The translations under genes were made by a program, and so were the position numbers. The notes beneath the pieces are model-generated. The model searched no databases. It saw only the letters and a list, made by a program, of their open reading frames with translations, and was not told the origin of the DNA. A DNA stretch of 64,000 bases, from assembly GCA_020160915.1 (NCBI GenBank), contig JAIUPK010000004.1, positions 372,001-436,000 on the forward strand, given 5' to 3'. This DNA comes from Actinomycetota bacterium (GTDB taxonomy: Bacteria; Actinomycetota; Actinomycetes; Actinomycetales; Microbacteriaceae). Positions 1-64,000 of the stretch are shown here, piece after piece. The stretch's first letter is position 1, and each line of letters opens with the position of its first letter.

Positions 1-275
1 TTACGGACACCCAATTCATCGCTGGTAAGGCCCGTCTGCCGATCGCCGTGATCGGCGGCTTGACCCCCCACCGAGGGGATGACGCACGCGCAGAGCGTGG
101 ACCACGTCTCGATGCCCGAGCCTGGCTGCTCATCCGCGGGTGGGTCGACCCCGTCCTGAGGGTGCAACTCATCGACGAGAAGGACCCGACGCCCTACTGG
201 ATCGTGTCCACCCGACACCCGGAGGCGATCATCGCCGCGGTCGATGAGGTCAGGCCGCGCACTCCTGGCAGATAG
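1..275 (+). CDS. DUF3093 family protein, C-terminal part
   Basis: The reading frame is open from the left edge to TAG at 273-275, so the gene starts upstream of the window. The visible 90 residues end with a segment around RGWVDPVLRV, DPTPYWIVSTRHPEA and a short basic tail, which is how DUF3093 membrane proteins of actinobacteria end. The membrane segments of the family would lie in the missing N-terminal part. Function is unknown. The last 26 bases overlap the end of the convergent DUF4193 gene. The family name comes from motif memory only. Confidence 0.75.
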   Translation, partial: TDTQFIAGKARLPIAVIGGLTPHRGDDARAERGPRLDARAWLLIRGWVDPVLRVQLIDEKDPTPYWIVSTRHPEAIIAAVDEVRPRTPGR

Positions 276-543
276 GCCCCAGCTTCGTCTCGTGATCGAT
301 CTGCGAGCGGTGCTTCACCAGGAAGCAGTTGACGCAGGTGAACTCGTCGGCCTGAGGAGGCAGTACAACCACGTCGAGGTCGAGGTCGGAGAGATCCGCC
401 CCCGCCAATTCGAAACTTCCCGGGTTGTCAGCGTCATCCGCGTCGATTGAACCCGAGGTCTTGTCCGGGACGCGCTCCTTGAGGGCCTCGATCGACTCGG
501 AGTCGTCGTCGGTCTTACGGGGTGCGTCGTAGTCGGTTGCCAT
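250..543 (-). CDS. DUF4193 family small zinc-ribbon-like protein
   Basis: This 97-residue acidic protein begins MATDYDAPRK and carries the DDDSESIEAL and LKERVPDK segments typical of DUF4193. The C-terminal third has two CxxC pairs (CVNC and CQEC) about 20 residues apart, so a small zinc-binding knuckle is likely. An in-frame ATG two codons upstream (549) is possible, but the family usually starts at MATDYDAP. No function is established. The family is widespread in actinobacteria and often sits beside DUF3093 and dut. It is divergent from sepH, with a 211-base gap, and overlaps the DUF3093 gene end by 26 bases. Confidence 0.85.
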   Translation of the reverse strand: MATDYDAPRKTDDDSESIEALKERVPDKTSGSIDADDADNPGSFELAGADLSDLDLDVVVLPPQADEFTCVNCFLVKHRSQIDHETKLGPICQECAA

Positions 544-754
544 GCCCATCCACTTCTGTATGCGTCGTTTCTCAGTGCTGCGTAACGAAATCGGCGGGGA
601 CAGTGTGCATCATCCCAAGGGGAATAGCAAACCGCTGAACGACCGTCGCGTTGACGCTAGACGAACAACTTGCGGCACGCCTGTTCTATTCCCGGGAAAC
701 GCTGGTCAGTCGTGTCATCCTTGTGGCAATCGTGACGGCTGGAGGGCATTCAGC

Positions 755-1789
755 ATGCAGGACCTGCAGGTAATCGGAGTGGAGAACGGCGCACTCGTCG
801 TCGCCTCCGACGACGGTACGCGCTTCCGTCTCCCCATCGATGATGTGCTCCAGTCGAAGGTTCGACAGAGCATTCCCGACACCGGGGAGGGGCGCAAGCT
901 CGCGCCCAAGGAGATCCAGGCCCACATTCGCTCGGGCATGTCTGCGCAGGATGTCGCCTCGATCACCGGCGCCCCGCTCGACTACATCCAGCGCTTCGAG
1001 GGGCCTGTGATCGCCGAGCGCGAGTTCGTGGTCACCTCCGCGCTTGCGGTCGCGGTGCACACGGCGGCGGACACCGACCCGCTACGGCAGGGCAAGACCT
1101 TCGGAACGGCCATCCGCGAGCGGCTGCACGACCTGGGCGGAACCAATGAGCGCTGGGCCAGCTGGAAGGATGCCGCGAGCGGCTGGGTCGTCAAGCTCTC
1201 GTTCACCGCCAACCAGATCGATCACGATGCCCGATGGCAGTTCGATCCCAAGAAGCACACGCTGAGCCCTCTCAACAACGAGGCAATCACCCTCTCCCAG
1301 CAGGGCGAGGCGGCGGGCACCCTGGTTCCTCGGCTGCGGGCAGTGTCGACCGACGAGCCGACAATCGATGCCTCACGGTTCGACAGCGGAGCCTTCGCGA
1401 TTGCCGACTCCGACCTGGCTGGCCCAGATCTTCCCATGGATGCGACGGCGCCCGTATCGCTCGCTCCGGCGTCGATCAGCCCGGCGAACGCCCCCGCGGC
1501 CAGCGACGACGAGCCGGTGCACGGCAATCAGACCGCCGACCTCCTCGAGGCCCTGCGCCGCCGGCGTGGGGAGCGGGAGTCGGCACCGTTCGAGGACGAC
1601 GAGCGCGCCTCACATCCGTCGACCGGCGGCATTCGCATAGTGGACGTGCCGACGGACGGCCCCGGCGATGAAGGGCCGTCCCCTCGCCGCACGGCGCCGC
1701 AGCCGACGATTCGCAAGAAGGGCCGCGCGACGATGCCGAGCTGGGACGAGATCGTCTTCGGCGCGCGCCCCGACGACGACCTGGCCTAG
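755..1789 (+). CDS. sepH: SepH, septation regulator (FtsZ assembly factor)
   Basis: A 344-residue protein. The N-terminal ~170 residues form the DUF3071/SepH domain, beginning MQDLQVIGVENGALVV with a helix-turn-helix-like segment (SGMSAQDVASITG, then YIQRFEGPV). In Streptomyces and Mycobacterium, SepH binds FtsZ through this domain and promotes filament assembly at the septum. The rest is a Pro/Ala/Asp-rich, probably disordered tail ending in a basic patch (RKKGRATMPSWDEIVFG) conserved in the family. The start is chosen at ATG 755 because GGAGGG at 741-746 lies 8 bases before it. The frame stays open further upstream, but that part has no family similarity. The stop overlaps the convergent phosphatase gene by four bases. 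Confidence 0.92.
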   Translation: MQDLQVIGVENGALVVASDDGTRFRLPIDDVLQSKVRQSIPDTGEGRKLAPKEIQAHIRSGMSAQDVASITGAPLDYIQRFEGPVIAEREFVVTSALAVAVHTAADTDPLRQGKTFGTAIRERLHDLGGTNERWASWKDAASGWVVKLSFTANQIDHDARWQFDPKKHTLSPLNNEAITLSQQGEAAGTLVPRLRAVSTDEPTIDASRFDSGAFAIADSDLAGPDLPMDATAPVSLAPASISPANAPAASDDEPVHGNQTADLLEALRRRRGERESAPFEDDERASHPSTGGIRIVDVPTDGPGDEGPSPRRTAPQPTIRKKGRATMPSWDEIVFGARPDDDLA

Positions 1790-2925
1790 GCCGCGAAAGC
1801 CCCGAACCGCAACAGCGGGACGCGCAGTTCGGGCTGCGTTGCGGAGCCGTGCTGACCGATCATCGCTCGGGCGTGCGGGCTTGCGGTGCGGGAGTCGTAG
1901 TAGGCGATCGACTTGCGGGCGGCGACGATGATGTCTCCGATCCTTGGCGCGACGTCGGGTCGCACCGCTCCCAGCCAGCCGGACTGCACGAACTCGTCGC
2001 GAGTCAGCACCCAGGAGCGGTCGGACTCGGCCGCGCGCCACTGGTCGACCAGGGCCGCCCGCAGCGTCGCAGACAGGTCGGGTTCGAAATGCAGTTGCAG
2101 GCACCGCGGTTCCCCCGCCACGAACCGAATACCGTCGAGCAGGGCCGGGGCAGAGTCGATGAGCACATGAGATCGGGTGGGAACGTCGATGATCCCGTGA
2201 TCGGCGGTGACGAGCAGACCCGCACGTGGGCCCAGCGCCGCCACCAAGTCGCGCACGGCCGAGTCAGTCGCCTCCAAGGCGGCCGTCCACTCGCGCGACT
2301 CCCAGCCGTGGGCGTGGGCGGCCATGTCTAGCTCGGGTACGTACACGTAGATGAGGCCGGGGGGACCCGGCTGTGCTGCGAGTTCGGCGGCACGCTGCAT
2401 CCGTGCGGAGATGGATGACCCACTCACGTACTGCGCGCCCCGCAGGACCGCGCGCGTGAAGCCGGAGTCGCGGTACCTCTCTGTTCCGACGGCGGCCGCA
2501 CCCAAGCCCGCCGCGGAAGCCCGCTCGAAGACGGTGGGTTGGAGTTGCCAGGTTGCGGGATCGAGATTGTCATCCCACCCCGAGAGCTGATTGACGACTC
2601 GGTCATGGGCGCTGTCGAGCACGCTGTAGCCGACGAGTCCGTGCTGGCCGGGCAGCTGGCCGGTGGTGAGCGAAGCAAGGGCCGCCGCGGTGGTGGTCGG
2701 GAACCCCGCCTCGATCACCGACTTGGTCGTGAGGGCACCGCACAGCGTGCGAGCGTGACCCGCCGTCGCCTTCAGGGCCTCGGCGCCGAGACCATCCACG
2801 AGCAGCACCACGGCGCGTTCGATGGGCGGCAAACCGAGCCGATTGCCCTGTCCCTGAATCGCGCTGAGACAACTTTCCAGCACATCGGCAAGGCTCAACC
2901 CGTCTGGTTTGGGCGCCGGTAACAT
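1786..2925 (-). CDS. Type I phosphodiesterase/nucleotide pyrophosphatase (alkaline phosphatase superfamily)
   Basis: This 379-residue protein has the metal-dependent alkaline phosphatase-superfamily signatures: VVLLVDGLG near residue 45 (first metal Asp), FPTTTAAALASLTTG near 75-90 (catalytic Thr nucleophile), ELDMAAHAHGW near 205 (Asp/His metal ligands) and VTADHGI near 240. No signal peptide or membrane segment is visible, so it is probably cytoplasmic. The substrate cannot be told from sequence. This gene next to sepH and parC is a common actinobacterial arrangement. A TAGGAT hexamer lies 7 bases before the ATG, suggesting a leaderless mRNA. Confidence 0.85.
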   Translation of the reverse strand: MLPAPKPDGLSLADVLESCLSAIQGQGNRLGLPPIERAVVLLVDGLGAEALKATAGHARTLCGALTTKSVIEAGFPTTTAAALASLTTGQLPGQHGLVGYSVLDSAHDRVVNQLSGWDDNLDPATWQLQPTVFERASAAGLGAAAVGTERYRDSGFTRAVLRGAQYVSGSSISARMQRAAELAAQPGPPGLIYVYVPELDMAAHAHGWESREWTAALEATDSAVRDLVAALGPRAGLLVTADHGIIDVPTRSHVLIDSAPALLDGIRFVAGEPRCLQLHFEPDLSATLRAALVDQWRAAESDRSWVLTRDEFVQSGWLGAVRPDVAPRIGDIIVAARKSIAYYDSRTASPHARAMIGQHGSATQPELRVPLLRFGAFAA

Positions 2926-2932
2926 GGGGGCA

Positions 2933-2938
2933 ATCCTA
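2933..2938 (-). promoter_or_regulatory. -10 hexamer, leaderless promoter of the phosphatase gene
   Basis: TAGGAT on the minus strand ends 7 bases before the ATG at 2925, so transcription would begin at or next to the start codon. It overlaps the parC start on the other strand. No clear -35 box was seen. Confidence 0.45.
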
Positions 2939-5406
2939 TGGCTACCCCAGAAAATCCCTCCGCCGTCACGCCCTCCGCCGACTCCAGAACTGGCGAACGC
3001 ATCGAGGACGTCGATGTGTCAGCCGAGATGCAGGGCTCGTTCCTCGAGTACGCCTACTCGGTCATCTACTCCCGTGCACTGCCCGACGCCCGCGACGGGC
3101 TCAAGCCGGTGCAGCGTCGCATCCTGTACCAGATGACCGAGATGGGCCTTCGGCCCGACCGGGGCCACGTGAAGTCCTCGCGGGTTGTCGGCGACGTCAT
3201 GGGCAAGCTGCACCCGCACGGCGACGCCTCGATCTATGACGCACTCGTGCGGCTCACCCAGGACTTCGTGCTGCGCGTTCCGCTCATCGATGGCCACGGC
3301 AACTTCGGAACCCTCGACGATGGACCGGCCGCACCGCGCTACACCGAGGCCCGCCTGCAGGCCGCAGCACTCGCGATGACCGACGGTCTCGACGAAGACG
3401 TCGTCGACTTCGTGCCGAACTACGACAACTCACTGACGCAGCCCGAGGTGTTGCCGTCGGCCTTCCCCAATCTGCTCGTCAACGGAGCGAGTGGCATCGC
3501 CGTCGGCATGGCCACGAACATGGCACCCCACAACCTCATCGAGGTCGTGGGAGCGGCGCGACACCTCCTGGACCACCCCGACGCGAGTCTCGAAGACCTC
3601 ATGTCGTTCGTACCGGGACCGGACCTGCCGACCGGTGGCACGATCATCGGTCTCGAGGGAATCCGGGATGCCTACGCGACCGGCCGCGGAGCGTTCAAGA
3701 CGCGCGCAAAGGTGTCGGTGGAGGCGATCACGGCCCGCAAGACCGGGCTCGTCGTCACCGAGCTGCCCTACCTCATCGGCACCGAGCGGGTGATCGAGAA
3801 GATCAAGGACGGCGTCAACTCCAAGCGCATCAACGGCATCTCCGATGTCACCGACCTCACCGATCGCAAGCACGGCATGCGACTCGTGATCGGCATCAAG
3901 ACCGGCTTCAGCCCGGATGCCGTGCTCGAGCAGCTCTACCGTCTCACCCCCCTCGAAGACAGCTTCTCGATCAACAACGTCGCCCTCGTCGGCGGCGGAC
4001 CGCGCACGCTGGGCCTCAAGGAACTGCTTCAGGTCTACCTCGACCATCGTCTGGCGGTCGTCCGTCGCCGCAGCGAGTACCGGCTCGCGCGCCGACGAGA
4101 ACGGCTTCACCTCGTCGAGGGTCTGCTGATCGCGATCCTGGATATTGACGAGGTCATTCAGGTCATTCGCCAGAGCGACGACAGCGATCAGGCCCGTGCG
4201 AGGCTCATCGATGTCTTCGACCTGAGCGAGCTGCAGGCCGAGTACATCCTGGAGCTGCGGCTGCGCCGACTGACCAAGTTCAGCCGGATCGAGCTGGAGG
4301 CTGAAGCCGACAAGCTGCGCGCCGAGATCGCCTACCTCGAGGGCGTTCTGGCCGATCCCGCCCGCATCCGTCAGCTCGTCTCCGAGGAGCTCGAGCAGGT
4401 CGCTGAGCGATTCGGCACACCGCGACGCACCCTGCTCACCGAGGCGCGCGCATCCGTCGCCACCACCTCGGCGGCCCGCAAGGCGGCGCCGGTGCTGGAG
4501 ATCGCGGATGCACCCTGTGAGGTGCTGCTGTCGACCACCGGCCGCGCCATCCGAATCGATCTGCCCGAGGACGGCAGCCCGCTCGCGGCCGCCCGGCGTC
4601 GCAGCAGGCACGATGCGATCAGGTCCCGCGTGACCACGACGAGTCGTACCGAGATCGGGGCCGTCACCAGTACCGGGCGCCTCATCCGTCTCACCGCCGT
4701 CGACCTGCCGAGCGTTCCCGCGAATTCGATCCAGCTCGCGGCCGGCGCCAAGATCACGGAATACTTGGCGATCGGATCCAAGGAGCGGGTGCTCGGTCTC
4801 GTGACGCTCGACGGCGAGCCGATCGCGCTCGGAACCCGCCAGGGAACCGTCAAACGTGTCGCGCCCGGCTCGTGGCCGAGCAAGCCCGAGTTCGAGATCA
4901 TCTCGCTCAAGCCGGGCGACGAGGTCGTCGGAGTGTCGCAGGGAGGCGACGGCGATGAGCTCGTCTTCGTGACCTCGGATGCGCAGCTGCTGCACTTCGG
5001 TGCGTCCGCCGTGCGGCCGCAGGGACCATCAGCCGGCGGAATGGCGGGTATCAACCTGAGCGCGAAGGCGACGGTCACCTACTTCGGCTCCGTCGACCCG
5101 GCCGCCGACAATGTCGTGGTGACGCTCTCGACATCGGTGGCCACGATCGCCGGCGCCGACCCCGGGCGCGGCAAGGTGTCGCCGCTGTCCGAGTTCCCCG
5201 GAAAGGGGCGCGCGACCGGCGGTGTGCGAGCGCACAGTTTCCTGAAGGGTGAGGACGTTCTCGCGCTGGCGTGGGTCGGGGCGGCCCCAGCGAATGCTGT
5301 GGGAACCGACGGGTCGATCAGGACGCTGCCCGAGACGGGCGCCAAGCGGGACGCCTCCGGCACTCCGCTCGACGGCGTAGTGGGCTCGGTCGGGTCATCC
5401 GTCTAG
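2938..5406 (+). CDS. parC: DNA topoisomerase IV subunit A
   Basis: An 822-residue type IIA topoisomerase A subunit that cuts and rejoins DNA during chromosome decatenation, acting with ParE. The winged-helix region has SRALPDARDGLKPVQRRI and HPHGDASIYDALVRL. The catalytic Tyr135 is in APRYTEARL. IGVEG-type tower residues and the coiled coil (about 385-470) follow, then a beta-propeller C-terminal half from about residue 500. The gyrase-specific GyrA box (QRRGGKG) was not seen, and parE lies nearby, so ParC is preferred over GyrA. The gggggc tract 6-11 bases before ATG 2938 may serve as a ribosome site. The gene is convergent with the esterase gene. Confidence 0.93.
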   Translation: MATPENPSAVTPSADSRTGERIEDVDVSAEMQGSFLEYAYSVIYSRALPDARDGLKPVQRRILYQMTEMGLRPDRGHVKSSRVVGDVMGKLHPHGDASIYDALVRLTQDFVLRVPLIDGHGNFGTLDDGPAAPRYTEARLQAAALAMTDGLDEDVVDFVPNYDNSLTQPEVLPSAFPNLLVNGASGIAVGMATNMAPHNLIEVVGAARHLLDHPDASLEDLMSFVPGPDLPTGGTIIGLEGIRDAYATGRGAFKTRAKVSVEAITARKTGLVVTELPYLIGTERVIEKIKDGVNSKRINGISDVTDLTDRKHGMRLVIGIKTGFSPDAVLEQLYRLTPLEDSFSINNVALVGGGPRTLGLKELLQVYLDHRLAVVRRRSEYRLARRRERLHLVEGLLIAILDIDEVIQVIRQSDDSDQARARLIDVFDLSELQAEYILELRLRRLTKFSRIELEAEADKLRAEIAYLEGVLADPARIRQLVSEELEQVAERFGTPRRTLLTEARASVATTSAARKAAPVLEIADAPCEVLLSTTGRAIRIDLPEDGSPLAAARRRSRHDAIRSRVTTTSRTEIGAVTSTGRLIRLTAVDLPSVPANSIQLAAGAKITEYLAIGSKERVLGLVTLDGEPIALGTRQGTVKRVAPGSWPSKPEFEIISLKPGDEVVGVSQGGDGDELVFVTSDAQLLHFGASAVRPQGPSAGGMAGINLSAKATVTYFGSVDPAADNVVVTLSTSVATIAGADPGRGKVSPLSEFPGKGRATGGVRAHSFLKGEDVLALAWVGAAPANAVGTDGSIRTLPETGAKRDASGTPLDGVVGSVGSSV

Positions 5407-5413
5407 CAGACCG

Positions 5414-6931
5414 CTAGATGTGGGGCACGAACTCCTGCCAGGCGACTCGTCGCGCCCGGCGCGGGTCTTCCTCCACGCGATCGGTTCGGTCGATGATCAG
5501 CGTGCGCCGCTTCTTGGCGGTGTAGCGCGGCCAATCGGATCCCACCTCCCCGGTGCGGGCGAAACTCAGCCAGTGCCGCTGCATGCGCACCCCCGCGCGT
5601 TTGAAAGCCGCGCGTCCACCGGCGGCTCCGATGCCGCGACCGAAGAGGCCGTCCATCCGGTCGAAGAGAGCGAAGAGCTCGAGCCCGTGCGTGGCGTCCA
5701 GACCCGCCCAGCGCAGCAGGCGGGGCGCGATGTCAAACCGGTAGAAGTACACGGGGGCGAATCGCGCGTGCCGCTCGGCCACCTTCACCGAGGGGTACCA
5801 GAACGAGTAGTCGCCAGCGAAGTCGGCCGCCGGTCGGGGCGCGGGCAAGCCCGGGTATTGGGCCTTGACCGCCTTGCGCGAGCGTTTGCGGGTCTTCGCG
5901 AAGATCGCACGGATGCGCGGCGGCGTGGTCGCGAGGATGTCCAGTCGTCCGCGGAACAGCGATCCCTCCCGATCGTTGGTGCCGATGATCAGGGGAACGC
6001 GGTGGGCGCGCCCGGCCTTGAAGGCGTCGAGGGGACGCTCCGGCACGAACTCGCCGTCGATCACCGGCGCGAGCGCGATGGTTCCCGGGGTCTCGTCAGG
6101 CGCGCGCAGCTGCATCTTCGTCGTTGCTGCGACCAGTTGATCGACCGGCGCGGCCATCAGCAGCTGGCCGGCGTCCTCCGGGCTCGTGCTCTCGGTGCTC
6201 GTGTTGTCGATGGCCGCACTCAGTAGCTCGACGTACTCGCGGGCCCACCCGGCGGTGATCTCGGAGGGATAGATCGCGTTGGGCGGTGCACTCTGGGCGA
6301 TCGCGCGAGCGAAGAGTCCGTCCGCGCAGGGCACGGTCATGAGGGTCGTCACGGCGTTCCCACCGGCGGACTCGCCGAAGAGAGTCACGTTGGCGGGATC
6401 ACCGCCGAACGCGGCGATGTTGTCGCGCACCCACTCAAGTGCTGCGACCTGGTCGCGCAGGCCGAGGTTGTTGTCGAAGCGGTGCGAGCGTGTCGAGAAG
6501 GAGCTGAAGTCCAGGTAGCCGAGCGCACCCAGCCGGTAGTTGAAGTTCACGAAGATGACACCACCCGAGCGCACCAGACCCTCGCCCTGCTTGTGGATCT
6601 CGCGAGCGGATCCCACGCTGTAGGCGCCACCGTGCACGAACACCATCACGGGCATCCGCTCGCCCGGCTCGGCCGGCGCGATCACGTTGAGGGTGAGGCA
6701 GTCCTCGGACATGGGGGCATTGGTGCGCACCCGGAACTGTCCGTTGCGGTCCTGTGGTGCGATCGGCCCGAACTCCGAGGCATCCCGGATTCCCGCCCAC
6801 GGCGTCACAGCGGAGGGTGCCCTGAACCGCAGCTCGCCGACGGGCGCCGCCGCATAGGGGATGCCCCGCCACATCCGCAGGCCGCGCCGGACGGTGCCCT
6901 CAAGCACTCCCCCGGTCACCTCAACTCTCAC
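5414..6931 (-). CDS. Type B carboxylesterase/lipase family protein
   Basis: A 505-residue alpha/beta hydrolase of the carboxylesterase type B family, which hydrolyses ester bonds of unspecified substrates. Visible motifs are the N-terminal RGIPYA..P segment, EDCLTLNV near residue 76, the oxyanion-hole HGG at 100-102, and the nucleophile elbow GESAGG with Ser188. A Glu in GTNDREGS and a His in DATHGLEL fit the rest of the triad. No signal peptide is seen, so it is probably cytoplasmic. Start is GTG 6931 because TAGAAT lies 6 bases before it. It sits between parC and parE without evident functional link. Confidence 0.9.
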   Translation of the reverse strand: MRVEVTGGVLEGTVRRGLRMWRGIPYAAAPVGELRFRAPSAVTPWAGIRDASEFGPIAPQDRNGQFRVRTNAPMSEDCLTLNVIAPAEPGERMPVMVFVHGGAYSVGSAREIHKQGEGLVRSGGVIFVNFNYRLGALGYLDFSSFSTRSHRFDNNLGLRDQVAALEWVRDNIAAFGGDPANVTLFGESAGGNAVTTLMTVPCADGLFARAIAQSAPPNAIYPSEITAGWAREYVELLSAAIDNTSTESTSPEDAGQLLMAAPVDQLVAATTKMQLRAPDETPGTIALAPVIDGEFVPERPLDAFKAGRAHRVPLIIGTNDREGSLFRGRLDILATTPPRIRAIFAKTRKRSRKAVKAQYPGLPAPRPAADFAGDYSFWYPSVKVAERHARFAPVYFYRFDIAPRLLRWAGLDATHGLELFALFDRMDGLFGRGIGAAGGRAAFKRAGVRMQRHWLSFARTGEVGSDWPRYTAKKRRTLIIDRTDRVEEDPRRARRVAWQEFVPHI

Positions 6932-6937
6932 GCCCGC

Positions 6938-6943
6938 ATTCTA
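6938..6943 (-). promoter_or_regulatory. -10 hexamer, leaderless promoter of the esterase gene
   Basis: TAGAAT on the minus strand ends 6 bases before the GTG start at 6931. No Shine-Dalgarno sequence is present between them. Confidence 0.55.
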
Positions 6944-6960
6944 GGCAGTGCGAGTGACCG

Positions 6961-9039
6961 TCAGACGTCGATGCGGTCGCGGTCGAGCCCGTGGCCGGCG
7001 ATGATGAACTCCTTGCGGGGCGCGACATCGTTGCCCATGAGCAGCTCGAACACCTTCGCCGCCATCTCCGCGTCGCCGACGTTGACCCGCCTGAGGGTGC
7101 GGTGAGCGCGGTCCATCGTCGTCGTGGCGAGCTGGTCGGCATCCATCTCACCGAGACCCTTGTAGCGCTGGATCGGGTCCTGATACTTCTTGCCGCTCTT
7201 CTTGAGCCCAGCCAGCACGGCGTTCAACTCGGCTTCCGAGTACGTGTAGATCGTCTCGTTCGGCTTCGAACCCGGATTGAGAACGACCACCCGGTGCAGC
7301 GGCGGCACCGCGGCGTAGACCCGGCCATCCCGGATCATCTCGGGCATGTACCGGAAGAACAGCGTCAGCAGCAGCGTGCGGATGTGCGCGCCGTCGACAT
7401 CGGCGTCGGCCATGATGATGACCTTGCCGTACCGGGCGGACTCCAGATCGAAGCTACGACCCGACCCGGCGCCGATGACCTGAATGATCGACGCGCACTC
7501 GGCGTTGGAGAGCATGTCGCTGACCGAGGCCTTCTGCACGTTGAGGATCTTGCCGCGAATCGGCAGCAACGCCTGGTACTCACTGTCGCGCCCGAGCTTG
7601 GCGGTACCGAGGGCGGAGTCACCCTCGACGATGAAGAGCTCGCTGTTGGCGACGTCGTTCGAGCGGCAGTCCACGAGCTTCGCCGGCAGCGAGGAACTCT
7701 CCAGCGCGTTCTTGCGCCGCTGGGTCTCCTTGTGGGCGCGCGCCGAGATGCGTGACTTCATCTCCGACACGATCTTGTCGAGCACGAGGGCACTCTGCGC
7801 CTTGTCGTCGCGCTTGGACGACGCGTACTTCTCCGCCAGCTGCTTCGCGATGACGGATGACACGATCGAGCGCACAGCGGGCGTGCCGAGTATCTCCTTG
7901 GTCTGGCCTTCGAACTGGGGTTCTGGCAGCCGTACCGTGAGCACCGCGGTCAGCCCGGCCAGCACGTCGTCCTTCTCCAGCTTGTCGGATCCCACCTTGA
8001 GTCGGCGCGCATTCTTCTCGACCTCGGCACGGAGGAACTTGAGCATCCCCTGCTCGAAACCGGCCTGATGCGTTCCGCCCTTCGGGGTGGCGATGATGTT
8101 CACGAAGCTCTTGAACACGGTGTCGTACCCGGTGCCCCACCGCAGTGCCACGTCGACCTGGCACTCGCGGGTGAGCTCGGTCGGGGTCATGTGCCCGTTG
8201 TCCTGAAGCACCGGCACGGTTTCGGTGAAGGTGCCGGACCCGAGCATGCGCCAGGTGTCGGTGATCGGCGCATCCGGAGCCAGGTGATCGACGAACTCGC
8301 CGATGCCGCCCTCGAAGTGGAAGGTCTCGCGTCGCGGCTCGGGCCCGCGCGAGTCGGTGAGGTCGAGAGTCAGCGATGGCACGAGGAAGGCCGTCTGGCG
8401 CAGGCGATCCAGGAGCTCATCGGTCTGGAACGTCGCCCCCTTGGTGAAGATCTGGCGGTCGGCCCAGTACCGGATGCGCGTGCCGGTGACGCCCTTGGCG
8501 ACCTTGCCGACGACCCGCAGCTCGCTGCCGGACACGAACGGCGTGAACGTGGCGTCGGGCGTGGGCTCGCCGGAGTCGGCGAAGATGCCGGGCTCACCGC
8601 GGTGGAACGACATCGCCCAGGTCTTGCCGTCGCGGTCGACCTCGACGTCGAGCCGCTCCGAGAGCGCATTGACCACCGAAGCGCCGACGCCGTGCAGTCC
8701 ACCGGATGCCGCGTACGATCCGCCGCCGAACTTGCCGCCGGCGTGGAGCTTGGTGAACACGACCTCGACGCCCGAGAGACCCGTCTTGGGCTCGATGTCG
8801 ACGGGGATGCCGCGGGCGGTATCGCGCACCTCGACGCTCTCGTCGGGGTGCAGGATCACCGCGATCTCGGTACCGTGACCGCCCAGCGCCTCGTCGACAG
8901 AGTTGTCGATGATCTCCCAGAGGCAATGCATGAGGCCACGGGAGTCGGTGGAACCGATGTACATACCGGGACGCTTGCGAACTGCCTCGAGCCCCTCGAG
9001 CACGGACAGATGACGGGCCGAGTAGTCAGCGCTCGACAT
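6961..9039 (-). CDS. parE: DNA topoisomerase IV subunit B
   Basis: A 692-residue ATPase subunit of topoisomerase IV, partner of ParC. The GHKL ATPase domain has LEAVRKRPGMYIGST, DNSVDEAL with its catalytic Glu, and LHGVGASVVNALS. The transducer domain follows. The TOPRIM domain has EGDSALGTAKLGRD and DADVDGAHI, both intact, then PIRGKILNV and the C-terminal QRYKGLGEM. Start is ATG 9039 (MSSADYSARHLSVL) because AAGGAG lies 8 bases upstream. The longer upstream frame has no family similarity. It ends 29 bases before the esterase start and is divergent from the DUF7455 gene. Confidence 0.93.
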   Translation of the reverse strand: MSSADYSARHLSVLEGLEAVRKRPGMYIGSTDSRGLMHCLWEIIDNSVDEALGGHGTEIAVILHPDESVEVRDTARGIPVDIEPKTGLSGVEVVFTKLHAGGKFGGGSYAASGGLHGVGASVVNALSERLDVEVDRDGKTWAMSFHRGEPGIFADSGEPTPDATFTPFVSGSELRVVGKVAKGVTGTRIRYWADRQIFTKGATFQTDELLDRLRQTAFLVPSLTLDLTDSRGPEPRRETFHFEGGIGEFVDHLAPDAPITDTWRMLGSGTFTETVPVLQDNGHMTPTELTRECQVDVALRWGTGYDTVFKSFVNIIATPKGGTHQAGFEQGMLKFLRAEVEKNARRLKVGSDKLEKDDVLAGLTAVLTVRLPEPQFEGQTKEILGTPAVRSIVSSVIAKQLAEKYASSKRDDKAQSALVLDKIVSEMKSRISARAHKETQRRKNALESSSLPAKLVDCRSNDVANSELFIVEGDSALGTAKLGRDSEYQALLPIRGKILNVQKASVSDMLSNAECASIIQVIGAGSGRSFDLESARYGKVIIMADADVDGAHIRTLLLTLFFRYMPEMIRDGRVYAAVPPLHRVVVLNPGSKPNETIYTYSEAELNAVLAGLKKSGKKYQDPIQRYKGLGEMDADQLATTTMDRAHRTLRRVNVGDAEMAAKVFELLMGNDVAPRKEFIIAGHGLDRDRIDV

Positions 9040-9214
9040 AGATGGATCTCCTTGGGTCGTCTTCAAGACTAGGGTCCTCGAGGCCACCGACCCTGTTGCC
9101 ACACCACCGCTGTACGCGTTCAGCGAAATACCCGGCAAATGTCGCACCGCTGTAACAACCGCGTGCTTGTATTGAGTCACGGGAACTTCACCCGCCAGCC
9201 GTAAGGAGCAGGAC

Positions 9215-9445
9215 ATGTCTCAGATCGCCACCGAGAACACCGCCGTCGACGAACTGGACTACTCCCTCTCCGCGCTCGACCGTTGCGACAGCTGCGGAGC
9301 GCAGGCCTATATTCGAGTCACCCTCGCCAGCGGCGACCTTCTCTTCTGCGCGCACCACGGCGCCAAGTTCAAGGAGAAGCTGTTCCCGACCGCGCTCAAC
9401 TGGCACGACGAGTCGGCGCGCCTGCTGGAGTCCGTCGCCGACTAG
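9215..9445 (+). CDS. DUF7455 small zinc-finger-like protein
   Basis: A 76-residue protein with ALDRCDSCGAQAYIRV, then DLLFCAHHGAKFKEKL, the pattern of the actinobacterial DUF7455 family. CxxC plus CxHH may bind one zinc ion. TAAGGAG lies 8 bases before ATG 9215. Its role is unknown. It is commonly found divergent from the topoisomerase IV B subunit gene in actinobacteria, as here, with a 175-base intergenic region. Confidence 0.85.
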   Translation: MSQIATENTAVDELDYSLSALDRCDSCGAQAYIRVTLASGDLLFCAHHGAKFKEKLFPTALNWHDESARLLESVAD

Positions 9446-9463
9446 GCGACCCGCCCCTTCGAG

Positions 9464-10192
9464 TTACTCGGCGGCGAGACCGAGCCGCACGGCGATCTGG
9501 TTTCGCGCTGCTTGGGCTGAGGCATCCACTCGTTCAGCTGTGGCGTTGTTCGCTTCGTAGCGACCATCCGTGATGAGGCCCAGCAGATAGTCCGCCAGGC
9601 CGGGATTCTTGGCGAGCACCGGGCCGTGCAGGTGGGTTCCGATGCTGGTGCCGACAACCTCACCCTCAAGTCGGGGCTCGGCGGCGAGTGAGTTGCCGAC
9701 GCCGTAGACAACGGTGCCGAGCGCCCGCGCACCGGCGACAGCGCGGTACTCCCGGGCGTGGTTCTCGAATCCGATGAGGCGGCCGAAGTCGCTGTCGACG
9801 ACGAGATCATCGCTGACCCGCGCCCGAGCCACGGAATGCCCTGAGAAGATTCCCAGCCCTTCGAGGGCGTCACCGCTCGACAGCTCGACTGACTCGGACA
9901 GAAGCTCCCACCCGGTTCCCACGGCGAGCAGCGGGATGCCGTCGGCACTCCATGCGCGCAGGCTCCCCTCCAGCGCACGAAGGCCCTCCAGTACCCGTGG
10001 CGCGCTCGACTCGGCACCGGACCCCACGATCACCGCCTGCGGCGCCTCGCCCTCGAGTGAGTCGCCGAGCGCGAGGTTGTGCACTCGAGCGTCCCAGCCC
10101 GCCCAGCGGGCACGCTGAGCCAGAACGAGCGCGTTCTGCGCGTCGCCGTTGAGGTCTAGGAGTTCGGGGAAAACCGACAGGATCGTGATCAC
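9464..10192 (-). CDS. GatD-like class I glutamine amidotransferase lacking the catalytic cysteine
   Basis: A 242-residue homologue of GatD, the glutaminase subunit of the MurT/GatD enzyme that normally amidates D-glutamate of lipid II. The fold markers are present: FPELLDLNGD at the N-terminus, VIVGSGAE near residue 55, and THLHGPVLAKNP with His189 near 190. The nucleophile elbow, normally VCGGYQLLG with Cys94 in Staphylococcus aureus, here reads LAVGTGWELL. Gly92, codon GGA at 9917-9919, sits in the Cys position, so glutamine hydrolysis by the known mechanism is not expected. The GTG start lies one base after the murT-like stop, so the two are co-translated. See the findings for possible consequences in peptidoglycan synthesis. 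Confidence 0.8.
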   Translation of the reverse strand: MITILSVFPELLDLNGDAQNALVLAQRARWAGWDARVHNLALGDSLEGEAPQAVIVGSGAESSAPRVLEGLRALEGSLRAWSADGIPLLAVGTGWELLSESVELSSGDALEGLGIFSGHSVARARVSDDLVVDSDFGRLIGFENHAREYRAVAGARALGTVVYGVGNSLAAEPRLEGEVVGTSIGTHLHGPVLAKNPGLADYLLGLITDGRYEANNATAERVDASAQAARNQIAVRLGLAAE

Positions 10193-10193
10193 A

Positions 10194-11438
10194 TCACGCC
10201 AATCCGAGGTGGGTTCGCGTGCGGCGCATCGAGTCCGCGCTGAAGATCACCGTCTTGATTCCGTGCTTCGGCGCCGGCAGCGCGAAGAAGGTGTCGATCG
10301 CGGTCGCCAGGTCCGGCTCCAGTGCACCCACCGCAACGCCCTGGTACTCCAGCTGCAGGGCGAGCTCGTGAGCCTTGGATCCGGTCACCACGGTGACGGG
10401 CGGCATTGCGGAGAGGTCGACCGGCCAGAAGTACGACGGGTCGCGCACGTCCGATCCGATCGCCATCAGCACCTGATCGAGCTCCGGGTCGAGCTCATCC
10501 ACATTCAGTTGGAAGCTGGCGGGGTTCTGCACGAGAACGAACTCGACGGGCATTCCCCTGACCCTGGTGACCTCGCCCCTGGCGAAGACCGGTTCGAGGG
10601 TCGAGATCGCATCGACAGCGATCGTGGCGTCGAAGTCCGGTCCGAGCACCTCGCTCGCTCCGCAGACGGCGGCGGCGGCATCCACCGCATAGTGGATGCC
10701 CCTGGCCGGCAGTTCCACGGTCATGCTCACGCCATCCCAGTCGAGCGTTGCCGCGCGACCGTGGACGGCCGTGACCTCCACCGTTGCGCGCGGCCGACTC
10801 TGCACCTGCCGGGCATACCCGAGACCCCGCGGGGCGGCAGCGAGCACGTCAGGGGCTGCCCCGAATCCCACCGCCGCAGCCGCCAGTCGGTCCACCAACT
10901 CCGCCAGCAGCGCGTCGTCAGCGTTGTAGACGACAGTTCCGGTCGCCCGCTCGGCGATCCGCTCGAGGAGCTCAGCCACCTGCTCGGACTCGAAGAAGCG
11001 ATCGATCTGATCGGTCATGACATTGGTCAGGATCACCGTGTGCGGATCGAGGTCGCGGGCGACCAGCGCGCCGTGTCCCTCGTCCATCTCCAGCACGGCC
11101 ATGCGGTCGCTCAGGCGGCCCGTGACCGAGGCCTTCTCCAGCAGAGCCGATGTGAGGCCCTGGCTGATGTTCGCGGTCGAGGGGTTCGTGAAGACAGTCC
11201 GCCCGTGCGCGCGCAGAATCGCCACGATCATCTTCGTCGTCGTCGATTTACCGCTCGACCCACTGACGATCACCAGTCCGTCGGGGAACGAGTTCAGCGC
11301 GTGCGGGAGAAGACCGGGCGCGATCCTGTTGACCACCAGGCCGGGAATTGCCGAGCCACCATCGCGCTTACGCAGACGTGCAATGAAGCGTACGGCGCGT
11401 CCGACCAGAATCGCCGGCACGTAGCGCGTCGACGCCAT
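10194..11438 (-). CDS. MurT-like Mur ligase family protein without the zinc ribbon
   Basis: A 414-residue protein of the Mur ligase fold, homologous to MurT, the ATP-using subunit that activates the alpha-carboxyl of D-Glu in lipid II. The P-loop is GSSGKSTTT near residue 60 (usual form GTNGKTTT). LTNVMTDQIDRF and VYNADD follow as in MurT, and the C-terminal MurT domain starts near VQNPASF. MurT normally carries a four-cysteine zinc ribbon after the YNADD segment. Here that region (about residues 175-215) has no cysteine. The usual SWIWD-like motif is SYFWPVD. ATG 11438 overlaps the sigA stop as TAATG. Confidence 0.8.
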   Translation of the reverse strand: MASTRYVPAILVGRAVRFIARLRKRDGGSAIPGLVVNRIAPGLLPHALNSFPDGLVIVSGSSGKSTTTKMIVAILRAHGRTVFTNPSTANISQGLTSALLEKASVTGRLSDRMAVLEMDEGHGALVARDLDPHTVILTNVMTDQIDRFFESEQVAELLERIAERATGTVVYNADDALLAELVDRLAAAAVGFGAAPDVLAAAPRGLGYARQVQSRPRATVEVTAVHGRAATLDWDGVSMTVELPARGIHYAVDAAAAVCGASEVLGPDFDATIAVDAISTLEPVFARGEVTRVRGMPVEFVLVQNPASFQLNVDELDPELDQVLMAIGSDVRDPSYFWPVDLSAMPPVTVVTGSKAHELALQLEYQGVAVGALEPDLATAIDTFFALPAPKHGIKTVIFSADSMRRTRTHLGLA

Positions 11439-12853
11439 TACTCGAGGTAGTCGCGCAGGGACTGCGAGCGTGACGGATGACGCAACTTGGCCATCGTCTT
11501 CGACTCGATCTGGCGGATGCGCTCCCGCGTCACGCCGAACGTGTCACCGATCTGGTCGAGAGTCTTGGGCATTCCGTCGCCGAGACCGAAGCGCATCCGG
11601 ATGACGCCCGCCTCACGCTCCGACAGGGAGTCGAGGAGGCTCTCCAGCTGCTTCTGCAGCATGGTGAAACCGACGGCATCCGCCGGAACCACGGCCTCGG
11701 TGTCCTCGATGAGGTCGCCGAACTCGCTGTCGCCGTCCTCGCCGAGCGGTGTGTGCAGGGAGATCGGCTCGCGGCCGTACTTCTGCACCTCGATGACCTT
11801 CTCCGGAGTCATGTCGAGCTCGCGGCTCAACTCCTCGGGGGTGGGTTCGCGGCCGAGGTCCTGAAGCATCTGGCGCTGCACGCGCGCAAGCTTGTTGATG
11901 ACCTCGACCATGTGCACGGGGATGCGGATGGTGCGGGCCTGGTCGGCCATGGCGCGGGTGATGGCCTGACGGATCCACCACGTTGCGTAGGTGGAGAACT
12001 TGAAGCCCTTGGTGTAGTCGAACTTCTCGACAGCACGGATGAGACCGAGGTTGCCCTCCTGGATCAGGTCAAGGAACTGCATGCCGCGGCCGGTGTAGCG
12101 CTTCGCAAGCGAGACGACGAGGCGCAGGTTGGCGCCGAGCAGGTGGCTCTTCGCCCGCTGCCCGTCCTTGGCGACCCAGAGCAGTTCGCGTCCGAGTTGC
12201 GACTTCTGCTCGGCCGCTGACATGTGCGAGAGCTTGTCCTCGGCAAAGAGGCCCGCCTCGATGCGCATGGCGAGCTCGACCTCCTCGGCAGCATTGAGCA
12301 GTGCGACCTTGCCGATCTGCTTCAGGTAGTCCTTGACGGGGTCTGCCGTAGCGCCGGTGATCGCCGACGAATAGACAGGGACCTCGTCCTCGTCGTCGAC
12401 CAGCGACAGCACCAGGGCGCCGGTCGGCAGTTCCTCGTCCTTGCCCGTCGACTTCTCGTCGTCGTCATCGTCGTCGTCCTTGGCGTCATCCGAGTCCGCG
12501 TCGACATCTACCTCGACTTCGACCACGGCGACAACGACATCGATCTCCTCGGGGTCGATCGCGTCGTCGTCAACATCGATCTCCACGACCTCATCGACGT
12601 CGTCATTGCCGTCTTCGGGGTCTGCGGGGGCCGTTGCCTTCGAGCCACGCTTGGTCGCCGGAGCCTTCACTGGGGCGGCCGATGCCCCCGCGGCCTTCGC
12701 CGCCTTCGTGGCAGCGGCCTTCTCAGCGCGGGTGAGCTCGGGTGCGTCGACGGCGGTGGACGCCTTCGCGGCGGAAGCCTTCGTGGGTGCGGCCTTCGCC
12801 GCAGTGGCCTTGACGCTCGCAGCTGCGGCGGGGGCCTTGGTTCGGGTTGCCAT
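11438..12853 (-). CDS. sigA: Principal RNA polymerase sigma factor (RpoD/SigA)
   Basis: A 471-residue group 1 sigma-70 factor that directs RNA polymerase to housekeeping promoters. The first ~160 residues are a Lys/Ala-rich then strongly acidic low-complexity stretch, typical of actinobacterial SigA. Region 1.2 has [11 protein letters not shown], region 2 has [22 protein letters not shown] and [13 protein letters not shown], and region 4.2 has [20 protein letters not shown]. It ends SQSLRDYLE. Start ATG 12853 (MATRTKAP) has GAAAGG about 10 bases upstream. The stop codon overlaps the next gene, so downstream cell-wall genes are probably translated from the same message. Confidence 0.95.
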
Positions 12854-13039
12854 GTTTCGAATGCCTTTCGATCGGGCAGCACTGTTTTTGGGCAGTACTA
12901 AGACCCATGTCAAGTCGTGATTCGTTGCGCTCGACGAGCTTGAACATCCAGGGATGCCACGAATCCCGAAACTAGACCGGGTCTCGAATCAATTATTGCA
13001 CGGTTTGATTGGACCAACCGCCAGAGTCCGGGAGGGCCT

Positions 13040-14365
13040 TCAGCGGAACCGGTGCCGCCACGCCCTCATGAGTGAAACCCAGATCGGTGCCACTTCTATT
13101 CCCTCCTCGGCGTGCAGCCGACGTCGGGTGCGTCGGCGGGCGACGAGCATGAAGCCGACTCCGGCGCCGATGACCGCGTACTGGGCGAGGAAGGCGAGCC
13201 GGAAGGATTCCAGCGAATAGAGCTCGGCCGGGATCCCTGATCCGCCGCGGGTCCGATCCATCGCGTCGAGCAGGATTCCGACGATGAGCATCAGAACGAA
13301 ACCGGAGGTGAATCCGCCCACGTTGACCACTCCACTGGCAGAGCCGTGAGCCCGTTGGGGATTGAACGTGCGCGCGAAGTCGAAGCCGATCAGTGATCCG
13401 GGACCGCTCGCGGCGATGAACACCAGCAGGAGCACGATCAGCCAGAGTGGAGGGGTTGCCGGCCAGGCGAGAGTCGCTCCCCACAGCGCTGCGAGCATGG
13501 TCACGATCCCCAGGACGATGTTGCTTCGCCGCAGAGGGAATCGTGCCGAGAGCAGCCCGAGTATCGGCCCCGATACGGCCGCGCTCGCGATCATGATCGT
13601 CAGAAGCCCCGCCGCTCCGGTCGGCCCGTAGCCCAGCGCGATCGAGAGGAACGGAAACCCCCAGAGCAGCGAGAACATCGTCACGGATCCGCCGGCGACG
13701 AAGTGCGTCCAGAACCCCAGCTGCGTGCCCGGTCTGCGCAGACTCTCCCGCAGTTGATGAGCGGATGCCGCCCAACTCTGCTGCACGAATGGCAGCTCAT
13801 TCGGACCTCGGCCGCGGGCCAAGACCCCGAGCACGATGACCACGATCACTGACAGAGCGGCGGCGCTCAGGTAGGTCGGGGTCCATCCCCACGCGTGCAG
13901 TGCCAATGCCAGGGGAAGTGCCGACAGCACCTGGCCGAGCTGTCCAGCGGTGCCCAGCAACTGGGTCACGATCGGAATGGTCTTGCCGTCGAACCAGTTG
14001 GTGAGAAACCGCACGGCGGAGATGAAGGTCATGGCGTCCCCGGCACCCACCAGGATGCGGCCGATGAGCGCAACGCCGAGAGTGGGCGCCACCGCGAGAG
14101 TGCTCTGCCCCAGCGCCATCAACGCGGCCCCGAGCGTGAGCAGCACGCGCGGCCCGACCCTGTCGAGCATGACTCCCACCGGAATCTGAAGAGCCGCGTA
14201 GACCACGATCTGCACCACAGCGAGCGTCGAGAGCGCGGCGGCGTTCACGCTGAAGCGATCGGTTGCCTCGACCGCGGCCACACCCAGCGATGATCGCTGC
14301 AGAACGGCAACCATGTATGCGGCGATGGCGATGGAGAACATCAGCCACGCGCGACGGGAGTTCAT
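13040..14365 (-). CDS. Major facilitator superfamily transporter
   Basis: A roughly 441-residue integral membrane protein with about 12 hydrophobic segments. The segment GVMLDRVGPR between helices 2 and 3 is the MFS signature loop. The first helix (FSIAIAAYMVAVLQRSSLG) resembles the NarK/glucarate-like or RhmT group, but the substrate cannot be deduced. A basic tail (ARRRTRRRLH) follows the last helix. ATG 14365 (MNSRRAW) is preferred over the ATG at 14374 because a TAGCAT hexamer overlaps the latter and lies 7 bases before the former. The 186 bases between it and sigA hold the sigA leader and no gene. Confidence 0.85.
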   Translation of the reverse strand: MNSRRAWLMFSIAIAAYMVAVLQRSSLGVAAVEATDRFSVNAAALSTLAVVQIVVYAALQIPVGVMLDRVGPRVLLTLGAALMALGQSTLAVAPTLGVALIGRILVGAGDAMTFISAVRFLTNWFDGKTIPIVTQLLGTAGQLGQVLSALPLALALHAWGWTPTYLSAAALSVIVVIVLGVLARGRGPNELPFVQQSWAASAHQLRESLRRPGTQLGFWTHFVAGGSVTMFSLLWGFPFLSIALGYGPTGAAGLLTIMIASAAVSGPILGLLSARFPLRRSNIVLGIVTMLAALWGATLAWPATPPLWLIVLLLVFIAASGPGSLIGFDFARTFNPQRAHGSASGVVNVGGFTSGFVLMLIVGILLDAMDRTRGGSGIPAELYSLESFRLAFLAQYAVIGAGVGFMLVARRRTRRRLHAEEGIEVAPIWVSLMRAWRHRFR

Positions 14366-14372
14366 CGCTCCC

Positions 14373-14378
14373 ATGCTA
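14373..14378 (-). promoter_or_regulatory. -10 hexamer, leaderless promoter of the MFS gene
   Basis: TAGCAT on the minus strand lies 7 bases before ATG 14365, in the 18-base gap after the PAC2 gene stop. Confidence 0.4.
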
Positions 14379-14383
14379 CGGGC

Positions 14384-15310
14384 CTACTGGAGCGGGGTGT
14401 CGTCGTCTCCGTTGCGCCGCGCAGCGAGGAAGTTCTGTAGCTCGGCGGCGATCTCATCCGCAGTGGGCAGCTCGCCGTCGACGTCGGTCAGCGGGGATCG
14501 CAGCGGGTTGTCCTGCATGTAGCTGTCGTGACGCTCCTCGAGCGTGCCGACGAGCTTCGCGAGCTCCTGGTTGTTCTCCACCTGGGCGTCGATCTTCGCG
14601 AGGAAGTCGCGCCCCTCTTCGCGCAGGCGATCCGTCGGGAAGATCAGTCCGGTTGCGGCACTGACGCTCTCCAACGCGGCGACCGCCGCGAGGGGGAACT
14701 CGGTGTCGGCGAGGTAGTGCGGAATAAGGAGCACGAAGCCGGTCGTCGGGTGGGCCAACTCCCGGAGTCGGAACTCGATCAGGTGCAACGCGGTCGCCGG
14801 CACTTGCGTGCGCGGCTTCCACACCGACATCGCATCGGTGAGCTCGGAACGGTTGCCGCTCACCGTGACACCGATGGAGCGCGTGTGCGGAACAGGCATG
14901 GGAATCGAGTTGATCCACGTGGTCGTGCTGACCCCGTAGCGCTGCACGATATCCAGCACGGCAGCAGTGAATCGCTCCCACTGGAAGTCGGGCTCGTAGC
15001 CGGTCAGCAGCAGGAACTGCTGCCCGAGCTCGTCGCGCGCCAAGTAGAGCTTCAGAGCCGCGGGCTGGTAGTCGCTCAGATGATCCTGATCGAAGTACAT
15101 CGTGGGGCGCCGCGCCCGGTAGTCGAGCAGTTCGTCGTTGTCGAAGGTCAGCACAGTGCTGTGCTCGAGGGTGTCGAGCAGGTACTCGCTGACCTGGCTC
15201 ACAGCGCTTCCCGCATCCGCAAAACCGGTGAGACCCGCGACGAGATGCAACCCCGATGGCACCTCGATGACATCTGTCGAGATGTCGTACAGGCCGCCCG
15301 GATCGCGCAT
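14384..15310 (-). CDS. PAC2 family protein
   Basis: A 308-residue protein of the PAC2 (proteasome-assembling chaperone 2) family, common in actinobacteria, where its cellular role is not settled. Family segments seen are LVAGLTGFADAGSAV near residue 27, DELLDYRARRPTM near 60, LLTGYEPDFQWE near 102 and NSIPMPVPHTR near 135. A charged, probably coiled C-terminal region (AKIDAQVENNQELAKLV) follows. No signal or membrane segment is visible. TAGAGT lies 6 bases before ATG 15310. It is divergent from pepA, and both appear to use leaderless promoters. Confidence 0.88.
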   Translation of the reverse strand: MRDPGGLYDISTDVIEVPSGLHLVAGLTGFADAGSAVSQVSEYLLDTLEHSTVLTFDNDELLDYRARRPTMYFDQDHLSDYQPAALKLYLARDELGQQFLLLTGYEPDFQWERFTAAVLDIVQRYGVSTTTWINSIPMPVPHTRSIGVTVSGNRSELTDAMSVWKPRTQVPATALHLIEFRLRELAHPTTGFVLLIPHYLADTEFPLAAVAALESVSAATGLIFPTDRLREEGRDFLAKIDAQVENNQELAKLVGTLEERHDSYMQDNPLRSPLTDVDGELPTADEIAAELQNFLAARRNGDDDTPLQ

Positions 15311-15316
15311 GCAACA

Positions 15317-15322
15317 ACTCTA
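15317..15322 (-). promoter_or_regulatory. -10 hexamer, leaderless promoter of the PAC2 gene
   Basis: TAGAGT on the minus strand ends 6 bases before ATG 15310. Confidence 0.5.
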
Positions 15323-15388
15323 ATCTCGGCGACGCACGGCATGCTCCGCGCGCGTGATGCCCTGAGCGAACAGCACAGGCGGCCTCGC

Positions 15389-15394
15389 TACGAT
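15389..15394 (+). promoter_or_regulatory. -10 hexamer, leaderless promoter of pepA
   Basis: TACGAT ends 6 bases before ATG 15401 and helps fix that start. Confidence 0.5.
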
Positions 15395-15400
15395 GGGGCC

Positions 15401-16891
15401 ATGACCGTGCCCGCTCTGTCTGTGAGCCCAGAACCGCCCCTGACCATTGCCGCCGACGTGCTCGTGCTCGGAGTGAGCAAGACCGACGACGGACCCCGAC
15501 TCCTGAGCGATGCCGCCGAGCTCGCCGAGCTCCAGCTGGTGCTCGCGTCGATCGGCGTGACCGGCGCGCAGGACGAGCTCAGGCGCATCCCGGGCAGCTA
15601 CGGAGCCACCGAGAGCATCGCGCTCATCGGCGTCGGCAGCGGCGAGGTCACCGTCGACGACCTGCGGTATGCCGCAGGATCAGCAGCCCGGCAGCTGCGC
15701 GGAGTCGAGTCGATCGTGTTCGCGCTGCCTGTGAAGGATGACGCCGACACCCTCGCCGTGCTCGAGGGGGCTGCGATCGGCGCCTACGCGTACACCGAGT
15801 ACCGCTCCAGCTCGCTCGAGTCGACCAAGCTGCCGGCGACCACGGTGATCGTGGCGGCCGCCGGCTCCGACGCTCTGGTATCGAAGGCATCGATCATCGC
15901 CGAGGCGGTGCACACCGTGCGGGACCTCGTCAACATGCCTCCGTCCGACCTCTATCCCGAGTCGTTCGCGGCCGCGGCCCGGGCGCTGGCCGAGCCCACG
16001 GTCGTCACTGTCGACGTCCTGGACGAGAAGCAACTCGCCGCGGGTGGATTCGGCGGGATTCTCGGCGTCGGCCAGGGCTCGACTCGCCCGCCACGACTCG
16101 TGAAGGCGGTCTACGCACCGAAGGGCGCGACCCGCCACCTGGCTCTCGTGGGCAAGGGAATCACGTTCGACTCGGGCGGGCTCTCGCTGAAGCCCCCGGC
16201 ATCCATGATCGGCATGAAGTACGACATGACTGGAGCGGCAACAGTGCTCGCGGTCGTTCTTGCCGCGGCCAAGCTGGAGCTCGACGTCAAGGTCACGGCG
16301 TGGCTCTGCATCGCGGAGAACATGCCTTCGGGTTCGGCGCTGCGCCCCAATGACGTCATCCGCATCCGTGGGGGCAAGACCGTCGAGGTGCTCAACACTG
16401 ACGCGGAAGGCCGGCTCGTGCTCGCTGACGGCCTTGTCGCCGCGAGCGAGGAGGAGCCCGATGCGATCATCGACGTCGCGACTCTCACCGGTGCGGCACT
16501 CATCGCCCTGGGCAACCGCTACGTCGGCACCATGGGCGACTCGCAGCTCGTCGCCGATGTGGTCGCTGCCGGCAATCGGGTCGGCGAGACCCTGTGGCCG
16601 ATGCCGATCCCCAGCGATGTGAGACCCATGCTCGCGTCGGACATCGCCGACATCGCCAACATCAAGCCCGGCAACACCGCAGCCGGAATGCTGATCGCCG
16701 CCGCCTTCCTCCGCGACTTCGTCGGCAGCGTCGGCGAGGGCGAGGCCAAGACCGTGATCCCGTGGGCGCACCTCGACATCGCCGGTCCGGCGAACAACGG
16801 CGCCGGCGGTTGGGGCTTCACGGGCAAGGGCCCGACCGGCGTCTCCGTACGGGCTCTGATCGAGTTCGCGACCGGCCTCGGTGCCAAGTAG
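15401..16891 (+). CDS. pepA: Leucyl aminopeptidase (M17 family)
   Basis: A 496-residue cytosolic di-metal aminopeptidase that removes N-terminal residues from peptides. The N-terminal macro-like domain covers about 1-165. The catalytic domain begins near LVNMPPSDLYPE, has LVGKGITFDSGGLSLKP with the metal-binding Lys and Asp, MKYDMTGAATV, and the diagnostic NTDAEGRLVLADGL. The end has WAHLDIAGPA and TGVSVRALIEF. The start is ATG 15401. The frame is open far upstream, but that stretch is antisense to the PAC2 gene and has no family match. About 100 bases without a gene separate it from lpdA. Confidence 0.94.
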   Translation: MTVPALSVSPEPPLTIAADVLVLGVSKTDDGPRLLSDAAELAELQLVLASIGVTGAQDELRRIPGSYGATESIALIGVGSGEVTVDDLRYAAGSAARQLRGVESIVFALPVKDDADTLAVLEGAAIGAYAYTEYRSSSLESTKLPATTVIVAAAGSDALVSKASIIAEAVHTVRDLVNMPPSDLYPESFAAAARALAEPTVVTVDVLDEKQLAAGGFGGILGVGQGSTRPPRLVKAVYAPKGATRHLALVGKGITFDSGGLSLKPPASMIGMKYDMTGAATVLAVVLAAAKLELDVKVTAWLCIAENMPSGSALRPNDVIRIRGGKTVEVLNTDAEGRLVLADGLVAASEEEPDAIIDVATLTGAALIALGNRYVGTMGDSQLVADVVAAGNRVGETLWPMPIPSDVRPMLASDIADIANIKPGNTAAGMLIAAAFLRDFVGSVGEGEAKTVIPWAHLDIAGPANNGAGGWGFTGKGPTGVSVRALIEFATGLGAK

Positions 16892-16994
16892 GAAGTAGTA
16901 GGGTTTTCGAGGCGGGATCTCACCGCCCCAGCCGGTCGTCCACCACACCATCAGGCGCCGGTGCTTGAAGATCCTTACAGAGGAGTTGCTGGTT

Positions 16995-18368
16995 TTGGCT
17001 GAGCACAATTTTGACCTCGTAGTTCTCGGTGGCGGAAGTGGTGGCTACGCCGCCGCCCTGCGCGCAAGCCAGCTCGGAATGAGCGTTGGTCTCATCGAGA
17101 AGAACAAGGTGGGGGGCACCTGCCTGCACGTCGGATGCATTCCGACCAAGGCGCTGCTGCACTCCGCCGAGGTCGCCGACGTCACGCGCGAGTCCGCGAA
17201 GTACGGTGTCTCATCCACCTTCAACGGCGTCGACATCGCCGCGGTGACCGGCTACCGCCAGGAGGTTGTCGCCAGCAAGTACAAGGGACTGCAGGGCCTC
17301 ATCAAGGCTCGCGGCATCATCACGATCGAGGGCGAGGGACGTCTGATCTCCCCCACCACCGTGCAGGTCGGGGATGACACGGTCACCGGCAAGAACGTCG
17401 TGCTCGCGACCGGCAGCTACTCCCGCTCGCTCCCCGGTCTCGAGATCGGCGGACGGGTCATCACCTCCGAGCAGGCACTCGAGCTCGACTTCATCCCGAA
17501 GAAGGTCGCCGTTCTCGGCGGCGGTGTCATCGGCGTCGAGTTCTCGTCCGTCTGGCGCAGCTGGGGTTCCGAGGTCACGATCATCGAGGCGCTCCCCCAC
17601 CTCGTGCCCAACGAGGACGAGGCGATCTCGAAGCAGTTCGAGCGTGCGTTCCGCAAGCGCGGAATCGACTTCAAGCTGGGAGTTCGCTTCCAAGGCGTGA
17701 CCCAGAACGACCAGGGCGTCGTCGTCACCCTGGAGAACGGCGAGACCATCGAGGCCGAGCTCCTGCTCGTGGCCGTCGGTCGCGGCCCGCTCACCGCCGG
17801 ACTCGGCTACGAGGAGGTCGGCATCACCATCGACCGCGGCTTCGTCATCACCAACGAACGCCTCGCCACCAACATCCCCGGTGTCTACGCCGTGGGCGAC
17901 ATCGTGCCCGGCCTGCAGCTGGCCCACCGCGGATTCCAGCACGGGATCTTCGTGGCTGAGGAGATCGCCGGACTCAACCCGATCGTCATCGACGACCTCA
18001 ACATTCCGAAGGTCACCTACAGCGACCCGGAGGTCGCATCCGTCGGTCTCTCCGAGGCCAAGGCTGCAGAGAAGTACGGCGCCGACAAGATCACGAGCTA
18101 CGACTACAACCTCGCGGGCAACGGCAAGAGCCACATCATCGGAACCTCCGGATCCGTCAAGGTCGTGCGGGTCAACGAGGGACCGGTCGTCGGAGTTCAC
18201 ATGATCGGCGCTCGAGTGGGCGAACTGATCGGCGAGGCTCAGCTCGCGGTCAACTGGGAGGCCTACCCGGAGGACATCGCGCCGCTTCTTCACGCGCACC
18301 CGACCCAGAACGAGGCGCTCGGCGAGGCGTTCCTGGCTCTCGCGGGCAAGCCGCTTCACGGCATCTGA
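16995..18368 (+). CDS. lpdA: Dihydrolipoyl dehydrogenase (E3)
   Basis: A 457-residue flavoprotein that reoxidises the lipoyl arm of 2-oxoacid dehydrogenase complexes using NAD. The FAD-binding GGGSGGYAAALRA is at the N-terminus. The redox disulfide is in GGTCLHVGCIPTKALL. The NAD-binding motif is GGGVIGVEFSSVW near residue 180. YAVGDIVPG is in the second FAD motif, and the C-terminal catalytic His-Glu pair is in HAHPTQNEALGEA. I choose TTG 16995 because GAGGAG (16980-16985) lies 9 bases before it and the product then has the usual length. A longer TTG start at 16965 is possible. sucB follows after 60 bases. Confidence 0.93.
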   Translation: MAEHNFDLVVLGGGSGGYAAALRASQLGMSVGLIEKNKVGGTCLHVGCIPTKALLHSAEVADVTRESAKYGVSSTFNGVDIAAVTGYRQEVVASKYKGLQGLIKARGIITIEGEGRLISPTTVQVGDDTVTGKNVVLATGSYSRSLPGLEIGGRVITSEQALELDFIPKKVAVLGGGVIGVEFSSVWRSWGSEVTIIEALPHLVPNEDEAISKQFERAFRKRGIDFKLGVRFQGVTQNDQGVVVTLENGETIEAELLLVAVGRGPLTAGLGYEEVGITIDRGFVITNERLATNIPGVYAVGDIVPGLQLAHRGFQHGIFVAEEIAGLNPIVIDDLNIPKVTYSDPEVASVGLSEAKAAEKYGADKITSYDYNLAGNGKSHIIGTSGSVKVVRVNEGPVVGVHMIGARVGELIGEAQLAVNWEAYPEDIAPLLHAHPTQNEALGEAFLALAGKPLHGI

Positions 18369-18390
18369 CCCCGGCGCGAAACCCCTTTAC

Positions 18391-18396
18391 TAAACT
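18391..18396 (+). promoter_or_regulatory. Possible -10 hexamer upstream of sucB
   Basis: TAAACT lies in an AT-rich patch between lpdA and sucB, with AAGGAG about 20 bases further on. This suggests sucB can be transcribed separately from lpdA. No good -35 box was recognised. Confidence 0.3.
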
Positions 18397-18428
18397 AAGT
18401 ACGTACGCGGCACTAAGGAGCATCACTG

Positions 18429-19844
18429 ATGAGCGAATCCGTCAACCTTCCGGCACTCGGAGAGAGTGTCACCGAGGGCACGGTGACACGCTGGCTCAAG
18501 AAGGTCGGCGACCGGGTCGAGGTCGACGAGCCGCTGCTCGAAGTCTCGACCGACAAGGTCGACACGGAGATCCCGTCCCCTGTCGCCGGAGTGATCGAAG
18601 CCATCCTCGTCGCCGAGGACGAGACGGTCGAGGTCGGTACCACCCTCGTCACCATCGGTGACGGATCGGGCGCGACGGAGGCGCCCGCCGCTCCGGCACC
18701 CGTCGCCGAGGCACCGGCCCCGGCACCGGAGCCCGTGGCTGAGGCACCCGCACCAGTCGTCGAGGCGCCCGCACCCGCACCCGTCGTTGAGGCCCAGGCA
18801 CCCGCACCAGTCGTCGAGGCACCTGCGCCGGCACCCGTTGTCGAAGCGCCGGCACCCGTCGCAGAGGCTCCGGCACCCGCACCCGCTCCCGCCCCCGCTG
18901 CGCCCGCTGCGCCCGCCGCCGCCCCGAGCGCTCCCTCGGCTGACGCAGCAGGCTACGTCACACCGCTCGTACGCAAGCTCGCACACGAGAGCGGCGTCGA
19001 CCTGTCCGCCGTGACCGGAACCGGAGTGGGCGGACGCATCCGCAAGCAGGACGTCCTGGCCGCGACATCGGCGTCCGTCTCGACCGCAGCGCCCGTCGCC
19101 GCACCCGCGAAGGCTCTCGAGGTCTCGCCGCTGCGCGGCACGACCGTCGCGATGTCGCGCCTGCGCAAGGTCATCGCCGAGCGCGCCGTCATCTCGATGC
19201 AGAGCTCAGCGCAGCTGACGTCCGTCGTCGAGGTGGATGTCACGCTCGTGGCGCACTACCGCGATCAGGTCAAGGCTGCGTTCCAGCAGAAGACCGGCGT
19301 CAAGCTGAGCTTCCTGCCGTTCTTCGCTCTCGCAGCGGCCGAAGCACTGACGGCGTACCCCATCATCAACGCGACGATCGACGGCGACTCGATCGTCTAC
19401 CCGGCACAGGAGAACATCTCCATCGCCGTCGATACCGAGCGCGGTCTTCTGACTCCCGTGATCCGTGATGCTGCGAAGCTCGACCTCGCCGGATTCGCTG
19501 CGCAGATCGCCGACCTCGCCGAACGCACGCGCGACAACAAGCTGAAGCCCGACGAGCTGGCCGGGGGCACGTTCACCCTGACCAACACCGGATCGCGCGG
19601 CGCCCTCTTCGACACGCCCATCGTGTTCCTGCCGCAGTCGGCGATTCTCGGCACCGGAATCGTCACGAAGAAGCCGGTCGTGGTGAGCGACGCGGGCGGC
19701 GACGCCATCGCCATCCGCTCCATGGTCTATCTGGCTCTGTCCTACGATCACCGCATCGTCGACGGCGCCGACGCCGCCCGGTTCCTGGTGGCTGTCAAGG
19801 ATCGCCTCGAGGGCGGCGACTTCGCCGCCAAGCTGGGCATCTGA
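18429..19844 (+). CDS. sucB: 2-oxoacid dehydrogenase E2 component (dihydrolipoamide succinyl/acyltransferase)
   Basis: A 471-residue E2 acyltransferase. One lipoyl domain (1-78) carries the attachment Lys43 in [13 protein letters not shown]. An Ala/Pro/Val/Glu-rich swinging linker spans about 80-170. The peripheral-subunit-binding domain is at about 175-212 ([15 protein letters not shown]). The catalytic domain ends with [15 protein letters not shown], containing the active His and Asp. Actinobacterial SucB-type E2 proteins often have several lipoyl domains. Only one is present here. AAGGAG is 11 bases before the ATG. It works with LpdA and receives lipoate from the nearby LipB/LipA. Assignment to the succinyl or acetyl complex is not certain. 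Confidence 0.88.
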
Positions 19845-19853
19845 GCACACGTT

Positions 19854-21197
19854 CTAACGCTCCAGGTAGTCCCTGATCCGCCAACCGGCCTCGCTCTTCA
19901 TCATGAGGAGCGAGGCCGGTTCGCTGTCCGTTACGTCACCCAGCGACACCAGCGCTGAGTCGCCGAGTCGCTCCTCCAGGGTCAGATCCGATGCCGAGAC
20001 ACGCAGGGTGTCGGGCTGCTCCGACCCCTGCTGCAGTGACCTGACGAGCAGCTGGTCCTCAGCCAGCGCCGCGGAACCCGGCTGGTCGACATCATCCAGG
20101 CACAGCACCGACAGATCACGGATGCACCGCTCCCGCAGCGCGAGAAGCTCGGGCAGTGCGGCCAGCGGGTCGTCCCCCGCCACGACGTCGTCGCCCCCAG
20201 CGTTGCTCGCCGTCGGGGTCGGGCTGAGGCTCGGGTGCGGAGCGGGTCCTGCAGTCGCATCGGGCGACGATGAGGGAATCAGCACCGCAGCCAGCACCAA
20301 GGCCCCTGCCACCGCCCCAAGTGCGATCCAGGCGCGTGCGCGAACCGCGAGCACCGCGCGGCGAGCCCGGCTCGCCCACCGATGCACCGACACCGCCAGG
20401 CCGGCACCGTCGAGCCAGTCGGGTAGCACCAGGCTCAACAGGCCACCCCTCCCTCCGACCTCCGGCTCAGGCGGCACCGGGGGCGCGGTCAGGATTCGGG
20501 CGGGCGGCGCGAGTTCCGCCGGGCCATCGGACCGAAGCTGCACCGCCTCGGGCGCCCCGAGATCGAAGAGCACCTGCTCGACCCGCTCCAGCCAGTCCTG
20601 GCCGGGATCCGGCAGACTGACCGGCAGTGGAAGCCGGTCGAGCACCGCCCTCGCGACGCGAGCGAAGTCATCCAGATCGCGGATGACGCCCTGCTCCTGC
20701 TCCAGTCGGGCCGGCGGCATCCGGGGCTCGATCAGGCTGGCAGAACCGAAGCACGAGAGCACCGGTGCGCCGGTTCCATCGAAAGCGACTGCCTCCAGCC
20801 TGAGACCTCCATGCACAACGCCGTTGTCGTGGAGGCGTCTCAGGGTTCTCGCGAGGGGAACGAGGATCGTGATCGCCTCTCCCTGACGCAGGGACGCCCG
20901 GTCCCGCAGGAGCCTGCCGAGGCTGCCGCCGGCCACACGCTCAAGTATCAGCGCGGGGGCGCCATCAGGTCCGCCGGCCAGGTCGATCAGCGTGACCACA
21001 TGATCGCCCGCAGCCCTCGACAGCGCCTCGATCTCGGTGATGGCGGCCGTATCGCCCACAGTCGGCCGGAACACCTTGATGGCGACGGCTCGAGCATCAT
21101 CGCTGTCGCTGCGCGGGTAGGCGAGGTGAACTTCGGCACGCGGCCCCTCGCCGAGTTTGCGAACGAGTCGATAGCCGCCGAGGGTGTCGCCAGTCAT
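19854..21197 (-). CDS. Membrane-anchored serine/threonine pseudokinase
   Basis: A 447-residue protein with an N-terminal protein-kinase fold (about 1-235), a membrane helix near 296-315 (ALGAVAGALVLAAVLI), a Pro/Ser/Thr linker and a C-terminal extracytoplasmic part of about 120 residues. The Gly loop (KLGEGPRAEVHLA) and VAIKVF with Lys41 remain. However, the catalytic HRD is HGG at 129-131, the following Asn is Ala136, and DFG is CFG with Cys149. Without the catalytic base and both metal ligands, phosphotransfer is unlikely. Start is ATG 21197 (MTGDTLGGYRLV). It converges with sucB and is divergent from lipB. Confidence 0.85.
   Translation of the reverse strand: MTGDTLGGYRLVRKLGEGPRAEVHLAYPRSDSDDARAVAIKVFRPTVGDTAAITEIEALSRAAGDHVVTLIDLAGGPDGAPALILERVAGGSLGRLLRDRASLRQGEAITILVPLARTLRRLHDNGVVHGGLRLEAVAFDGTGAPVLSCFGSASLIEPRMPPARLEQEQGVIRDLDDFARVARAVLDRLPLPVSLPDPGQDWLERVEQVLFDLGAPEAVQLRSDGPAELAPPARILTAPPVPPEPEVGGRGGLLSLVLPDWLDGAGLAVSVHRWASRARRAVLAVRARAWIALGAVAGALVLAAVLIPSSSPDATAGPAPHPSLSPTPTASNAGGDDVVAGDDPLAALPELLALRERCIRDLSVLCLDDVDQPGSAALAEDQLLVRSLQQGSEQPDTLRVSASDLTLEERLGDSALVSLGDVTDSEPASLLMMKSEAGWRIRDYLER
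19883..19921. terminator. Perfect 14-bp inverted repeat downstream of sucB, inside the pseudokinase gene end
   Basis: Arms at 19883-19896 and 19908-19921 are exact reverse complements with an 11-base loop. The hairpin begins 39 bases after the sucB stop but is inside the C-terminal codons of the convergent pseudokinase gene. There is no T-run, which is common for actinobacterial terminators. A role as a terminator is inferred. Confidence 0.45.
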
Positions 21198-21294
21198 GCC
21201 ACCACCGTGCCTCGGATTGCGGTCGACCCTGACGCACCCGCGACTTCCGTCGCGAAACAGTGCCTGGAGGGGATGGGGAGGACCGGAACGCGCA

Positions 21295-21300
21295 TAGACT
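21295..21300 (+). promoter_or_regulatory. -10 hexamer, leaderless promoter of lipB
   Basis: TAGACT ends 7 bases before the GTG at 21308 and supports that codon as the start. Confidence 0.5.
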
Positions 21301-21307
21301 CGGATGC

Positions 21308-21952
21308 GTGATCGACTTTGTCGTCGCGGGGCTAAGCGCCAACTCCGTGCCGTACATCGAAGCTCTTGAGCTTCAACGCGCAACCCATCGTGCCGTCGTG
21401 AGCGGAACCCGCCCCGACACCGTCATCCTCCTCGAGCATCCGTCGGTCTACACCGCCGGTAAGCGCACGGAGGACTTCGAACGCCCCACCGACGGCACGC
21501 CCGTCATCGATGTCGACCGGGGTGGCAAGATCACCTGGCACGGCCCGGGGCAGCTCGTCGGCTACCCGATCGTGCGTCTCGCCGAACCCATCGACGTGGT
21601 GGGCTATGTGCGCCGCATCGAGGGCGTGCTCATCGAGGTACTCGCCGAGCTCGGGCTCGATGCCGGCCGCGTTGCCGGCCGCTCGGGCGTCTGGATGCGC
21701 TACGACGAACCGGTGGGCGCGGAGAAGATCGCGGCAATCGGCATCCGCGTCGCCGAGGGAGTGACGATGCATGGCTTCTCACTCAACTGCGACAACAGCT
21801 TCGACGCCTACTCCAAGATCGTCGCGTGCGGCATTCTCGACGCCGGAATCACGTCAGTCTCGCGCGAGTTGGGCCGAGACGTCTCCCCCGAGGATGTGCT
21901 GCCCCTCGTGCAGAAGCACCTCGAATCCGCCCTCACAGGAGCCAACGCATGA
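21308..21952 (+). CDS. lipB: Octanoyl-[acyl-carrier-protein]:protein N-octanoyltransferase
   Basis: A 214-residue enzyme that moves octanoate from ACP to lipoyl-domain lysines, the first step of lipoate synthesis. Motifs seen are [32 protein letters not shown] (the RGG..T.HGPGQ signature), the active Lys in [12 protein letters not shown], and MHGFSLNC near residue 160 with the catalytic Cys. Start is GTG 21308. The frame is open upstream to 21260, but the family similarity begins with VIDFVVAGL. It overlaps lipA by four bases (ATGA), so the two are co-translated. SucB in the neighbouring gene is a likely acceptor. Confidence 0.93.
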
Positions 21953-22956
21953 GCACGAGCCACCACCCCGAAGCCAACCAGGTGGAGGGCCGCAAGCTGC
22001 TGCGCCTCGAGGTGCGCAACGCCGAGACCCCGATCGAGCGCAAGCCCGAGTGGATCAGGACCGTCGCGAAGATGGGGCCGGAGTACCGACAGCTGCAGGA
22101 GCTCGTCAAGGGCGAGAGCCTGCACACGGTGTGCCAGGAAGCGGGATGCCCGAACATATTCGAGTGCTGGGAGGACCGTGAGGCGACCTTCCTCATCGGT
22201 GGCAGCCAGTGCACGCGGCGGTGCGACTTCTGCCAGATCGACACCGGCAAGCCCGCCGACTACGACAAGGACGAGCCACGTCGGGTTGCCGAGTCCGTCA
22301 CCAAGATGAACCTGCGCTATGCCACCGTCACCGGCGTCGCGCGCGACGACCTTCCCGATGAGGGTGCGTGGCTGCACGCCGAGACCGTGCGCCAGATCCA
22401 CGCGCAGAACCCCGGCACCGGCGTCGAGATTCTCGCGACCGACTTCTCGGGAAACCCCGACCTGCTGGGCGAGGTGTTCTCGTCGCGCCCCGAAGTCTTC
22501 GCCCACAACGTGGAGACGGTGCCGCGCATCTTCAAGCGCATCCGCCCGGCGTTCCGCTACGAGCGTTCACTTGACGTGCTCACCCAGGCCCGGGCGGCCG
22601 GCCTCATCACCAAGTCCAACCTCATCCTCGGCATGGGCGAGGAGCCCGCCGAGGTGCTGCAGGCACTGCAGGACCTGCACGATGCCGGCACCGACATCAT
22701 CACGATCACGCAGTACCTTCGCCCGACCCCGCGCCACCTGCCGGTCGCCCGCTGGGTCAAGCCGCAGGAGTTCGTCGAGTTCTCGGAGGCCGCCGAGGAG
22801 ATCGGATTCCTCGGAGTGCTCGCGGGGCCGCTCGTGCGCTCGAGCTACCGTGCCGGGCGCCTGTGGGCGCGCTCCATGGTGGCGAAGGGCCGCGACATCC
22901 CGGAGCACCTGACTCACCTCGCAGACGCGAACCTCGGCTTCGCGCAAGCAGTCTGA
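21949..22956 (+). CDS. lipA: Lipoyl synthase
   Basis: A 335-residue radical-SAM enzyme that inserts two sulfur atoms into protein-bound octanoate. The auxiliary cluster cysteines are in [13 protein letters not shown] (CX4CX5C). The radical-SAM cluster is in [10 protein letters not shown] (CX3CX2C). The C-terminal RSSYRAG contains the conserved Ser ligand. The start ATG overlaps the lipB stop. The frame remains open further upstream, but that is in lipB. It acts in the cytoplasm on E2 and GcvH-type proteins. Confidence 0.95.
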
Positions 22957-22986
22957 GCCGAGCGCTGAGCCGCCTCGCCGAACCCG

Positions 22987-22992
22987 TATCCT
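22987..22992 (+). promoter_or_regulatory. -10 hexamer, leaderless promoter of the DUF4191 gene
   Basis: TATCCT ends 6 bases before ATG 22999, in the 42-base gap after lipA. Confidence 0.45.
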
Positions 22993-22998
22993 AGACAC

Positions 22999-23712
22999 AT
23001 GGCACGAACCACCACGACGGCGCCGAAGGCTCCCAAGGAGCCCGGTCGACTGAAGCAGATGTACCAGGTCTTCCAGATGACCCGGCGCTACGACAAGCTC
23101 GCGATCTGGTACCTGCTGCTGGCCTTCCTGCTGCCGGTGCTCGCGGGAATCATCCTCGCGATCGCTCTGGGTGGCGACAGCATTCTCGCCGTCGTCCTGT
23201 ACGTGATTGCCGGCGTGCTCGGTGGCGTACTGCTGTTCCTCATCGTGCTCGGCCGTCGCGCCGAGAAGGCCGCGTACTCGCAGATCGAGGGCCAGCCGGG
23301 CGCAGTGGGTGCGGTGCTGAAGAGTTCGCTTCGTCGCGGCTGGACGGCGAGCGAGATGCCCGTCTCGGTCAGCCCCAAGACTCAGGATGCCGTGTACCGC
23401 GCCGTCGGGCGTGGCGGTGTCGCCCTCATCGGCGAGGGCCCCCGCAGCCGCACGCAGCGCATGCTCGAGGATGAGCGCAAGAGCATCGTGCGCATCCTGC
23501 CGAACGTGCCGGTGTCGTTCATCTACGTGGGACCGGACGCCGAGTCGGTGCCGCTGTACAAGCTGCCCACGAAATTGCGCCAGTTGAAGCCGGTGCTGCG
23601 CAAGCCGGAGATCCTCGCGGTTTCCAACCGTCTCAACTCGCTGGGCAAGAACGGCCTGCCGATTCCCAAGGGCATCGACCCGATGCGAGTGCGTTCGCAG
23701 CGTCCGCGCTAA
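22999..23712 (+). CDS. DUF4191 family membrane protein
   Basis: A 237-residue protein with a basic N-terminus (KQMYQVFQMTRRYD), two adjacent membrane helices at about 35-85 (LLLAFLLPVLAGIILAI and VLYVIAGVLGGVLLFLIV), and a cytoplasmic domain ending in a basic tail. The layout and the GRRAEKAAYSQIEGQPGA segment are characteristic of DUF4191, found right after lipA in many actinobacteria. Function is unknown. It is convergent with the RDD gene, two bases apart. Confidence 0.88.
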   Translation: MARTTTTAPKAPKEPGRLKQMYQVFQMTRRYDKLAIWYLLLAFLLPVLAGIILAIALGGDSILAVVLYVIAGVLGGVLLFLIVLGRRAEKAAYSQIEGQPGAVGAVLKSSLRRGWTASEMPVSVSPKTQDAVYRAVGRGGVALIGEGPRSRTQRMLEDERKSIVRILPNVPVSFIYVGPDAESVPLYKLPTKLRQLKPVLRKPEILAVSNRLNSLGKNGLPIPKGIDPMRVRSQRPR

Positions 23713-23714
23713 GG

Positions 23715-24119
23715 TCAGCGCCTGACGAGCACCGTGCCGACCAGTCGATCATGCATGCCGCGCTGGTCGAGATCCCAGATGAGTGCGGGAATCACCAGGC
23801 ACAACAGCAGTGTGCGCGCGAACGGTCGCCAGAGTCCCAGGTAGCCGCCGGCGATCGGAACCACGCGCATCCCGAGCAGAAGGTGCCCGGGACTCGCATT
23901 GATCGTGAGCAGGAAGAGCACCTGCACGCCGGCGAAGATCGCCAGGGTTGCCCACGCCTGATACTGGAAGAACGCCACTGACACCAGCACAGCGGTCCCC
24001 CAGTCGATCACGAGGGCCGCGATCCGGCGGCCCAACCGGCCCACTGAGCGCGGTCCGGAGGCGGGAAGACCGAGGCGCCGCCCCGGCCAGTCGGACGCGG
24101 CTGACGAGGGGTCGGGCAT
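23715..24119 (-). CDS. RDD family membrane protein
   Basis: A 134-residue protein with the RDD domain: [15 protein letters not shown] (first Arg and Asp), then two or three membrane helices, with [14 protein letters not shown] between them and a short cytoplasmic tail. RDD proteins are of uncertain function, and some act as Na/H transporters. TAGAAT lies 6 bases before ATG 24119. In other actinobacteria a short RDD gene often sits between DUF4191 and glnA, as here. It is divergent from glnA. Confidence 0.88.
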
Positions 24120-24125
24120 CCCCCA

Positions 24126-24131
24126 ATTCTA
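24126..24131 (-). promoter_or_regulatory. -10 hexamer, leaderless promoter of the RDD gene
   Basis: TAGAAT on the minus strand ends 6 bases before ATG 24119, only 17 bases from the GlnR-type box of glnA. Confidence 0.5.
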
Positions 24132-24147
24132 CGCGTGGGGTGCGCCC

Positions 24148-24185
24148 GTAACATGCGCGAAACAATTGCGTGATGCTGGCGAAAC
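24148..24185 (+). promoter_or_regulatory. GlnR-type box upstream of glnA
   Basis: Four half-sites are spaced exactly six bases apart: GTAAC (24148), GAAAC (24159), GTGAT (24170), GAAAC (24181). This matches the gTnAc-n6-GaAAc-n6-gTnAc-n6-GaAAc operator bound by GlnR, the nitrogen regulator of Streptomyces and relatives. The box ends 70 bases before the glnA start. TACCCT at 24196-24201 could be the -10, which would put the box over the -35 region. Confidence 0.7.
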
Positions 24186-24255
24186 CGCCTACCCATACCC
24201 TCATGAGTGGCGGCGTCTGCTGCCGATCAGCACCAAGCTCATTGGAGTTCCTCAC

Positions 24256-25680
24256 ATGTTCAGTGATTCTTCCGAAGTGCTCAAGTTCATCAAGGACACC
24301 GACGTCAAGTTCCTTGATATTCGCTTCACCGACCTCCCCGGTGTTCAGCAGCATTTCAACATTCCGGCGTCCACTGTCGACGAGGAGTTCTTCTCCGTCG
24401 GTCAGCTCTTCGACGGCTCGTCGATTCGCGGTTTCGCGAACATCCACGAGTCAGACATGCAGCTGATTCCGGATGTCACGACCGCTTACGTTGACCCGTT
24501 CCGCACCGAGCGCACGCTCATCATGGTCTTCGACATCTACAACCCGCGCAACGGCGAGATCTACGCCAAGGACCCGCGTCAGGTCGCCAAGAAGGCCGAG
24601 AAGTACCTCGCGTCGACCGGCATCGCAGACACCGCATTCTTCGCTCCCGAGGCTGAGTTCTACATCTTCGACGATGTGCGCTACTCGGTGACCCAGAACC
24701 AGAGCTTCTACTCGGTCGACTCCGAGGAGGGCGCCTGGAACACGGGTCGCGTCGAGGAGGGCGGCAACCTCGCCAACAAGACGCCTTTCAAGGGTGGCTA
24801 CTTCCCCGTGAGCCCCGTCGACAAGCAGGCCGACCTGCGCGATGACATCAGCCTCAAGCTGATCGACGCTGGCCTCATCCTCGAGCGCGCCCACCACGAG
24901 GTCGGCACCGGCGGACAGGCGGAGATCAACTACCGCTTCGACACGATGGTGCACGCGGCCGACGACATCCTGAAGTTCAAGTACATCGTCAAGAACACCG
25001 CCCTCGAGTGGGGCAAGGTCGCGACCTTCATGCCGAAGCCGCTGTTCGGCGACAACGGCTCGGGCATGCACACCCACCAGTCGCTGTGGAACGACGGCAA
25101 GCCGCTGTTCTACGACGAGAAGGGCTACGGCGGCCTGAGCGACATCGCGCGCTGGTACATCGGCGGCCTGCTCAAGCACGCTCCGGCGGTCCTTGCGTTC
25201 ACCAACCCGACGCTCAACTCCTACCGTCGCCTCGTGCCCGGTTTCGAGGCGCCCGTCAACCTGGTGTACTCGGCCGGTAACCGCTCGGCGTCGATCCGCA
25301 TCCCGATCACGGGTACCAACCCCAAGGCGAAGCGCATCGAGTTCCGTGCACCGGATGCCTCGGGCAACCCGTACCTCGCATTCGCGGCCCAGCTCATGGC
25401 TGGCCTCGACGGCATCAAGAACAAGATCGAGCCGCACGAGCCCGTGGACAAGGACCTGTACGAGCTGCCGCCCGAGGAGGCCAAGCTCATTCCCCAGGTT
25501 CCCGGTTCGCTGGCCGAGGCGCTCGACGCGCTCGAGGCCGACCACGAGTTCCTCACCGAAGGAAACGTCTTCACGCAGGACCTCATCGACACCTGGATCA
25601 GCTACAAGCGCACCGCGGAGATCACTCCGATGGCGCAGCGTCCGCACCCGTTCGAGTACGAGCTGTACTTCTCGGTGTAG
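24256..25680 (+). CDS. glnA: Glutamine synthetase, type I (GSI-beta)
   Basis: A 474-residue dodecameric enzyme making glutamine from glutamate, ammonia and ATP. Motifs are [17 protein letters not shown] near the N-terminus, PEAEFYIFD, the ATP-region segment [16 protein letters not shown], and NRSASIRIP. The adenylylation Tyr402 is in [10 protein letters not shown], so activity should be controlled by GlnE. Start is ATG 24256 ([14 protein letters not shown]), the usual start. The upstream frame lacks similarity. Regulation by a GlnR-like factor is inferred from the box 70 bases upstream. A strong terminator follows. Confidence 0.96.
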
Positions 25681-25697
25681 TCGCTACCCAGCACACG

Positions 25698-25728
25698 GCG
25701 GCCGTCCCTTCGGGGGCGGCCGCTTTGT
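25698..25728 (+). terminator. Intrinsic terminator of glnA
   Basis: An 11-bp GC-rich stem (25698-25708 with 25713-25723, one G-U pair) closes on a TTCG tetraloop and is followed by TTTGTTG. It begins 18 bases after the glnA stop codon. Confidence 0.9.
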
Positions 25729-25829
25729 TGTGCGGAGGGAGGATTGCGCTCCCGCGCGGTCCTAATGGACAACCGCGGTCGTTGTGGCGGGCCCCAGCGT
25801 CCATAACACCCGCGCAAGAGGGCGTGAGG

Positions 25830-28793
25830 TCACCCCGTGGTGGCTGACCCCAGCCGCGCCCCGTAGAACAGCCTCTCGAACACCTGGCGGGCCAACCGCG
25901 TCGTCCGCAGATAGTCCTCTTCGAACACCGTCGCCGAGCCCGGGGGGTACTCCACCAGACGTGCGACGCCTTCGAGCGCCATGCGGTCGGTCGGGAGTAC
26001 GTCAGAAGTCTTGGCGGTCCACAGCGTCATGCCGGACCGGGCTCGGGAGGCGAGCATCCACGCATTGTGAAGACGCGCCGCGTCCGCGGTCGTCACGAGT
26101 CCCTCGCGCTCGGCGGCTGCCAACGCCCCCAGAGTCGAGGTGGTGCGCAGACCCTCAACCTTCGCCCCGTGCTCAAGCTGAAGCAGTTGCACAAACCACT
26201 CGACGTCGCTGAGCGACCCGCGTCCGAGCTTCAGGTGACGGGCAGGATCGGCGGCCTGTGGCAGGCGTTCGGCCTCCACTCGGGCCTTGATGCGCTTGAT
26301 CTCCCGGATGTCCTGCTCGGCGATCGTCTCGGGGTAGCGCACATCGTTGACGAGCTCCTCCCACGCCGCCAGGACCGAGCGGTCCCCCACGACGATGCGA
26401 GCACGCAGGAGTGCCTGAGCCTCCCAGGTGAGCGACCAGCGCTCGTAGTAGGCCCGGTAGCTTTCCAGTGAGCGCACGATCGCGCCGTTGCGACCCTCCG
26501 GGCGCAGGCCTAGGTCGAGGTCCAGCGGCACGCGCATGTCCTCGGTGAGGCGGCTGATCGTGCGCACGATCGCCTCGGCCCGCTGCTGCGCCTCCTCATC
26601 GGATGCCCCCGCCGCCCGATAGACGTACATCACGTCGGCATCCGAGCCGAAGCCCAGCTCCGCTCCCCCGTAGCGCCCCATAGCGATGATGCCGAACTCG
26701 ATCCCGTCGCCGTAGCGGTGAGCGAGGGACAGAGCGCCGCTGAGGATCACGGTCGTGATGTCGGAAAGCCCCTTGCCGAGGTCCTCGATGGTGACGACGC
26801 CGAGAATCGCGCCGAGGGCCAGCCGCAGTATCTCGCGGCGGCGGGCGGTGCGCAGGGCGAGAGCCGCGGCATCCACGTCACCCTCGTGGCGGGCGACGGC
26901 GGCGACCGACTCCTCAAGCAGTACCGCGTACGGGCGCGGGCGCAGCTCGTCGTCGTTCTCGAGCCACGCGGCGGCCTCGGGGATGCGCTCGAAGATGGCA
27001 CCCACGAACTTGGAGCCCGACAGCACCTGCGTCAACCGCTGGGCGGCGGCGCTGGAGTCGCGCAGCATGCGCAGGAACCAGTACGCCTCGCCGAGGTCCT
27101 CACTGAGCCTGCGGAACGCGAGCAGTCCGTAGTCGGGGTCTGCGCCATCGGCGAACCACTGCAGCATCACGGGCAGGAGGTTGCGCTGGATCGTCGCCCT
27201 GCGCGACACGCCCCCCGTGAGCGCCGCGATGTGGCTGAGAGCACCACGCGGGTCGCGGAATCCGATGGCCGCCAGTCGCGCCTCTGCCTGTTCGCTCGAC
27301 AGCGTCAGGCCGTCCTCCGGAAGTGCGGCGACCGCTGACAGCAGCGGGCGGTAGAACAGACGCTCGTGCAAGCTGCGTACGGCCTGCTTGGTGCGCTGCC
27401 ACTGCTCGACGAGGTCGTCGGCGTTGGCGGCGATTCCCGACGCCCGCGCGAGGATTCGCAGGGCATCCGGATCGGTGGGCATGAGGTGCGTGCGCCGCAG
27501 CCTGCTGAGCTGAAGGCGATGCTCGAGCAAGCGCAGGAACCGATAGTCACCGGAGAACTCGGCGGCCTCCACCCGACCGATGTAGCCGTGCTCGGCGAGG
27601 GCGATCAGTGCGGGCAGCGTGGCGATCTGGCGCACGTTGGGGTCGCTCTGTCCGTGCACCAGCTGCAGCAGCTGGATCGTGAACTCGACATCGCGCAGGC
27701 CGCCTGGGCCGAGCTTGAGCTGCACGTCCAGCTCGTCGGCGGGGATATTGTCGGTGACCCGCTCGCGCATCCGCTGCACCGAGTCGACGAAGTTCTCCCG
27801 CGACGCGCTCGACCACACCTTCGGCGACACCGCCTCCACGTACTGCCGACCGAGTTCGAGATCCCCAGCGAGCGGGCGTGCCTTCAGCAGCGCCTGGAAC
27901 TCCCAACTCTTGGCCCACCGCTCGTAGTACGCGACGTGCGACTCGAGGGTGCGCACGAGCGCCCCGTCCTTGCCCTCCGGTCGCAGGTTCGCGTCGACCT
28001 CCCACAGGCCGGGCTCGGTGGCCAGATCGTGGATGCCGCGCATCGTCTGCATCGCCAGTTGCGTTGCGATCGTCACGGCCCTGTCGTCCGCGAGGGTGGA
28101 CTCACCGTCGAGCCCACCCGCCTCGCCCACGAAGATGACGTCAACGTCTGACACATAGTTGAGTTCGCGCGCTCCGGCCTTGCCCATTCCGATGATGGCC
28201 AGCCGGGTCGCGGCGACCTCCTCGGCGGGAAACTTCACATCGCGGCGCGCCACGGCGAGGGAGGCGTCGAGGGCGGCACCGGACAGATCGGCCAGAGCCG
28301 CGGCAACGATCGAGACGGCGGCGATCGGGTCGGCGTGCTCCAGGTCCCACGCAGCGAGCTGCACGAGGTGCCTGCGGTACCGCACCCGCAGGGCAACCCA
28401 CGCGGCGTCCCCCTTCAGGCCGTCGACTGCGGCGAGGAGGTCGGCTCCGTACTCGGTGGGGGGAGCCGTGATCGGCGTCGCCAGTGCCTGCAACTCGCGC
28501 GGGTGGCGCGCGAGGAAGTCACCCAGGCCGGAGGAGGCCCCGAGCACACGGATGAGGCGGGCCGCGGCATCCGGGTCGGCGATCAGGGCCGCAAGCTCGA
28601 CCGGCGCACTCTCGCGCAACCCGAGGAGATAGCGCAACGCCTGATCTGGGTCTGCGGCCCGCGCGAAGTGCGCGACCAGCTCGGGCGCCCCGAGCAGGTC
28701 CAGGCGCCGCGACGTCTCGTCGAGCTCGGTGAAGCCGAGTCGAGCGAGTTCGGTCAGCGTCGTCGGTGGCCGGGACATGGCGGGTGAATCCAC
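25830..28793 (-). CDS. glnE: Bifunctional glutamine synthetase adenylyltransferase/adenylyl-removing enzyme
   Basis: A 987-residue (or 982-residue) protein that switches GlnA activity by adding or removing AMP on its Tyr. There are two nucleotidyltransferase halves. The N-terminal one has LNYVSDVDVIFVGE near residue 215 and the C-terminal one has GFGSDADVMYVYR near 720. Each is followed by a GlnD-type helical domain (LGPGGLRDVEFTIQLLQL and LGRGSLSDVEWFVQLLQL). Both metal-binding Asp pairs are intact. The start is GTG 28793, three bases after the glnA2 stop, or ATG 28778. Operon position after glnA2 is the usual actinobacterial arrangement. Confidence 0.93.
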   Translation of the reverse strand: MDSPAMSRPPTTLTELARLGFTELDETSRRLDLLGAPELVAHFARAADPDQALRYLLGLRESAPVELAALIADPDAAARLIRVLGASSGLGDFLARHPRELQALATPITAPPTEYGADLLAAVDGLKGDAAWVALRVRYRRHLVQLAAWDLEHADPIAAVSIVAAALADLSGAALDASLAVARRDVKFPAEEVAATRLAIIGMGKAGARELNYVSDVDVIFVGEAGGLDGESTLADDRAVTIATQLAMQTMRGIHDLATEPGLWEVDANLRPEGKDGALVRTLESHVAYYERWAKSWEFQALLKARPLAGDLELGRQYVEAVSPKVWSSASRENFVDSVQRMRERVTDNIPADELDVQLKLGPGGLRDVEFTIQLLQLVHGQSDPNVRQIATLPALIALAEHGYIGRVEAAEFSGDYRFLRLLEHRLQLSRLRRTHLMPTDPDALRILARASGIAANADDLVEQWQRTKQAVRSLHERLFYRPLLSAVAALPEDGLTLSSEQAEARLAAIGFRDPRGALSHIAALTGGVSRRATIQRNLLPVMLQWFADGADPDYGLLAFRRLSEDLGEAYWFLRMLRDSSAAAQRLTQVLSGSKFVGAIFERIPEAAAWLENDDELRPRPYAVLLEESVAAVARHEGDVDAAALALRTARRREILRLALGAILGVVTIEDLGKGLSDITTVILSGALSLAHRYGDGIEFGIIAMGRYGGAELGFGSDADVMYVYRAAGASDEEAQQRAEAIVRTISRLTEDMRVPLDLDLGLRPEGRNGAIVRSLESYRAYYERWSLTWEAQALLRARIVVGDRSVLAAWEELVNDVRYPETIAEQDIREIKRIKARVEAERLPQAADPARHLKLGRGSLSDVEWFVQLLQLEHGAKVEGLRTTSTLGALAAAEREGLVTTADAARLHNAWMLASRARSGMTLWTAKTSDVLPTDRMALEGVARLVEYPPGSATVFEEDYLRTTRLARQVFERLFYGARLGSATTG

Positions 28794-28796
28794 GAG

Positions 28797-30134
28797 CTAG
28801 AGAATCTCGAGGTTGCTCTCCAGCTCGTACGGGGTGACCTGCGCACGGTACTGGCTCCACTCGCGGCGCTTGTTGAGCAGCACGTAGCTGAAGACCTGCT
28901 CCCCCAGCGTCTCCGCAACGAGCTCGGAGTCCTCCATGAGCGACACTGCGTGGTCAAGACTCGCGGGAAGCTGGTTGTACCCCAGCGCGCGACGCTCGGC
29001 GTCGGAGAGCTCCCAGACGTTGTCCTCGGCCTCGGGAGGCAGCTCGTAGCCCTCCTCGATGCCCTTGAGGCCGGCCGCGAGCAGAAGCGAGAACGTCAGG
29101 TAGGGGTTGGCCGCGGAGTCGATCGCTCGGTACTCAACGCGCGCACTCTGACCCTTGTTGGGCTTGTACAGCGGCACACGCACGAGGGCCGACCGGTTGT
29201 TGTGGCCCCAGGTCACGAAGCTCGGTGCCTCGTCACCGCCCCAGAGACGCTTGTAGGAGTTGACGAACTGGTTGGTGACGGCTGTGATCTCGGGCGCGTG
29301 ACGCAGCAGGCCGGCGACGAACTGCCGGCCGATCTTCGACAGCTGGTAGTGGCCAGCTGCGTCGTAGAACGCGTTCGAGTCGCCCTCGAACAGCGACAGG
29401 TGGGTGTGCATACCCGATCCCGGATGCCCGGACAGCGGCTTCGGCATGAACGTCGCGTACACGCCCTGCTCGATGGCCACCTCCTTGATCACCGTGCGGA
29501 AGGTCATGATGTTGTCGGCGGTCGTGAGTGCGTCCGCATAGCGAAGGTCGATCTCGTTCTGGCCCGGACCCGACTCGTGGTGGCTGAACTCCACCGAGAT
29601 GCCGAGATCCTCGAGCATGCGCACCGACCGGCGACGGAAGTCGTGGGCCGTACCACCGGGCACGTTGTCGAAGAATCCGGCCGAATCCACCGGCTCCGGC
29701 TTGCCGTCGACCAGCCGGGATGACTTCAGAAGGTAGAACTCGATCTCGGGATGTGTGTAGAACGAGAACCCACGGTCCGCGGCCTTGGCAAGCGCACGCT
29801 TGAGCACGTAGCGGGGATCGGCGATCGCGGGCTGGCCGTCGGGCGTGGTGATGTCGCAGAACATCCGGGCGGTCGGATCGACCTCACCGCGCCACGGGAG
29901 GATCTGGAATGTCGCGGGGTCGGGGTGGGCGAGCATGTCCGCCTCGTAGGCCCGGGTGAACCCCTCGATGGCCGAGCCATCGAAGCCGAGACCCTCCGCG
30001 AAAGCGCCCTCAACCTCGGCCGGCGTGATCGCGACCATCTTCAGTGCGCCCACCACATCGGTGAACCACAGGCGGATGAACTTGACCCCTCGCTCTTCGA
30101 TCGTCCGAAGAACGAAGTCACGCTGCTTGTCCAT
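28797..30134 (-). CDS. glnA2: Type I glutamine synthetase paralogue, GlnA2 group
   Basis: A 445-residue GSI-alpha-like enzyme. It begins MDKQRDFVLRTIEERGVKFIRLWFTDV, with the glutamine synthetase motifs FDGSAIEGF, PEIEFYLL, KPLSGHPGSGMHTH and NRSALVRVP. The residue at the adenylylation site is Trp374 in DNVWELSDAE, so GlnE should not modify it. Actinobacterial GlnA2-type enzymes include ordinary synthetases and gamma-glutamyl-polyamine ligases, and sequence alone does not decide. ATG 30134 is favoured because GAGGAG lies five bases upstream. The GTG at 30146 overlaps that site. glnE follows immediately. Confidence 0.92.
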   Translation of the reverse strand: MDKQRDFVLRTIEERGVKFIRLWFTDVVGALKMVAITPAEVEGAFAEGLGFDGSAIEGFTRAYEADMLAHPDPATFQILPWRGEVDPTARMFCDITTPDGQPAIADPRYVLKRALAKAADRGFSFYTHPEIEFYLLKSSRLVDGKPEPVDSAGFFDNVPGGTAHDFRRRSVRMLEDLGISVEFSHHESGPGQNEIDLRYADALTTADNIMTFRTVIKEVAIEQGVYATFMPKPLSGHPGSGMHTHLSLFEGDSNAFYDAAGHYQLSKIGRQFVAGLLRHAPEITAVTNQFVNSYKRLWGGDEAPSFVTWGHNNRSALVRVPLYKPNKGQSARVEYRAIDSAANPYLTFSLLLAAGLKGIEEGYELPPEAEDNVWELSDAERRALGYNQLPASLDHAVSLMEDSELVAETLGEQVFSYVLLNKRREWSQYRAQVTPYELESNLEIL

Positions 30135-30225
30135 CAAGCTCCTCACGAATCACGCCTGTCGCCACGCCGAAGGGCGCCTCGGGCACCGGTCTAAGGCTAC
30201 TGGTTTGCGCCTTCGGACACGTCAC

Positions 30226-30231
30226 TAGACT
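30226..30231 (+). promoter_or_regulatory. -10 hexamer, leaderless promoter of panB
   Basis: TAGACT ends 6 bases before ATG 30238. TTGCGC lies 15 bases upstream as a weak -35 candidate. Confidence 0.55.
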
Positions 30232-30237
30232 CGATCC

Positions 30238-31053
30238 ATGGCAGAGCAGGCAGTCAAGCGCGTTCGCACCAGGCACTTCCAGAGTGCCAAGGAGAACGGC
30301 ATCAAGATCACCGGTCTCACCAGCTATGACCAGTTGACGGCCGGAATCTTCGACGAAGCCGGGATCGACTTCCTGCTCGTCGGCGACTCGGCCGGAAACA
30401 ACGTGTACGGCTACGACACGACCCTGCCGGTGTCGATCGACGACCTGATCCCCCTGGCTCGCGCGGTCGCCGGGGCAGTGCAGCGCGCATTCGTCGTGGC
30501 GGACATGCCCTTCGGCTCCTACGAGACCGGTCCGGATGAGGCGTTGCACACCGCATTCCGCTTCATGAAGGAGACCGGTTCCCACGCCGTGAAGCTCGAG
30601 GGCGGGGTGCGCAGTGCCGAGCAGATCCGCCGGATCGTGAGCGCGGGCATCCCGGTGATGGCCCACATCGGCTTCACCCCTCAGAGCGAGCACGGACTCG
30701 GCGGTCACGTCATCCAGGGGCGGGGCGATCAGGTGAAGCAGCTTCTCGCCGACGCCCACGCCGTCGAGGATGCCGGCGCATTCGCCGTCGTACTCGAGAT
30801 GGTGCCGAGCGAAGCCGCGGCACGGGTCACCCAGGAGTTGCGGATCCCCACGATCGGTGTCGGCGCAGGGCCCCACGTCGACGGCCAGCTGTTGGTGTGG
30901 ACCGACTGGGCGGGCTTCACGAAGGGTCGCATCCCGAAGTTCGTGAAGCAGTACGCGAACTTGCGCAAGAACCTCACGGATGCCGTCACCGCCTATCGCG
31001 CTGACGTCGAGGGCGGCAGCTACCCTGGCCCCGAGCACTCCTACGACGACTGA
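30238..31053 (+). CDS. panB: 3-methyl-2-oxobutanoate hydroxymethyltransferase
   Basis: A 271-residue (beta/alpha)8 enzyme that adds a hydroxymethyl group from methylene-THF to ketoisovalerate in pantothenate and CoA synthesis. Motifs are [36 protein letters not shown] (metal Asp and the family signature), [19 protein letters not shown] with its metal-site neighbourhood, and VLEMVP with the catalytic Glu. No other pan genes lie in the window. It is divergent from glnA2, and the DUF72 gene begins 14 bases after its stop. Confidence 0.94.
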
Positions 31054-31066
31054 CGCGACGACTCAC

Positions 31067-31906
31067 ATGACGCGCGGCCAGGTTCGCATCGGCATGGCCG
31101 GGTGGGTCTACCCGGACTGGCGCGGCGGCTTCTACCCCACAGGGCTGACGCAGAAGAACGAGCTCGCGTACGCCTCGAGCCAGGTGACATCCATCGAGCT
31201 CAACGGCTCGTTCTACTCCTTGCAGAAGCCGTCGAGTTGGAAGAGCTGGCGCGACGCGACCCCCGACGACTTCGTGTTCTCCGTGAAGGCACCGAGGTTC
31301 ATCACGCACATCCGGCGCCTCGACGACGTGCACGAGCCGCTCGCGAACTTCTTCGCGTCGGGCATCCTCGCGCTCGGTCCGAAACTCGGGGCGATCCTCT
31401 GGCAACTGCCGCCGAGCCTGGAGTTCGAGCCCTACCTGCTGGAGCGCTTCCTCGAGCAGCTGCCGCACTCGACCACCGACGCTCTCGCGCTTGCGCAGCA
31501 GCGTGGCGCCCGGATGACCGGCAAGGAGCATCTCGAGATCGATGCCGACCGTCCCGTGCGTCACGCCCTCGAGGTGCGCCACTCAACTTTCGCGGCGAGC
31601 GACTTCGTCGAGCTACTCGCGAAGTACCGTATCGCGGCCGTGTACGGCGACTCCGCGGGCAAGTGGCCGGTGATCGACGAGCCGACGACCGACTTCCGCT
31701 ACGCGCGCCTGCACGCCGACAAGGCCCTGTACCCCGATGGCTGGTACGAACCAAGCGAGATCGACCGCTGGGCGCAGACGATCGACGGTTGGCTCGAAGC
31801 CGGTCAGGACGCCTACGTGTACTTCGACAACGACAGCAAGGTGCGCGCGCCGATCGACGCGATGAGCCTCATCGCGCGGATGGGCTCAGCTACTCGACCG
31901 GCCTAG
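31067..31906 (+). CDS. DUF72 domain-containing protein
   Basis: A 279-residue TIM-barrel-like protein of the DUF72 (YecE) family: RIGMAGWVYPDWRGGFYPTG at the N-terminus, SIELNGSFYSLQKPSSW, FSVKAPRFITH, and near the end YVYFDNDSKVRAP, which corresponds to the family's YVYFNND motif. Function is unknown. Some relatives have been linked to iron-sulfur proteins or nucleic-acid repair, but nothing here confirms that. Start is ATG 31067, which begins the family similarity. It ends three bases into the convergent small gene. Confidence 0.88.
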   Translation: MTRGQVRIGMAGWVYPDWRGGFYPTGLTQKNELAYASSQVTSIELNGSFYSLQKPSSWKSWRDATPDDFVFSVKAPRFITHIRRLDDVHEPLANFFASGILALGPKLGAILWQLPPSLEFEPYLLERFLEQLPHSTTDALALAQQRGARMTGKEHLEIDADRPVRHALEVRHSTFAASDFVELLAKYRIAAVYGDSAGKWPVIDEPTTDFRYARLHADKALYPDGWYEPSEIDRWAQTIDGWLEAGQDAYVYFDNDSKVRAPIDAMSLIARMGSATRPA

Positions 31907-32070
31907 TCGTCAGCGTCTTCCGCGGCCCACTTGCGGGCGCGCTCCGCGATGATCTCGGGTGCTCGCGCAGCCTCTTCGCGCGTGGCGAACGGCCCGTCGC
32001 GATCGGAGGACAGCGACTGGGCTCCCTCTTCGACCTCGCCGGTCTTGTGGTTGTACCACCAGTCGGTCAT
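31903..32070 (-). CDS. 55-residue conserved actinobacterial protein (SPOR-annotated small family)
   Basis: The frame reads [16 protein letters not shown], then [22 protein letters not shown], and ends KWAAEDADD. The W/YxxxTGxVE and DRxGPFxTxxEAxxAxE pattern is that of a short conserved actinobacterial protein often named SPOR domain-containing. GGGAGG lies 6 bases before the ATG, and codon use fits a real gene. No signal peptide is visible. Its stop overlaps the DUF72 stop, and it is divergent from map. Function unknown. Confidence 0.85.
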
Positions 32071-32091
32071 CCAGTGCCTCCCTCACGAAAC

Positions 32092-32097
32092 TAGACT
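32092..32097 (+). promoter_or_regulatory. -10 hexamer, leaderless promoter of map
   Basis: TAGACT ends 7 bases before ATG 32105. Confidence 0.5.
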
Positions 32098-32104
32098 CAA
32101 CACT

Positions 32105-32989
32105 ATGCCTCGGGACGCACAGGGACACCTCCTTCCCGGAGTGATTTCACCGAGACGCCCTGTGCACGCCTCCATTCCCCGCCCGGAGTACGTCGATCGC
32201 CGCGAACCGGCCCGATACACCGGCACCAACATCTACACCCCCGACGAGATCGAGCGCATCCGCAACTCGGGACGCATCGCCGCGCAGGCGGTCGAGGCCG
32301 TCGGCGCCGCCATCGCACCCGGCGTGACCACCGAGCAACTGGATGCGATCGCGCACGACTTCCTGATCGCCCACGACGCGTATCCGTCGACTCTGGGGTA
32401 TCGGGGCTTCCCGAAGTCCAGCTGCACGAGCATCAACGAGGTCGTCTGTCATGGGATACCCGACGACACCGTTCTGGTCGACGGCGACATCGTCAACATC
32501 GACATCACCGCCTACGTGGACGGAATGCACGGCGATCTCAACAAGACCTTCACCGTGGGCACCGTGACCCCCGAGGTCGCAGCACTGGTCGAGGGAACCC
32601 GCGAGGCCCTCAACCGTGGCATCAAGGCGGTCGCCCCCGGACGTGAGGTCAACGTGATCGGTCGCGCGATCGAGTCCTATGCTCGCCGGTTCGGCTACGG
32701 GGTCGTGCGCGACTTCACCGGACACGGCGTCGGCTCTGCCTTCCACACCGGGCTGATCATCCCCCACTACGACTCTGCTCCCGCCTTCACCGACGTCATG
32801 GCGGTCGGGATGGTCTTCACCATCGAGCCGATGTTGACACTCGGCACCCCCGAGTCACCCGGCACGATCGCCTGGGATCAGTGGCCTGACGACTGGACCG
32901 TCACCACGCTCGACAAGTCGGTCACCGCACAGTTCGAGCACACGCTCGTCGTGACCGAGCGCGGCGCCGACATCCTCACCCTCCCCTAA
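32105..32989 (+). CDS. map: Methionine aminopeptidase, type I
   Basis: A 294-residue enzyme that removes the starting Met from new proteins. The five metal ligands are recognisable: two Asp in [19 protein letters not shown], the His in GHGVGSAFH, and Glu in FTIEPML and QFEHTLVV. An N-terminal extension of about 40 residues, with PGxxSPxRxVP-like and IPRPEYV segments, resembles the SH3-binding-like extension of mycobacterial MapB (type Ic). ppgK follows 14 bases after its stop and may be co-transcribed. Confidence 0.94.
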
Positions 32990-33003
32990 GGAAGAATCAG
33001 CAC

Positions 33004-33765
33004 ATGGCGAAGGCGCTCGGAATCGACATCGGTGGCACGGGAATCAAGGGTGCCCTCGTGGACACCGATACCGGCGAGCTGCTCAGCGACAGAATCAAGC
33101 TCCCGACTCCTTCCGGCGGGCTGCCCGAGGACATCATCACGACAGTTGTCGAGTTGATTGACAAGCTGGGCGGCGCGGACAAGAGCGTGCCTGTCGGCGT
33201 CTGCTTCCCCGCGATCATCAAGAATGGCCGCACCATGTCGGCGGCGAACGTGTCCAAGAAGTGGATCGGGCTCGAGGCGGAAAAGCTGTTCGAGAAGGCC
33301 CTCGGTCGCGACATCCACTTCGTCAACGATGCGGATGCCGCGGGCTACGCCGAGACGCGCTACGGCGCGGCCAAGGGCGTTGACGGCCTCGTCATCCTCA
33401 CGACCCTCGGCACGGGGATCGGAAGTGCGCTGATCTACAACGGGGTGCTCATCCCCAATGCCGAGCTGGGTCACATCGAGATCAACGGCCGTGATGCTGA
33501 GAGTCGTGCCGCCTACTCCGCGAAGGAACGCAGCCGGCTCAGCTGGAAGCGCTGGGCCGCTCGGCTGCAGCTGTACTACAGCCGGCTGGAGGCCTTGTTC
33601 ACGCCCGACCTGTTCATCGTCGGGGGCGGTGTCTCCAAGAGCTACGAGGAGTTCCTTCCCCTGCTCTCGCTGAACACGCCGATTGTGCCCGCGGTGCACC
33701 GCAACAACGCAGGCATTCTGGGGGCGGCGGCGCTGGCAGCACCAGCGACACCGCCCACCGTCTGA
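33004..33765 (+). CDS. ppgK: Polyphosphate glucokinase
   Basis: A 253-residue ROK-family kinase that phosphorylates glucose using polyphosphate (and ATP). Signs are GIDIGGTGIKGALV (phosphate loop), the LPTPSGG motif (TPxP, polyphosphate-type), VNDADAAGYAE with the catalytic Asp, TLGTGIGSAL, and SWKRWAARLQLYYS, which matches the polyphosphate-binding region of known PpgK proteins. A short Ala/Pro/Thr tail ends the protein. AGGAAGAA lies about 8 bases before ATG 33004. It ends three bases before the convergent lipoprotein gene. Confidence 0.93.
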   Translation: MAKALGIDIGGTGIKGALVDTDTGELLSDRIKLPTPSGGLPEDIITTVVELIDKLGGADKSVPVGVCFPAIIKNGRTMSAANVSKKWIGLEAEKLFEKALGRDIHFVNDADAAGYAETRYGAAKGVDGLVILTTLGTGIGSALIYNGVLIPNAELGHIEINGRDAESRAAYSAKERSRLSWKRWAARLQLYYSRLEALFTPDLFIVGGGVSKSYEEFLPLLSLNTPIVPAVHRNNAGILGAAALAAPATPPTV

Positions 33766-33768
33766 CGC

Positions 33769-34170
33769 TTACTGCTTGGTGAGGGTCAGCGTCCACGAGG
33801 CGTCGCCCTGCACGCCATCGAGGTCGATGGTGCTCGACCCATCGGTGTACGGACCCGTCATGGTCGCCGTGCCATCGGAGAACGCGATCGTGATCGCGAG
33901 CTGACCTCCGGCCAGCACCCAGGTGTCGGTCGCGTCGTCGAACGCGTTGCCGTCGTAGGTGAATCCGACGGTGTTGTCGGACTGGAATTCGATCAACCAG
34001 GTGTCGCCGTCGGAGTCAGTGCCCGACCAGGAGGTGCCGACGAGAGAGCTGTCAGTGGTGGTCGTCGTGCCACCACCGCCAGTGATGGACGGGAGGCCGA
34101 AGCATCCACTGAGGCTGACCAGGAGGGTCAGGATGACGGCGGCGATCGCTGCGGGGCGAATGGTTTTCAT
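33769..34170 (-). CDS. Small predicted lipoprotein
   Basis: A 133-residue secreted protein. The signal peptide MKTIRPAAIAAVILTLLV is followed by the lipobox LSGC with Cys23. A Gly/Thr linker leads to a beta-rich domain of about 90 residues (SWSGTDSDGDTWLIEF, VGFTYDGNAF, TATMTGPYTDG). No catalytic motif is visible. The repeated W-x-G-x-D and F/T-rich strands suggest a small lipocalin-like or immunoglobulin-like barrel, but this is only an impression. The start is ATG 34170, since the longer frame would destroy the signal. Family not recognised. Confidence 0.75.
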   Translation of the reverse strand: MKTIRPAAIAAVILTLLVSLSGCFGLPSITGGGGTTTTTDSSLVGTSWSGTDSDGDTWLIEFQSDNTVGFTYDGNAFDDATDTWVLAGGQLAITIAFSDGTATMTGPYTDGSSTIDLDGVQGDASWTLTLTKQ

Positions 34171-34297
34171 ATGGGCACAGTAACGAGGGCGGGGATGCGG
34201 CCGCAACGCCGATGCACGACTGTTATCCGCGCGCATGGATTCGAGCGGTGACCGTTCGGATTTCGTTAGGACGAGGGCCACCTGACCCACGCGGGTG

Positions 34298-34327
34298 TTG
34301 ACTCGGCACATCGGCGCAGTGTGCCGA
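34298..34327 (+). promoter_or_regulatory. TTGACT box and perfect inverted repeat upstream of the kdp operon
   Basis: TTGACT (34298-34303) runs into an exact 8-bp inverted repeat (34303-34310 with 34320-34327, nine-base loop), 22 bases before the first small gene. It could be an operator (KdpE is the obvious candidate) or an RNA hairpin. The rest of 34171-34297 shows nothing recognisable. Confidence 0.4.
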
Positions 34328-34348
34328 CCCAGTGAAAGGCGGACTCCC

Positions 34349-34432
34349 GTGCTCGACGTCGTATTCGTGCTCGGCATCCTGGCGCTCGTGGCGCTGGTTG
34401 CCCTGATCGGCAAGGCGGTGGAGCGCCTGTGA
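34349..34432 (+). CDS. 27-residue hydrophobic peptide at the head of the kdp operon
   Basis: GTG 34349 opens a 27-codon frame (MLDVVFVLGILALVALVA then LIGKAVERL) that predicts one membrane helix with a short basic C-terminus. GAAAGG lies about 10 bases upstream. The stop TGA overlaps the kdpF GTG (GTGA), the same coupling used by the other kdp genes. It is not KdpF, which follows. Similar tiny genes precede kdpF in some actinobacteria as I recall, but I know of no characterised product. It may be a second accessory subunit of the pump or a leader peptide. Confidence 0.6.
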   Translation: MLDVVFVLGILALVALVALIGKAVERL

Positions 34433-34518
34433 TCGTCTTTGAGATCATCGCCGCACTACTGGGACTCGCTGCGATCGGCTACCTCGTGATCGCCCTCGTG
34501 AAGCCGGAGCGATTCTGA
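34429..34518 (+). CDS. kdpF: K+-transporting ATPase subunit KdpF
   Basis: A 29-residue single-helix peptide ([19 protein letters not shown] then [10 protein letters not shown]), with the KPERF ending typical of KdpF, which stabilises the KdpABC complex in the membrane. The GTG start overlaps the preceding stop. The TGA stop overlaps the kdpA ATG as TGATG. Confidence 0.93.
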
Positions 34519-36209
34519 TGGATGCCGCAGCAGCAGATCCCACCATCTGGTTGTTCCTCGCCCAGCTCGGTTCCGTGGTGCTGGTACTCGCGCTGGTCTA
34601 CCGCCCCCTCGGCGACTACATCGCGGCGACGTACACGGGCACCCGCACTCTGCGTGTGGAGAAGGGCCTCTACCGAATGATCGGTGTCGACCCGGCCTCC
34701 GAGCAGAGCTGGCCGTCGTACCTGCGCTCGGTGCTCGCATTCTCTGCCGTCGGCGTGCTCGCGGTCTACGCACTGCAGCGCCTGCAGCCGGTGCTCCCGT
34801 ACTCGCTTGGCCTTCCGCCGACGATCGAACCCCTCGCCTTCAACACGGCCATCTCGTTCGTGACCAACACCAACTGGCAGAGCTACTCCCCCGAGCTGAC
34901 CCTCGGGTACACCGTGCAGCTCGCCGGACTCGCGGTACAGAACTTCCTGTCGGCGGCCGTGGGCATCGCGGTGGCGGTCGCCCTCATCCGTGGCTTCGCC
35001 TACCGCTCCTCGGGAACGATCGGCAACTTCTGGGTGGACCTCACTCGCGGCACGCTGCGCATCCTGCTTCCGCTCTCGGTCGTCGCCGCAGTCGTGCTGC
35101 TCGCTGGGGGCGTCATCCAGAACTTCTCTGGATTCCAGGAGGTCACCACGATCAGCGGCGGCACCGCGGTGGTTCCCGGTGGACCCGTCGCCTCGCAGGA
35201 GGCGATCAAGCTCCTCGGAACCAACGGTGGCGGGTTCTTCAACGCCAACTCGGCGCATCCCTTCGAGAACCCGACGCCCTGGACGAGCATCGTCGAAGTG
35301 CTGCTGTTCCTCGTGATCCCCTTCTCGATGCCTCGGGCCTTCGGCCGCATGGTCGGCGACAACCGACAAGGCATCGCCATCGTGGGAACCATGGCCGTGC
35401 TCTTCGTGGTGTCGCTGTCGCTCATGACCTGGGCCGAGCTCGCTGGGTCCGGCACGGCCCCGCAGCTGGCGGGCGGCGCGATGGAGGGCAAGGAGACGCG
35501 GTTCGGGATCCTCGGCTCGACCCTGTACGCGACATCCACGACCCTGACGTCGACCGGATCGGTCAACTCGATGCACGACAGCTTCACGAGTCTCGGTGGT
35601 GGCGTCGCGCTCGTGAACATGATGCTCGGCGAGGTCGCACCGGGGGGTGTGGGCGGCGGCCTCTACGGCATCCTCGTGGTCGCCATCATCGCCGTCTTCA
35701 TCGCGGGACTCATGGTCGGTCGCACCCCGGAGTACCTCGGCAAACGACTTGGCGCACGAGAGATCAAGCTCGCGAGCCTGTACATCCTGACGACGCCGAC
35801 CCTCGTGCTCGTGGGCACGGCCCTCAGCTTTGCGATTCCTGCCGTGCGGCAGGACGTCGAGGGCACCTCGATCTGGAACCCCGGACTGCACGGCTTCAGC
35901 GAAGTGCTCTACGCCTTCACCTCGGCCGCCAACAACAACGGGTCGGCCTTCGCAGGGCTCACCGCGAACACCCCGTGGTTCAACACGGCCCTGGGCGTGG
36001 CGATGTTCCTCGGCCGGTTCCTGCCGATCGTGTTCGTGCTCGCGCTGGCCGGTTCGCTGGCCGCGCAGGACAAGATCCCCGTGACCCCCGGCACCCTGCC
36101 CACCCATCGACCCCAGTTCGTCGGCCTGCTCATCGGCACGGTCCTGCTGGTGTCGGCCCTCACCTACTTCCCCGTTCTCGCGCTGGGTCCCCTGGCGGAA
36201 GGTCTGTGA
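34518..36209 (+). CDS. kdpA: K+-transporting ATPase subunit A
   Basis: A 563-residue channel-like subunit that binds and passes K+ in the high-affinity KdpFABC pump. It has about ten membrane helices. The selectivity-filter segments are recognisable, for example [29 protein letters not shown] and [12 protein letters not shown]. It is translationally coupled at both ends (TGATG with kdpF, GTGA with kdpB). Confidence 0.96.
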
Positions 36210-38278
36210 CGACAACCATGAACACCTATCTCACTGCGCTCCCCGGAGCGTTCCGCAAGCTCGATCCTCGCCTCATGTGGCGCAACCCGGTGATGTTCGT
36301 CGTCGAGGTGGGCGCCGTGCTCACCACGGCTCTGGCAGTCGCCCAGCCTCTGATGGGCGTCGAAGACATCGCGCCCGGCTTCACCGCCGGAATCGCCGCG
36401 TGGCTCTGGGTCACCGTGATCTTCGCGAACCTCGCGGAGTCGGTGGCGGAGGGTCGGGGAAAGGCCCAGGCCGCCAGTCTGCGCGAGACCCGCACCTCGA
36501 CCACCGCGCACGTCGTCTCGGCATCGGCCATCGAGCAGCTGAGCCCGACGGCTCCGCTGGAGACTCTCGATCACCGTGATGTCTCCTCGGCAGACCTGGT
36601 GCTCGGCGATCACGTCGTCGTCTCGGCCGGCGAGGTCATTCCCGGCGACGGCGACATCGTCTGGGGTATCGCCTCCGTCGATGAGTCGGCGATCACCGGC
36701 GAATCGGCCCCGGTCATCCGGGAGCACGGTGGAGACCGTAGCGCCGTCACCGGCGGCACCAGGGTGCTCAGCGACCGCATCGTAGTCGCCATCACCTCGA
36801 AGCCGGGCGAGACCTTCGTCGACCGGATGATCCGGCTCGTCGAGGGCGCCTCTCGCCAGAAGACTCCGAACGAGATCGCGCTGAACATCCTGCTCGCCAC
36901 ACTCTCGATCGTGTTCGTGGTGGTCGTGCTGACCCTCAACCCGATCGCGAGCTTCGCCGGCGCGCCCGTGAGCATCACGGTGCTCGTCGCACTGCTCGTG
37001 ACGCTCATCCCCACCACGATCGGCGCGCTTCTCAGCGCCATCGGAATCGCGGGGATGGACCGACTCGTGCAGCGCAACGTGCTCGCAATGTCGGGGCGCG
37101 CCGTCGAGGCGGCGGGAGACGTGACGACCCTGCTGCTCGACAAGACCGGAACCATCACCTACGGCAATCGTCAGGCGAGCGAGTTCCTGCCCGTCGGTGG
37201 CGCGTCACTTCGCGCACTCACCGAAGCCGCGAGCCTGTCATCCCTCAGCGACCCCACTCCCGAGGGCAGCTCGGTCGTCGCGCTTGCAGCCGAGAAGGGC
37301 TTCGAAGCGCACTCCGTGACGGATGCCGTCATCGTGCCGTTCACCGCCCAGACCCGCATGAGCGGACTCGACCTTCCCGACGGCAGCCAGGTGCGCAAGG
37401 GGGCAGGATCGATGATCGCCCAGTGGGTCGGCACGGTACCGGAGGCAACCCACAAGGAGCTCGAAGCGGTCGTGACTCGGGTGAGCGAGTCCGGCGGCAC
37501 GCCGCTGGTCGTCGCCACCCGAGATGCCTCGGGCGCCGCGTCCGTTCTCGGCGTGATTCATCTCAAGGATGTCGTCAAGACCGGCCTGCGTGAGCGCTTC
37601 GCCGAGCTGCGTGCGATGGGCATCCGAACGATCATGATCACCGGCGACAACCCGTTGACCGCCAAGGCGATCGCCGCCGAGGCGGGCGTCGACGACTTCC
37701 TCGCCGAGGCCACGCCGGAGGACAAGATGGCCCTCATTCGCAAGGAACAGGAAGGCGGCAATCTGGTCGCGATGACGGGTGACGGCACCAACGATGCCCC
37801 CGCGCTCGCTCAAGCCGACGTCGGGGTGGCCATGAACACGGGCACGTCGGCGGCGAAGGAGGCGGGCAACATGGTCGACCTCGACTCGAACCCGACCAAG
37901 CTCATCGACATCGTGCGGATCGGCAAGCAACTGCTCATCACCCGTGGCTCGCTCACCACGTTCTCGATCGCCAACGATGTCGCCAAGTACTTCGCGATCA
38001 TCCCCGCGATGTTCACCGTCGTCTTCCCCGGTCTCGCGGTGCTCAACATCATGGGGCTGCACTCGTCGGCATCGGCGATCCTGAGCGCGATCATCTTCAA
38101 CGCACTCGTGATCGTCGCGCTCATTCCCCTGGCGCTGCGAGGCGTCACCTACCGCCCCGTCTCCGCGAGTCGACTGCTGTCGCGCAACCTCGCCATCTAC
38201 GGCCTCGGCGGCATTATCGCTCCATTCATCGGCATCAAGCTCATCGACCTTGTCGTGAGCCTCCTGCCCGGCTTCTAG
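36206..38278 (+). CDS. kdpB: K+-transporting ATPase ATP-binding subunit
   Basis: A 690-residue P-type ATPase that powers the Kdp pump. It has TGESAPV in the actuator domain (its Ser is the inhibitory phosphorylation site in E. coli), the phosphorylated Asp in [20 protein letters not shown] in the core helix, [10 protein letters not shown], and [18 protein letters not shown] in the P domain. The GTG at 36206 overlaps the kdpA stop, while the in-frame ATG at 36218 is an alternative. Confidence 0.96.
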
Positions 38279-38290
38279 GAGGAGAACATC

Positions 38291-38881
38291 ATGAGAATGC
38301 GACAGACCTGGACGGCGCTTCGCGCGCTGGTCATCCTCACTCTGGTGCTCGGCGTCGGCTACCCGCTGCTCATCACCGGCATCGGGCAGCTCGCTCTGCC
38401 GGCGCAGGCCAACGGATCGCTGGTGCGATCCGACGGTGCCGTGGTCGGGTCGGTGTTGATCGGACAGTCGTTCACCGATGCCGACGGCAATGCTCTCCCC
38501 GAATGGTTCCAGTCCCGGCCGTCGGCGGCGGGCGCCGGCTACGACGGCGGTGCGTCGAGCGGGTCCAACTACGGGCCCGAGAATCCTGACCTGGTCTCGG
38601 CCATCCAGGACCGCAAGTCGGCGATTGAGTCGCTGGAGTCGGTCACCGCGTCCGAGATCCCCGCGGATGCGCTCACGGCGTCAGCCTCAGGCCTGGACCC
38701 GCACATCAGCCCGGCGTATGCGCTGCTGCAGGTGCCGCGGGTTGCCGCGGCCCGCGGCATCCCCGAGACGCAGGTGCGCGCACTCGTCAAGTCATTCATC
38801 CAAGGTCGGGATCTCGGCTACCTCGGCGACCCCACGGTCAACGTGCTGCAACTGAACATCGCGCTCGCGAAGCTGGGATGA
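38291..38881 (+). CDS. kdpC: K+-transporting ATPase subunit C
   Basis: A 196-residue subunit with one N-terminal membrane helix (LRALVILTLVLGVGYPLLITGIGQ) and an outer domain. Motifs are NGSLV, GQSFTDADG, FQSRPSAAG, GSNYGPENP, ASGLDPHISPAYALLQ, and LNVLQLNIAL-like at the end. GGAGGAG lies 8 bases before the ATG. It completes the KdpFABC complex. Confidence 0.95.
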   Translation: MRMRQTWTALRALVILTLVLGVGYPLLITGIGQLALPAQANGSLVRSDGAVVGSVLIGQSFTDADGNALPEWFQSRPSAAGAGYDGGASSGSNYGPENPDLVSAIQDRKSAIESLESVTASEIPADALTASASGLDPHISPAYALLQVPRVAAARGIPETQVRALVKSFIQGRDLGYLGDPTVNVLQLNIALAKLG

Positions 38882-38888
38882 TGAGGCC

Positions 38889-41396
38889 ATGACCAGGGGC
38901 AGGCTCCGCGTGATGCTCGGGGCCGCCCCGGGCGTGGGCAAGACCTACGCCATGCTCGAGGAGGGGCGCCGCCTGGCCGCCGCGGGCAAGGATGTCGTGC
39001 TCGCGGTCGTGGAGACCCACGGCCGCGCCGCCACATCCGCTCTCGTGGAGGGACTGGAGCTCATCCCGCGGCAGGCCGTCGAACACCGCGGCGTGGTGCT
39101 GCAGGAGATGGATCTCGAGGCCGTGCTGGCACGCAAGCCCGAACTCGCCCTCGTCGACGAACTCGCCCACACCAACGCGCCTGGCTCCCCGCACGACAAA
39201 CGCTGGCAGGACGTCGAGGCGATCCTCGCGGCCGGCATCAACGTGATATCGACAGTGAACATCCAGCACATCGAGTCCCTCAACGACGTCGTGCGCCAGA
39301 TCACAGGCGTCGTGCAGCGGGAGACGATTCCCGACGCGGTCCTGCGCAGCGCCGACCAGATCGAACTGGTCGACCTCGCGCCCCAGGCCCTGCGTGACAG
39401 GCTCAGCGAAGGCGTGGTCTACCCCGCCGGTCGAGTGGATGCCGCGCTCAGCAACTACTTCCGTCTGGGCAACCTCACCGCGCTGCGCGAGCTGGCCCTG
39501 CTCTGGCTCGCCGACGAGGTGGACTCGGCGTTGCGGCGGTACCGGGCGGAGAAGGGCATCGACAGCGCCTGGAACGCCCGCGAACGGGTCGTGGTCGCCC
39601 TCACCGGGGGTCGTGAGGGCGAGACGCTACTGCGACGGGGGGCACGCATCGCCAGCCGTTCGAGCGGCGGAGAGTTGTTCGCCGTGCATGTCACCACGTC
39701 GGACGGTCTCGCAGAGAGTGACCCCGGAATTCTCGAGGCGCAGAAGAAGCTCGCCGAGACTCTGGGTGGCACGTACCACCAGGTCGTAGGCGAGCAAATC
39801 CCGCGGGCTCTTGTCGAGTTCGCGAGGAGCGTTGACGCGACCCAGCTCGTCATCGGGGTGAGCCGCCGAGGTGTGCTGGCGCGCCTCTTCGGTGGTCCGG
39901 GCACGGCGGCGACGGTGATCAGGGACTCGGGCGATATCGATGTTCACGTCGTCACCCACTCGGAGGCCGGCTCGCGAGCTCTCCCCACCCTGGGCGGAGC
40001 GCTGTCGGTGCGGCGGCGGGTCGCGGGCTTCCTGCTCGCCCTCGTGGGACTCCCCTCGCTCACGTGGGTCCTGACCCTGTTCCGCAGCGACGAGTCGCTC
40101 GCGAGCGACGTTCTGGCGTTTCAGCTCTTCATCGTCATCGTCGCGCTGGTCGGCGGCATCTGGCCTGCCGTTGTCACGGCGGTCATCGCGGGTCTCGTAC
40201 TCGACTTCTTCTTCGTCGCGCCGCTGTACACGGTGACCATCGCCGACCCGCTGCACCTGCTGGCCCTCATCATCTTCGTGGTGGTCGCTGTGCTCGTCAG
40301 CACCGTGGTCGACCAGGCTGCGCGTCGCTCACGCCTCGCCTCACGCGCGGCCGCCGAATCGGAGACACTGTCGAACATCGCCGGTGGAGTGCTCAGCGGC
40401 ACCGACGCGCTCGACGCGCTCGTGAGCCGACTTCGTGAGGCGTTCGGCATGACCAGCGTGATCCTGTACTCGAACGGCGCTGCGCTCTACACCGCGACGG
40501 ATGCCAGCCTGATGGGCGACGCCGACACCGAGACGACGTTCCCGATCGGCGACCACTCCCAGCTCTACCTGCGCGGTCGCGAGCTGCCGGCCTCGGACCG
40601 TCGTATTCTCGGCGCCTTCCTCTCCCAGATCGAGGCGGCGCTCGACCGACGCGAGCTCAGCCGCGAGGCGGAGAGCATGCGGCCGGTCGCAGAAGCCGAT
40701 CGACTGCGCACCGCGCTGCTGGCCGCCGTCGGTCATGACCTGCGCCGACCCCTGGCGGCGGCGACGGCGGCGATCACGTCGCTGCGCTCCACCGAGCTCA
40801 CCCTGTCGGCTGCCGATCAGGACGAACTGCTGGATGCAGCCGAGCAGAGCCTCGACTCGCTCGCGGGTCTCGTGACAAAGCTGCTGGACGCCAGTCGTCT
40901 GCAGGCCGGGGTGCTGGGGGTGTCGCTGGCGTCAGTGTCGGTCGACGATGTGGTCGGCGGGGCGCTGGAGGAGCTGGGGCTGGCACCCGGCGACGTGCGG
41001 TTGGAGCTGGAACGCGGCATCCGCCCGGTGACGGCCGATGCGGTGCTCCTGCAGCGCGCCGTCGTCAACCTGCTTGCCAACGCGATCCGCTTCTCTCCGC
41101 CTGGCTCCGCACCTGTCGTCGCGACCAGCGAATTCGGCGACCGAGTGCAGCTGCGCGTCATCGACTCGGGTCCCGGAATTCCCGCGGAACGGCGGGATGA
41201 TGTCTTCGTGGCATTCCAGCGCCTCGGTGACACCGACAACACCACGGGGGTCGGCCTCGGGCTGGCCCTGTCCAAGGGCTTCATCGAGGCGATGGGCGGC
41301 ACCCTCGAGGTTGAGGACACGCCCGGGGGCGGACTGACCATGGTCGCCGACCTGCCCGCGGTGCCCAATCTTCTCGCGAACGCGGGTGAGCCGTGA
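38889..41396 (+). CDS. kdpD: Sensor histidine kinase KdpD
   Basis: An 835-residue sensor of K+ limitation and turgor. The N-terminal KdpD domain has a P-loop (GAAPGVGKT) and LVDELAHTNAPGS. A universal-stress-like domain follows at about 235-350. Four membrane helices lie at about 375-485, then a GAF-like region, the phosphoacceptor His616 in VGHDLRRPL, and a GHKL ATPase domain with NLLANAIRFSPPG and GVGLGLALSKGF. It is 8 bases after kdpC and its stop overlaps the GTG of kdpE. Confidence 0.95.
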   Translation: MTRGRLRVMLGAAPGVGKTYAMLEEGRRLAAAGKDVVLAVVETHGRAATSALVEGLELIPRQAVEHRGVVLQEMDLEAVLARKPELALVDELAHTNAPGSPHDKRWQDVEAILAAGINVISTVNIQHIESLNDVVRQITGVVQRETIPDAVLRSADQIELVDLAPQALRDRLSEGVVYPAGRVDAALSNYFRLGNLTALRELALLWLADEVDSALRRYRAEKGIDSAWNARERVVVALTGGREGETLLRRGARIASRSSGGELFAVHVTTSDGLAESDPGILEAQKKLAETLGGTYHQVVGEQIPRALVEFARSVDATQLVIGVSRRGVLARLFGGPGTAATVIRDSGDIDVHVVTHSEAGSRALPTLGGALSVRRRVAGFLLALVGLPSLTWVLTLFRSDESLASDVLAFQLFIVIVALVGGIWPAVVTAVIAGLVLDFFFVAPLYTVTIADPLHLLALIIFVVVAVLVSTVVDQAARRSRLASRAAAESETLSNIAGGVLSGTDALDALVSRLREAFGMTSVILYSNGAALYTATDASLMGDADTETTFPIGDHSQLYLRGRELPASDRRILGAFLSQIEAALDRRELSREAESMRPVAEADRLRTALLAAVGHDLRRPLAAATAAITSLRSTELTLSAADQDELLDAAEQSLDSLAGLVTKLLDASRLQAGVLGVSLASVSVDDVVGGALEELGLAPGDVRLELERGIRPVTADAVLLQRAVVNLLANAIRFSPPGSAPVVATSEFGDRVQLRVIDSGPGIPAERRDDVFVAFQRLGDTDNTTGVGLGLALSKGFIEAMGGTLEVEDTPGGGLTMVADLPAVPNLLANAGEP

Positions 41397-42067
41397 AGAT
41401 CCTGATCGCCGACGACGATCCCCAGATGCTCCGGGCCCTGCGGATCACGCTCGGAGCGCGCGGGTACGACGTGGTCACGGCCGCCGACGGGCGCGCGGCG
41501 CTCGACGCGGCGATCGAGTCGCATCCCGATGTCGTCGTTCTCGACCTGGGGATGCCCGGGCTCACCGGCATCGAGGTGATCGAGGCAATTCGCGGCTGGA
41601 GTCAGGTGCCCGTGCTCGTCGTGTCCGGTCGCAGCGAGAGCTGGGACAAGGTGGAGGCGCTCGACGCCGGGGCAGACGACTACGTGACCAAGCCGTTCTC
41701 CGCCGATGAGCTGCTCGCGCGCATCCGGGCGCTGTCGCGTCGAACTCCCGCACCCGCGGATGAGCCCACCGTGTCGTTCGGCGATGTGACCGTCGATCTG
41801 TCGTCTCACGTGGTGACTCGTGATGGGGCATCCGTGCGGCTGACGCCCACGGAGTGGCGGATCCTCGAGGTGCTGCTTCGCCACCGCGACAAACTCGTCA
41901 CGCGCGAGACGCTGCTGACCGAGGTCTGGGGACCGCAGTACACGACCGACACCGGATACCTTCGGCTCTACCTCTCGCAGCTGCGCAAGAAACTCGAGCC
42001 CGAACCCTCCGCGCCACGGTACCTTCTGACCGAGGCCGGGATGGGTTACCGGTTCACCACCGCTTAG
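41393..42067 (+). CDS. kdpE: Response regulator KdpE
   Basis: A 224-residue OmpR-type regulator. The receiver domain has IADDDPQM, phosphoacceptor Asp51 in VVLDLGMPG, and VTKPFSADEL. The winged-helix DNA-binding domain includes TPTEWRILEVLLRH and the end RYLLTEAGMGYRF. It is coupled to kdpD (GTGA overlap) and should activate the kdp operon upstream. The stop overlaps the convergent DUF2231 gene by four bases. Confidence 0.95.
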   Translation: MKILIADDDPQMLRALRITLGARGYDVVTAADGRAALDAAIESHPDVVVLDLGMPGLTGIEVIEAIRGWSQVPVLVVSGRSESWDKVEALDAGADDYVTKPFSADELLARIRALSRRTPAPADEPTVSFGDVTVDLSSHVVTRDGASVRLTPTEWRILEVLLRHRDKLVTRETLLTEVWGPQYTTDTGYLRLYLSQLRKKLEPEPSAPRYLLTEAGMGYRFTTA

Positions 42068-42552
42068 ACCCGCGTGCTCCAGACCGCCTTCGCGCCGGAC
42101 TCCCCAATGACGAATACCGTGTAGACGGATCCGACGATGACGACAGCGACAGCCACGGCGAGCAGGATCGTCACGGCGAGGCGCGCAGGCTTCGACGTGA
42201 TGCGATTCGCGAAGCGGCCCGTGCCGCTGAAGTAGTGGAACCAGACCCATTGCACTGTGGCGACCACGAAGAGTGCGATCACCCACGGCAGCAGGTCGCG
42301 CCCCAGCTGGGCGTGCAGTTCGCTGAATGCGTTCTCTGCGACCCGCTCCTCGAGCACCTCCCCCGCCTCGGTGGTGATCGGCACCGCGATCAGTGCGGCG
42401 AGTGCGATCAACGGCGTGACGATGCCGAGTCGACGGCGCGCGGCGGGCCACGCCGCAGCCAGCACCGTGCAGAGCCCTGCCAGCGGCACCACGATCACCA
42501 CGAAGTGGATGAGCAGAACATGGATCGGCAGGCCGTTGAATTCCCAGGTCAT
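42064..42552 (-). CDS. DUF2231 family membrane protein
   Basis: A 162-residue protein with four membrane helices. It opens FNGLPIHVLLIHFVVIVVP, with the two His of the DUF2231 pattern, then ITTEAGEVLEERV and a further His in ELHAQL. The fixed His residues suggest heme or metal contact in the membrane, but this is unproven. Start ATG 42552 is chosen because family similarity begins there. It ends over the kdpE stop. Confidence 0.85.
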   Translation of the reverse strand: MTWEFNGLPIHVLLIHFVVIVVPLAGLCTVLAAAWPAARRRLGIVTPLIALAALIAVPITTEAGEVLEERVAENAFSELHAQLGRDLLPWVIALFVVATVQWVWFHYFSGTGRFANRITSKPARLAVTILLAVAVAVVIVGSVYTVFVIGESGAKAVWSTRV

Positions 42553-42707
42553 GTCGCGAGCTTGGCACGGCGCGTCTGCAGCGAGCGGGACGAAAGTCCC
42601 GCGGATGCGCGCACCACTCCGAGCCTCGCACCAGCCCCTGCCACAGTGCACGAAACCTAGGCTTGCCTGACTGGAACGGATGCCCGGTCTGGGTGTTAGC
42701 TGTCGGC

Positions 42708-43436
42708 ATGAGCATTCCTGACTCCCCGACCGGACACACCAACGAACCGCACGGCGATGGGATAGCCCACAAGCTCAACTGGTTGCGTGCCGGGGTACTC
42801 GGTGCTAACGACGGCATCGTGTCGGTCGCGGCGATCGTGGTCGGTGTTGCGGGAGCGACGAGCGCTGTCGCACCGATTCTCACGGCCGGCGTCGCCGGCC
42901 TGGTCGGCGGTGCCATCTCGATGGCCCTCGGTGAGTACGTGTCGGTCTCAAGCCAGAGCGACACACAGCGTGCCCTGATCGCCAAGGAGCGCCGCGAGCT
43001 CGCCGAGCAACCCGAGGAGGAGCTCGCCGAGCTCGCCGGGCTGTTCGAGAAGAAGGGGCTGACGGCTGCGACCGCGCAGCAGGTCGCCGTCGAGCTGACC
43101 GCCCATGACGCTCTGTCCGCACACCTGGAGATCGAGCTCGGCATCAACGAGCGGGACGTGGTGAGCCCCTGGCAGGCGGCCGGGGCATCCGCTCTGGCAT
43201 TCTTCGTCGGCGCAATGCTGCCGCTGCTCGCCATCCTGCTGCCGCCGGAGAACGTGCGGGTTCCGGTGACTTTCGCGGCCGTGCTCATCGCGCTCGCCCT
43301 GACCGGCGCGCTGAGCGCGTGGATCGGCGGCAGCCACTGGCTGCGTCCCACCCTCCGCGTCGTCATCGGTGGTGCCATCGCACTGATCGCGACGTTCGTC
43401 ATCGGCACCCTCCTCGGTACCTCTGGCGTGGTGTAG
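42708..43436 (+). CDS. VIT1/CCC1 transporter family protein
   Basis: A 242-residue membrane protein of the vacuolar iron transporter-like family, which exports or stores Fe2+ and Mn2+. It has WLRAGVLGANDGIVSVAAIVVGVAGA, GAISMALGEYVSVSSQSD, an acidic cytoplasmic region (EEELAELAGLFEKKGL) and three C-terminal helices. Start is ATG 42708. The longer frame lacks similarity. Two bases separate its stop from the response regulator GTG, so it may be the first gene of the redox operon that follows. Confidence 0.9.
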   Translation: MSIPDSPTGHTNEPHGDGIAHKLNWLRAGVLGANDGIVSVAAIVVGVAGATSAVAPILTAGVAGLVGGAISMALGEYVSVSSQSDTQRALIAKERRELAEQPEEELAELAGLFEKKGLTAATAQQVAVELTAHDALSAHLEIELGINERDVVSPWQAAGASALAFFVGAMLPLLAILLPPENVRVPVTFAAVLIALALTGALSAWIGGSHWLRPTLRVVIGGAIALIATFVIGTLLGTSGVV

Positions 43437-43438
43437 CC

Positions 43439-44116
43439 GTGGTTCGAATCCTCGTCGTCGAGGATGACCCGACCATGGGCGCCCTCGTCGAACGGGGTCT
43501 GCGCGAGGAGGGCTACGACGTCACCCTCGTCGGCAACGGCATGGAGGCGCTGATCGCTGCCGCGAACGAGGACTTCAGCGCCGCGGCCATCGACGTGATG
43601 CTGCCCGAGATGACCGGATTCGAGATCTGCCGCCACCTGCGCCAACGCGGAAGCACGCTTCCAGTTCTGCTGCTCACGGCGCGGGACGCCGTGGAGGACC
43701 GGGTGTTCGGCCTGGACTCCGGAGCCGACGACTACCTCACGAAACCCTTCGCCTTCGCCGAGTTCAGCGCCCGAATCCGCGCGCTGGTGCGCCGAGACTC
43801 CGCAGCGGCGAAGGCGGTGCTGCGGGTGGGCCGACTCGAGCTCGACCCGATGACAGTTCGTGCCGTGATCAACGGAACACCCGTGGCCCTGAGCACGAAG
43901 GAGTTCGCACTGCTCAGCCTGCTCGTGTCCCGACCGGGCGAGTCGCTGACCCGCACCGAGATCCTTCAGGAGGTCTGGGGCACCACCAAGCACATCGACC
44001 AGACCATCGTCGACCAGTATGTGAGCTACCTGAGGCGCAAGCTTGAGCCCACCGATTCGGGCGTCTCCATCGTGACCGTACGAGGTGTCGGATACCAGCT
44101 GCGCGAGGACGCCTGA
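43439..44116 (+). CDS. OmpR-family response regulator
   Basis: A 225-residue two-component regulator. The receiver domain starts RILVVEDDPTMG, has Asp52 in AAIDVMLPEMTG and LTKPFAFAEF. The winged-helix domain has STKEFALLSLLVSRPGESLTR and VRGVGYQL. GTG 43439 is the start because earlier codons belong to the VIT gene. It is coupled to the next kinase gene by TGATG. Likely target: its own operon for membrane redox proteins. Confidence 0.93.
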   Translation: MVRILVVEDDPTMGALVERGLREEGYDVTLVGNGMEALIAAANEDFSAAAIDVMLPEMTGFEICRHLRQRGSTLPVLLLTARDAVEDRVFGLDSGADDYLTKPFAFAEFSARIRALVRRDSAAAKAVLRVGRLELDPMTVRAVINGTPVALSTKEFALLSLLVSRPGESLTRTEILQEVWGTTKHIDQTIVDQYVSYLRRKLEPTDSGVSIVTVRGVGYQLREDA

Positions 44117-45468
44117 TGCTCTCGCGATTGACCATCCGCGCCCGGATCACGATCGGAAGCGTCCTGGCCGCTGCCGTACTCCTGTCGGTCGGGCTGTGGT
44201 TGGTGCGAGAGCAGGTCGACAGCATTCTCACGAGCACGAATGCGGTGCTCGCCGAAGGGGACCTGACCTCGTTCGAAACGGACATCCTCGCCAACCCCGA
44301 CGAGCCGGTTGATGACCCGGGCACCGGAGTTCTCGTGTTCGTGCGGGGACCGGACGGGCGCGAGCAGGTGGACACCCTGCCGCGCTTCCTGCACGGCACG
44401 ATCGAGCATCGTGAGCCGGCGGATGAGCAGTTCACCGTCGAACACGACGGCACCACCTACGTGGTCGTGGGCCGGCTCGTGAGCACCAGTTCCGGCGACT
44501 GGGGTCTGTGGGCGGCGCGCAGCGAGGCATCGAGCACGCTCGCGCTCGCCTCACTCGACCGACTGCTTGCGATCGGGGGGCTCGTGCTTCTCGCCTGCTT
44601 CGGCATCGCGTCATGGCTGCTTGCGTCGGCCGCACTGCGCCCGGTGCGCCTCATGCGCGAGCGAGCAGAGACCCTCGGCGCCGAATCCAGCGACGGCGGG
44701 CTGCCGGTGGGCGCGGCGCGTGACGAGCTGGCCGCCCTCGCGACGACGCTCAATGACTTCATCAAGCGGGTGCGCGCCTCAGCGAGCCGGGAGAAGCGCA
44801 TGGTGTCCGATGCGGCGCACGAGCTGCGCACTCCGCTCGCAGCCCTGCGCACCCAGCTCGAACTTGCGCACGACGACTTCGGCGACGCCGACGCTCTTGC
44901 CGCGCAGGTGACAGCGGCGGAGGCATCCGTCAGTCGGCTGTCGTCGCTGGCGACCAATCTGCTCGAGCTATCCCGCCTCGAGTCGAGCGAGTCACCGCGA
45001 GGATCGGGCTCGACCAGTGAGCTCGTCGACGAGCTGATGGGCTGCATCGATCGCGCCCGGATGCTCGGCCTCGCCAAACAGGCCGACGTCGGGTTCGATC
45101 TGCGCAACACCGACCGCGACAAGCTGTACGGCGTCGACCCGCAATCCTTCGGACGCATCGCCGAGAACCTGCTCGCCAACGCTGTGGCCTCGATCCCGCC
45201 GGAGGGTTCGGTGACGGCAACACTCGAGCAGACGCCCTCCGACCTGATCCTGACGGTTGCAGACACGGGCCCGGGAATGGACGAGGAGTTCATACCTCGA
45301 GCGTTCGAACGCTTCACCCGGCCCGATGACTCGCGCACGGCGACTACTGGCGGAAGCGGCCTCGGACTCGCACTCGTGCGAGCGATCGCCACCGCAGCCG
45401 GTGGAACCGCAACCCTGCGCAATTCGCATCCCGGCCTGACCGTGACCGTGACCGTGCCGACAATGTGA
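44116..45468 (+). CDS. Sensor histidine kinase, HAMP type
   Basis: A 450-residue kinase with a first helix (ITIGSVLAAAVLLSVGLWLV), an outer sensor domain of about 120 residues (35-155), a second helix near 155-180, a HAMP linker, the phosphoacceptor His235 in SDAAHELRTPLAAL, and the GHKL domain with NLLANAVASIPPEGS and GSGLGLALVRAIA. The sensor domain is not recognised. It is the partner of the preceding regulator by overlap. Sixty-five bases, with no clear promoter, precede the next gene. Confidence 0.93.
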   Translation: MLSRLTIRARITIGSVLAAAVLLSVGLWLVREQVDSILTSTNAVLAEGDLTSFETDILANPDEPVDDPGTGVLVFVRGPDGREQVDTLPRFLHGTIEHREPADEQFTVEHDGTTYVVVGRLVSTSSGDWGLWAARSEASSTLALASLDRLLAIGGLVLLACFGIASWLLASAALRPVRLMRERAETLGAESSDGGLPVGAARDELAALATTLNDFIKRVRASASREKRMVSDAAHELRTPLAALRTQLELAHDDFGDADALAAQVTAAEASVSRLSSLATNLLELSRLESSESPRGSGSTSELVDELMGCIDRARMLGLAKQADVGFDLRNTDRDKLYGVDPQSFGRIAENLLANAVASIPPEGSVTATLEQTPSDLILTVADTGPGMDEEFIPRAFERFTRPDDSRTATTGGSGLGLALVRAIATAAGGTATLRNSHPGLTVTVTVPTM

Positions 45469-45533
45469 GAACTCTCATGCTGGGGGCCTCCCGCTCATAG
45501 GATCCGCATAGCTGACGCGAGCAGTGTGTAGAC

Positions 45534-46955
45534 ATGACAACCCAGGCCCCGGCTCCGACCCACCAGACCACGACTCGTTCGCGGCTGCCGCGGATCAATC
45601 GCCGAGCCCAGTTCGCTCGTCGTGCGCGTCGCGCCGATCTGCTGGTAACGCTGCTGTGGGCGTCCGGTGCGGCCGCGGCAGCCCTGTATCTGGCCTACGG
45701 CGGCGCGAGCCAGATGACCACGGTGGCCGGCTTCATCACCGGACTGGGCATCCTGCTCGGACTCGTGGGCACCGACTTCATCCTCGTGATGCTGGTGCTC
45801 GCCGCACGCATCCCGCTTCTGGATCGCACCATCGGACACGACCGAGCCGTTGCCACCCACCGCAGGCTCGGCAAGCCGGCGCTGTACCTGATCCTCGCCC
45901 ACGGGGTGCTTCTGCTCATCGGCTACGGAATGAGCACCGGCTTCAATCCGATCGCGGAGATCGGCCCCATGCTTGCCCTGCCCGACATGCCGCTGGCGTT
46001 CATCGGCACGGGCCTGCTCATTGCCGTTGTGGTCACCTCACTCGTCGCTGTGCGCCGCAAGTTCAGCTACGAGGGCTGGCACCTGGTGCACCTGCTGAGC
46101 TACGTTGCGGTCGCGTTCGCACTCCCCCACCAGCTCAGCGTCGGCGGGGTTCTCGCCGAGGGCACCGTGCAGCGGGTGTACTGGATCGCGCTCTACGTGC
46201 TGGCCTTCGGATCGATCCTGACCTTCCGCTTCGTCGAGCCGATCGTCGCGACCCTGCGGCACGGGATCACCGTCGCTGGCGTCACCCAGATCGCGCCCGG
46301 GGTCACGTCCATCCACCTGAAGGGCAGCAAGCTTCGCTCGCTCGGTACGGCAGGCGGCCAGTTCTTCATCTGGCGCTTCTGGACTCCCCGCACCTGGTGG
46401 CACTCGCACCCGATCTCGCTGTCGGCGGTTCCCACCGACACCACCGCGCGGATCACGGTGCGCGACCTCGGCGCGGGTAGTCGGCGCATCAGCTCGGTTC
46501 CTGCGGGCACCCGCGTGTCGATCGAAGGTCCCTACGGTCTCTTCACGGATGCCGCCCGCACCGCCCCGAAGATGGCCATCGTCGCGGCCGGGGTCGGCGT
46601 CACCCCCGTGCGCGCCCTGCTGGAGCACGCCATCTTCGCCCCCGGCGAGGCGACCGTGCTTCTGAGGGCGAGCAGCGACGACGAGACCTACCTCTGGGAC
46701 GAGGTGCGAGCCATCGCCGCCGCGAAGGGCGCCCGGCTGTACACCATGGTCGGACGGCGCTCACCCGTCGGCCCGTCGTGGATGCCCGAAGAGGATGCCC
46801 GCCGGGGAGTAACCCTCCGAAGCATCTTCCCCGACCTCGGCGACTCCGACCTCTACCTCTGCGGCCCCACCACTTGGCTCGACCTGGTGGAGGCGGACGC
46901 CCGCGCTCTGGGACTTCCCGAGCACCAGATTCACGCAGAAAGGTTCGACTGGTGA
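45534..46955 (+). CDS. Ferric-reductase-like membrane oxidoreductase (heme/FAD/NAD domains)
   Basis: A 473-residue protein. Six membrane helices span about 35-235, with paired His in HRRLGKPALYLILAHG and WHLVHLLSYVAVAFALPHQ, fitting two b-type heme sites. An FAD domain follows, with HSHPISLSAVP as the FAD-binding signature. The NAD(P) domain has VAAGVGVTPVRALLEHA and DLYLCGPTTWLDLV, ending HAERFDW. It should carry electrons from NAD(P)H across the membrane. Its last codons overlap the FMN-binding gene (GTGA), a likely electron acceptor. Confidence 0.9.
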   Translation: MTTQAPAPTHQTTTRSRLPRINRRAQFARRARRADLLVTLLWASGAAAAALYLAYGGASQMTTVAGFITGLGILLGLVGTDFILVMLVLAARIPLLDRTIGHDRAVATHRRLGKPALYLILAHGVLLLIGYGMSTGFNPIAEIGPMLALPDMPLAFIGTGLLIAVVVTSLVAVRRKFSYEGWHLVHLLSYVAVAFALPHQLSVGGVLAEGTVQRVYWIALYVLAFGSILTFRFVEPIVATLRHGITVAGVTQIAPGVTSIHLKGSKLRSLGTAGGQFFIWRFWTPRTWWHSHPISLSAVPTDTTARITVRDLGAGSRRISSVPAGTRVSIEGPYGLFTDAARTAPKMAIVAAGVGVTPVRALLEHAIFAPGEATVLLRASSDDETYLWDEVRAIAAAKGARLYTMVGRRSPVGPSWMPEEDARRGVTLRSIFPDLGDSDLYLCGPTTWLDLVEADARALGLPEHQIHAERFDW

Positions 46956-47470
46956 GAACACGCGCAGTACTGAGCAGCATCTTCGCTTCGCTGGGAGTGC
47001 TGGTGATCGGATGGCAGGCGGGAAACGCCGCCGTGCAGAGCGCAACGACGGCGACGAGCACGACCACGCCGACCACCACGACCACGGGAGGGAGCTCCGG
47101 CACGTCGCCATCGGGAACCTCCACGGGCTCGAACACCACAACGAGCACGGGCACCACCACGGCCGCGCCAGTCGCACCGACGACCGGCGCAACCGACGGC
47201 ACGTACGCCGGCTCCACGGTCAACACGCGCTTCGGACCGGTTCAGGTGCAGGTCACGATCTCTAGCGGCGCCATCACCGACGTCACTGCCCTTCAGTTGA
47301 CCAACACCGACGGCCGCTCCGTGCAGATCAGCAACTACGCGTCGCCGATCCTCGCGCAGGAGGTGCTCTCGTCGCAGTCGGCTCAGGTGTCGAACGTGGG
47401 TGGTGCGACGTACACCTCGCAGGCGTACCTGCAGTCCCTCCAGTCCGCACTGGACCAGGCCGGGTTCTGA
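46952..47470 (+). CDS. Exported FMN-binding domain protein
   Basis: A 172-residue protein with an N-terminal membrane helix or signal (RAVLSSIFASLGVLVIGWQ), a Ser/Thr/Gly-rich linker of about 50 residues, and an FMN-binding domain (GTYAGSTVNTRFGPVQVQV ... SNVGGATYTS). Thr153 in GGATYTS matches the threonine to which ApbE attaches FMN by a phosphodiester bond in related proteins. It sits between the reductase and apbE with overlapping codons, so it is probably the extracytoplasmic flavin carrier of this pathway. Confidence 0.9.
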   Translation: MRTRAVLSSIFASLGVLVIGWQAGNAAVQSATTATSTTTPTTTTTGGSSGTSPSGTSTGSNTTTSTGTTTAAPVAPTTGATDGTYAGSTVNTRFGPVQVQVTISSGAITDVTALQLTNTDGRSVQISNYASPILAQEVLSSQSAQVSNVGGATYTSQAYLQSLQSALDQAGF

Positions 47471-48192
47471 TGCGTCGCACCTTCGAGACGATGGGCACTG
47501 TCGTGTCGCTCGAGGGCGTCGACGATGCCACCGTCGACGAGGTCAAGCGCATCTTCGCTTCGGCCGACTCGCGATTCAGCCTCTACCGGCCCGAGTCGGA
47601 GCTGGCCCGCATCGCGTCGGGTGAGCTCGCCATGATGGACTCGAGCGTCGAGCTGCGCACCGCCTATGCCGACGCTCTTGCCTGGAGCTCGCTCACCTCC
47701 GGCGCCTTCAGCCCGAACCGGCCAGACGGCGTCATCGACCTCAACGGCATCGTGAAGGCACAGGCCATGCAGGCGGCCGGTGAGCGCATCGGGGCGGGCG
47801 GCTGGCGCGACTGGACCCTCAACGTGGGCGGCGACATCCTGATCTCGGGGTCGACCATGCAAACCACCGGAATCATCGACCCCTTCGACCGCACGAAGCT
47901 GCTCTGCGCGCTCGAACTGCGCCCGCCCCGCGTTGGAGTCGCGACATCGGGCAGCGCCGAGCGCGGCGACCACATCTGGCTCGGCGGCAGCACGGAGCCT
48001 GCCGAGTACGTGCAGGTGACGGTCGTCGCCGACGACATCGTCACGGCCGACGTGCTCGCGACGGCGATCGTGGCGGGCGGACGATCCGGCCTCGACGAGA
48101 TCACCGGGCGCTGGGACGTGGATGTGCTCGCGGTGGACCGCGCCGGCGCGATGGTCGCCACCCCGGGCATCCGGGAGGCGCTCGCTGCCTAG
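47470..48192 (+). CDS. apbE: FAD:protein FMN transferase
   Basis: A 240-residue ApbE-type flavin transferase that attaches FMN from FAD to a Thr of target proteins. It has ETMGTVVSLEG at the start, the FSLYRPESELARI segment, DLNGIVKAQAMQ, NVGGDILISG and a metal-site VVADDIVTADVLATAI region. It is shorter than typical ApbE (about 300-340 residues) and shows no signal peptide, so it may act inside the cell or be secreted another way. Its likely substrate is the preceding FMN-binding protein, to which it is coupled by TGATG. Confidence 0.9.
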   Translation: MRRTFETMGTVVSLEGVDDATVDEVKRIFASADSRFSLYRPESELARIASGELAMMDSSVELRTAYADALAWSSLTSGAFSPNRPDGVIDLNGIVKAQAMQAAGERIGAGGWRDWTLNVGGDILISGSTMQTTGIIDPFDRTKLLCALELRPPRVGVATSGSAERGDHIWLGGSTEPAEYVQVTVVADDIVTADVLATAIVAGGRSGLDEITGRWDVDVLAVDRAGAMVATPGIREALAA

Positions 48193-48776
48193 CTCGCTGT
48201 GACCGTCACCGAGCCGATAACGCCCGCGATCACGCTGATCAGACCGATCAGGCCGATGAGCAGCGATAGGGCGCCGGTTCCCAGTCCGATCAGCGCCATG
48301 GTCATCAGCGTCGCGGGCGCGCCCTGGGCTTTGAGTTGACGGGCTCTGGCGATACCCATGATCGAGAACACGATCGCGAGCGGCGCCAGCACGAAGAGAA
48401 GGTTGAAGAACACCGAGATGATGCCGGTGATGAAGCCGTAGAACGCGAACCTGTTGACCCTGGCGTCGATCGTACGGCCCGGCGCGGCATTGAGGACCGC
48501 GCCCGTCCAGGCGGCCGCCCTGCCGGGGGCGTACGGATCTGGTGCCTGCGGAGCGGGGTTCGCGGCCGAGTAGATCACGGTGGCGGGTGGCGGCACGGGG
48601 ATCACCGGTTGCGGGGCGGCAGATGCCGGGGCAGCGGATGCCGCAGCCGAGCGCACGGGCGCAGCGGCGGGCGCCCCGCGGCGCGAGTCGCTCCAGCTCG
48701 CGCCGTTCCACCAGCGCTCACCGGCACCACCATCGGGGTCTGGATACCATCCCGCCCGCTTGTTGTCGTCGGCCAT
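48189..48776 (-). CDS. DUF2510 domain membrane protein
   Basis: A 195-residue protein. An N-terminal DUF2510 motif (AGWYPDPDGGAGERWWNGASWSD) is followed by an Ala/Pro-rich linker and a hydrophobic region with three helices at about 110-190 (FYGFITGIISVFFNLLFV etc.), similar to DUF4190 proteins. No activity is known. TAAACT lies 6 bases before ATG 48776. It overlaps the apbE stop by four bases and lies 28 bases from the rnpB end. Confidence 0.85.
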   Translation of the reverse strand: MADDNKRAGWYPDPDGGAGERWWNGASWSDSRRGAPAAAPVRSAAASAAPASAAPQPVIPVPPPATVIYSAANPAPQAPDPYAPGRAAAWTGAVLNAAPGRTIDARVNRFAFYGFITGIISVFFNLLFVLAPLAIVFSIMGIARARQLKAQGAPATLMTMALIGLGTGALSLLIGLIGLISVIAGVIGSVTVTAS

Positions 48777-48782
48777 GCAGAC

Positions 48783-48788
48783 AGTTTA
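48783..48788 (-). promoter_or_regulatory. -10 hexamer, leaderless promoter of the DUF2510 gene
   Basis: TAAACT on the minus strand ends 6 bases before ATG 48776. Confidence 0.5.
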
Positions 48789-48803
48789 GGGACGGTGGGG
48801 AAT

Positions 48804-49183
48804 GAATGGGCCGGCTGATACGCCGGGTTCTGTCCCGGTGCCTGAGCACCATCGACGGCCATCTATCTGGGGACTACGTTGCCGCAGCCCTCTAGCGGTC
48901 TACCCGGGAACTGGGCGAGCAGCCTTTGTAACGTTCCCTGTCTGACCTTGCTCCGGACGAGGTTTACCTAGCCGACCGCGTCACCGCGGCCGCTGGTGGT
49001 CTCTTACACCACCGTTTCACCCTTACCCCCGGGTGTCGAAACACCCGGCGGCGGTCTGCTTTCTGTTGCACTGTTCTCGCGGGTTGCCCCGGGTGGGCGT
49101 TACCCACCATCCTGCTCTGCGGAGCCCGGACGTTCCTCGACCCACCCGAAGGCGAGCCGCGACCGTCTTGCCGACCCATTCGA
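48804..49183 (-). ncRNA. rnpB: RNase P RNA (type A)
   Basis: The minus strand holds the catalytic RNA that trims the 5' ends of tRNA precursors. The P1 helix is formed by 49170-49181 with 48804-48815, twelve pairs with one G-U. Next to it are the conserved GAGGAACGTCCGGGCTCC-like core (CR-I, near 49135) and, towards the 3' end, ACAGAACCCGGCGTATC near 48820-48836. AACGTTACAAAGG-like and GGTAAACC segments lie between. Exact ends are uncertain by a few bases. It lies directly after rnhA. Confidence 0.93.
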
Positions 49184-49192
49184 GTGGCAAGC

Positions 49193-49624
49193 CTACTCGG
49201 CTCGTGTGCCGATGTCCGCGCGCATGTCCATGGCGAGATTCGCGAGCTTGTCCGCCCGCGAGTTCTGCAGCCGGGGAATCCACTCGAAGCGCACGGGCGT
49301 GCCCGTCAGGAGCTCCCGCGCCTCGGCGGCGAGGTCCGCCATGTCGGGGTGCTTGATCTTCCACCGCCCCGACATCTGCTCGACCACGAGTTTGGAGTCC
49401 ATGCGAATGTGCAGCTCGGCGTCGGGATCGATGGTGAGGGCGCGGCGCACCCCGGCGATCATCGCCTTGTATTCGGCAACGTTGTTGCTCGCAATGCCGC
49501 CGTACAGTCCGATCTCGGCGAGGATCTCCCCGGTGAGCGGGTCGATCACGACGGCGCCGCTGCCGGACTGGCCGGGATTGCCGCGGGAGCCGCCATCCGC
49601 CTCGATGACGAGTTCGCGCGGCAT
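49193..49624 (-). CDS. rnhA: Ribonuclease HI family protein
   Basis: A 143-residue RNase H fold enzyme that cuts RNA in RNA-DNA hybrids. The four acidic residues are visible: Asp in EADGGSRGNPG, Glu in NNVAEYKAM, Asp in IRMDSKLVV, and Asp in NSRADKLANLA. It corresponds to the single-domain RNase HI of the mycobacterial Rv2228c type without the C-terminal phosphatase domain. The start ATG overlaps the stop of the preceding zinc-ribbon-family gene (TGATG). Confidence 0.93.
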   Translation of the reverse strand: MPRELVIEADGGSRGNPGQSGSGAVVIDPLTGEILAEIGLYGGIASNNVAEYKAMIAGVRRALTIDPDAELHIRMDSKLVVEQMSGRWKIKHPDMADLAAEARELLTGTPVRFEWIPRLQNSRADKLANLAMDMRADIGTRAE

Positions 49625-50364
49625 CAGAGACCGGACTCGTCGGTGCGCACGAGAATCGCGTCGCTCGACGGACAGATCAGCACGTCGTCGGGCGCCGCCG
49701 CGCGGATCTTCTGCAGCTCGTCCTCGAGGAGTTTCACGCCCGAGGCCAGCGAGACGCCGCCGCGCAGTAGCGAGGCACCGGTTCCGTACCGGGTTCGCTG
49801 CTTCTCGTAGAGGGCGAGCAGATCCGCCGGCACCTTGGCTTCGATGGTTCGACGGCCTGCGGCCGCGGTGGTGCGCTCGGCGCCGATTGATGCGAGCGCG
49901 GCATCCCGGGTGGCTTCGATAGCAGCCACCTGCTCGAGCAGCTCCGCCAGCCGCCCGGCGGTCTCGTCGACCTGGCTCTGGTGCTCCTCAAGCTTCTCCA
50001 TGACGCTCAGCTCGATCTCCTCGAGATCGTCCAGCCGCTTGCGCAGCGCACTGAGCTCCTGCTCGAGAGCGGCGACATCCTTCACCGACGAGCTCGCCTG
50101 CAGCCGCTCGCTGTCGCGCGCGATCCTCGTCTCGACCACCTGCACGTCGCTCTCCAACCGCGACAACTCGAGTTGCACGTTCTCGAGGAGACCCTGCTGC
50201 TCGAGTTTGGTGACTCGTAGAGCATCGCCCTCGGTCGCGAGGGCGGCGAGCATGGCCAGCTCGGGAAGGCTCCGTGCGCGGTGATCAAGCTGCGCGAGCT
50301 TGGTGTCGAGCGCCTGAAGGTCCAGCAGGAGTGCCTGGTCGTCGGGTGATGCTTTCAGTGCCAT
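49624..50364 (-). CDS. C4-type zinc-ribbon family coiled-coil protein, ribbon cysteines lost
   Basis: A 246-residue protein, mostly two long antiparallel coiled-coil helices (about 1-175) with heptads such as QLELSRLESDVQVVETRIA. The C-terminal part normally has two CxxC pairs in this family (Rv2229c/HP0958-like). Here the first reads GGVSLASGVKL and the second CPSSDAILV, leaving one cysteine, so zinc binding is not expected. Actinobacterial homologues sit between nif3 and rnhA, as here. A GAGGAAAC site precedes ATG 50364. Confidence 0.85.
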   Translation of the reverse strand: MALKASPDDQALLLDLQALDTKLAQLDHRARSLPELAMLAALATEGDALRVTKLEQQGLLENVQLELSRLESDVQVVETRIARDSERLQASSSVKDVAALEQELSALRKRLDDLEEIELSVMEKLEEHQSQVDETAGRLAELLEQVAAIEATRDAALASIGAERTTAAAGRRTIEAKVPADLLALYEKQRTRYGTGASLLRGGVSLASGVKLLEDELQKIRAAAPDDVLICPSSDAILVRTDESGL

Positions 50365-50383
50365 CGTTTCCTCTGTTGGAGTC

Positions 50384-51202
50384 CTACTGTGTGACCGTGA
50401 AGTCCCACGGGTCAGTTCTGGTGTCGCTGACGGTGACAGTCACGCCCGGCAGCGCGGCCCGCAGTTCGTCGGCCGCGGTCTCGAGCCACAGCCACTCGCT
50501 CGCCCAGTGCGATACGTCGATGAGCGCCGGGCCGCCAGCGGTGCGCGCGTTCTCGCGCGCCTCCGATGCCGGGTGGTGACGCAGGTCGCTCGTGATGTAC
50601 ACGTCGGCCGCGAGAACGGCTGGGTGGGAAAGAAGTGAATCGCCCGCGCCCGCGCACAGCGCCACCGTCGCCACGGGAGCGTCGAAGTCACCGGCCACTC
50701 GCACGCCGGTGGCGGTAGCCGGGAGCAGCTCGCCGAGAGTGCGCGCCAGGCGCCCCAGGGTCATGGGCGCGGGCAGTCGTCCGAGCCGGCCGATGCCCCG
50801 CGCGGGGTCCGAGCTGGGCGCGAGCGGCGTGATGTCGACAAGCCCCAGGGCCGAGGCGAGAGTCGCCGACGTTCCGCTTTCGACGACATCGGCGTTGGTG
50901 TGGGCGGCCAGCAGTGCGATGTCCCCGCGAATCAAGCGCGTGAGGGTAGCGCCCTTGTAGTGATCCGCGGCGACCGAGGTCACGCCTCGCAGCAGCAGGG
51001 GGTGATGCACAAGCAGCAGGTCCGCTCCCGAGGCGACCGCCTCGTCGACCGTGTCATGCACGGCGTCGACCGCGAGGAGGATCGACTCCACCTGCGCGGC
51101 CGGGTCTCCGGCGATGAGCCCGACAGCATCCCACGGTTCCGCACCGCTTGCGGGCCAGAGTCGTTCGACGACCGCGGCGACATCGGCAAGTGTCGGTGAC
51201 AT
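50384..51202 (-). CDS. Nif3-like dinuclear metal centre protein (DUF34)
   Basis: A 272-residue protein of the Nif3/YbgI family, which forms hexamers with two metals per subunit. The metal site is recognisable: LLLVHHPLLLRG near residue 63, then AHTNADVVESG near 100, and VSHWASEWLWLE near 230. WDAVGLIAGDP is at the N-terminus. The role is debated (GTP cyclohydrolase-like activity or metal handling). TAGACT lies 6 bases before ATG 51202. It heads the operon with the zinc-ribbon-family protein and RNase HI. Confidence 0.9.
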   Translation of the reverse strand: MSPTLADVAAVVERLWPASGAEPWDAVGLIAGDPAAQVESILLAVDAVHDTVDEAVASGADLLLVHHPLLLRGVTSVAADHYKGATLTRLIRGDIALLAAHTNADVVESGTSATLASALGLVDITPLAPSSDPARGIGRLGRLPAPMTLGRLARTLGELLPATATGVRVAGDFDAPVATVALCAGAGDSLLSHPAVLAADVYITSDLRHHPASEARENARTAGGPALIDVSHWASEWLWLETAADELRAALPGVTVTVSDTRTDPWDFTVTQ

Positions 51203-51208
51203 GCCCCC

Positions 51209-51214
51209 AGTCTA
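51209..51214 (-). promoter_or_regulatory. -10 hexamer, leaderless promoter of the nif3-rnhA operon
   Basis: TAGACT on the minus strand ends 6 bases before ATG 51202. Confidence 0.55.
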
Positions 51215-51246
51215 TTTGCGCGGGTGAGCACCGTGAGGCGTGCCGG

Positions 51247-54141
51247 TCAGGGCCGCGTCTCCTCCTGGCGCCGGATGGCCGGAATGCCAATGACGATCGG
51301 CAGCAGAATGCCCAGAGCCAGAGCGACAAGAACTCCGAGATCGGTTGCAGCGAGGTCGGTGTCAAGGGGCACGCCCAGCAATCCGAAGAGGTAGCCCTGC
51401 CATCCGAGCCAGGTGACGGTTGCAGTGGTGAGACCCCATCCGATGGCACTGATCACGACGAAGCCGATGAGATTGCCCCACCTGACCGTCTCGTAGACTC
51501 CCCCGCGGCGCAGCAGGGATTCGCTCTCGAAGCGACGATTGCGAATCATCATCTCGGCCGCGAAGATGCCGGCCCACGCCGCAGTCGGAACGGCCAGAGT
51601 TGTAGCGAGATCCCTGAACAGCTCCATGATGCCCGTCACCGCGAAGCTGAGCACCACAGCGATCGCTGCCAGGAGCACGCCCACGATCACAACCGACCAC
51701 TGTCGGGACACCCGAACGCCGACGGACTGAAGCGCGAATCCGCCCGAATAGAGGGTGATGACGATTCCCGACAGCAAGCTGAGCACCGCTGCGGCAATCA
51801 GCGGAGCCGGATACCACGACGGCAGCATGAGCGCGAGGGTATCCAGAGGCGACTGAACGAAACCGCTCGCGATCCCCTTGTCGGATGCAGCCAGCAGGGC
51901 ACCGTATCCGATGAGCACGAAACTGGGAAGCGTCGCACCGATCGTCGACCAGAGCATGGATGCCGCCCCGCTCGACCCGGGCCGCTGGTAGCGGGCCAGA
52001 TCCGCGCCGCTGTTGGCCCACACGAGTCCCACGAAGCTGAAGACCAGTACGGCACCGGTGATCGTCAGCAGCCACGGACCGTCGGGCGTCGTGAGTGCCG
52101 CGGGCACATCCACGTACTGCGCGGTCATGACAATGAGGCCGATGATCAGGATGCCCGACACCACGCTCAGCACCAGCTGGATCTGCGCGATCAGGTGATA
52201 GCCGACGACGGCGACGAGCATGGCGATGACCAGTCCGGCGGCGAGGCCGAGAATCAGGAGCAGGCGCTCACCGAGACCACCGTCGAGTTCGGCTCCGGCC
52301 AGTACAACGGCGACAGACGACGCGAGTAGCCACAGCAGCACGGCGCCCCAGAACACGCGGGTGACCACAGCCAGGAGCGCGGGCACGACGTTTCCGGCCA
52401 CGCCGAAGGTCGCGCGAGAGACGACCATCGTCGGCTGACCGCTTCTCTTGCCAGCCAGGGTCGAGAGGCCGAGCGGAATGAATGACAGAGCCACGCCGGC
52501 AAGCACGGACACGATCGACTGGCGCAGGCTCATTCCCACCGCGAAGACGGCAGCCCCCAGACCAATGCTCAGGATGCTGGAGTTCGCCGCGAACCACAAC
52601 CAGAACAGCCGAGCGGCCCGGCCGACCCGGTGGTCGACGGGCGTCGGCTCCAGACCGCCCGCCTCAACGCTGAAGACCCGCTGGCGCACTGGTTCGTTGT
52701 CGATGAGCACCACCTCGTCCTCGGGAATGCGCACCGTGGAGATCGGGCCGGATGGCGGCGACACGATCGCGGCGCCCCCCACAAGTCCGGCGAAGGCACG
52801 ATCGGTGTCATCGACGTCGTCGTCGAGCTCCTCCTCGTAGGCACGGTCGATCACAGCGATCGAGTCGGTGTCGAGAGGAACGCCCTGGCTTGCCGTGACC
52901 GGCGCTGGCTCCTCGAACAGCGTCTCCGCCGAGAACGGACGCCCTTCGTCGGCCTCCGGACGCAAGTCATCGTCGGCGGGGCCCGAGAGCAGGTCATCGA
53001 AGCTGAACGCCGGAGGCGGAGGGGCAGCGGCCGGAGGTTCGTCTTCAACTACCTCCGCCTCGATGACCTCCTCGTACTCGGGGATGGGCACGATCGGGAT
53101 TGGCGGATGCCCCGCCGCCTGCGAGGGCAGCAGGGGCGGGCCGCCCAGAATCGGCGGTTCGACGAGAGGCGGTGGACCGGCATCGACGGGCGGTTCGGGC
53201 ACGAAGACGGGTTCGGGCTTCGGCTCGGGTTCGAATACGGGACCGGGTTCAATGGCAGGCTCAGGCTCCGGAACAGGTTCTGGTTCCGGCGCGGGTTCCG
53301 GTTCGGGCATCGGCGCGGGCAACGGCTCGGGTGCAAGCTCAGGCTCCGGCTCGCTGAGAGTCGAGGCCCAGCCCGCACTCGGCGGCGGAACATCCCATGC
53401 CGGAAGCGGTGGAGGCGCGGCGACCACGGGCTCCGCTTCGATCACCGGCTCCAGCACAACAGGCTCGACGGGAACGGTGTCATTGACCCGTGGCGCGTCG
53501 TCGGTCTGCGGTACGGGCCATGCAGCAACCGGCTGATCGTCCACGACGAAGCTCTCTGCCACCGAAACCGGCGCAACGTCAACCGCAGGAACGTCAACCG
53601 GCGCAACGTCAGCCGGCTGCTCGGTCGGACCCACCGGGATGCCGCGAGCACTCAGCTGCGCTTCGAGCTGCTCGATCGCGCTCAGGGTGCCGCCACCGGT
53701 TTCGAGGCCGGCCTGCTCGAGAAGGCTGAGCAGCTCGGGGTCGCGCACGACAGGTTCCGGGGGTCCCTCGGGAAGAACGACGGCCTGGGCAGGATCGGGG
53801 GCGGGCAGTGAACTCCACGCCGGTAGCTCCGCGACCGGGCCGGGTTCAGCGGTGGTAGCGTCCTGGGGCGAATCGGCAGGCTCGGGCGCGGCATCCATGG
53901 GCTCAGGTGCCGGCTCAGCCGCCGGCGCGGCCTCCGGTACTACCGGAATCGACCCGGACGACAGCCTTCCCAGGTCGGCTGCGAGGGCATTGGCAAGCTC
54001 ATCATCGTCGTGCTCCGCAGGGAGTTCGGGTGAGGCGGGAACGCTACCCGTGGGCGGGGTGAACGTCGATCGGCGAGGCCCGGCCGTGGCAAATGTGGGA
54101 TCGAATGAGGTTTCATCGAAAACCTCGTCGTCGCTTGCCAT
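51247..54141 (-). CDS. NCS1-type permease with a giant disordered N-terminal region
   Basis: A 964-residue protein. Residues about 530-955 form twelve or so membrane helices with NCS1 (cytosine/purine permease) features, such as [39 protein letters not shown], and [19 protein letters not shown]. The first ~500 residues are hydrophilic and predicted disordered, with Pro/Glu runs ([16 protein letters not shown], about 265-310) and many Asp/Ala. Such a front is far longer than in ordinary permeases (about 430-500 residues in total). Substrate unknown. The ATG is 9 bases after the EamA stop. Confidence 0.85.
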
Positions 54142-54147
54142 GCAGAA

Positions 54148-54153
54148 ATACTA
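54148..54153 (-). promoter_or_regulatory. -10 hexamer before the NCS1 permease gene
   Basis: TAGTAT on the minus strand ends 6 bases before ATG 54141. It overlaps the EamA stop codon, so the gene may instead be read through from upstream. Confidence 0.35.
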
Positions 54154-55068
54154 CGGTGACTGGCCCAATGAGCGTGGTTGCCGGGCCGTAGCGAGCACAG
54201 TTACTGCACCGAGAATGAGGATCAGTCCGGCCCAGCCGAGCAGTTCCAGGCGCTCACCGACCACCAGAACTGCGAGGATCGTCGCCACAACCGGCTCCAG
54301 CAGCGTGATTGTCGTCGCCGTACTACTGCGCAACGTGCGCATGCCCACGCCGAACAACAGGTAGGCCACGAACATGGGTCCGAGTGCGAGGTAGGCGGCG
54401 ATTCCCACCGTCGTCGCCGACTGCAGAAGTGGTGCTCCGAACACCAGAAGCACGGGGACTAGCGCGATCGCTCCGAGTCCGAACATGCCCCCCATGACCG
54501 CACGCGATGGCTGTCCGGTGCCGATGGCGCGACTCGATGCGTAGGTGTAGAGGGCGTAGGCGAGCCCCGCGGCAACTCCCAGGCCGATGCCCAGCAGCGG
54601 CGAGGTGCCTTGTGATGCGTCATCCCGATGACTGCCCAGGGCCAGAAGGATCACGCCCACGATCGCAACCGCAGTGCAGAGAGCCCATCGCAGAGTCAGC
54701 TTGCGACGCTCGACGATCCACTCCAAGAGCGCCGCGAAGACGGGGCCGGTTCCGAGAGAGACGACGTTGCCGATGGCGACGCCGGCCAGGCTCATGGACG
54801 AGTAGAACGCGAGGGGATAGATGAACACGCCCACGGCGCCGATCAGGAGCCATCGACGGCTGGATGATGCCCGTACGGCGGTCAGCGCCGGGCGCGCCGA
54901 CACGACGAAGAGGAGCAGTCCACCGATCGTCATCGTGCTCGCGCCGACCGCGAGCGGACTCACCGAGTCCGGGAGAAAGCTCGCCGCCGTGCCCGTAGTA
55001 CCCCACAGCATCGAGGCGAGAATGAGCGCCCACACACCCGACGAACTCGCTGCCGGAATACCCCTCAC
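54151..55068 (-). CDS. EamA/DMT family transporter
   Basis: A 305-residue protein with ten membrane helices in two EamA repeats. The first repeat has ILASMLWGTTGTAASFLP and the second has GLGVAAGLAYALYTYASSRA. LLEPVVATILAVLVVGERLE near the end is a typical EamA segment. It probably exports amino acids or other small metabolites; the substrate is unknown. Start is GTG 55068, since an ATG two bases before it reads into TGA. TAGCCT lies 6 bases before the GTG. Confidence 0.88.
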   Translation of the reverse strand: MRGIPAASSSGVWALILASMLWGTTGTAASFLPDSVSPLAVGASTMTIGGLLLFVVSARPALTAVRASSSRRWLLIGAVGVFIYPLAFYSSMSLAGVAIGNVVSLGTGPVFAALLEWIVERRKLTLRWALCTAVAIVGVILLALGSHRDDASQGTSPLLGIGLGVAAGLAYALYTYASSRAIGTGQPSRAVMGGMFGLGAIALVPVLLVFGAPLLQSATTVGIAAYLALGPMFVAYLLFGVGMRTLRSSTATTITLLEPVVATILAVLVVGERLELLGWAGLILILGAVTVLATARQPRSLGQSP

Positions 55069-55074
55069 ATCACG

Positions 55075-55080
55075 AGGCTA
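55075..55080 (-). promoter_or_regulatory. -10 hexamer, leaderless promoter of the EamA gene
   Basis: TAGCCT on the minus strand ends 6 bases before GTG 55068. It lies 7 bases from the opposite-facing hexamer of the next gene. Confidence 0.45.
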
Positions 55081-55087
55081 GCGGCTC

Positions 55088-55093
55088 TAATGT
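55088..55093 (+). promoter_or_regulatory. -10 hexamer, leaderless promoter of the clostripain-family gene
   Basis: TAATGT ends 7 bases before ATG 55101. This favours that ATG over the GTG at 55092, which overlaps the hexamer. Confidence 0.45.
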
Positions 55094-55100
55094 GAGTGTC

Positions 55101-56987
55101 ATGCGCGCACGTATCCCTGCCCTGCTTGCCGCCCTCGCCGTGGTCATTCCGCTTGCGGCGTGTTCCTCAGCCCCGCAGCCGAGCGTCGAGCCCGCCACGG
55201 CCTCCGGCTCCTGGACGGTGCTCACGTACTCCATCGCCGACACGAACCTCGAGCCGTTCATGATGACCGACCTCGAGGAGCTGGGTGACGTCGGCACCCA
55301 GGAGGGGCTGAACGTCGTCGCGCTCGTCGACCGCTCCGCTGAGTACTCGGACGAGCCAGTGCTCGGCCTGGAGCCCTGGTCGGGTGCGAAGTATCTCGAG
55401 ATCGACCAGAACGAGGCGACCGTGCTCGAGGACATGGGCGACGTCAACACCGGTGACCCCAATGTACTCGCCGACTTCATCGCCCGCGCGATCTACGACT
55501 ACCCCGCCGACCACTACGCCCTGATCATCTCCGACCATGGCGCATCTTGGCCCGGTGTCGGCGCCGACGGGTCATTCGGCGATGACACTCTCAACCTCGC
55601 CGAACTGGATGCCTCGCTCGCCGCGGGGCTGAAGGCGGCGAACCTCGAGAAGTTCGACCTGCTCGGCTTCGATGCCTGCCTGATGGCCACCTACGAGGTC
55701 GCCTCCACGCTCCAGGATCGCGCCGAACGACTCGTGGCCTCGCAGGAGCTCGAGCCGGGTCACGGGTGGGACTACCGCGCGCTCGACACCATCGCCGACG
55801 ACGGCACTGCAACAGTCGACGAGCTCGGCTCGGCGATCATCGACGGTTTCGAGGCGCAGGCGCAGGACGAGGGCACCGACTCGGACATCACCCTCGCCAT
55901 GGTCGACCTCACCAAGATGGGTGCCGTGGATGCCGCGTTGAAGGCGTTCACCGATGTGCTGGTCGATCGGGCGAGCGCCGTGGGGCCGGTGGTCGGCCGC
56001 ACCCTCGCGTCGACCCTCGGATTCGGCCAGAGCCCGGACCCGGACCAGGACACGCACATGGCCGACCTTGCCTCGCTCACCTCTGAGATCGGGGTGCAGT
56101 TGCTCTTCGCCGCGCCCGCAGCCGACAACGTGACTCGGGCAATCAACGATGCCGTCGTGGATCGTGTCTCCGGCCAGGCGACCAAGGGTGCGACGGGATT
56201 GTCGATCTACTTCCCGCCGACCGTCGAGTACTTCGACCAGGACTACCGCGACCTTCCGAACGTCGGCGGGTGGATGGACTTCCTCACCGCGTACTACGCG
56301 CAGGGCGCCGACATCACCCAGCAGCCCGACATCAGCGACGCCGACATCACCTTCGGGCCCGATGGCGTGACGATCACCGGAAGCTTCGACATCGCGACCG
56401 GCAACAACCTCTCAGAGGCGTACATCAGGTACGGCGTGGTGGAGGACGACGGGTCGATCACCTTCCTCGGCGAGCAGGACGCGACGCTCTTCGACGACGG
56501 TACGGGAACCGCCAGTGGAACCTACGGCCTCACCTCCCTGGAGCTGAGCGACGGCACCGACACCGTCAGCGCGTACCTGTCGCTGTTCGGCAACACCGGC
56601 GGCGACGTCGTCACGGCGGAGATCCCGCTCGCCTACTACTCCCCCGACGGCTCGACCACCGGCGACCTCGTGCTCTCGGCAACGCTGGACCCCGAGACAG
56701 GCGAGATCCTCAGCGCGACGTATTTCGAGTACGACCAGGAGACGGGCACCTACGGCGAGTTCACGCCCGAGCCGGACTGGATCATCGTACCGATCGTGCT
56801 CAACGTGCTCGATGACGGCACCGAGGAGTGGCTGCTCACCAGTGATGTCGGCCTGTACGCCGACACCGCCGGTTTGTCGTACGACTCGGTGCCGCTGCCC
56901 TCGGGGACTTCGCTCTACCTCGAACTCGTGGTCGTCGACTTCGGCGGTAACTACGACAGCGTGAGCGGCACAGTCACGGTGCCGTGA
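55101..56987 (+). CDS. Secreted clostripain-related cysteine peptidase lipoprotein
   Basis: A 628-residue protein. The signal peptide RARIPALLAALAVVIPL precedes the lipobox LAAC at about residue 21, so it should be anchored outside the membrane. The C11/clostripain domain follows: WTVLTYSIADTNLE, DYPADHYALIISDHGASW with catalytic His146, and DLLGFDACLMATYEVA with catalytic Cys193. The domain continues to about 415 (YFPPTVEYFDQDY). The remainder is beta-rich and acidic (ITFGPDGVTITGSFDI, GDLVLSATLDPETGEI), perhaps two sandwich domains. Substrate preference for Arg/Lys is family knowledge, not visible here. Confidence 0.88.
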   Translation: MRARIPALLAALAVVIPLAACSSAPQPSVEPATASGSWTVLTYSIADTNLEPFMMTDLEELGDVGTQEGLNVVALVDRSAEYSDEPVLGLEPWSGAKYLEIDQNEATVLEDMGDVNTGDPNVLADFIARAIYDYPADHYALIISDHGASWPGVGADGSFGDDTLNLAELDASLAAGLKAANLEKFDLLGFDACLMATYEVASTLQDRAERLVASQELEPGHGWDYRALDTIADDGTATVDELGSAIIDGFEAQAQDEGTDSDITLAMVDLTKMGAVDAALKAFTDVLVDRASAVGPVVGRTLASTLGFGQSPDPDQDTHMADLASLTSEIGVQLLFAAPAADNVTRAINDAVVDRVSGQATKGATGLSIYFPPTVEYFDQDYRDLPNVGGWMDFLTAYYAQGADITQQPDISDADITFGPDGVTITGSFDIATGNNLSEAYIRYGVVEDDGSITFLGEQDATLFDDGTGTASGTYGLTSLELSDGTDTVSAYLSLFGNTGGDVVTAEIPLAYYSPDGSTTGDLVLSATLDPETGEILSATYFEYDQETGTYGEFTPEPDWIIVPIVLNVLDDGTEEWLLTSDVGLYADTAGLSYDSVPLPSGTSLYLELVVVDFGGNYDSVSGTVTVP

Positions 56988-57009
56988 GCGGCGGTCACAG
57001 GCCCGCCCG

Positions 57010-57699
57010 TCACAGGCCGGCGATGATGAGCAGGATGCCCGTGGCAGCGAGCCACGCCGACCAGGCGATGTAGGCGATCGGAACGACGGCGCCGGCGAGC
57101 TTCCAGCCGTTCTTCTCGAACGGTCCCACGAATTCGAGCGAGCACAGTGCCAGGACGGCACCGACGACGATTCCCACGATGCCGATCCACGCAGGCAGCA
57201 CCGGGGACGACAGCACGGCTGCACCGACGAGAACGCTCCAGGTGCCGGTCAGCAGGTAGCCGAGGTGTTCGCCGACGGCCACCCCCAGGTAGCGGTTGAA
57301 TGCCTGGAAGACGATATCGATGGCCTCTGCTCGAGCAGGCGACGCCGTCTCCGATTCGCGTGCCAGAAAGGGCACCATGAACGGCCAGCGCACCAGTCCG
57401 AGAAACTGCACAGCGGCGGCGAGCACGCCGACGGTCGTGGCGATGGCCAGCAGCGTCGCATCCGCCCCGGCGAGCTGGGCAGACAGCAGCACCGCGACCG
57501 GTGCGAAGAGCACGGCCGTCATGGCGAATCCCCACCAGATCACCAGGAGCCGCGAGCCACCGGCACGGAACTTGGCGAGCACCTCCGGCGTCGACTGCCG
57601 CAGGATTCCCGGATACTCGAAGACGGCGGAGAGCGCGGCGAAGAAGACGTTGAACAGGATCGGCAGCGCGATCAGCAGGATTCCCGTGGCGATCATCAT
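57010..57699 (-). CDS. DUF4386 family membrane protein
   Basis: A 229-residue protein with six or seven membrane helices. NVFFAALSAVFEYPGILR at the N-terminus, LVRWPFMVPFLA near 105 and IDIVFQAFNRYLGVAVGEHLGYLLTG near 135 are the hallmarks of DUF4386, a family with no known activity. It is coupled to the upstream membrane gene by a four-base overlap and is probably controlled by the divergent TetR regulator. Confidence 0.85.
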   Translation of the reverse strand: MMIATGILLIALPILFNVFFAALSAVFEYPGILRQSTPEVLAKFRAGGSRLLVIWWGFAMTAVLFAPVAVLLSAQLAGADATLLAIATTVGVLAAAVQFLGLVRWPFMVPFLARESETASPARAEAIDIVFQAFNRYLGVAVGEHLGYLLTGTWSVLVGAAVLSSPVLPAWIGIVGIVVGAVLALCSLEFVGPFEKNGWKLAGAVVPIAYIAWSAWLAATGILLIIAGL

Positions 57700-58238
57700 G
57701 CGGACACCTTAGCCATCGCGGCACGCCGGGCGCGCGCGCCCAGCATGAGCCGTAGCGTGAGTCCGGTGGCGAGTGTGACCAGAGCCGCGCCGGAGAGGCC
57801 GAAGGTCACGTATCCGCGCTGCTCATCCACGATGACCGCTGCGGTGATGAACCAGGCGACCGCCCACGATGCGGCGACCACGAGCATCCACAGGGCGGCG
57901 TTCGCGGCGCCGCGGCGCAGCAGCGCGGCCTGTGCACCGCCGGTGACCGCGCCGGCGACGAGACCGTAGACCACGAGAGCTCCGGCCGAGGTCTGCCCGG
58001 CAGTCACAGCGGTGCCGAGACCAGCGCCCAGGGCGAGTCCGGCGGCGGTGGCCGCGATCCAGTAGGCACTCACGGCGGGCCGGAGTGCAAGCCACTGGGC
58101 GGTGCCGAGCACCGCCCCGGCCACGAGGCCGGCGAGGGTCGCCGACAGAAAGCCACCCTGGGTGCTGCCCAGTTGCACGGCCGCTAGGCCGCCGAGGGGG
58201 AAGGCGACGATGGTGAAGGCCCAGCGAAGCGGGGACAT
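57696..58238 (-). CDS. Predicted membrane protein, TetR-regulated
   Basis: A 180-residue protein with about six small-residue-rich membrane helices (AFTIVAFPLGGLAAVQLG, AGLVAGAVLGTAQWLALR, AAGLALGAGLGTAVTAG, etc.) and a basic tail. GAVLGTAQWLALRP resembles a repeat found in bacterial membrane proteins of unknown role. AAAGGAG lies 6 bases before ATG 58238. The longer frame upstream is rejected because it crosses the operator. Family not recognised. Confidence 0.75.
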   Translation of the reverse strand: MSPLRWAFTIVAFPLGGLAAVQLGSTQGGFLSATLAGLVAGAVLGTAQWLALRPAVSAYWIAATAAGLALGAGLGTAVTAGQTSAGALVVYGLVAGAVTGGAQAALLRRGAANAALWMLVVAASWAVAWFITAAVIVDEQRGYVTFGLSGAALVTLATGLTLRLMLGARARRAAMAKVSA

Positions 58239-58256
58239 CGGTGCTCCTTTCAGAAA

Positions 58257-58295
58257 GCGTACGTTGTACATTACGAGGTAGCGTACACTGTACAT
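58257..58295. promoter_or_regulatory. Twin operator between divergent membrane gene and tetR
   Basis: Two near-identical 15-base copies (58257-58271 and 58281-58295) differ at two positions. Each contains a GTAC-N3-GTAC palindrome, and the copies are 24 bases (just over two helical turns) apart. The layout fits binding of two TetR dimers in the shared promoter region, just before ATG 58297. Confidence 0.7.
58284..58289 (+). promoter_or_regulatory. -10 hexamer, leaderless promoter of the first tetR gene
   Basis: TACACT ends 7 bases before ATG 58297 and lies inside the second operator copy, so a bound repressor would block it. Confidence 0.45.
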
Positions 58296-58296
58296 C

Positions 58297-58875
58297 ATGG
58301 ATGCGCCAGAGTCAGTTCCCCGCACGCGTCGAGCCCGCGGCTCGCTCACCGAAGCCGAGATCCTCGACGCTGCCGAACGTGTGGCGAGCCAGGGCTGGGA
58401 CGCGCTCACGATGCGGGCCGTCGCGGCTGAGGTCGCGTCATCCGCGATGGCGCTGTACCGCTACTTCCCCACCAAAGACGACCTCGTGGAGGCGATGCTC
58501 GATCGCGTGCTCTGGCGTGTCGCCCTGCCCGAGCCCACGGGCGACTGGCTCGCCGATCTGCGTGCGATCGCTGAGTCGCACAGCCTGACGCTGCTCGAGA
58601 ACTCCTGGGCAATCGCTCCCCTGTTCAGTCATCCCGACCCCGGACCCGGGGCCAACCGCATCGGTGAGGCGGTCTTCGTCGCCCTCGCCCGAGGCGGAAT
58701 CGTGGATGCGGATGCGATCGCCGCCTTCAGCGCGCTCCTCGCCCTCAACTACGGCTGGGTCTCATTCGCGTCGGCAGGATCCCCCGCCCTGGGCGTGTAC
58801 GGCGAGACCGGCAACTACGACCGCGCACTCGGATTACTCCTTGCGGGGATCGCGGCGCGCGCAGTCAGGGGCTAA
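58297..58875 (+). CDS. TetR family transcriptional regulator
   Basis: A 192-residue repressor. The DNA-binding domain has LTEAEILDAAERVASQGWDALTMRAVAAEVASSAMALYRYFPTKDDLVEAML, a classical TetR helix-turn-helix, at about 13-60. The C-terminal domain resembles TetR_C_1 and would bind an unknown ligand. It probably represses itself and the divergent membrane-protein pair through the twin operator upstream. Confidence 0.92.
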   Translation: MDAPESVPRTRRARGSLTEAEILDAAERVASQGWDALTMRAVAAEVASSAMALYRYFPTKDDLVEAMLDRVLWRVALPEPTGDWLADLRAIAESHSLTLLENSWAIAPLFSHPDPGPGANRIGEAVFVALARGGIVDADAIAAFSALLALNYGWVSFASAGSPALGVYGETGNYDRALGLLLAGIAARAVRG

Positions 58876-58905
58876 CGTAGGTCGTCGCGGCGGAGGGAGC
58901 GTTTC

Positions 58906-59511
58906 GTGCCGGACAGTGTCGAGCGGCGGGCGTCGGGTCCCCGTGAGGAGCGCGGTGTTCTCCACGCGCGCATCCTGGAGTCCGCCCGCGATTCGTTCGC
59001 TGCCCACGGGTGGGCCGGAACCAGTATCCGCGCAGTCGCACGGGGCGCCGGGGTGGACCCAGCCCTCGTTTACCACTACTTCGGGTCCAAAGAGCAGCTG
59101 CTCGACGCAGCAACCGAGATGCCCGCTGACTGGGCCGCCGGAATCCGCAACGACTGGACAATGCCGCTCGACCGACTCGGCGAGGCACTGGTACGGGGAA
59201 CGCTTCGCAACTGGTCAAACGAACGATTCCGCCCGCTTCTGCTCGCGACACTTCAGACCGCCGCCCACGAGCCACGCACGCGCGAGAAGGTCGCGCGGGT
59301 CTTCGCCGGAGTCTTGATGGCACCCGCGCTGGAACGACTCGACGCCGACCAGCGGCTTCGGCGCGCAGGACTTGCCGCTACCCAGCTCCTCGGAATCGTC
59401 ATGATGCGTGAGGTGTGGCGCATCGAACCGATCGCCTCCATGACAGTTGATGAGTTGGCTGCGGCAGTCGGCCCCACCATCCAGCGATACCTCACCGACG
59501 ACCTCGACTGA
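58906..59511 (+). CDS. TetR family transcriptional regulator
   Basis: A 201-residue regulator. The helix-turn-helix region is RILESARDSFAAHGWAGTSIRAVARGAGVDPALVYHYFGSKEQLLDAA at about 23-70. The C-terminal half fits the TetR_C group of actinobacterial repressors, with ligand unknown. Start is GTG 58906, with GGAGGG 8 bases upstream. It is not closely related to the neighbouring TetR protein and has no evident target nearby other than the RCC1 operon promoter 9 bases downstream of its stop. Confidence 0.9.
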   Translation: MPDSVERRASGPREERGVLHARILESARDSFAAHGWAGTSIRAVARGAGVDPALVYHYFGSKEQLLDAATEMPADWAAGIRNDWTMPLDRLGEALVRGTLRNWSNERFRPLLLATLQTAAHEPRTREKVARVFAGVLMAPALERLDADQRLRRAGLAATQLLGIVMMREVWRIEPIASMTVDELAAAVGPTIQRYLTDDLD

Positions 59512-59519
59512 ACATCCCG

Positions 59520-59548
59520 TTGCACGGGAGCGCGTGCGTCGGTAGTCT
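59520..59548 (+). promoter_or_regulatory. Promoter of the RCC1/Tat-exported protein operon
   Basis: TTGCAC (59520-59525), a 17-base spacer and TAGTCT (59543-59548) make a good housekeeping promoter. The predicted leader is about 50 bases before ATG 59604. Confidence 0.55.
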
Positions 59549-59603
59549 CGGTGGCAAAAGTTTCAGCAGTGCGTGAAACTGGCGTCCTCACGAGAAAACC
59601 CGC

Positions 59604-61172
59604 ATGCGCAGAACCCGGCCTCTCCCCTGGTCGCGATGGCTTTCCGCCATCGTGCTCGCTGCTGCGTTCGCGCTACCGGCGGCAGGTCCCGCATCGGCGG
59701 CAACGGACTCGACGGACTTCTTCGTGTGGGGGTACAACGCCCACGGGGGGCTCGGGCTCGGCGGCGCAGCGCAGTCGGGACATCCGCTCGCCCTGACGCT
59801 CCCGGTAGGCGTCGCAAGCATCGCGGTGGGCGCGGACCACATGTTCGAGCTCGACGAGGACGGGCACCTCTGGGCTTGGGGAGGCAACACGAGTGGGCAG
59901 CTCGGCGACGGAACCACGACCGACCGCCGTGATCGGGTTGCGGTCAGCTTCCCGGACGGAACTCGAATCGTTCAGGTCAGCGCGTATCAGGATCATGTCC
60001 TCGCGCTCGACACCGACGGCACCGTGTGGTCGTGGGGTCGCGGTCATCGTGGTCAGCTCGGTGACGGAGCCACGTCGGATCGGAGCGCCCCCGCTCAGCT
60101 GTCCCTCGGCGTCACTGTGGTGTCGGTGACCGCCGGCCAGGAGCAGAGCTTCGCCGTCACTGCCGACGGAGACGTGCTCGCCTGGGGTGCCAATGATCGG
60201 GGCCAGCTCGGTGACGGCACGACGGGCGATCGCTCTGATCCCGTACTCATCGCGCTGCCCGGGTCGCCCACGGTGACGGCCATCGCGGCCGGAACGGCGT
60301 TCACCGCGGCTCTCACCAGCGACGGGCGGGTGTTCCTGTGGGGTGCGCAGGAACTCACGGGCACGCCCGGCACCACTGCACCCGTCGAGGTTGGTGACTT
60401 CGCGGGCACCCGGATCGTCGCACTTGCTGCGGGCGATTACCACCTACTCGCGCTCGACGACACCGGTGAGGTCTGGGCGTGGGGCGACGACACGTACGGT
60501 CAACTCGGTACTCCGGGCAGCAGCTCCAGTACTCCGGCCCGTGTGGATCTCCCGCCCACCGACAGCATTGCCGCCGCCGGCGCATTCTCCCTCGCCCTGC
60601 TCTCCGACGGCACAGTGCAATCGTGGGGGCGCAACCGTTTCGGGCAACTCGGGGATGACACGACCACCGACCGCGACGCCCCCGCGCCGGTGACGGCACT
60701 CGCCGGTGCGGAGGTCACGTCTGTCGCCGCCGGCCGGGATTCGGTCGCAGTGATGGTGGACCAGGGGCCGCTGGCCACGCTCACGCTGTCCCCATCTAAC
60801 GCGACCGTCGCACCGGGAGTTCCCCAAAGCTACGAGGTGCGCGGGCGCGACGCCTTCGGCAACGACCTCGGGCTCGTGAGCGACGCGACCCTGGCGATCC
60901 AGGGCGGCACCTGCTCGGCGTCGGCGTGCCGCTCGGAAGCGCCGGGACGGCACACCGTGTCTGCGACCTCCGGCTCGGTCGTCGGGGTGGCACTGCTCGT
61001 CGTATCGGCGTCGGGCGGTGGCGGCGGGGACAACGGTGGCGGCGACGAACCGGGCGGCATTCTCGGTCTCACGGGACTCAGCGTTGTCGGGCTCGTGGCC
61101 GCGATAGTAATCCTGCTCGCATCCGGTCTGCTCGCCGTGGTGCTGGGCCGACGCCCACGGAGGAGGCACTGA
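59604..61172 (+). CDS. Exported membrane-anchored RCC1-repeat (seven-blade propeller) protein
   Basis: A 522-residue protein. A Sec signal (SRWLSAIVLAAAFALPAAGP) ends near ASAA at 30-33. About 350 residues of RCC1 repeats follow. Seven W-G-x-N-x-x-G-Q-L-G-like segments are visible (for example WAWGGNTSGQLGDGT, WSWGRGHRGQLGDGA, QSWGRNRFGQLGDD), enough for a full seven-blade propeller. An Ig-like domain (ATLTLSPSNATVAPG) sits at about 390-465, then a Gly/Asp linker and one membrane helix with a basic end (LVAAIVILLASGLLAVVLG). So the propeller is displayed outside the cell. It is coupled to the next gene by TGATG. Partner unknown. Confidence 0.85.
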   Translation: MRRTRPLPWSRWLSAIVLAAAFALPAAGPASAATDSTDFFVWGYNAHGGLGLGGAAQSGHPLALTLPVGVASIAVGADHMFELDEDGHLWAWGGNTSGQLGDGTTTDRRDRVAVSFPDGTRIVQVSAYQDHVLALDTDGTVWSWGRGHRGQLGDGATSDRSAPAQLSLGVTVVSVTAGQEQSFAVTADGDVLAWGANDRGQLGDGTTGDRSDPVLIALPGSPTVTAIAAGTAFTAALTSDGRVFLWGAQELTGTPGTTAPVEVGDFAGTRIVALAAGDYHLLALDDTGEVWAWGDDTYGQLGTPGSSSSTPARVDLPPTDSIAAAGAFSLALLSDGTVQSWGRNRFGQLGDDTTTDRDAPAPVTALAGAEVTSVAAGRDSVAVMVDQGPLATLTLSPSNATVAPGVPQSYEVRGRDAFGNDLGLVSDATLAIQGGTCSASACRSEAPGRHTVSATSGSVVGVALLVVSASGGGGGDNGGGDEPGGILGLTGLSVVGLVAAIVILLASGLLAVVLGRRPRRRH

Positions 61173-64000
61173 TGATCGATCGTCGCACCTTCCTGCAGGG
61201 GAGCCTCTCGGCCGCAGTCATCGCCGCCCTGGCCGAGGGCGGGGCCTTCGCGGCCCAACCCGGCGCAGCCTTCGGCCCCGCGGCGGTGCGGGCGCTCAAC
61301 CCTGCCCCGCCCGGCTCGCGCACACCGTACTCGCTCACGACGAGCTCTGTGCTGAGCGAGGACTACTTCATGACGGCCTCGGTGCCGATCGACCCGACGG
61401 CGGACTCGGTGGGGCCCTTCGTGAACCTCAATGGAGACGTCGAGGCGCTCGTGGTCTCCGGCGGCATCCTCTCGCACCTTGCGCGAGACAGCACGCAGCC
61501 GTCGGGATGGTCGTTCGGGGCGGTTCCCGGCATGCCCGGAAACACGCTGCCCGCCGGAAGCATGGTTGCGGCCGTGTGGGACACCGTCTCATTTCCGCTG
61601 CCGGTGCTGATGGCGATCGTGGTACCTCCGCCACAGCCGAACGCTGCCCCGTTCTCCTACGTCGTGAGCTTCGATTCAGTCAACGGCTGGCAGTGTCAGG
61701 TCGACACCAGCACTGTCACGTCCGCGTCCGTCGTGTCCCTCCGAGCCATGCATGCCCAGGACGGGTCGGGCTACATCTACGCGGTCGGTGACGACGGGGT
61801 GATCAGCGCCTGGGGCGGGGAGATTGCACCCGGCGGGCCGCTCATCACCCAGTTCCAAGGCCAGATCACGGATGCCCTGCTCCTGTACGGCGGACTATCC
61901 GCGGCGCCCAACCTGGGTGTGCTAGGACTGAACACCGACGGCAACGCGTACTGGTACCCGTGGAACGGAACCTCCTATGGAGCCGGCGTCAATCAGGGGG
62001 CGGCGACCGAGCTCATCTGGGCGGGGTTCGGCTCCACCCCGAACGGTCCCGACTTCGTCTTCCGCTTCGGCTCGATCCTCGAGGGGTTCATCGCCTTCGA
62101 ATCGGTCCTAGGCGACCTCACCGCCCCCGACGTGCAGGAGGCCGTGGTGTGGAGCGAGGCCGCCCAGCCATCCTTCGCGGTGCTCGCCGAGGGCGCGATC
62201 ATCATCCTCTCGGGCCTCGACGGGCTTAGCGTCACACCGGGAGTGACGATCGAGACCGGGTTCGCCGCCATGTACGGGATCTCCGATGTCGCCACCCTGC
62301 CGACCCTCTTCCTCGTGGACAGTGCGTTCGGCCTGCTCAGCGTGCTCACCAAGGATGCTGCGACGTCGGCTTGGTCGCTCACTCCCGTGATGCTGCCGAG
62401 CAGCGAGGCACTGGACATCACGAACTGGCGCACTCAGCTCACGGTGCTCGACGTCAACGGGGCACCTGTCTCCGGGGTCGAGGTGTCAGTGTCCGCCGAC
62501 AGCACCGTCGGCGTCTGGCAGGCCAGCGGCAACGTCGTCCTCGGCCCCACGACTCCGCAGACCTTCACCACTGACCAGCACGGCATGGTCACGCTGGCCC
62601 TGGCCGCACTCGACCTGCAGCCGCCCGCGATCACCGCGCAGGTCAGCGGCGGCAGCGCGACCTCCTACACGCCGGGTGCCGACGTTCACGCGTTCCTCGG
62701 AGGCACTGCGCCTCTGAACGGGATGCCCGCGATCACTCCTACCGACCCCTCGGCACTGCTCGGCAACGGTCCCGACGGCCAACCCCTGACCAACCTCAGC
62801 GGTACAGCACCGGCTGCCGCCGTCGCGAGCGCGTTGAACCAGACCATGGTCGCTGCCAATGGCCCTCCGCCCCAGACGGGCGACATCCAGTCGTACAAGC
62901 TCGACCTGACGGGAGCCGATCCCGTCTACTCGTCGTCCCAGGATCCGAACTCGCCCTCGACGGCACCCGACGTCGTCTATCTCACCCCCACCGGCAGCGC
63001 GGGCGCGTGGTGGGACAAGGTCAAGGCCGACTTCCACTCAGTGGAGCACGCGATCCGCAAGGACGTGATCGCCGTCGAGCAGTACACCGCGAAGTGGGTC
63101 GCGGCGACCGAGAACGCCGCTGCGGCCTGGGTGATCACCCTCGGTGTCGCGGTCACCGACGACCTCAAGGACATCGCGGTCTTCGTCATCGATTCGCTGG
63201 AGAGCGCGATCACGGCGATCCACGGAGTGTTCAATGCCATCGCCCTCGATGTCGATCGCGCCATCCAGTGGCTGCGGATGGCGCTGTCCGACCTGTTCCA
63301 GGAGGTCGAGAGCAACACGCAGGTGCTCCTCGGCTGGCTGGGCCAGCTGCCGGCGACGCTGGCTGGGCTGCTTCCGCACATCCCGGATCTCACCAACGGA
63401 TACTTCATCGCCAAGGAATCCGACATCACCAACCGGCTGGATTCGGTGTTCACGACGACCCAGGGCAGCGGATGGACGCTCGACAACGTCTCGGGCTCAT
63501 CCACCGGCGAACTCGGGGCTTTCGATCCGGCATCGATCCTCACCGACGTGCGCCATAACTGGCTCCTCGACAAGATCGTGCACGCCTTCGACGAGGCACT
63601 GCAACCGGGGGGCACGGATGCCGCGCTCGGGTCGGTGGCGTCCGATCTCATCGACGCCGTGACCGCGCTCGTCACGCTCATCGGCGAGATCGCTGACGAC
63701 ATCGCCAACACCATCTACGGCGCACTCTCGAACGCCTCGGACCTCAAGACCATGGGCATGTCGATCCTCGTCGAGATGCTGGAGAAGATCACCGCCAATG
63801 TGCTGACCTTCGCCGACACCGTGATCGCCAAGCTGCTCGACGCCGTGAATGCGGCCATCACGAGCTTCGCGAACGTGCTGACGACGCCGGTGCCCGGACT
63901 CACCCTGCTGGCGGCGGTCCTGAGCAAGTTCGGCGTGCACGTGGACACCTCCGCCGGGCACGTCTACGGCCTGATGATGATGTTCCCGGCGACCCTCGCC
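61172..64000 (+). CDS. Very large Tat-exported protein of unknown family, 5' part
   Basis: An open frame from ATG 61172 to the window edge (943 codons, no stop), so the protein is larger. It begins with a twin-arginine signal (MIDRRTFLQGSLSAAVIAAL). Residues ~30-410 are beta-rich with propeller-like strands (GSGYIYAVGDDGVISAW). An Ig-like domain is at about 423-505 (VLDVNGAPVSGVEVSV). From about 612 a long amphipathic-helical region follows (WWDKVKADFHSVEHAIRKDV, DSLESAITAIHGVFNAIAL, ALSDLFQEVESN). AGGAGG precedes the ATG, and the start overlaps the RCC1 stop. Export folded by Tat suggests a cofactor or preassembled structure. Family not recognised. Confidence 0.75.
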   Translation, partial: MIDRRTFLQGSLSAAVIAALAEGGAFAAQPGAAFGPAAVRALNPAPPGSRTPYSLTTSSVLSEDYFMTASVPIDPTADSVGPFVNLNGDVEALVVSGGILSHLARDSTQPSGWSFGAVPGMPGNTLPAGSMVAAVWDTVSFPLPVLMAIVVPPPQPNAAPFSYVVSFDSVNGWQCQVDTSTVTSASVVSLRAMHAQDGSGYIYAVGDDGVISAWGGEIAPGGPLITQFQGQITDALLLYGGLSAAPNLGVLGLNTDGNAYWYPWNGTSYGAGVNQGAATELIWAGFGSTPNGPDFVFRFGSILEGFIAFESVLGDLTAPDVQEAVVWSEAAQPSFAVLAEGAIIILSGLDGLSVTPGVTIETGFAAMYGISDVATLPTLFLVDSAFGLLSVLTKDAATSAWSLTPVMLPSSEALDITNWRTQLTVLDVNGAPVSGVEVSVSADSTVGVWQASGNVVLGPTTPQTFTTDQHGMVTLALAALDLQPPAITAQVSGGSATSYTPGADVHAFLGGTAPLNGMPAITPTDPSALLGNGPDGQPLTNLSGTAPAAAVASALNQTMVAANGPPPQTGDIQSYKLDLTGADPVYSSSQDPNSPSTAPDVVYLTPTGSAGAWWDKVKADFHSVEHAIRKDVIAVEQYTAKWVAATENAAAAWVITLGVAVTDDLKDIAVFVIDSLESAITAIHGVFNAIALDVDRAIQWLRMALSDLFQEVESNTQVLLGWLGQLPATLAGLLPHIPDLTNGYFIAKESDITNRLDSVFTTTQGSGWTLDNVSGSSTGELGAFDPASILTDVRHNWLLDKIVHAFDEALQPGGTDAALGSVASDLIDAVTALVTLIGEIADDIANTIYGALSNASDLKTMGMSILVEMLEKITANVLTFADTVIAKLLDAVNAAITSFANVLTTPVPGLTLLAAVLSKFGVHVDTSAGHVYGLMMMFPATLA

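Follow-up and report, generated by a model that had tools for sequence, protein, structure and literature searches.

The closest described relative of the locus examined here is MurT/GatD, the lipid II isoglutaminyl synthase of Staphylococcus aureus, Streptococcus pneumoniae and Mycobacterium tuberculosis, in which a two-gene operon encodes a protein with a Mur ligase middle domain and a GATase_3 partner. In two reports, S. aureus MurT E108 and S. pneumoniae MurT D112/E113 are assigned Mg and acceptor-carboxylate roles (PMC6113224, PMC6085368); the first describes S. aureus MurT Asp349 as the third residue of the catalytic triad and places a zinc ribbon in a subset of MurT proteins only (PMC6113224). 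Work on the S. aureus enzyme records that a GatD C94G variant loses glutamine-dependent amidation and keeps amidation of lipid II with NH3 at pH 8.5 in vitro, that NH3 at pH 7.5 gave no activity, and that MurT alone is inactive, GatD C94G still being required as its partner (PMC3266927). Even with Gly in place of Cys, GatD therefore still serves as a scaffold for a ligase supplied with free amine.

In group B peptidoglycan, the cross-link leaves the alpha-carboxyl of D-Glu, which carries the interpeptide bridge. Such walls have reportedly been a textbook class since a review of 1972. We know of no enzyme for ligation of the group B bridge, and none is named in the literature that we searched.

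We analyzed a stretch of 64,000 nucleotides from a genome of the Microbacteriaceae (the window), whose minus strand carries, in this order, sigA, murT, gatD and parE; the names of the two outer genes are our assumption. The features that matter here are as follows.

11438 to 12913, minus strand: gene that we take to be the principal sigma factor (sigA/rpoD), left border of the slot; its homologues were tested by similarity only
10194 to 11438, minus strand: murT-like Mur ligase of 414 aa, putative catalytic half of the pair (Mur_ligase_M 56.1 bits; PDB MurT 1e-20)
11244 to 11261, minus strand: MurT P-loop GSSGKS, residues 60-65 (clade alignment; the clade has Ser fixed at the two Thr positions, 0.97)
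11079 to 11090, minus strand: MurT E117/D119/E120, Mg and acceptor-carboxylate residues, kept (alignment; invariant or nearly invariant columns)
10440 to 10442, minus strand: MurT D333, equivalent to S. aureus D349, the third triad residue, kept (alignment)
9464 to 10192, minus strand: gatD-like protein of 242 aa without the catalytic Cys, proposed scaffold or amine-docking half (GATase_3 46.6 bits; S. aureus GatD 8e-22)
9917 to 9919, minus strand: codon of GatD Gly92, at the position of S. aureus Cys94 (alignment; place computed from the frame)
9626 to 9628, minus strand: codon of GatD His189, kept in the window (alignment)
9215 to 9445, plus strand: small open reading frame of 76 aa with CxxC/CxxHH, between gatD and parE
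6961 to 9216, minus strand: presumed parE/gyrB-like topoisomerase subunit, right border of the slot

The start of murT overlaps the stop of sigA (TAATG) and only one base lies between the end of murT and the beginning of gatD, so that sigA, murT and gatD look translationally coupled. An earlier note on this DNA had drawn GatD at 9464-10192 and MurT at 10194-11438, both on the minus strand, and these coordinates and frames are correct; it had also named a second murT/gatD elsewhere in the genome as an observation that would count against its reading. The window genome is 99.75% complete, and profile searches returned one MurT_C match and one GatD match, with no second match to either.

Window GatD aligns with S. 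aureus GatD (5n9m, 6gs2) over residues 3-207 with E values of 8e-22 to 9e-22, and window MurT aligns with the S. pneumoniae and S. aureus proteins at 1e-20 to 1e-18. The alignment bears out what had been proposed from the letters alone, namely that Gly92 lies at the catalytic Cys94 position of S. aureus GatD, a change identical to that of the S. aureus C94G variant, and that His189, numbered 189 in S. aureus too, is kept; the Arg at S. aureus GatD position 128 is also kept. Because His189 and MurT Asp333 (the Asp349 equivalent) are retained, the triad has lost its nucleophile and nothing else. MurT K64, S65, E117, D119 and E120 match the ATP, Mg and carboxylate residues of the characterized enzymes (K59, T60, E108 and the D/E pair), with T60 changed to Ser; since K64, E117 and D119/E120 match the ATP, Mg and acceptor-carboxylate residues, carboxylate activation looks preserved, and the ammonia-making nucleophile alone is missing.

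The window pair resembles MurT/GatD in its two-gene operon layout, its Mur ligase middle domain and GATase_3 partner, its ATP and Mg residues, its Asp349 equivalent and, in this member, His189. It differs in having no glutaminase Cys and in two MurT motifs already read as altered in the earlier note, the P-loop (GSSGKS versus GTNGKT) and the SWIWD-like motif (RDPSYFWPVD versus RDTSWIYDAD in S. aureus). The DNAAD motif, as given in PMC6113224, is likewise replaced in window MurT. The pair also scores far under the NCBIfam equivalog cut-offs (GatD 97.4 against 450 and 69 against 400; MurT 80.8 and 79.9 against 800), and its match to MurT_C (PF08353, curated cut-off 25) is 26.5 bits in the genome search and 23.1 bits on the protein. 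The four-cysteine ribbon is indeed absent from window MurT, which has no CxxC; its absence as a special sign did not hold up, being ordinary among relatives. CxxC is missing from 29 of 30 Cys-bearing pairs of other Actinomycetales families (the remaining one has a single CxxC) and from all 14 Cys-bearing non-zinc pairs of the Microbacteriaceae. We rejected ribbon loss as a mark of new function, most Cys-bearing relatives in the order also being without it.

Window GatD as a query found matches in 114 of 149 Microbacteriaceae genomes. A 66-row GatD profile found them in 131, from which ten weak ones were discounted to give 121, seven more than the single query; best E values in the ten discounted genomes run from 9e-4 to 1.4e-7, and among the matches listed the weak stretches fall in long other frames. 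From this family we read 126 MurT/GatD pairs (110 + 16), in sequence sets that omit 30 repeat loci (L112-L141) and 41 loci of a 16S-pattern scan; L228 is a MurT without GatD. One Cys-less clade accounts for 98 of these pairs, spread over 96 genomes, and a distant clade, also without the Cys, for 11; of the pairs that bear the Cys, 14 lack the ribbon, three of these 14 standing beside a Cys-less pair, and three have it. The distant clade has THN at the Cys site in most members, and its MurT has one or two CxxC.

Within the 98-member clade, the Cys site holds Gly in 71, Ala in 17, Asn in four, Ser in four and Thr in two sequences, and Cys in none (0/98), which confirms that the missing Cys is neither chance nor the oddity of a single genome. 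His189 is lost in 32 of the 98 by recount. In a FastTree phylogeny built from 186 concatenated pairs after deletion of the two catalytic columns, the 98 and no others form a clade (0.98) whose sister group consists of Cys-bearing pairs of the order, and IQ-TREE on 67 chosen rows supports its 36 representatives at 100/100. All 98 come from Microbacteriaceae and span 55 genera. Elsewhere in the Actinomycetales, Cys and His are kept in 30 of 30 pairs read, out of 77 genomes with MurT_C.

In MurT, 38 columns are at least 95% fixed in both the Cys-less and the Cys-bearing group, including K64, E117, D119, E120 and D333, and six have switched to a new residue fixed at 96% or more (T62S, T66S, R94Q, T155V, N254D and G309S, in column numbers that run one above window MurT numbering). 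In GatD conservation fell, with 25 formerly fixed columns now under 60% and 12 kept. A shift rather than decay is indicated because the six MurT columns became newly fixed while the 38 stayed at least 95% fixed. The window genes are open reading frames, and the MurT ATP residues are fixed across the 98 sequences. The pair is retained even in small genomes, of 0.93, 1.43 and 1.76 Mb; in the smallest of these (G013; GC 0.457 in the stretch read) the Cys is replaced by Ser, and the largest is G027. We take G013 to be Tropheryma whipplei. On the strength of the single clade, the intact ATP and carboxylate residues, the new fixed residues of MurT and this retention, the view that the pair has changed function and not decayed, first put forward for the window alone, is upheld. 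The clade resembles class I glutamine amidotransferase pseudoenzymes in that the fold is retained and the nucleophile lost; it differs from such pseudoenzymes in general in that the loss spans a whole clade, the synthase partner is retained and the reaction has apparently been redirected to another amine.

A sigA gene directly precedes 93 of the 98 clade pairs; in the other five (L020, L022, L055, L084 and L089, of which L084 and L089 are second copies) no sigA lies in the stretch read. It directly precedes none of the 17 Cys-bearing Microbacteriaceae pairs. The distant Cys-less clade sits in the same slot in 9 of its 11 Microbacteriaceae genomes, the ninth (G112) being visible only in a longer stretch. 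Beyond the pair, parE was found on either strand in all 17 slots read at length, which were chosen mostly for parE missing from the first stretch and are not a random sample.

We located sigA in 45 genomes without the window clade and outside eight distant-clade slots, and read the stretch behind it in 40; the slots of G005, G117, G138 and G144 were left out and that of G112 was read later. Twenty of the 40 contain an open reading frame related to CofE, the F420-0:gamma-glutamyl ligase (PF01996; the one tested scores 45 bits, cut-off 25), and MurT and GatD queries found no match in the CofE-like slots read. In 15 the slot is empty, sigA adjoining parE, and 11 of these 15 genomes carry a Cys-bearing MurT/GatD elsewhere. 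Of the remaining slots, two (L297, L298) hold putative transporter genes, one (L266) a racemase pair only and one a MurT fragment, and one is cut off. Enzymes of the CofE type ligate an amino acid to a carboxyl group, the family glutamylating a cofactor. CofE and MurT show no homology as far as the families were tested, and the slot protein tested is unlike true CofE, scoring 31 bits against a cut-off of 181. Relatives of CofE occupy the same slot as the window pair and therefore probably catalyze the same kind of reaction, carboxylate-amine ligation.

Of the 20 CofE-like slots, 18 also contain ATP-grasp genes (PF14397 in the one tested), and 11 have alanine-racemase-like genes in the 6 kb that were read. 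A diaminobutyrate (DAB) transaminase occurs in two such slots, above the EctB equivalog cut-off in L290 and by similarity in L271, and MurJ occurs in at least one (L270, above its cut-off). Thirteen of the 17 MurT/GatD slots followed over a longer stretch hold the racemase pair too. As proof of a D-amino acid supply the racemase was set aside, because it may be the housekeeping alanine racemase; the one tested scores 155 bits against a cut-off of 168.

Across the family, the Cys-less pair and the CofE-like ligase exclude one another almost completely. Of the 149 genomes, 21 have a strong CofE-like match (378-423 bits), and GatD occurs in none of these 21, six of which have discounted weak matches; the count rests on GatD searches, MurT queries having covered the CofE-like slots read. 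In comparison with the 107 genomes that carry a Cys-less pair from one or the other clade, the exclusion has a Fisher p of 2.8e-14, with relatedness ignored. The exceptions involve divergent CofE-like proteins: G112 (152 bits) has it together with MurT and pseudo-GatD in one slot, and G049 (149 bits) and G134 (130 bits) have it along with a Cys-less pair. Both states occur within genera g1 (the window's own), g7, g9, g54, g55, g71 and g77, the g55 pair belonging to the distant clade; with seven such genera, the slot has changed hands no fewer than seven times, provided that genera are monophyletic. Genera g74 and g78 of the order sample likewise contain both kinds, their CofE-like genomes having been searched with MurT_C only.

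The earlier note had proposed asking whether Cys loss tracks group B peptidoglycan. As a simple rule this fails: the window clade is absent from 53 of the 149 Microbacteriaceae genomes, and 14 genomes have a Cys-bearing pair only. Because of those 53 genomes we dropped it in favor of "Cys-less pair or CofE-like". Neither a Cys-less pair nor a strong CofE-like match is present in 21 of 149 genomes, namely the 14 just mentioned, six in which none was found and G035, whose slot holds a MurT fragment at a contig end. The Cys-less pair would be one of at least three alternative ligases.

Among 248 genomes sampled from the order, strong CofE-like matches are confined to Microbacteriaceae, where 8 of the 20 genomes have one. 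Lower-scoring CofE-like domains (155-201 bits) lie in frames of 809-1016 aa in 21 genomes of three other families, in which no MurT_C was found. In the three such frames read, from three genomes of those other families, an AsnB domain precedes the CofE-like one as part of a fusion; the similarity search found the CofE part in all three, and by Pfam it is below cut-off in two and not seen in L321. AsnB is known for amidation of diaminopimelate (DAP), and AsnB/LtsA-type amidotransferases differ from the window pair in fold.

The same exclusion recurs in a second phylum, in the Bacillota genus Erysipelothrix, whose walls are of group B. For E. rhusiopathiae, two papers give wall type B1delta with D-Glu-Gly-L-Lys (PMC4062643) and alanine replacing lysine at stem position 3 (PMC9637936). 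Among five genomes picked by 16S pattern, four (E. inopinata, E. urinaevulpis, E. anatis and E. aquatica) have a CofE-like match (371-387 bits) and no match to the GatD profile or to the MurT of the fifth, Erysipelothrix sp. HDW6A. The fifth has a MurT/GatD in which Gly replaces Cys and Thr replaces His, with an ATP-grasp gene after it, and no CofE-like match. Three of the four CofE-like proteins were compared with three Microbacteriaceae sequences and are 60-68% identical to them; no cassette was found within 1.5 kb of the Erysipelothrix CofE-like genes. We considered and rejected Erysipelothrix as an independent loss of Cys within the window clade, the HDW6A pair belonging to the distant clade and the other four genomes being CofE-like. 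In 98 genomes of the Erysipelothrix order, MurT_C (37 genomes, 7 of whose matches gave no locus) and CofE-like matches above 140 bits (14 genomes) never coincide (hypergeometric 7e-4, uncorrected), two MurT_C genomes with 19-bit CofE-like matches being disregarded. Cys and His are kept in 29 of 29 GatDs read from those genomes.

To build a group B wall, a cell requires an enzyme able to activate the carboxyl on which MurT acts and to take an amino acid as the amine. Slot sharing and mutual exclusion of two unrelated ligases are what would be expected if both carry out an amino-acid ligation step of this kind. The swaps at this locus suggest that the step is attachment of the cross-linking amino acid in the group B wall, and together with the recurrence in Erysipelothrix they give strong but indirect support for the idea, raised in the earlier note, that D-Glu of group B peptidoglycan receives an amino acid from the pair. 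We consider it likely that the window pair acts on peptidoglycan precursors as an ATP-dependent amide ligase, placing an external amine, most likely the bridge diamino acid, on the alpha-carboxyl of D-Glu, and that other slot ligases perform the same step. MurT would activate the alpha-carboxyl of the stem D-Glu; GatD, devoid of its nucleophilic Cys, would still be indispensable as a structural partner; and the activated carboxyl would be attacked by an external amine instead of ammonia derived from glutamine. The likeliest such amine is the diamino acid with which the interpeptide bridge of group B walls begins. In related genomes a distant Cys-less MurT/GatD or a CofE-like ligase would do this in the sigA-parE slot. 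On present sequence evidence, the best reading is that the slot ligases are interchangeable, each joining an amine, probably the bridge diamino acid, to that carboxyl. From these comparisons we infer the substrate, the nucleophile (a diamino acid versus glycine), the product, the step acted upon (lipid II or a UDP precursor) and the role of the ATP-grasp protein. A measured wall type is tied to one sampled clade genome only, L150 (G009), presumed to be Rhodoluna lacicola, in which GatD has Ala at the Cys site and the pair lies between sigA and parE. The description of R. lacicola, a member of the Microbacteriaceae, reports type B2beta with D-Ala-D-Dab (PMC4156110).

The same observations can be read in other ways. 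If the pair still amidated D-Glu with free ammonia, GatD acting as a scaffold and ordinary iGln being the product, the clade would be expected to keep the same MurT ATP and carboxylate residues, as it does, and the S. aureus C94G enzyme offers a precedent at pH 8.5 in vitro; the same work reports no NH3 activity of that enzyme at pH 7.5 (PMC3266927). This account leaves the recurrence of the exclusion in Erysipelothrix unexplained. Nor does it say why a CofE-like ligase, related to an enzyme known to join an amino acid, should take the place of the pair, and in group B walls the alpha-carboxyl is occupied by the bridge; we regard ammonia-fed amidation as unlikely. Similarly improbable, in our estimate, is that the substrate of the slot ligases is a small molecule or some envelope polymer other than peptidoglycan. 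The slot ATP-grasp genes belong to a Pfam family described as "sugar-transfer associated", and CofE-family enzymes glutamylate a cofactor, both of which would suit such a substrate; MurJ in at least one slot (L270), a DAB transaminase in two and the homology of MurT to a lipid II enzyme point back to the wall, and group B peptidoglycan is the only trait known to us that is common to Microbacteriaceae and Erysipelothrix.

That the pair is a dead remnant, lost along with amidation, seems to us very improbable indeed. The lowered conservation of GatD, in which 25 fixed columns have fallen below 60% and 12 are kept, and the absence of the clade from 53 of 149 genomes are what decay would produce; against it stand a single clade spread over 55 genera, the fixed ATP residues and newly fixed residues of MurT, and persistence in genomes of 0.93 and 1.76 Mb. 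Slots without the clade, moreover, hold another ligase (9 distant MurT/GatD and 20 CofE-like) more often than nothing (15 empty).

If the pair is the amine ligase that we propose, a wider scheme presents itself, toward which we are tentative and lean slightly to the skeptical side: three interchangeable ligases, namely the window clade, the distant Cys-less clade and the CofE-like enzyme, would start group B bridges, the slot occupant would set the bridge amino acid, a canonical pair with an empty slot would indicate an amidated wall of another type, and the AsnB-fused CofE-like proteins of other actinobacteria would ligate Gly or glycine amide to D-Glu. Were this true, the sigA-parE slot would be a wall-chemistry cassette in which ligases have been swapped repeatedly, with a CofE-like enzyme common to Microbacteriaceae and Erysipelothrix. 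The pair itself is a natural case of a glutaminase subunit retained after loss of its nucleophile, and it separates the scaffold role of that subunit from its catalytic one. Two unrelated ligase families that swap at one locus, and that exclude one another again in a second phylum, provide specific candidate genes for the group B bridge.

The sigA-parE slot of one genome, G112, carries two ligase types side by side: a divergent CofE-like amide ligase (PF01996) and a MurT/pseudo-GatD pair, whose GatD lacks the catalytic cysteine.

L339 (G112), 387-8756, reverse complement: sigA, divergent CofE-like, MurT, pseudo-GatD, racemase pair, parE

In two genomes, G111 (L003/L084) and G145 (L024/L089), an additional Cys-less pair lies outside the slot, and the clade has therefore duplicated. 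A small reading frame lies in the gatD-parE gap of the window.

Window, 9215-9445, (+), opposite to gatD and parE: 76-aa ORF with CxxC and CxxHH

The two ligase types also have a neighbor family in common, an ATP-grasp protein associated with sugar transfer (PF14397), which may add a further bridge residue.

L199, 2189-3217, (+): PF14397 ATP-grasp beside MurT/pseudo-GatD, Erysipelothrix sp. HDW6A
L267, 911-1957, (-): PF14397 ATP-grasp beside CofE-like, Microbacteriaceae

In three other families of the order, with one locus read for each, a C-terminal CofE-like domain is fused to an AsnB-type amidotransferase.

L320, 1862-4543, minus strand: AsnB-CofE-like fusion
L321, 2240-4984, minus strand: AsnB-CofE-like fusion
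L322, 2391-5060, minus strand: AsnB-CofE-like fusion

Long CofE-like frames comparable to these occur in 21 genomes, none of which gave a MurT_C match. Because the L320 fusion begins with MSGIS instead of the usual MCGIA, its glutaminase cysteine, judged from sequence, also seems to be lost. Such fusions are possible ligases of glycine or glycine amide onto D-Glu.

Where a ligase would stand, two slots of genus g46 hold putative amino-acid ABC transporter genes.

L297, 67-1693, slot orientation: putative transporter genes
L298, 200-2619, slot orientation: putative transporter genes

The slot is empty in 15 Microbacteriaceae genomes (L272, L276, L279, L280, L284, L285, L287, L289, L292-L296, L299, L300), and 11 of these encode a Cys-bearing MurT/GatD elsewhere. 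In the empty-slot genomes D-Glu is predicted to be amidated, and the walls are perhaps not of group B.
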